From Candidatus Zixiibacteriota bacterium (GTDB taxonomy: Bacteria > SM23-81): DNA of 8,372 nt. Positions 1-8,372 of the stretch are shown in pieces (within the stretch, counting starts at the first letter, position 1; every line of letters begins with the position of its first letter). Both the position numbers and the translations under genes were made by a program. The stretch is from assembly GCA_030628225.1 (NCBI GenBank), contig DAOVRJ010000103.1, positions 1 through 8,372 of the forward strand, read 5' to 3'. The notes under the pieces are model-generated. The model was not told the DNA's origin and searched no databases. It worked only from the letters and a program-made list of their open reading frames with translations.

Positions 1-580
1 AGAGGCTGAAGCGATGGTCCATGCTCATAAAGGTGGCGATTTCCTCCTCGGCCAGCGGAACAATATCCTCACCGGGAAGAGGAAGCGAGTTGTCCGGCTC
101 GGCCCCTATCCCTTCTTTAGCCGAGGAGGTGAGGGCTGGCTCCAAAAGGAGACCCTTCTCTCCCTTGACCTCCAGCAAGCGAAATCGGAACAAATCGATG
201 CTCATTCCATACGAGCCCTCAACAGCTTCCTGGAGGGTGGTGGAGAAATCCGGGGCCACAAGGATGAGCTTGGGATGGAGAGTCAGATCCGCATCCAGCT
301 CGGTCACAAAATCAGTTCGCTGGGAGCAGTTGCGGCAGAGCCAGGCGACGTGAGCGAATCCCTCCACGAGCAGCTGATCTTCCGGCTGGGTGGCCACATC
401 GATGACCACCAGACGACCGCGGGTATCCACGGCCAATAGGTTCATGGGGCCCCGCTTGCCGTCTTTCCCTACCTGATCCACAACCTTCAGGCCCTCCTGC
501 AGAACTGCACAGTGCTCGGCCACCAGCTCGACCAGCTTTTCACTGTTTTCCACGGGCAAATGGTTGAAGATTACGGTCAT
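1..580 (-). CDS. Unrecognised protein with possible degenerate PD-(D/E)XK-like core, 3' end cut by window edge
   Basis: This frame stays open from an ATG at 580 to the left edge, giving 193 residues of an incomplete protein. The ATG overlaps the TGA of the upstream MinD-like gene in an ATGA arrangement, so translation is probably coupled. I cannot assign a family with confidence. Residues 10-80 resemble the core of NucS/RecB-type restriction-endonuclease folds: a helix (ENSEKLVELVAEHC), then two strands around D52 (LLAVDTRGRLVVIDVA), then a helix ending HVAWL. In active nucleases the second strand carries D/E-x-K, but here it reads D61-V-A, so the catalytic lysine is absent. A second alternating segment follows (LILVAPDFSTT, about 105-115, and IDLFRFRLLEV, about 128-138), as in that fold. 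There is a CxxC at 82-85 and an acidic C-terminal stretch from about 150. No signal peptide or membrane segment is visible. A non-catalytic nuclease-fold protein is my inference. Confidence 0.75.
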   Translation of the reverse strand, partial: MTVIFNHLPVENSEKLVELVAEHCAVLQEGLKVVDQVGKDGKRGPMNLLAVDTRGRLVVIDVATQPEDQLLVEGFAHVAWLCRNCSQRTDFVTELDADLTLHPKLILVAPDFSTTLQEAVEGSYGMSIDLFRFRLLEVKGEKGLLLEPALTSSAKEGIGAEPDNSLPLPGEDIVPLAEEEIATFMSMDHRFSL

Positions 581-1530
581 CGCTTTCCATCCACGGCCTG
601 GTTCATCCCGGCGAAGAAAGAACCGTTTCCCTTGCCGGCCTCGGCTTTTTCCAGGGCACAGATGCTCTCGGCGATGAGGCCGAGACATCTTGCCGCTTTG
701 CTTCTGTTGTATGAGAGAACCAGAGGTTTTCGCTGGGAGATGGATCTGTTGATGTTCAGGTCAGCATACAAGAAACCCAGATTAGTGATCTTGGCGCCTA
801 GAAACTCGCTCACGGCATGGGTCATTTTCCGGGCAATGGCCTCCGCCTCGGCCACCATCCTGATGTTATAAGCCACCATTCCCACCGGAGCCGCGGGCCT
901 TCTGGCCAAAATTCCTTTGATGACTGCATAGGCGTCGATCATGCCCAGGGGGTCCGAGGGAACCAGAACGATTATCTGGTGGGCCAGTTGGAGAATTAAC
1001 CGCGAGTTAGGGTTTGCGTTCGCAGGCGTGTCCACCAGCATCAGCTGGGCATTAGCCTCGAAGGCCATCAGGCCGGCCAGGAGTCGATGGCGAACCGACT
1101 CCGAAAGATCCGTCAACCGGGAGAAATCGATGTCCAGAGACAGAAGCTTCACCCCCAGAGGTCCCTGAAGGATCACCCGAAGATCTTGGCCATTCTCCTC
1201 GGCTTCTGCCAGGCATGCTACCGAAGCGGCCGGTCTCAGTCCCCAGAGGAAAGGCTGGTCTGGAAAGCTCAGGTCGGTATCTAAAACCCTCACCTGGCGG
1301 CCACGCCGAGCCAGCTCAACGGCCAGGTTGCTGACCAGGAAGGATTTCTCCAGGCTGCGATGGTCGCCGGTGATGGCCACGACTCGGGGAAAATGCCTGT
1401 CTAAGGTTTTCTGGGTGAGGGGGGTAGACTCCGCGTGCTCCTCCGAAGAGGGTTTTTGTTTCTGCTCAGCAGAGAGGAACAGGTGGGAGATGTCCTCGAG
1501 CCCCTTGCCCAATCTCTTGTCTTTTTTCAC
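577..1530 (-). CDS. MinD/FlhG-like P-loop protein with degenerate Walker A
   Basis: This 317-residue protein belongs by overall pattern to the MinD/ParA/FlhG group of dimerising membrane- or nucleoid-associated ATPases. A charged N-terminal tail (motif RLGKGLEDIS, residues 6-15) precedes the ATPase-like domain, which starts near residue 47. Family features visible are VLDTDLSFPDQPFLWGL (82-98, switch I), LMLVDTPA (163-170, Walker B/switch II), LVPSDPLGMIDAYAVIKG (189-206) and, near the C-terminus, LGFLYADLNINRSISQRKP, which resembles FlhG. The P-loop is abnormal: at 55-63 it reads GDHRSLEKS where the family has SGKGGVGKS/T. Only the final K-S survives, so ATP hydrolysis may be lost. No C-terminal amphipathic MinD membrane helix is obvious. 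The start is a GTG placed 1 nt after the ParA stop; there is no strong ribosome site and the next Met is far downstream, so coupling to parA translation is likely. The function is inferred only from family and position. Confidence 0.88.
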   Translation of the reverse strand: MKKDKRLGKGLEDISHLFLSAEQKQKPSSEEHAESTPLTQKTLDRHFPRVVAITGDHRSLEKSFLVSNLAVELARRGRQVRVLDTDLSFPDQPFLWGLRPAASVACLAEAEENGQDLRVILQGPLGVKLLSLDIDFSRLTDLSESVRHRLLAGLMAFEANAQLMLVDTPANANPNSRLILQLAHQIIVLVPSDPLGMIDAYAVIKGILARRPAAPVGMVAYNIRMVAEAEAIARKMTHAVSEFLGAKITNLGFLYADLNINRSISQRKPLVLSYNRSKAARCLGLIAESICALEKAEAGKGNGSFFAGMNQAVDGKR

Positions 1531-1531
1531 C

Positions 1532-2635
1532 TCACTGCGTCTCTTTCTGCTTGCCGTACTCGATGATGGAGTTCATGCCCCCAAAGGAGCTCTTTACCTT
1601 GTTAGGGTTGTTGGGGTCATCTCTCCACTGGCCATCCACAACGAAGCGGTACTGATAAGTACCTGGTTTCAGGTGCAGTACCTTGGACCAGCTCCCCTGT
1701 CCATCGGTGTCCAGGGTGGCACCTTTACTGAGTTTCCAGTTATTGAAATCTCCGACAATCTGTACGGTCTTGGCTTTCGGGGCGTGGATGTGGAACCTGA
1801 CGCCGTTTTTGACCGTCTGCGACCCCGGGGACGCGGCCGCAGCACTTTGGGATCTGACCCGGTAGGCTCGAGCCTTCGTCATGGAGGACACCTCTTTGGC
1901 CAGGGCGGTGTAATCCCGGTAGCCGCTGCTGTGTCGATCATACTGGCAGATGGGCTGGCCGAAGCCGGTGGCCTCCTTAAGCCGGACGTTGATGTTGACA
2001 ATGGTCTTGAACAGTTGTTTGCCGAAGTGCTTGCGCAGTTCCTCAAATACCTCTTTGGCAATTCTGGTACGCCGGTCATAGATGGTGGTCAGGGCCTGTA
2101 CGTATTTTTTCTGGCCGAACCGATCTTCCATCAGCTTGATGGTCTCGCTGAGCTTGCCCAGGCCGTGCAGGGCGAAGAAACTGGTCTCCAGGGGAACGAT
2201 CACTTCACGGCAGGCTCTGAGGGCGTTGAAGGTGAGCAGGCCCAGGCTGGGTGGGCAGTCGACGATGATGTAATGGTACTTCCCGGGCATTTCCGCCAGG
2301 GCATTAAGGAGGCGGTCCTCCCGGCCCGGCTGTCCGGCCAGTTCTTGCTCCACCGCGCTGAGGATGATTCCCGAGGGAGCCAGGTGGAGATATTTGTTTA
2401 CCTCGATGATGACGTCCTTCATCGCCACATCCCAATGGGTCTCGGAGAGGACGTGATACATGTTCTTCTCTGTTTCCTCGGGCTTAACGTTGAGGCCCAG
2501 GGAGGAATGGCCCTGGGGATCCAGATCCACAAGCAGCACCTTTTTCCTGCGTTCCGCCAGGCAGGCGGACAGATTGATGGCCGTGACTGTTTTGCCACAT
2601 CCTCCCTTGTGATTGACGATGGAGATCGTTCTCAT
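1532..2635 (-). CDS. ParA-family ATPase fused to C-terminal CBM48/AMPK-type glycogen-binding domain
   Basis: The protein has 367 residues. Residues 1-250 are a soluble ParA/Soj ATPase: deviant Walker A KGGCGKT (10-16), LLVDLDPQGHSS (34-45), Walker B/switch II IIVDCPPSLG (123-132), and a typical C-terminal part with YDRRTRIAKEV and GYRDYTALAKEV. A short Ala/Ser-rich linker (about 262-274) leads to an E-set carbohydrate module at 275-362 with GDFNNW (W300), GSW (W316), YRFVVDGQW (W337) and GGMNSII. Compared with the AMPK beta glycogen-binding domain, two ligand-stacking tryptophans and the ligand asparagine (N355) are kept; the ligand lysine is Arg330, and Leu and Thr are replaced by Phe351 and Gly353. 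An upstream in-frame start at 2662 is possible, but GGGAGG 4 nt before 2635 and the normal ParA N-terminus favour 2635. It sits 33 nt after the DUF3467 gene and 1 nt before the MinD-like gene. A role in positioning a polysaccharide-bound cargo is inference. Confidence 0.93.
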   Translation of the reverse strand: MRTISIVNHKGGCGKTVTAINLSACLAERRKKVLLVDLDPQGHSSLGLNVKPEETEKNMYHVLSETHWDVAMKDVIIEVNKYLHLAPSGIILSAVEQELAGQPGREDRLLNALAEMPGKYHYIIVDCPPSLGLLTFNALRACREVIVPLETSFFALHGLGKLSETIKLMEDRFGQKKYVQALTTIYDRRTRIAKEVFEELRKHFGKQLFKTIVNINVRLKEATGFGQPICQYDRHSSGYRDYTALAKEVSSMTKARAYRVRSQSAAAASPGSQTVKNGVRFHIHAPKAKTVQIVGDFNNWKLSKGATLDTDGQGSWSKVLHLKPGTYQYRFVVDGQWRDDPNNPNKVKSSFGGMNSIIEYGKQKETQ

Positions 2636-2639
2636 TAAT

Positions 2640-2645
2640 CCTCCC
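2640..2645 (-). promoter_or_regulatory. Ribosome binding site of the ParA-CBM48 gene
   Basis: GGGAGG lies 4 nt upstream of the ATG at 2635 on the minus strand. It is a strong Shine-Dalgarno match and decides the start over the longer in-frame alternative at 2662, which would only add a nine-residue extension (MSLSLPGGL) before the canonical ParA N-terminus. Confidence 0.75.
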
Positions 2646-2668
2646 GGAAGAGAAAGTGACACGCCTGG

Positions 2669-2986
2669 CTATGGCAAATCCTCTGAGGATCGCCCGGTTT
2701 GAAAGCCGATTTCCTGGCCTTCCTGCCCCATGATCTTGATCTTGCCAAATCGTTCCTCGAACTTCTTGATGTTCTGCTCCAGGGCGTTGTGCAGCATCTT
2801 GATGTTCTGAGGGGTCATGACGATGCGCGCGTAGACTTTCGTTTTCTTAACTCCCGGCATGGCACGGGCGAAGTCGATGAAAAACTCCGAGGGAGAATGG
2901 GTGATCAGGGCCAGGTTGGAGTAAATTCCCTCGGATTCTTTTTCACCCAGCTCCAGGGAGATCTGACGGGAAGGTTTTTCAGGCAT
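2669..2986 (-). CDS. DUF3467 family protein
   Basis: This small protein of 105 residues matches the DUF3467 family as I know it. The diagnostic stretch is near residues 20-45, with GIYSNLALITHSPSEFFIDF followed by ARAMPGVKKTKVYARIVMTP, and the C-terminal half has NIKMLHNALEQNIKKFEERFGKI. The length is normal for the family. It has no signal peptide or membrane segment, so it is probably cytoplasmic. The molecular function of DUF3467 is not established. It is the first gene of the minus-strand unit, starting about 44 nt downstream of the predicted transcription start, with GGAG (2994-2997) 7 nt before the ATG. The 33-nt gap to the ParA-CBM48 gene and shared strand indicate co-transcription, so it may act with the ParA-like proteins; that link is inferred from position only. 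Confidence 0.9.
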   Translation of the reverse strand: MPEKPSRQISLELGEKESEGIYSNLALITHSPSEFFIDFARAMPGVKKTKVYARIVMTPQNIKMLHNALEQNIKKFEERFGKIKIMGQEGQEIGFQTGRSSEDLP

Positions 2987-3036
2987 AGTGTTTCTCCAAG
3001 TGTAAGATGACCCATTATCTTGTGTCTAATGTTCGT

Positions 3037-3065
3037 AAATTAAGGCTATTTTGTGGAAAAGTCAA
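3037..3065 (-). promoter_or_regulatory. Sigma70-type promoter of the minus-strand operon
   Basis: On the minus strand, TTGACT (3065-3060) is separated by exactly 17 nt from TAATTT (3042-3037). This puts the transcription start near 3030 and leaves a leader of about 44 nt before the DUF3467 ATG. The match is read from sequence only; spacing and the -35 box are near consensus. Confidence 0.65.
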
Positions 3066-3200
3066 GAGATTTCAATCGGTCATGGAAGATTTTGAAGGGT
3101 TCTCCCGGTTTTATGGATGCAGTAATGGGTGCGTTCTGAAAAGGGGTTAGAGATAGGGGGTTGGGTGGTGTTTATCTGCTAGCGAACTTGGATATTTGTC
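3066..3200. other. Spacer between the two divergent promoters
   Basis: No credible reading frame or hairpin terminator is visible. The stretch separates the -35 boxes of the divergent promoters (3060-3065 minus, 3201-3206 plus). It carries a G-rich run on the plus strand (3143-3168, with GGGG, GGGGG, GGG and GG blocks). No clear inverted-repeat operator is seen. Confidence 0.5.
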
Positions 3201-3229
3201 TTGACACAAGTGAAGAATCTTTGTATATT
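3201..3229 (+). promoter_or_regulatory. Sigma70-type promoter of the riboflavin operon
   Basis: TTGACA at 3201-3206 is a perfect -35 box, followed after exactly 17 nt by TATATT at 3224-3229. The expected transcription start is about 3235-3237, which coincides with the first bases of the FMN aptamer (helix P1 begins at 3237). The RNA therefore would have almost no leader before the riboswitch. Confidence 0.8.
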
Positions 3230-3235
3230 TTTTTT

Positions 3236-3363
3236 ACCTTCGGGGCGAGGTGGAATTCCTCGACCGGCGGTAAAAGCCCGCGAGTTTAAGCACGCACCAA
3301 GAGCGTGTTGGCAGAGCCGGTGGAATTCCGGCGCCGACGGTAATAGTCCGGATGGGAGAAGGC
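3236..3363 (+). promoter_or_regulatory. FMN riboswitch aptamer (RFN element)
   Basis: This is a complete RFN element, recognised from its conserved blocks. P1 pairs CCTTC (3237-3241) with GAAGG (3358-3362). P2 is CGAGG/CCTCG (3246-3250/3258-3262) closing the loop TGGAATT. The conserved ACCGGCGGTAAAAGCCCGCGA block follows. A variable stem is closed by GCACGC and GCGTGT. P6 is GCCGG/CCGGC (3316-3320/3328-3332) around a second TGGAATT loop, then the conserved GCCGACGGTAATAGTCCGGATG segment leads back to P1. It lies directly upstream of ribD and ends about 37 nt before a terminator hairpin, so it is predicted to lower transcription of the riboflavin operon when FMN is plentiful. The aptamer family is established; the on/off behaviour here is inferred from the pairing options. 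Confidence 0.96.
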
Positions 3364-3400
3364 ATACCAGAAGGGCGGAGTCTGTGTTTTTCATAAGGGG

Positions 3401-3430
3401 CCCCGAAGGATGTTCCTTCGGGGTATTTTC
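3401..3430 (+). terminator. Intrinsic terminator of the FMN riboswitch expression platform
   Basis: CCCCGAAGGA (3401-3410) and TCCTTCGGGG (3414-3423) form a perfect 10-bp stem with a TGT loop, followed by TATTTTC. Bases 3237-3245 (CCTTCGGGG), which form the 5' side of aptamer P1 and its flank, are identical to the stem's 3' arm, so they can pair with 3401-3409 as an antiterminator when FMN is absent. The short, interrupted U-tract makes the terminator moderate in strength by eye. Confidence 0.88.
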
Positions 3431-3433
3431 GTA

Positions 3434-4516
3434 GTGTCAGGCAGAGACGACGAAAAATATATGTGCCAGGTCCTTCGATTGGCCCGCAGGGGTAAGGGGA
3501 GAACTTCGCCGAACCCCATGGTAGGTGCGGTGGTGGTCAAGGATGGCCAGATCGTAGGCCAGGGCTTTCATCGGCGGCCCGGGGAGGCCCACGCGGAGGT
3601 GATCGCCCTACGCCAGGCCGGTGAGCAGGCGCGGGACGCCACCCTGTATGTCAATCTGGAACCCTGCTGTGTTCATGGGCGGACCCCGCCGTGCACCGAG
3701 GAGATCGTCCGGCGTGGGCTGGCTAAAGTGATTTGCGCTCACCAGGACCCCAACCCCAGGGTCTCCGGGCGCGGCTTGGCCTATCTTCAGGCCCAGGGGA
3801 TCGCCGTGGAAACGGGGCTTCTGCAGACAAAAGCCAGAGAGCTGAATGAGGTTTACATCAAGTACATGGCCACGGGTCAGCCCTTTGTCTTCTTGAAAAT
3901 CGCCCAGACACTGGACGGGAAGATCGCCACCAGAAATGGGGACTCCCGATGGGTGAGTTCTCCCCAATCCCGCCGGTTCACCCACCGACTGAGAGCTCAA
4001 GCGGATGCTGTTCTGGTGGGGGTAGGCACCATACTCAAGGACGATCCTCTGCTGACCGTTCGGCACGTGAGGGGATCAGATCCGGTCAAAATCATTCTGG
4101 ACAGCCGATTGCGGACGCCTCTGCGGGCGAAGGCTCTGGCGGGAGGTCGGGTGATTATCGCCACCTGCCGGGGGGTCGATTCACATCGAGTGAAGCAGTA
4201 TAGGGATCGTCAGATCAGGGTGTGGCAGTTGCCTGCCGATGCTAACGGAATGGTGGATTTGAAGCGACTTCTCCGGCGGGCGGGCAGAGAAGAGCTCACC
4301 AGTGTGCTCATCGAGGGAGGACAGAGGGTGTTCACCTCCGCCTTGAAGGCTGAAGTGGTGGACAAGCTGCTCGTTTTTATAGCCCCCAGCCTGTTGGGAG
4401 ATGGAACAGGATGCATCGGGGATTTGGGAGTTCATCGGATGGCCGACACCCTGCCGATTAAGCAGGTGAAATTCCGGCGCGTGGGGCCGGACCTGCTGGT
4501 CACCGGCCGATTGTGA
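3434..4516 (+). CDS. ribD: Bifunctional diaminohydroxyphosphoribosylaminopyrimidine deaminase / 5-amino-6-(5-phosphoribosylamino)uracil reductase
   Basis: RibD carries out two consecutive cytoplasmic steps of riboflavin synthesis: zinc-dependent deamination of the pyrimidine from GTP cyclohydrolase II, then NADPH-dependent reduction of its ribosyl side chain. With the GTG at 3434 it has 361 residues, a usual length. The deaminase domain (about 1-145) shows SPNPMVGAVVV, the zinc/proton-shuttle HAE (53-55) and EPCCVHGRTPPC, with zinc cysteines C78 and C87. The reductase domain (about 150-361) shows LKIAQTLDGKIA, DSRWVSSP, VGVGTILKDDPLLTVR and IEGGQRVF. The GTG start is chosen because the family begins just before the D-E-K-YM segment and because it lies downstream of the riboswitch terminator. 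An ATG at 3410, inside that hairpin, would add eight residues and is the main alternative. It is the first gene of the operon and ends 7 nt before the riboflavin synthase gene. Confidence 0.95.
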   Translation: MSGRDDEKYMCQVLRLARRGKGRTSPNPMVGAVVVKDGQIVGQGFHRRPGEAHAEVIALRQAGEQARDATLYVNLEPCCVHGRTPPCTEEIVRRGLAKVICAHQDPNPRVSGRGLAYLQAQGIAVETGLLQTKARELNEVYIKYMATGQPFVFLKIAQTLDGKIATRNGDSRWVSSPQSRRFTHRLRAQADAVLVGVGTILKDDPLLTVRHVRGSDPVKIILDSRLRTPLRAKALAGGRVIIATCRGVDSHRVKQYRDRQIRVWQLPADANGMVDLKRLLRRAGREELTSVLIEGGQRVFTSALKAEVVDKLLVFIAPSLLGDGTGCIGDLGVHRMADTLPIKQVKFRRVGPDLLVTGRL

Positions 4517-4523
4517 GGAGCCT

Positions 4524-5162
4524 ATGTTCACCGGTATTGTGCGAGAGCGGGGAGAGATCCTAAAGGTGGAGCGAATTCCCGGCGGGCTGCGGCTGAAAGT
4601 CCGGTCCCCCAAAAACCTTCAGGCAATGCGTTGGGGAGATAGCATCGCTGTGAACGGCGTGTGTCAAACGGTGGTGGCCGTAGATTCCGATTCATTCTCT
4701 ACTGAGGCCATGGAGCAGACCCTGAGGCAGACCACTGTGGCTGAGTGGAAGGTGGGCGACCTGGTGAATCTGGAGAGCCCCCTAGGTCCTGATGACCTGC
4801 TGGGAGGACATCTGGTCACCGGCCACGTAGATGGGGTGGGGTTGATAGGAGCCAAGGTGCGACGAGCCGGAGATGTGTTTTTTCGCATTAAAGCGCCCCG
4901 GGAGCTTATCGCCCAGGTTTTCGAGAGAGGCTCCATTGCCGTGGACGGTATCAGCCTGACGGTGGTGACGGTTCAAGAGGATCAGTTCAGCGTGGCCTTG
5001 ATCCCGCACACACTGAAGGAGACCACTCTGCAGCTGAAAGAGGTGGGTGATAGGGTGAATCTGGAAACAGACATGATCGTTAAAGCCGTGCAGCGGCTCT
5101 TGGGTCCATACCTGATGGACCGGGGACTGACCAGGGAGCGTTTGAAGGAGCTTGGTTTCTAA
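4524..5162 (+). CDS. ribE: Riboflavin synthase (alpha subunit)
   Basis: This enzyme performs the last step of the pathway, dismutating two 6,7-dimethyl-8-ribityllumazine molecules into riboflavin and the diaminopyrimidine that lumazine synthase reuses. The 212 residues hold two tandem lumazine-binding barrels. The first has the invariant MFTGIV start, SIAVNGVCQTVV (40-51) and GGHLVTGHVDGVG (94-106). The second has SIAVDGISLTVVTV (137-150), IPHTLKETTL (160-169) and VNLETDMIVKAVQ (178-190). The C-terminal tail supports trimer formation in the family. AGGAG sits 4 nt before the ATG, only 7 nt after the ribD stop. The motif around 84-93 (ESPLGPDDLL) differs a little from the usual ERAL-type sequence, but the core residues are kept. 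In E. coli nomenclature this gene is called ribC, while many genomes use ribE. Confidence 0.96.
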   Translation: MFTGIVRERGEILKVERIPGGLRLKVRSPKNLQAMRWGDSIAVNGVCQTVVAVDSDSFSTEAMEQTLRQTTVAEWKVGDLVNLESPLGPDDLLGGHLVTGHVDGVGLIGAKVRRAGDVFFRIKAPRELIAQVFERGSIAVDGISLTVVTVQEDQFSVALIPHTLKETTLQLKEVGDRVNLETDMIVKAVQRLLGPYLMDRGLTRERLKELGF

Positions 5163-5172
5163 TGTGAGGGAA

Positions 5173-5178
5173 GGGAGG
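5173..5178 (+). promoter_or_regulatory. Ribosome binding site of ribBA
   Basis: GGGAGG is 8 nt upstream of the ATG at 5187 but only 2 nt upstream of a TTG at 5181. The spacing therefore decides for the ATG start and trims two residues from the longest frame. Confidence 0.65.
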
Positions 5179-5186
5179 TTTTGAGA

Positions 5187-6443
5187 ATGTCTGCAGATGC
5201 GATATCTCCGTTTGATTCCATCGAAGAAGCAGTGGAGGAAATTCGCCAGGGCAAGATGGTTATCGTGGTGGATGATGAGAATCGTGAAAACGAGGGTGAT
5301 TTCATCATGGCCGCGGAGAAGGTCAGTGCCCAGGCGGTCAATTTTATGGCCAAACATGGCCGTGGTCTCATCTGCATGCCCATGACGGGCGAGCGGCTTG
5401 ATGAGCTCGGCCTGTCTCTCATGGTTGCCGAAAACACCGCCAAGATGGGCACTCCTTTTACCATCTCCGTTGATGCTGTTCGCGATACCACCACGGGGAT
5501 CTCAGCCCATGACCGGGCTGTGACGGTCATGGCTCTTATCGATCCGGCTTCGCGGACAGAGGATCTGGCCAAACCGGGCCACATATTCCCCTTGAGGGCC
5601 ATGGAGGGTGGCGTTCTGCGCCGGGCCGGCCATACTGAGGCCGCTGTGGACCTGGCCGTGTTGGCCGGGCTGTTTCCCGCTGGTCTGCTCTGCGAGATTA
5701 TGGCTGACGATGGATCCATGGCGCGGGGCCCGGGACTGGAGAAGTTAAAATCCAAATTCGGCCTGAAGCTCATCACCACCAAAGATCTCATCAACTATCG
5801 CCGTCAGACGGAAAAGCTGGTTCGGTGTCTGGTGACCACCAAGCTGCCCAGCAAGTTTGGCTCCTTCACCCTCCATCTCTATGAGGATGTTCTCACCGGT
5901 GATCACCACGTGGCTCTGGTGAAGGGGGATGTGCGGGGTGCCCAGAACGTGTTGGTGCGAGTTCATTCTCAGTGTCTCACCGGAGATCTTTTTGGCTCCC
6001 TGCGCTGTGACTGCGGTGAGCAGATGGAGGAAGCCCTGCGGCGGATCGAGAGCGAGGGCAGAGGTGTTTTCCTGTATATGCGACAGGAGGGCAGGGGTAT
6101 TGGCCTGGCCAACAAGTTGCGAGCCTATGAACTCCAGGATCAGGGGCGGGATACCGTGGAGGCCAACGAGGAGCTGGGTTTCGCGCCGGACCTGCGAGAT
6201 TACGGAATCGGCGCGCAGATCCTGGTGGATCTGGGTCTTTCCAGCATTCGGATCATGACCAATAATCCCCGCAAGATCACAGGGTTAGAGGGATATCAAC
6301 TAAAGGTGGTGGAGCGTGTGCCTCTACAGATTGTTCCCCGGAAAGAAAATGTCCGTTATCTGAGGACCAAAAGGGATAAGTTGGGACATCTGCTGAATCT
6401 GTCGGAGGAAGAGCTTCCGGAATCAAAAAGGGGGGAAGGATGA
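5187..6443 (+). CDS. ribBA: Bifunctional 3,4-dihydroxy-2-butanone 4-phosphate synthase / GTP cyclohydrolase II
   Basis: This 418-residue fusion supplies both starting branches of riboflavin synthesis. The N-terminal RibB domain (about 5-205) converts ribulose 5-phosphate to the four-carbon unit and shows [11 protein letters not shown] (29-39), [23 protein letters not shown] (129-138) and [14 protein letters not shown] (148-161). The C-terminal RibA domain (about 208-400) opens GTP with loss of formate and pyrophosphate. It shows the zinc site C263/C274/C276 within [31 protein letters not shown] (299-314), [23 protein letters not shown] (335-346) and [10 protein letters not shown]. Both active sites look complete, so unlike some RibBA proteins neither half seems degenerate. 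The last codons overlap the ribH start in an ATGA arrangement, and the gene begins 24 nt after riboflavin synthase, both consistent with one co-translated operon. Confidence 0.97.
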
Positions 6444-6919
6444 AAGTTCACAAGGGATATTTGGATGCCTCGGGCAGGAAGTTCACTATCGTGGTCAGCC
6501 GGTTCAACGAGTTTATCACCCAGAAACTTCTGGAAGGGGCTCTGGATTGTCTGCGCCGTCACGGGGCCGGGGAGGAAGACCTGGAGGTGGTCTGGGTGCC
6601 GGGTGCCTTTGAGATTCCATATGTGGCTAAAAAGATCGCCGAGGGCGGGAACTGCGATGGGATCATCTGTCTGGGGGCGGTTATCAGGGGGGCTACGCCC
6701 CATTTCGATTATGTGGCCGGTGAGGTATCCAAGGGGGTGGCTCGGATCGCTCTGGAGACGGGTGTGCCCACGGTGTACGGGGTGATCACCGCGGACAGCA
6801 TCGAGCAGGCTGTGGAGCGAGCGGGAACCAAGGCTGGCAACCGGGGTTTCGACGCGGCCCTGGCTACCATCGAGCTAGTGGATTTGTACCGCAAATTGCC
6901 GAAGACAAAGATGTCCTGA
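6440..6919 (+). CDS. ribH: 6,7-dimethyl-8-ribityllumazine synthase
   Basis: Lumazine synthase condenses the four-carbon unit from the RibB domain of RibBA with the pyrimidine from the RibD branch, after dephosphorylation, to give the substrate of riboflavin synthase. The family forms pentamers or 60-subunit shells. The 159-residue length is typical. Visible motifs are [17 protein letters not shown] (18-34), [13 protein letters not shown] (53-65), the active-site segment [21 protein letters not shown] (79-99) with His88, [16 protein letters not shown] (114-129) with the phosphate-binding Arg127, and GNRGFDAA (133-140). GGAAGG immediately precedes the ATG region, and the start codon overlaps the ribBA stop. 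The gene is also named ribE in E. coli, a naming conflict with the riboflavin synthase entry here. Confidence 0.97.
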
Positions 6920-6933
6920 GAGGACGTCCAAAG

Positions 6934-7341
6934 ATGGGGAAAAGGCGCAAGGCCCGTGAGCTGGTCCTGCAGATTCTCTATGCCCTGGAGATCTCCGGGG
7001 AAGAGATAGAGGTGGTTCTGGCGGACGTTTTGGACCGCCAAAAACCGCCTCCCGATGTCGCCGAATTTGCCTCCTTGCTGGCCACCAGGACTGTGGAACA
7101 TCTCCGGGAGATAGACGAGATCATTTCCCAGAAGGTAAAACGCTGGGAGCTATCCAGAATTGCTGTGGTGGACAGAAATCTTTTACGATTGGCCATCTGC
7201 GAGCTGTTCCATTTTCCGGATATACCCCAGAAAGTGTCTATCAACGAAGCCATCGAGCTGGCTAAGACCTATAGCACAAAGGAGTCTGGGCGATTTATCA
7301 ACGGCATTCTGGACTCCGTTGCCGGGCTGCACGGAAAATAG
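6934..7341 (+). CDS. nusB: Transcription antitermination factor NusB
   Basis: NusB, with NusE (ribosomal protein S10), binds boxA RNA and supports processive antitermination, notably on rRNA operons. The 135-residue all-helical protein has the family N-terminus RRKARELVLQILYALEISG (4-22), the middle segment VDRNLLRLAICELFHFPDIP, and the C-terminal signature KVSINEAIELAKTYSTKESGRFINGILDSV, which is very well conserved. AGAGGA lies roughly 9 nt before the ATG, and the gap from ribH is 14 nt. The ribH-nusB order is widespread in bacteria. Here it places a general transcription factor behind an FMN-responsive terminator, unless an internal promoter exists; I see none in the short gap. Confidence 0.97.
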   Translation: MGKRRKARELVLQILYALEISGEEIEVVLADVLDRQKPPPDVAEFASLLATRTVEHLREIDEIISQKVKRWELSRIAVVDRNLLRLAICELFHFPDIPQKVSINEAIELAKTYSTKESGRFINGILDSVAGLHGK

Positions 7342-7400
7342 AGGCCGATGCTAATTTGTGTGGGAAGAAGTGCTCGTCCAGCGTTTTTCCCCTCCCGGCA

Positions 7401-7408
7401 AGAGGAGG
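7401..7408 (+). promoter_or_regulatory. Ribosome binding site of the metallophosphoesterase gene
   Basis: AGAGGAGG ends 4 nt before the ATG at 7413. It selects that start over an upstream in-frame TTG at 7356, whose extra residues are not family-like. Confidence 0.75.
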
Positions 7409-7412
7409 CTTA

Positions 7413-8135
7413 ATGCTCTACGGGATTATCTCCGATATTCACAGCAACCTGGAGGCGCTGGAAGCCGTTCTCCGCGACGCTGAGCAGCAACACATCGACT
7501 CTTTTATCTGCCTTGGTGATATCGTGGGCTATGGCGCCAGCCCCAACGAGTGTGTCCAGCAGATCCGGGAGCTAACCGGACACGTTGTTGTGGGCAATCA
7601 CGATTACGCAGCCGTTGGGTTGACGGATATCTCCTGTTTTAACCTGTATGCCAAACGGGCCGTGATGTGGACGGCCAAAGTTATTTCTGCGGAGCATTCT
7701 GACTATCTTTCTAAGCTGCCTCTCACCGCACAGGTGGATGATCTTTTCCTAGTTCACGCCACTCCCTCCGATCCGCCCGCCTGGAATTATCTTTGTTCCC
7801 CTCAGTTGGCACTGATTGAGTTCGATCTTTTCCAGGGTCGCTGTTGTTTTATCGGCCATTCCCATAAGCCGGTCATATTTTCCCAGAGGGATGGTGATCT
7901 TCCCTGGAAGAATGAGGTGCTGATGTGTTCCCCCGATGAGAGATACATCGTCAACGTGGGTAGCGTAGGGCAGCCGCGAGATGGTGACCCGCGCGCCTGT
8001 TACGCCATTTTCGACGATCAGGCGGGAAAGCTTTTCCTGCGCCGTGTGACCTATGACGTGCAGGCTGCCCAGCGCAAAATTCTCCAGGCCGGGTTGCCGC
8101 CAGTTTTAGCTATCCGGCTGGCTCACGGGGAATGA
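7413..8135 (+). CDS. Calcineurin-like metallophosphoesterase (YfcE/MJ0936-like)
   Basis: This 240-residue protein has all signature motifs of the bacterial/archaeal phosphodiesterase branch of the calcineurin-like fold. These are SDIHSN with D8 and H10, LGDIVGYG with D36, VGNHD with N62, LVHATP with H115, and IGHSHKPV with H149 and H151, followed by the typical VNVGSVGQPRDGDPRACYAIFD segment (180-201). These residues would hold two metal ions and hydrolyse phosphomono- or diesters. The substrate cannot be told from sequence. No signal peptide is present, so it is expected in the cytoplasm. It lies 71 nt after nusB with no obvious terminator between, so it is probably the last gene of the riboflavin-nusB transcript. 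A phosphatase for the riboflavin pathway intermediate is conceivable from context, but the phosphatases known for that step are mostly of the HAD superfamily, so I do not favour it. Confidence 0.93.
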   Translation: MLYGIISDIHSNLEALEAVLRDAEQQHIDSFICLGDIVGYGASPNECVQQIRELTGHVVVGNHDYAAVGLTDISCFNLYAKRAVMWTAKVISAEHSDYLSKLPLTAQVDDLFLVHATPSDPPAWNYLCSPQLALIEFDLFQGRCCFIGHSHKPVIFSQRDGDLPWKNEVLMCSPDERYIVNVGSVGQPRDGDPRACYAIFDDQAGKLFLRRVTYDVQAAQRKILQAGLPPVLAIRLAHGE

Positions 8136-8251
8136 GCAGGACAGAAGAAGGGCAGCCAGTCTGGCGGGGCAGAGCACAATTTTTATATAGCAATACGTCT
8201 CAGAAGGTTCTTTAACGATATTTCCCCGGGTGAGGTGCTGAGGAATTCGAG
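8136..8251 (+). other. Spacer between metallophosphoesterase and DUF2723 genes
   Basis: This 116-nt gap contains no convincing terminator; the only hairpin-like string (GCCAGTCTGGC) has too small a loop and no U-tract. An AT-rich patch with TATATA (8184-8189) could be a -10 box, but I find no acceptable -35 partner at 16-18 nt. A change of transcription unit here is likely but unproven. Confidence 0.35.
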
Positions 8252-8372
8252 ATGAAAAGGTGGGATTTAAACCGGGTTTTGGCTTTGTTTGTGTTTGTGG
8301 TGGTGTTGGTGGTGTATGTGCGGACGATGGCGGCGTCGACCTCGTTTTGGGATTGTGGGGAGTTTATAGCGG
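8252..8372 (+). CDS. DUF2723-like multi-pass membrane protein, N-terminal fragment
   Basis: Forty codons are visible before the right edge cuts the gene. The ATG is preceded by AGGA (8241-8244 region) with about 7 nt spacing. A short basic N-terminus (MKRWDLNR) leads into a strongly hydrophobic segment (about 9-23, LALFVFVVVLVVYV), consistent with a first transmembrane helix. The following stretch STSFWDCGEFIA (29-40) is the hallmark start of DUF2723 proteins, large membrane proteins related to the GT-C/protein O-mannosyltransferase fold, where this acidic motif lies in the first external loop. They are thought to be glycosyltransferase-like, but specific functions are mostly unknown. The coding strand here is very rich in G and T because Val codons are almost all GTG. 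Confidence 0.82.
   Translation, partial: MKRWDLNRVLALFVFVVVLVVYVRTMAASTSFWDCGEFIA

Follow-up and report, generated by a model that had tools for sequence, protein, structure and literature searches.

The locus described here raises the question of why a ParA-type ATPase, one of the family with which bacteria place DNA or organelles in the cell, should carry, in the same polypeptide, a module of the kind that binds glycogen. Bacteria place their chromosomes, carboxysomes, chemoreceptor arrays and PHB and polyphosphate granules, and glycogen is a very common storage polymer of bacteria; to our knowledge, no bacterial machinery that places glycogen has been described. The gene lies in a window of 8,372 nucleotides, the whole stretch of DNA that was analysed, from a Candidatus Zixiibacteriota bacterium (contig DAOVRJ010000103.1). 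An initial annotation had read its product as an intact ParA domain continuing into an E-set carbohydrate module, which may still bind alpha-glucan and so let the ATPase position glycogen granules or another polysaccharide-associated cargo.

The fusion gene occupies positions 1532 to 2635 on the minus strand, with its stop at 1532, and encodes a single protein of 367 aa that joins a ParA ATPase to a CBM48/AMPK-type glycogen-binding module, as assigned from profiles, alignment and an AlphaFold model. Its best start is the ATG at 2635, which has GGGAGG ahead of it, a GTG at 2662 being weaker; with this start the residue numbers first given are exact (KGGCGKT at 10, DLDPQG at 37, VDCPPS at 125, and W300, R330, W337 and N355). 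The ParA/Soj domain (residues 1-258, positions 1862-2635), identified by profile and fold match, holds the signature lysine K10, Walker A KGGCGKT, Walker A' DLDPQG and Walker B VDCPPS. It matches AAA_31 in Pfam at 171 bits, and its closest solved folds are Soj/ParA (Z 35-41, rmsd 0.9-1.6 A, 241-251 residues aligned), with about 42% identity to Soj; the domain is indeed intact. K10, G11, G12, K15, D39 and D126 are unchanged in all 85 fusions aligned, and by its sequence the family is of the ParA/MinD kind, in the ParA branch. An Ala/Ser-rich linker (residues 259-277, positions 1805-1861; AlphaFold and alignment), which ranges from 4 to 71 residues in relatives, leads to the CBM48/AMPK1_CBM module (residues 278-360, positions 1556-1804; Pfam, solved relatives and alignment), in which both W300 and W337 lie. 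The proposed carbohydrate module was recovered in a domain search, at 53.7 bits for AMPK1_CBM (cut-off 26.8) and 36.5 bits for CBM_48 (cut-off 22.4). Its nearest solved structures are the AMPK beta-1 glycogen-binding domains 1z0n and 1z0m (E ~1e-10), with an alignment that extends from the NNW tryptophan by way of DGQW as far as the GxxN loop, and the module is a bona fide AMPK/CBM48-type domain. AlphaFold models both domains confidently (mean pLDDT 88.7), with a disordered linker and values below 50 only at linker residues 261-268 and in the last four residues. Among the Foldseek matches listed for the full model there are ParA folds only, because the ParA domain fills the list, and the module was therefore placed by sequence rather than by fold.

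Misassembly, a frame artefact or chance were ruled out as the source of the fusion, since like fusions occur in many genomes: the host's own 2.34-Mb genome has another copy, 76% identical, on contig C210, that of a sister genome (G001) is 77% identical, and hundreds are found elsewhere. A sample across bacterial families gave full-length fusions in 25 of 386 genomes and 16 families. The protein is common among uncultured bacteria, and its named carriers include Omnitrophota, Planctomycetota and Schekmanbacteria. A profile of 26 sequences, searched against 285 Omnitrophota genomes, gave a match below E 1e-82 in about 216 of them, a count made by eye in which the weaker-scoring group is on a level with the ordinary ParA proteins included in the control tree; among the roughly 150 matches listed, nearly all span the entire 364-position model. 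The ParA domains of the fusions fit one origin, a single clade having an AU p of 0.94. The survey for the same fusion that had been proposed thus has a clear outcome, and the initial annotation had mentioned neither this wide occurrence nor the partner gene at 577-1530 with its ParB-like motif.

This distribution bears on the plainest explanation, namely that the protein is an ordinary ParA for the partition of plasmids or chromosomes, to which a further domain has been joined by accident. Its likeness to Soj speaks for such a role, but the fusion is conserved in 16 families and in about three-quarters of the Omnitrophota genomes. Moreover, a distinct soj-parB pair is found on the host contig C83, with a strong ParB_N match beside another ParA, so that chromosome segregation is already covered, and no ParB_N match was found among the cassette proteins. 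We consider a partition role very improbable and reject it.

Whether the module could still hold glucan depends on its contact residues. In AMPK beta, K126, L146, T148 and N150 contact the ligand in addition to the two tryptophans W100 and W133, with which W300 and W337 align. The annotated match to these contacts stands for the tryptophans, which together with G295, F297, W316, G325, Y329, D340 and G352 are identical in 85 of 85 fusions, but it does not extend to Leu146 and Thr148, whose places are taken by F351 and G353 in the window protein; across the 85 fusions position 351 is mostly F or Y and position 353 is variable. The replacement of Lys by Arg330 was called conservative, which holds in the first alignment (K or R in 26 of 26), whereas the larger set also has glutamine there (R/K/Q = 48/24/13). 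The match of N355 is likewise good for the window protein and for 36 of the 85 fusions, while the other 49 have Asp. In plant PTST, mutation of the equivalent tryptophan pair abolishes starch binding (PMC4339375). The invariance of W300 and W337 across such divergent proteins argues for kept alpha-glucan binding, short of proof. One could instead suppose that the E-set module has been turned to protein-protein contacts and has lost sugar binding, as the missing L146/T148 equivalents and the frequent Asp at the N150 equivalent might suggest. Certain CBM48 domains do work chiefly through protein contacts. The unchanged tryptophans and the alpha-glucan genes linked to the fusion, described below, make this improbable, and we continue with a putative glucan-binding module.

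In the window the genes on the minus strand run in the order DUF3467 protein (2669-2986), the first gene upstream of the cassette, then the fusion, a partner (577-1530) and a third gene (2-580), and the same order recurs at L029 and L033. The partner is a degenerate ParA/MinD-like protein that has lost Walker A (TGDHRSLEKS) and matches minD_arch at 45.7 bits, below the cut-off; it is probably translationally coupled to the fusion, because its start adjoins the fusion stop. The ATG of the third gene, at 580, overlaps the partner stop, and the gene runs to the contig end. It is weakly NucS_C-like (20.3 bits against a cut-off of 24), and its alignment has no catalytic-type lysine after the 'VVIDV' strand; we claim no nuclease because the match is below cut-off. 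Its homologues (L033, L034, L202, L207-L209, L213, L218, L219 and L221) conserve a C-terminal 'LxxEE' tail, and judging by the alignment the family probably lacks catalytic residues. This family was found again near the fusion in about ten more loci, and the unit looks like a cassette of ParA:CBM48 fusion, motif-bearing partner and third protein. On the plus strand, 3410-7341 holds a divergent and ordinary riboflavin operon (ribD-ribE-ribBA-ribH, then a NusB-like gene), followed by a metallophosphoesterase (7356-8135); the sister genome has the same arrangement on this side.

The operon continues beyond the window. Another host contig, C156, opens with the 3' end of the third gene, its positions 1-318 matching window positions 1-318 with few differences, and because these overlapping ends are near-identical the break inside the operon probably stems from strain variation. 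The next gene there encodes a 581-aa GH57 plus BE_C protein whose best match is a 1,4-alpha-glucan branching protein (549 bits, which is below a strict equivalog cut-off made for Thermococcales). In the sister genome the same five genes lie in the same order on a single contig. The glycogen reading had been made to depend on a host with glycogen metabolism genes, and these are present, because the host has a GlgA (571 bits) and the operon leads to a branching enzyme. No match to GT35 phosphorylase was found in the host. There are more GH57 proteins in this genome, one of which carries its own CBM48: this protein (L114:4699-8091, contig C163) has 1130 aa, with an N-terminal signal-like stretch, the CBM48 and a GH57 domain, and appears to be an exported enzyme, so that in the host genome this type of module serves an apparently exported enzyme too.

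Linkage to alpha-glucan genes is seen in other genomes as well. A GH57 gene lies upstream on the same strand in 32 of the 80 loci with a called fusion, all 32 of the Omnitrophota type, most of them less than 1 kb from the fusion (mostly 0.6-0.8 kb) with the partner gene between. In six loci of another clade glgC lies 3.5-4.5 kb from the fusion, while single loci have a branching-enzyme-type GH57 (L202), three GH57 genes (L053) or a glgP-like gene (L176). When fusion loci were compared with random regions of equal size from the same 20 genomes, 17 of 20 had an alpha-glucan gene against 5 of 40, a contrast whose p-value is too strong because related genomes are counted separately. When the GH57 label is mapped on the tree of the fusions, four or more changes are required on branches with good support, so the linkage is neither a lone oddity nor many independent events, and much of it may be one ancestral arrangement. 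GlgA is above the cut-off in 19 of the 23 fusion genomes tested, the host included, and below it in three Planctomycetota and one Omnitrophota genome. Universal linkage to a GH57 operon is ruled out, because of the 20 loci fetched late, which come almost entirely from other lineages, not one has GH57 or an E. coli-type glg gene up to about 8 kb from the fusion, or as far as the contig reaches. Conserved Omnitrophota neighbours further include a Lys-rich protein with a weak EF-Tu-domain-2-like barrel (L042:7504-7920) and a DUF4870-like small membrane protein (L154:9089-9412).

Some of the surroundings point elsewhere, towards a role in exopolysaccharide or envelope glycan, in which the fusion would organise a membrane machine for synthesis or export, somewhat like BcsQ. 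The second host copy (L028, contig C210, 2938-4080) is without a motif-bearing partner and adjoins genes for an OPX/SLBB-like export protein, a Wzz-like protein and a beta-helix-like protein, and it is perhaps a paralogue that has shifted to exopolysaccharide work. Furthermore, 46 of the 80 loci have a porin of the Alginate_exp type upstream, the Omnitrophota partner is bitopic with a CBM11/30-like jelly roll outside, and BcsQ is a weak family match. Yet the module is of the cytosolic AMPK type with no signal peptide ahead of it, and the linked enzymes are of alpha-glucan type (GH57, GlgC), with no visible signal peptides, rather than glycan synthases. An envelope role seems unlikely to us.

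The partners, too, point towards a dynamic ParA cycle. In ParB the ParA-binding peptide consists of hydrophobic residues flanking one positive residue (in M. xanthus L11, R13, L15, L18 and I19; PMC12462528), and across ParA/MinD systems the ATPase is generally engaged by an N-terminal peptide of its partner (PMC10241942, PMC12204374). Comparing the partners side by side, we noticed a short N-terminal stretch that they share. In the window partner this putative docking motif, RLGKGLEDISHLFLS, lies at 1471-1515 on the minus strand (pattern search and comparison with ParB); the motif KRLGKGLEDISHLFLS has an LG[KR]GLxxI core within it, and the peptide MKKDKRLGKGLEDISHLFLSAEQ has the Omnitrophota counterpart MDKKEIYEHLAKIYLDASS. 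The pattern matches 60 of 65 Omnitrophota partners against 43 of 1177 other ORFs. With the pattern fixed, 20 more loci were fetched as a hold-out and their genes read stop-to-stop; in 14 of these 20 the downstream gene has the motif (for example LGRGLEDISHLFLS, LGRGLADVSHVFLS, SLADVSHLFFS, IARLYFS and LASVYFS). At the background rate the chance of this is about 2e-16 if loci are taken as independent, a value that overstates the case because several hold-out loci are close relatives. The motif resembles the ParA-binding peptide of ParB, from which a docking role is predicted.

The proteins that bear this motif otherwise differ between lineages. The Omnitrophota partner, whose gene is directly upstream of the fusion, consists of the motif (e.g. 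EIYEHLAKIYLD), a basic stretch, one TM helix and an extracytoplasmic beta domain, which AlphaFold models as the jelly roll mentioned above (Z 13.9, rmsd 2.0 over 118 residues), a fold likeness that shows no function; such bitopic partners are L042:5421-5990 and some 60 others, homologous or analogous to it, with no Pfam family above cut-off. In the window and the hold-out loci the partner gene is downstream, and most of the hold-out partners are short or resemble a degenerate ParA; they are unrelated to the Omnitrophota membrane protein. At L032, L214 and L215 the downstream genes have an SHYFLS motif and a Cys-rich domain (CASCAHLIA...FQCRI), a ParA-like domain being absent. An apparent ParA-docking peptide is thus distributed over unrelated partner proteins.

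Taken together, the fusion, its glycogen-enzyme neighbours and its docking-peptide partners suggest an undescribed system that places or tethers storage polysaccharide. At the level of sequence this is supported by an intact ParA with CBM48, a motif-bearing partner, a conserved third gene and alpha-glucan enzymes nearby in several lineages. The reading that we favour, at about even odds, takes the whole for a spatial-organisation system of the ParA/MinD type, with cytoplasmic alpha-glucan (glycogen) or its enzymes as the cargo; glucan binding and positioning by the fusion are what we infer from these features. We hypothesise, with rather less than even confidence, a widespread type of polysaccharide positioning in which the ATPase would grip glycogen through its fused CBM48 and lineage-specific partners, sharing only the ParB-like docking peptide, would drive the cycle, so that granules would be positioned and, when the cell divides, apportioned. 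An ATP-bound ParA dimer would present two CBM48 modules and hence be bivalent for glucan, and such dimers could coat the polymer or a nascent granule, or tether it, while the ParA face, by analogy with the Soj fold, would bind nucleoid DNA. The N-terminal peptide of the partner would dock at the dimer interface, where a hydrophobic cleft has been described as the docking site for M. xanthus ParB, and lead to hydrolysis and release, and repeated cycles of binding and release could set the place of the glucan relative to the nucleoid. In Omnitrophota the membrane partner would tie the cycle to the inner membrane and the glucan would be placed relative to it. Such placement would, we propose, also decide where branching and other glucan enzymes act. 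Against glucan as the cargo stand the unlinked late loci, the partnerless C210 copy beside exopolysaccharide-export genes, the four carriers with GlgA below cut-off, the host's missing GT35 match and the unkept L146/T148 contacts.

A related reading keeps the glucan and dispenses with its positioning: the fusion may be an energy-state sensor or regulatory scaffold whose CBM48 senses glucan as AMPK beta does and whose ATPase switches partner binding, for instance in recruiting GH57 to the membrane. AMPK beta is the nearest solved relative, PTST-like CBM48 scaffolds bring enzymes to starch (PMC4339375) and the operon is linked to a metabolic enzyme, all of which could be considered in its favour. 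On the other hand, all ParA cycle residues and the ParB-like motif are kept, which favours a dynamic ParA cycle over a static scaffold, although not decisively, and we hold a sensor or scaffold to be possible, if on the unlikely side. Returning to a positioning ATPase, the claim that no ParA with such a domain has been characterised agrees with the open-access literature (subscription papers were outside our scope), where we found no relevant paper joining ParA with glycogen or CBM48, and a 2025 review of organelle positioning leaves glycogen unmentioned (PMC13052382). A ParA with its own glycogen-binding module is a direct, testable candidate for glycogen placement, and this candidate occurs in most of the Omnitrophota genomes sampled.

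Compared with known systems, the fusion is closest to Soj/ParA of ParABS (PDB 2bek, 8ray, 6iub), with which it shares the entire ATPase domain, all Walker motifs and a partner with an LG[KR]GLxxI-like N-terminal peptide. It differs in its C-terminal CBM48, in a partner that is not a CTPase/parS-binding ParB and in its alpha-glucan neighbours, and we do not assign it to ParABS because the ParB_N feature is absent from the cassette. BcsQ is likewise a ParA-family protein within a polysaccharide pathway, that of cellulose, but it has no CBM, serves beta-glucan secretion and is structurally further from the fusion (Z 27-28 against 35-41). McdAB and other ParA/MinD cargo systems also pair an ATPase with a partner whose N-terminal peptide engages it (PMC12204374, PMC10241942), a feature predicted here from sequence; unlike in McdAB and ParABS, the cargo here would be a polysaccharide, and the predicted cargo-binding part is carried by the ATPase itself, which is what is new relative to McdAB. 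With the AMPK beta glycogen-binding domain the module shares the CBM48 fold, both stacking tryptophans and, mostly, K/R and N/D at two more contact sites, but here it is joined to a ParA ATPase outside any kinase, and L146/T148 are lost. In chloroplasts, the membrane-anchored MFP1 places the CBM adaptor PTST2 and so decides the sites of starch granules (PMC4339375, PMC10801857). Those proteins are unrelated to ours, have no ATPase and interact through coiled coils, yet the Omnitrophota pair of fusion and membrane partner is formally like them, and would parallel the chloroplast in that the site where the polysaccharide is laid down would be decided by a CBM adaptor together with a membrane protein.
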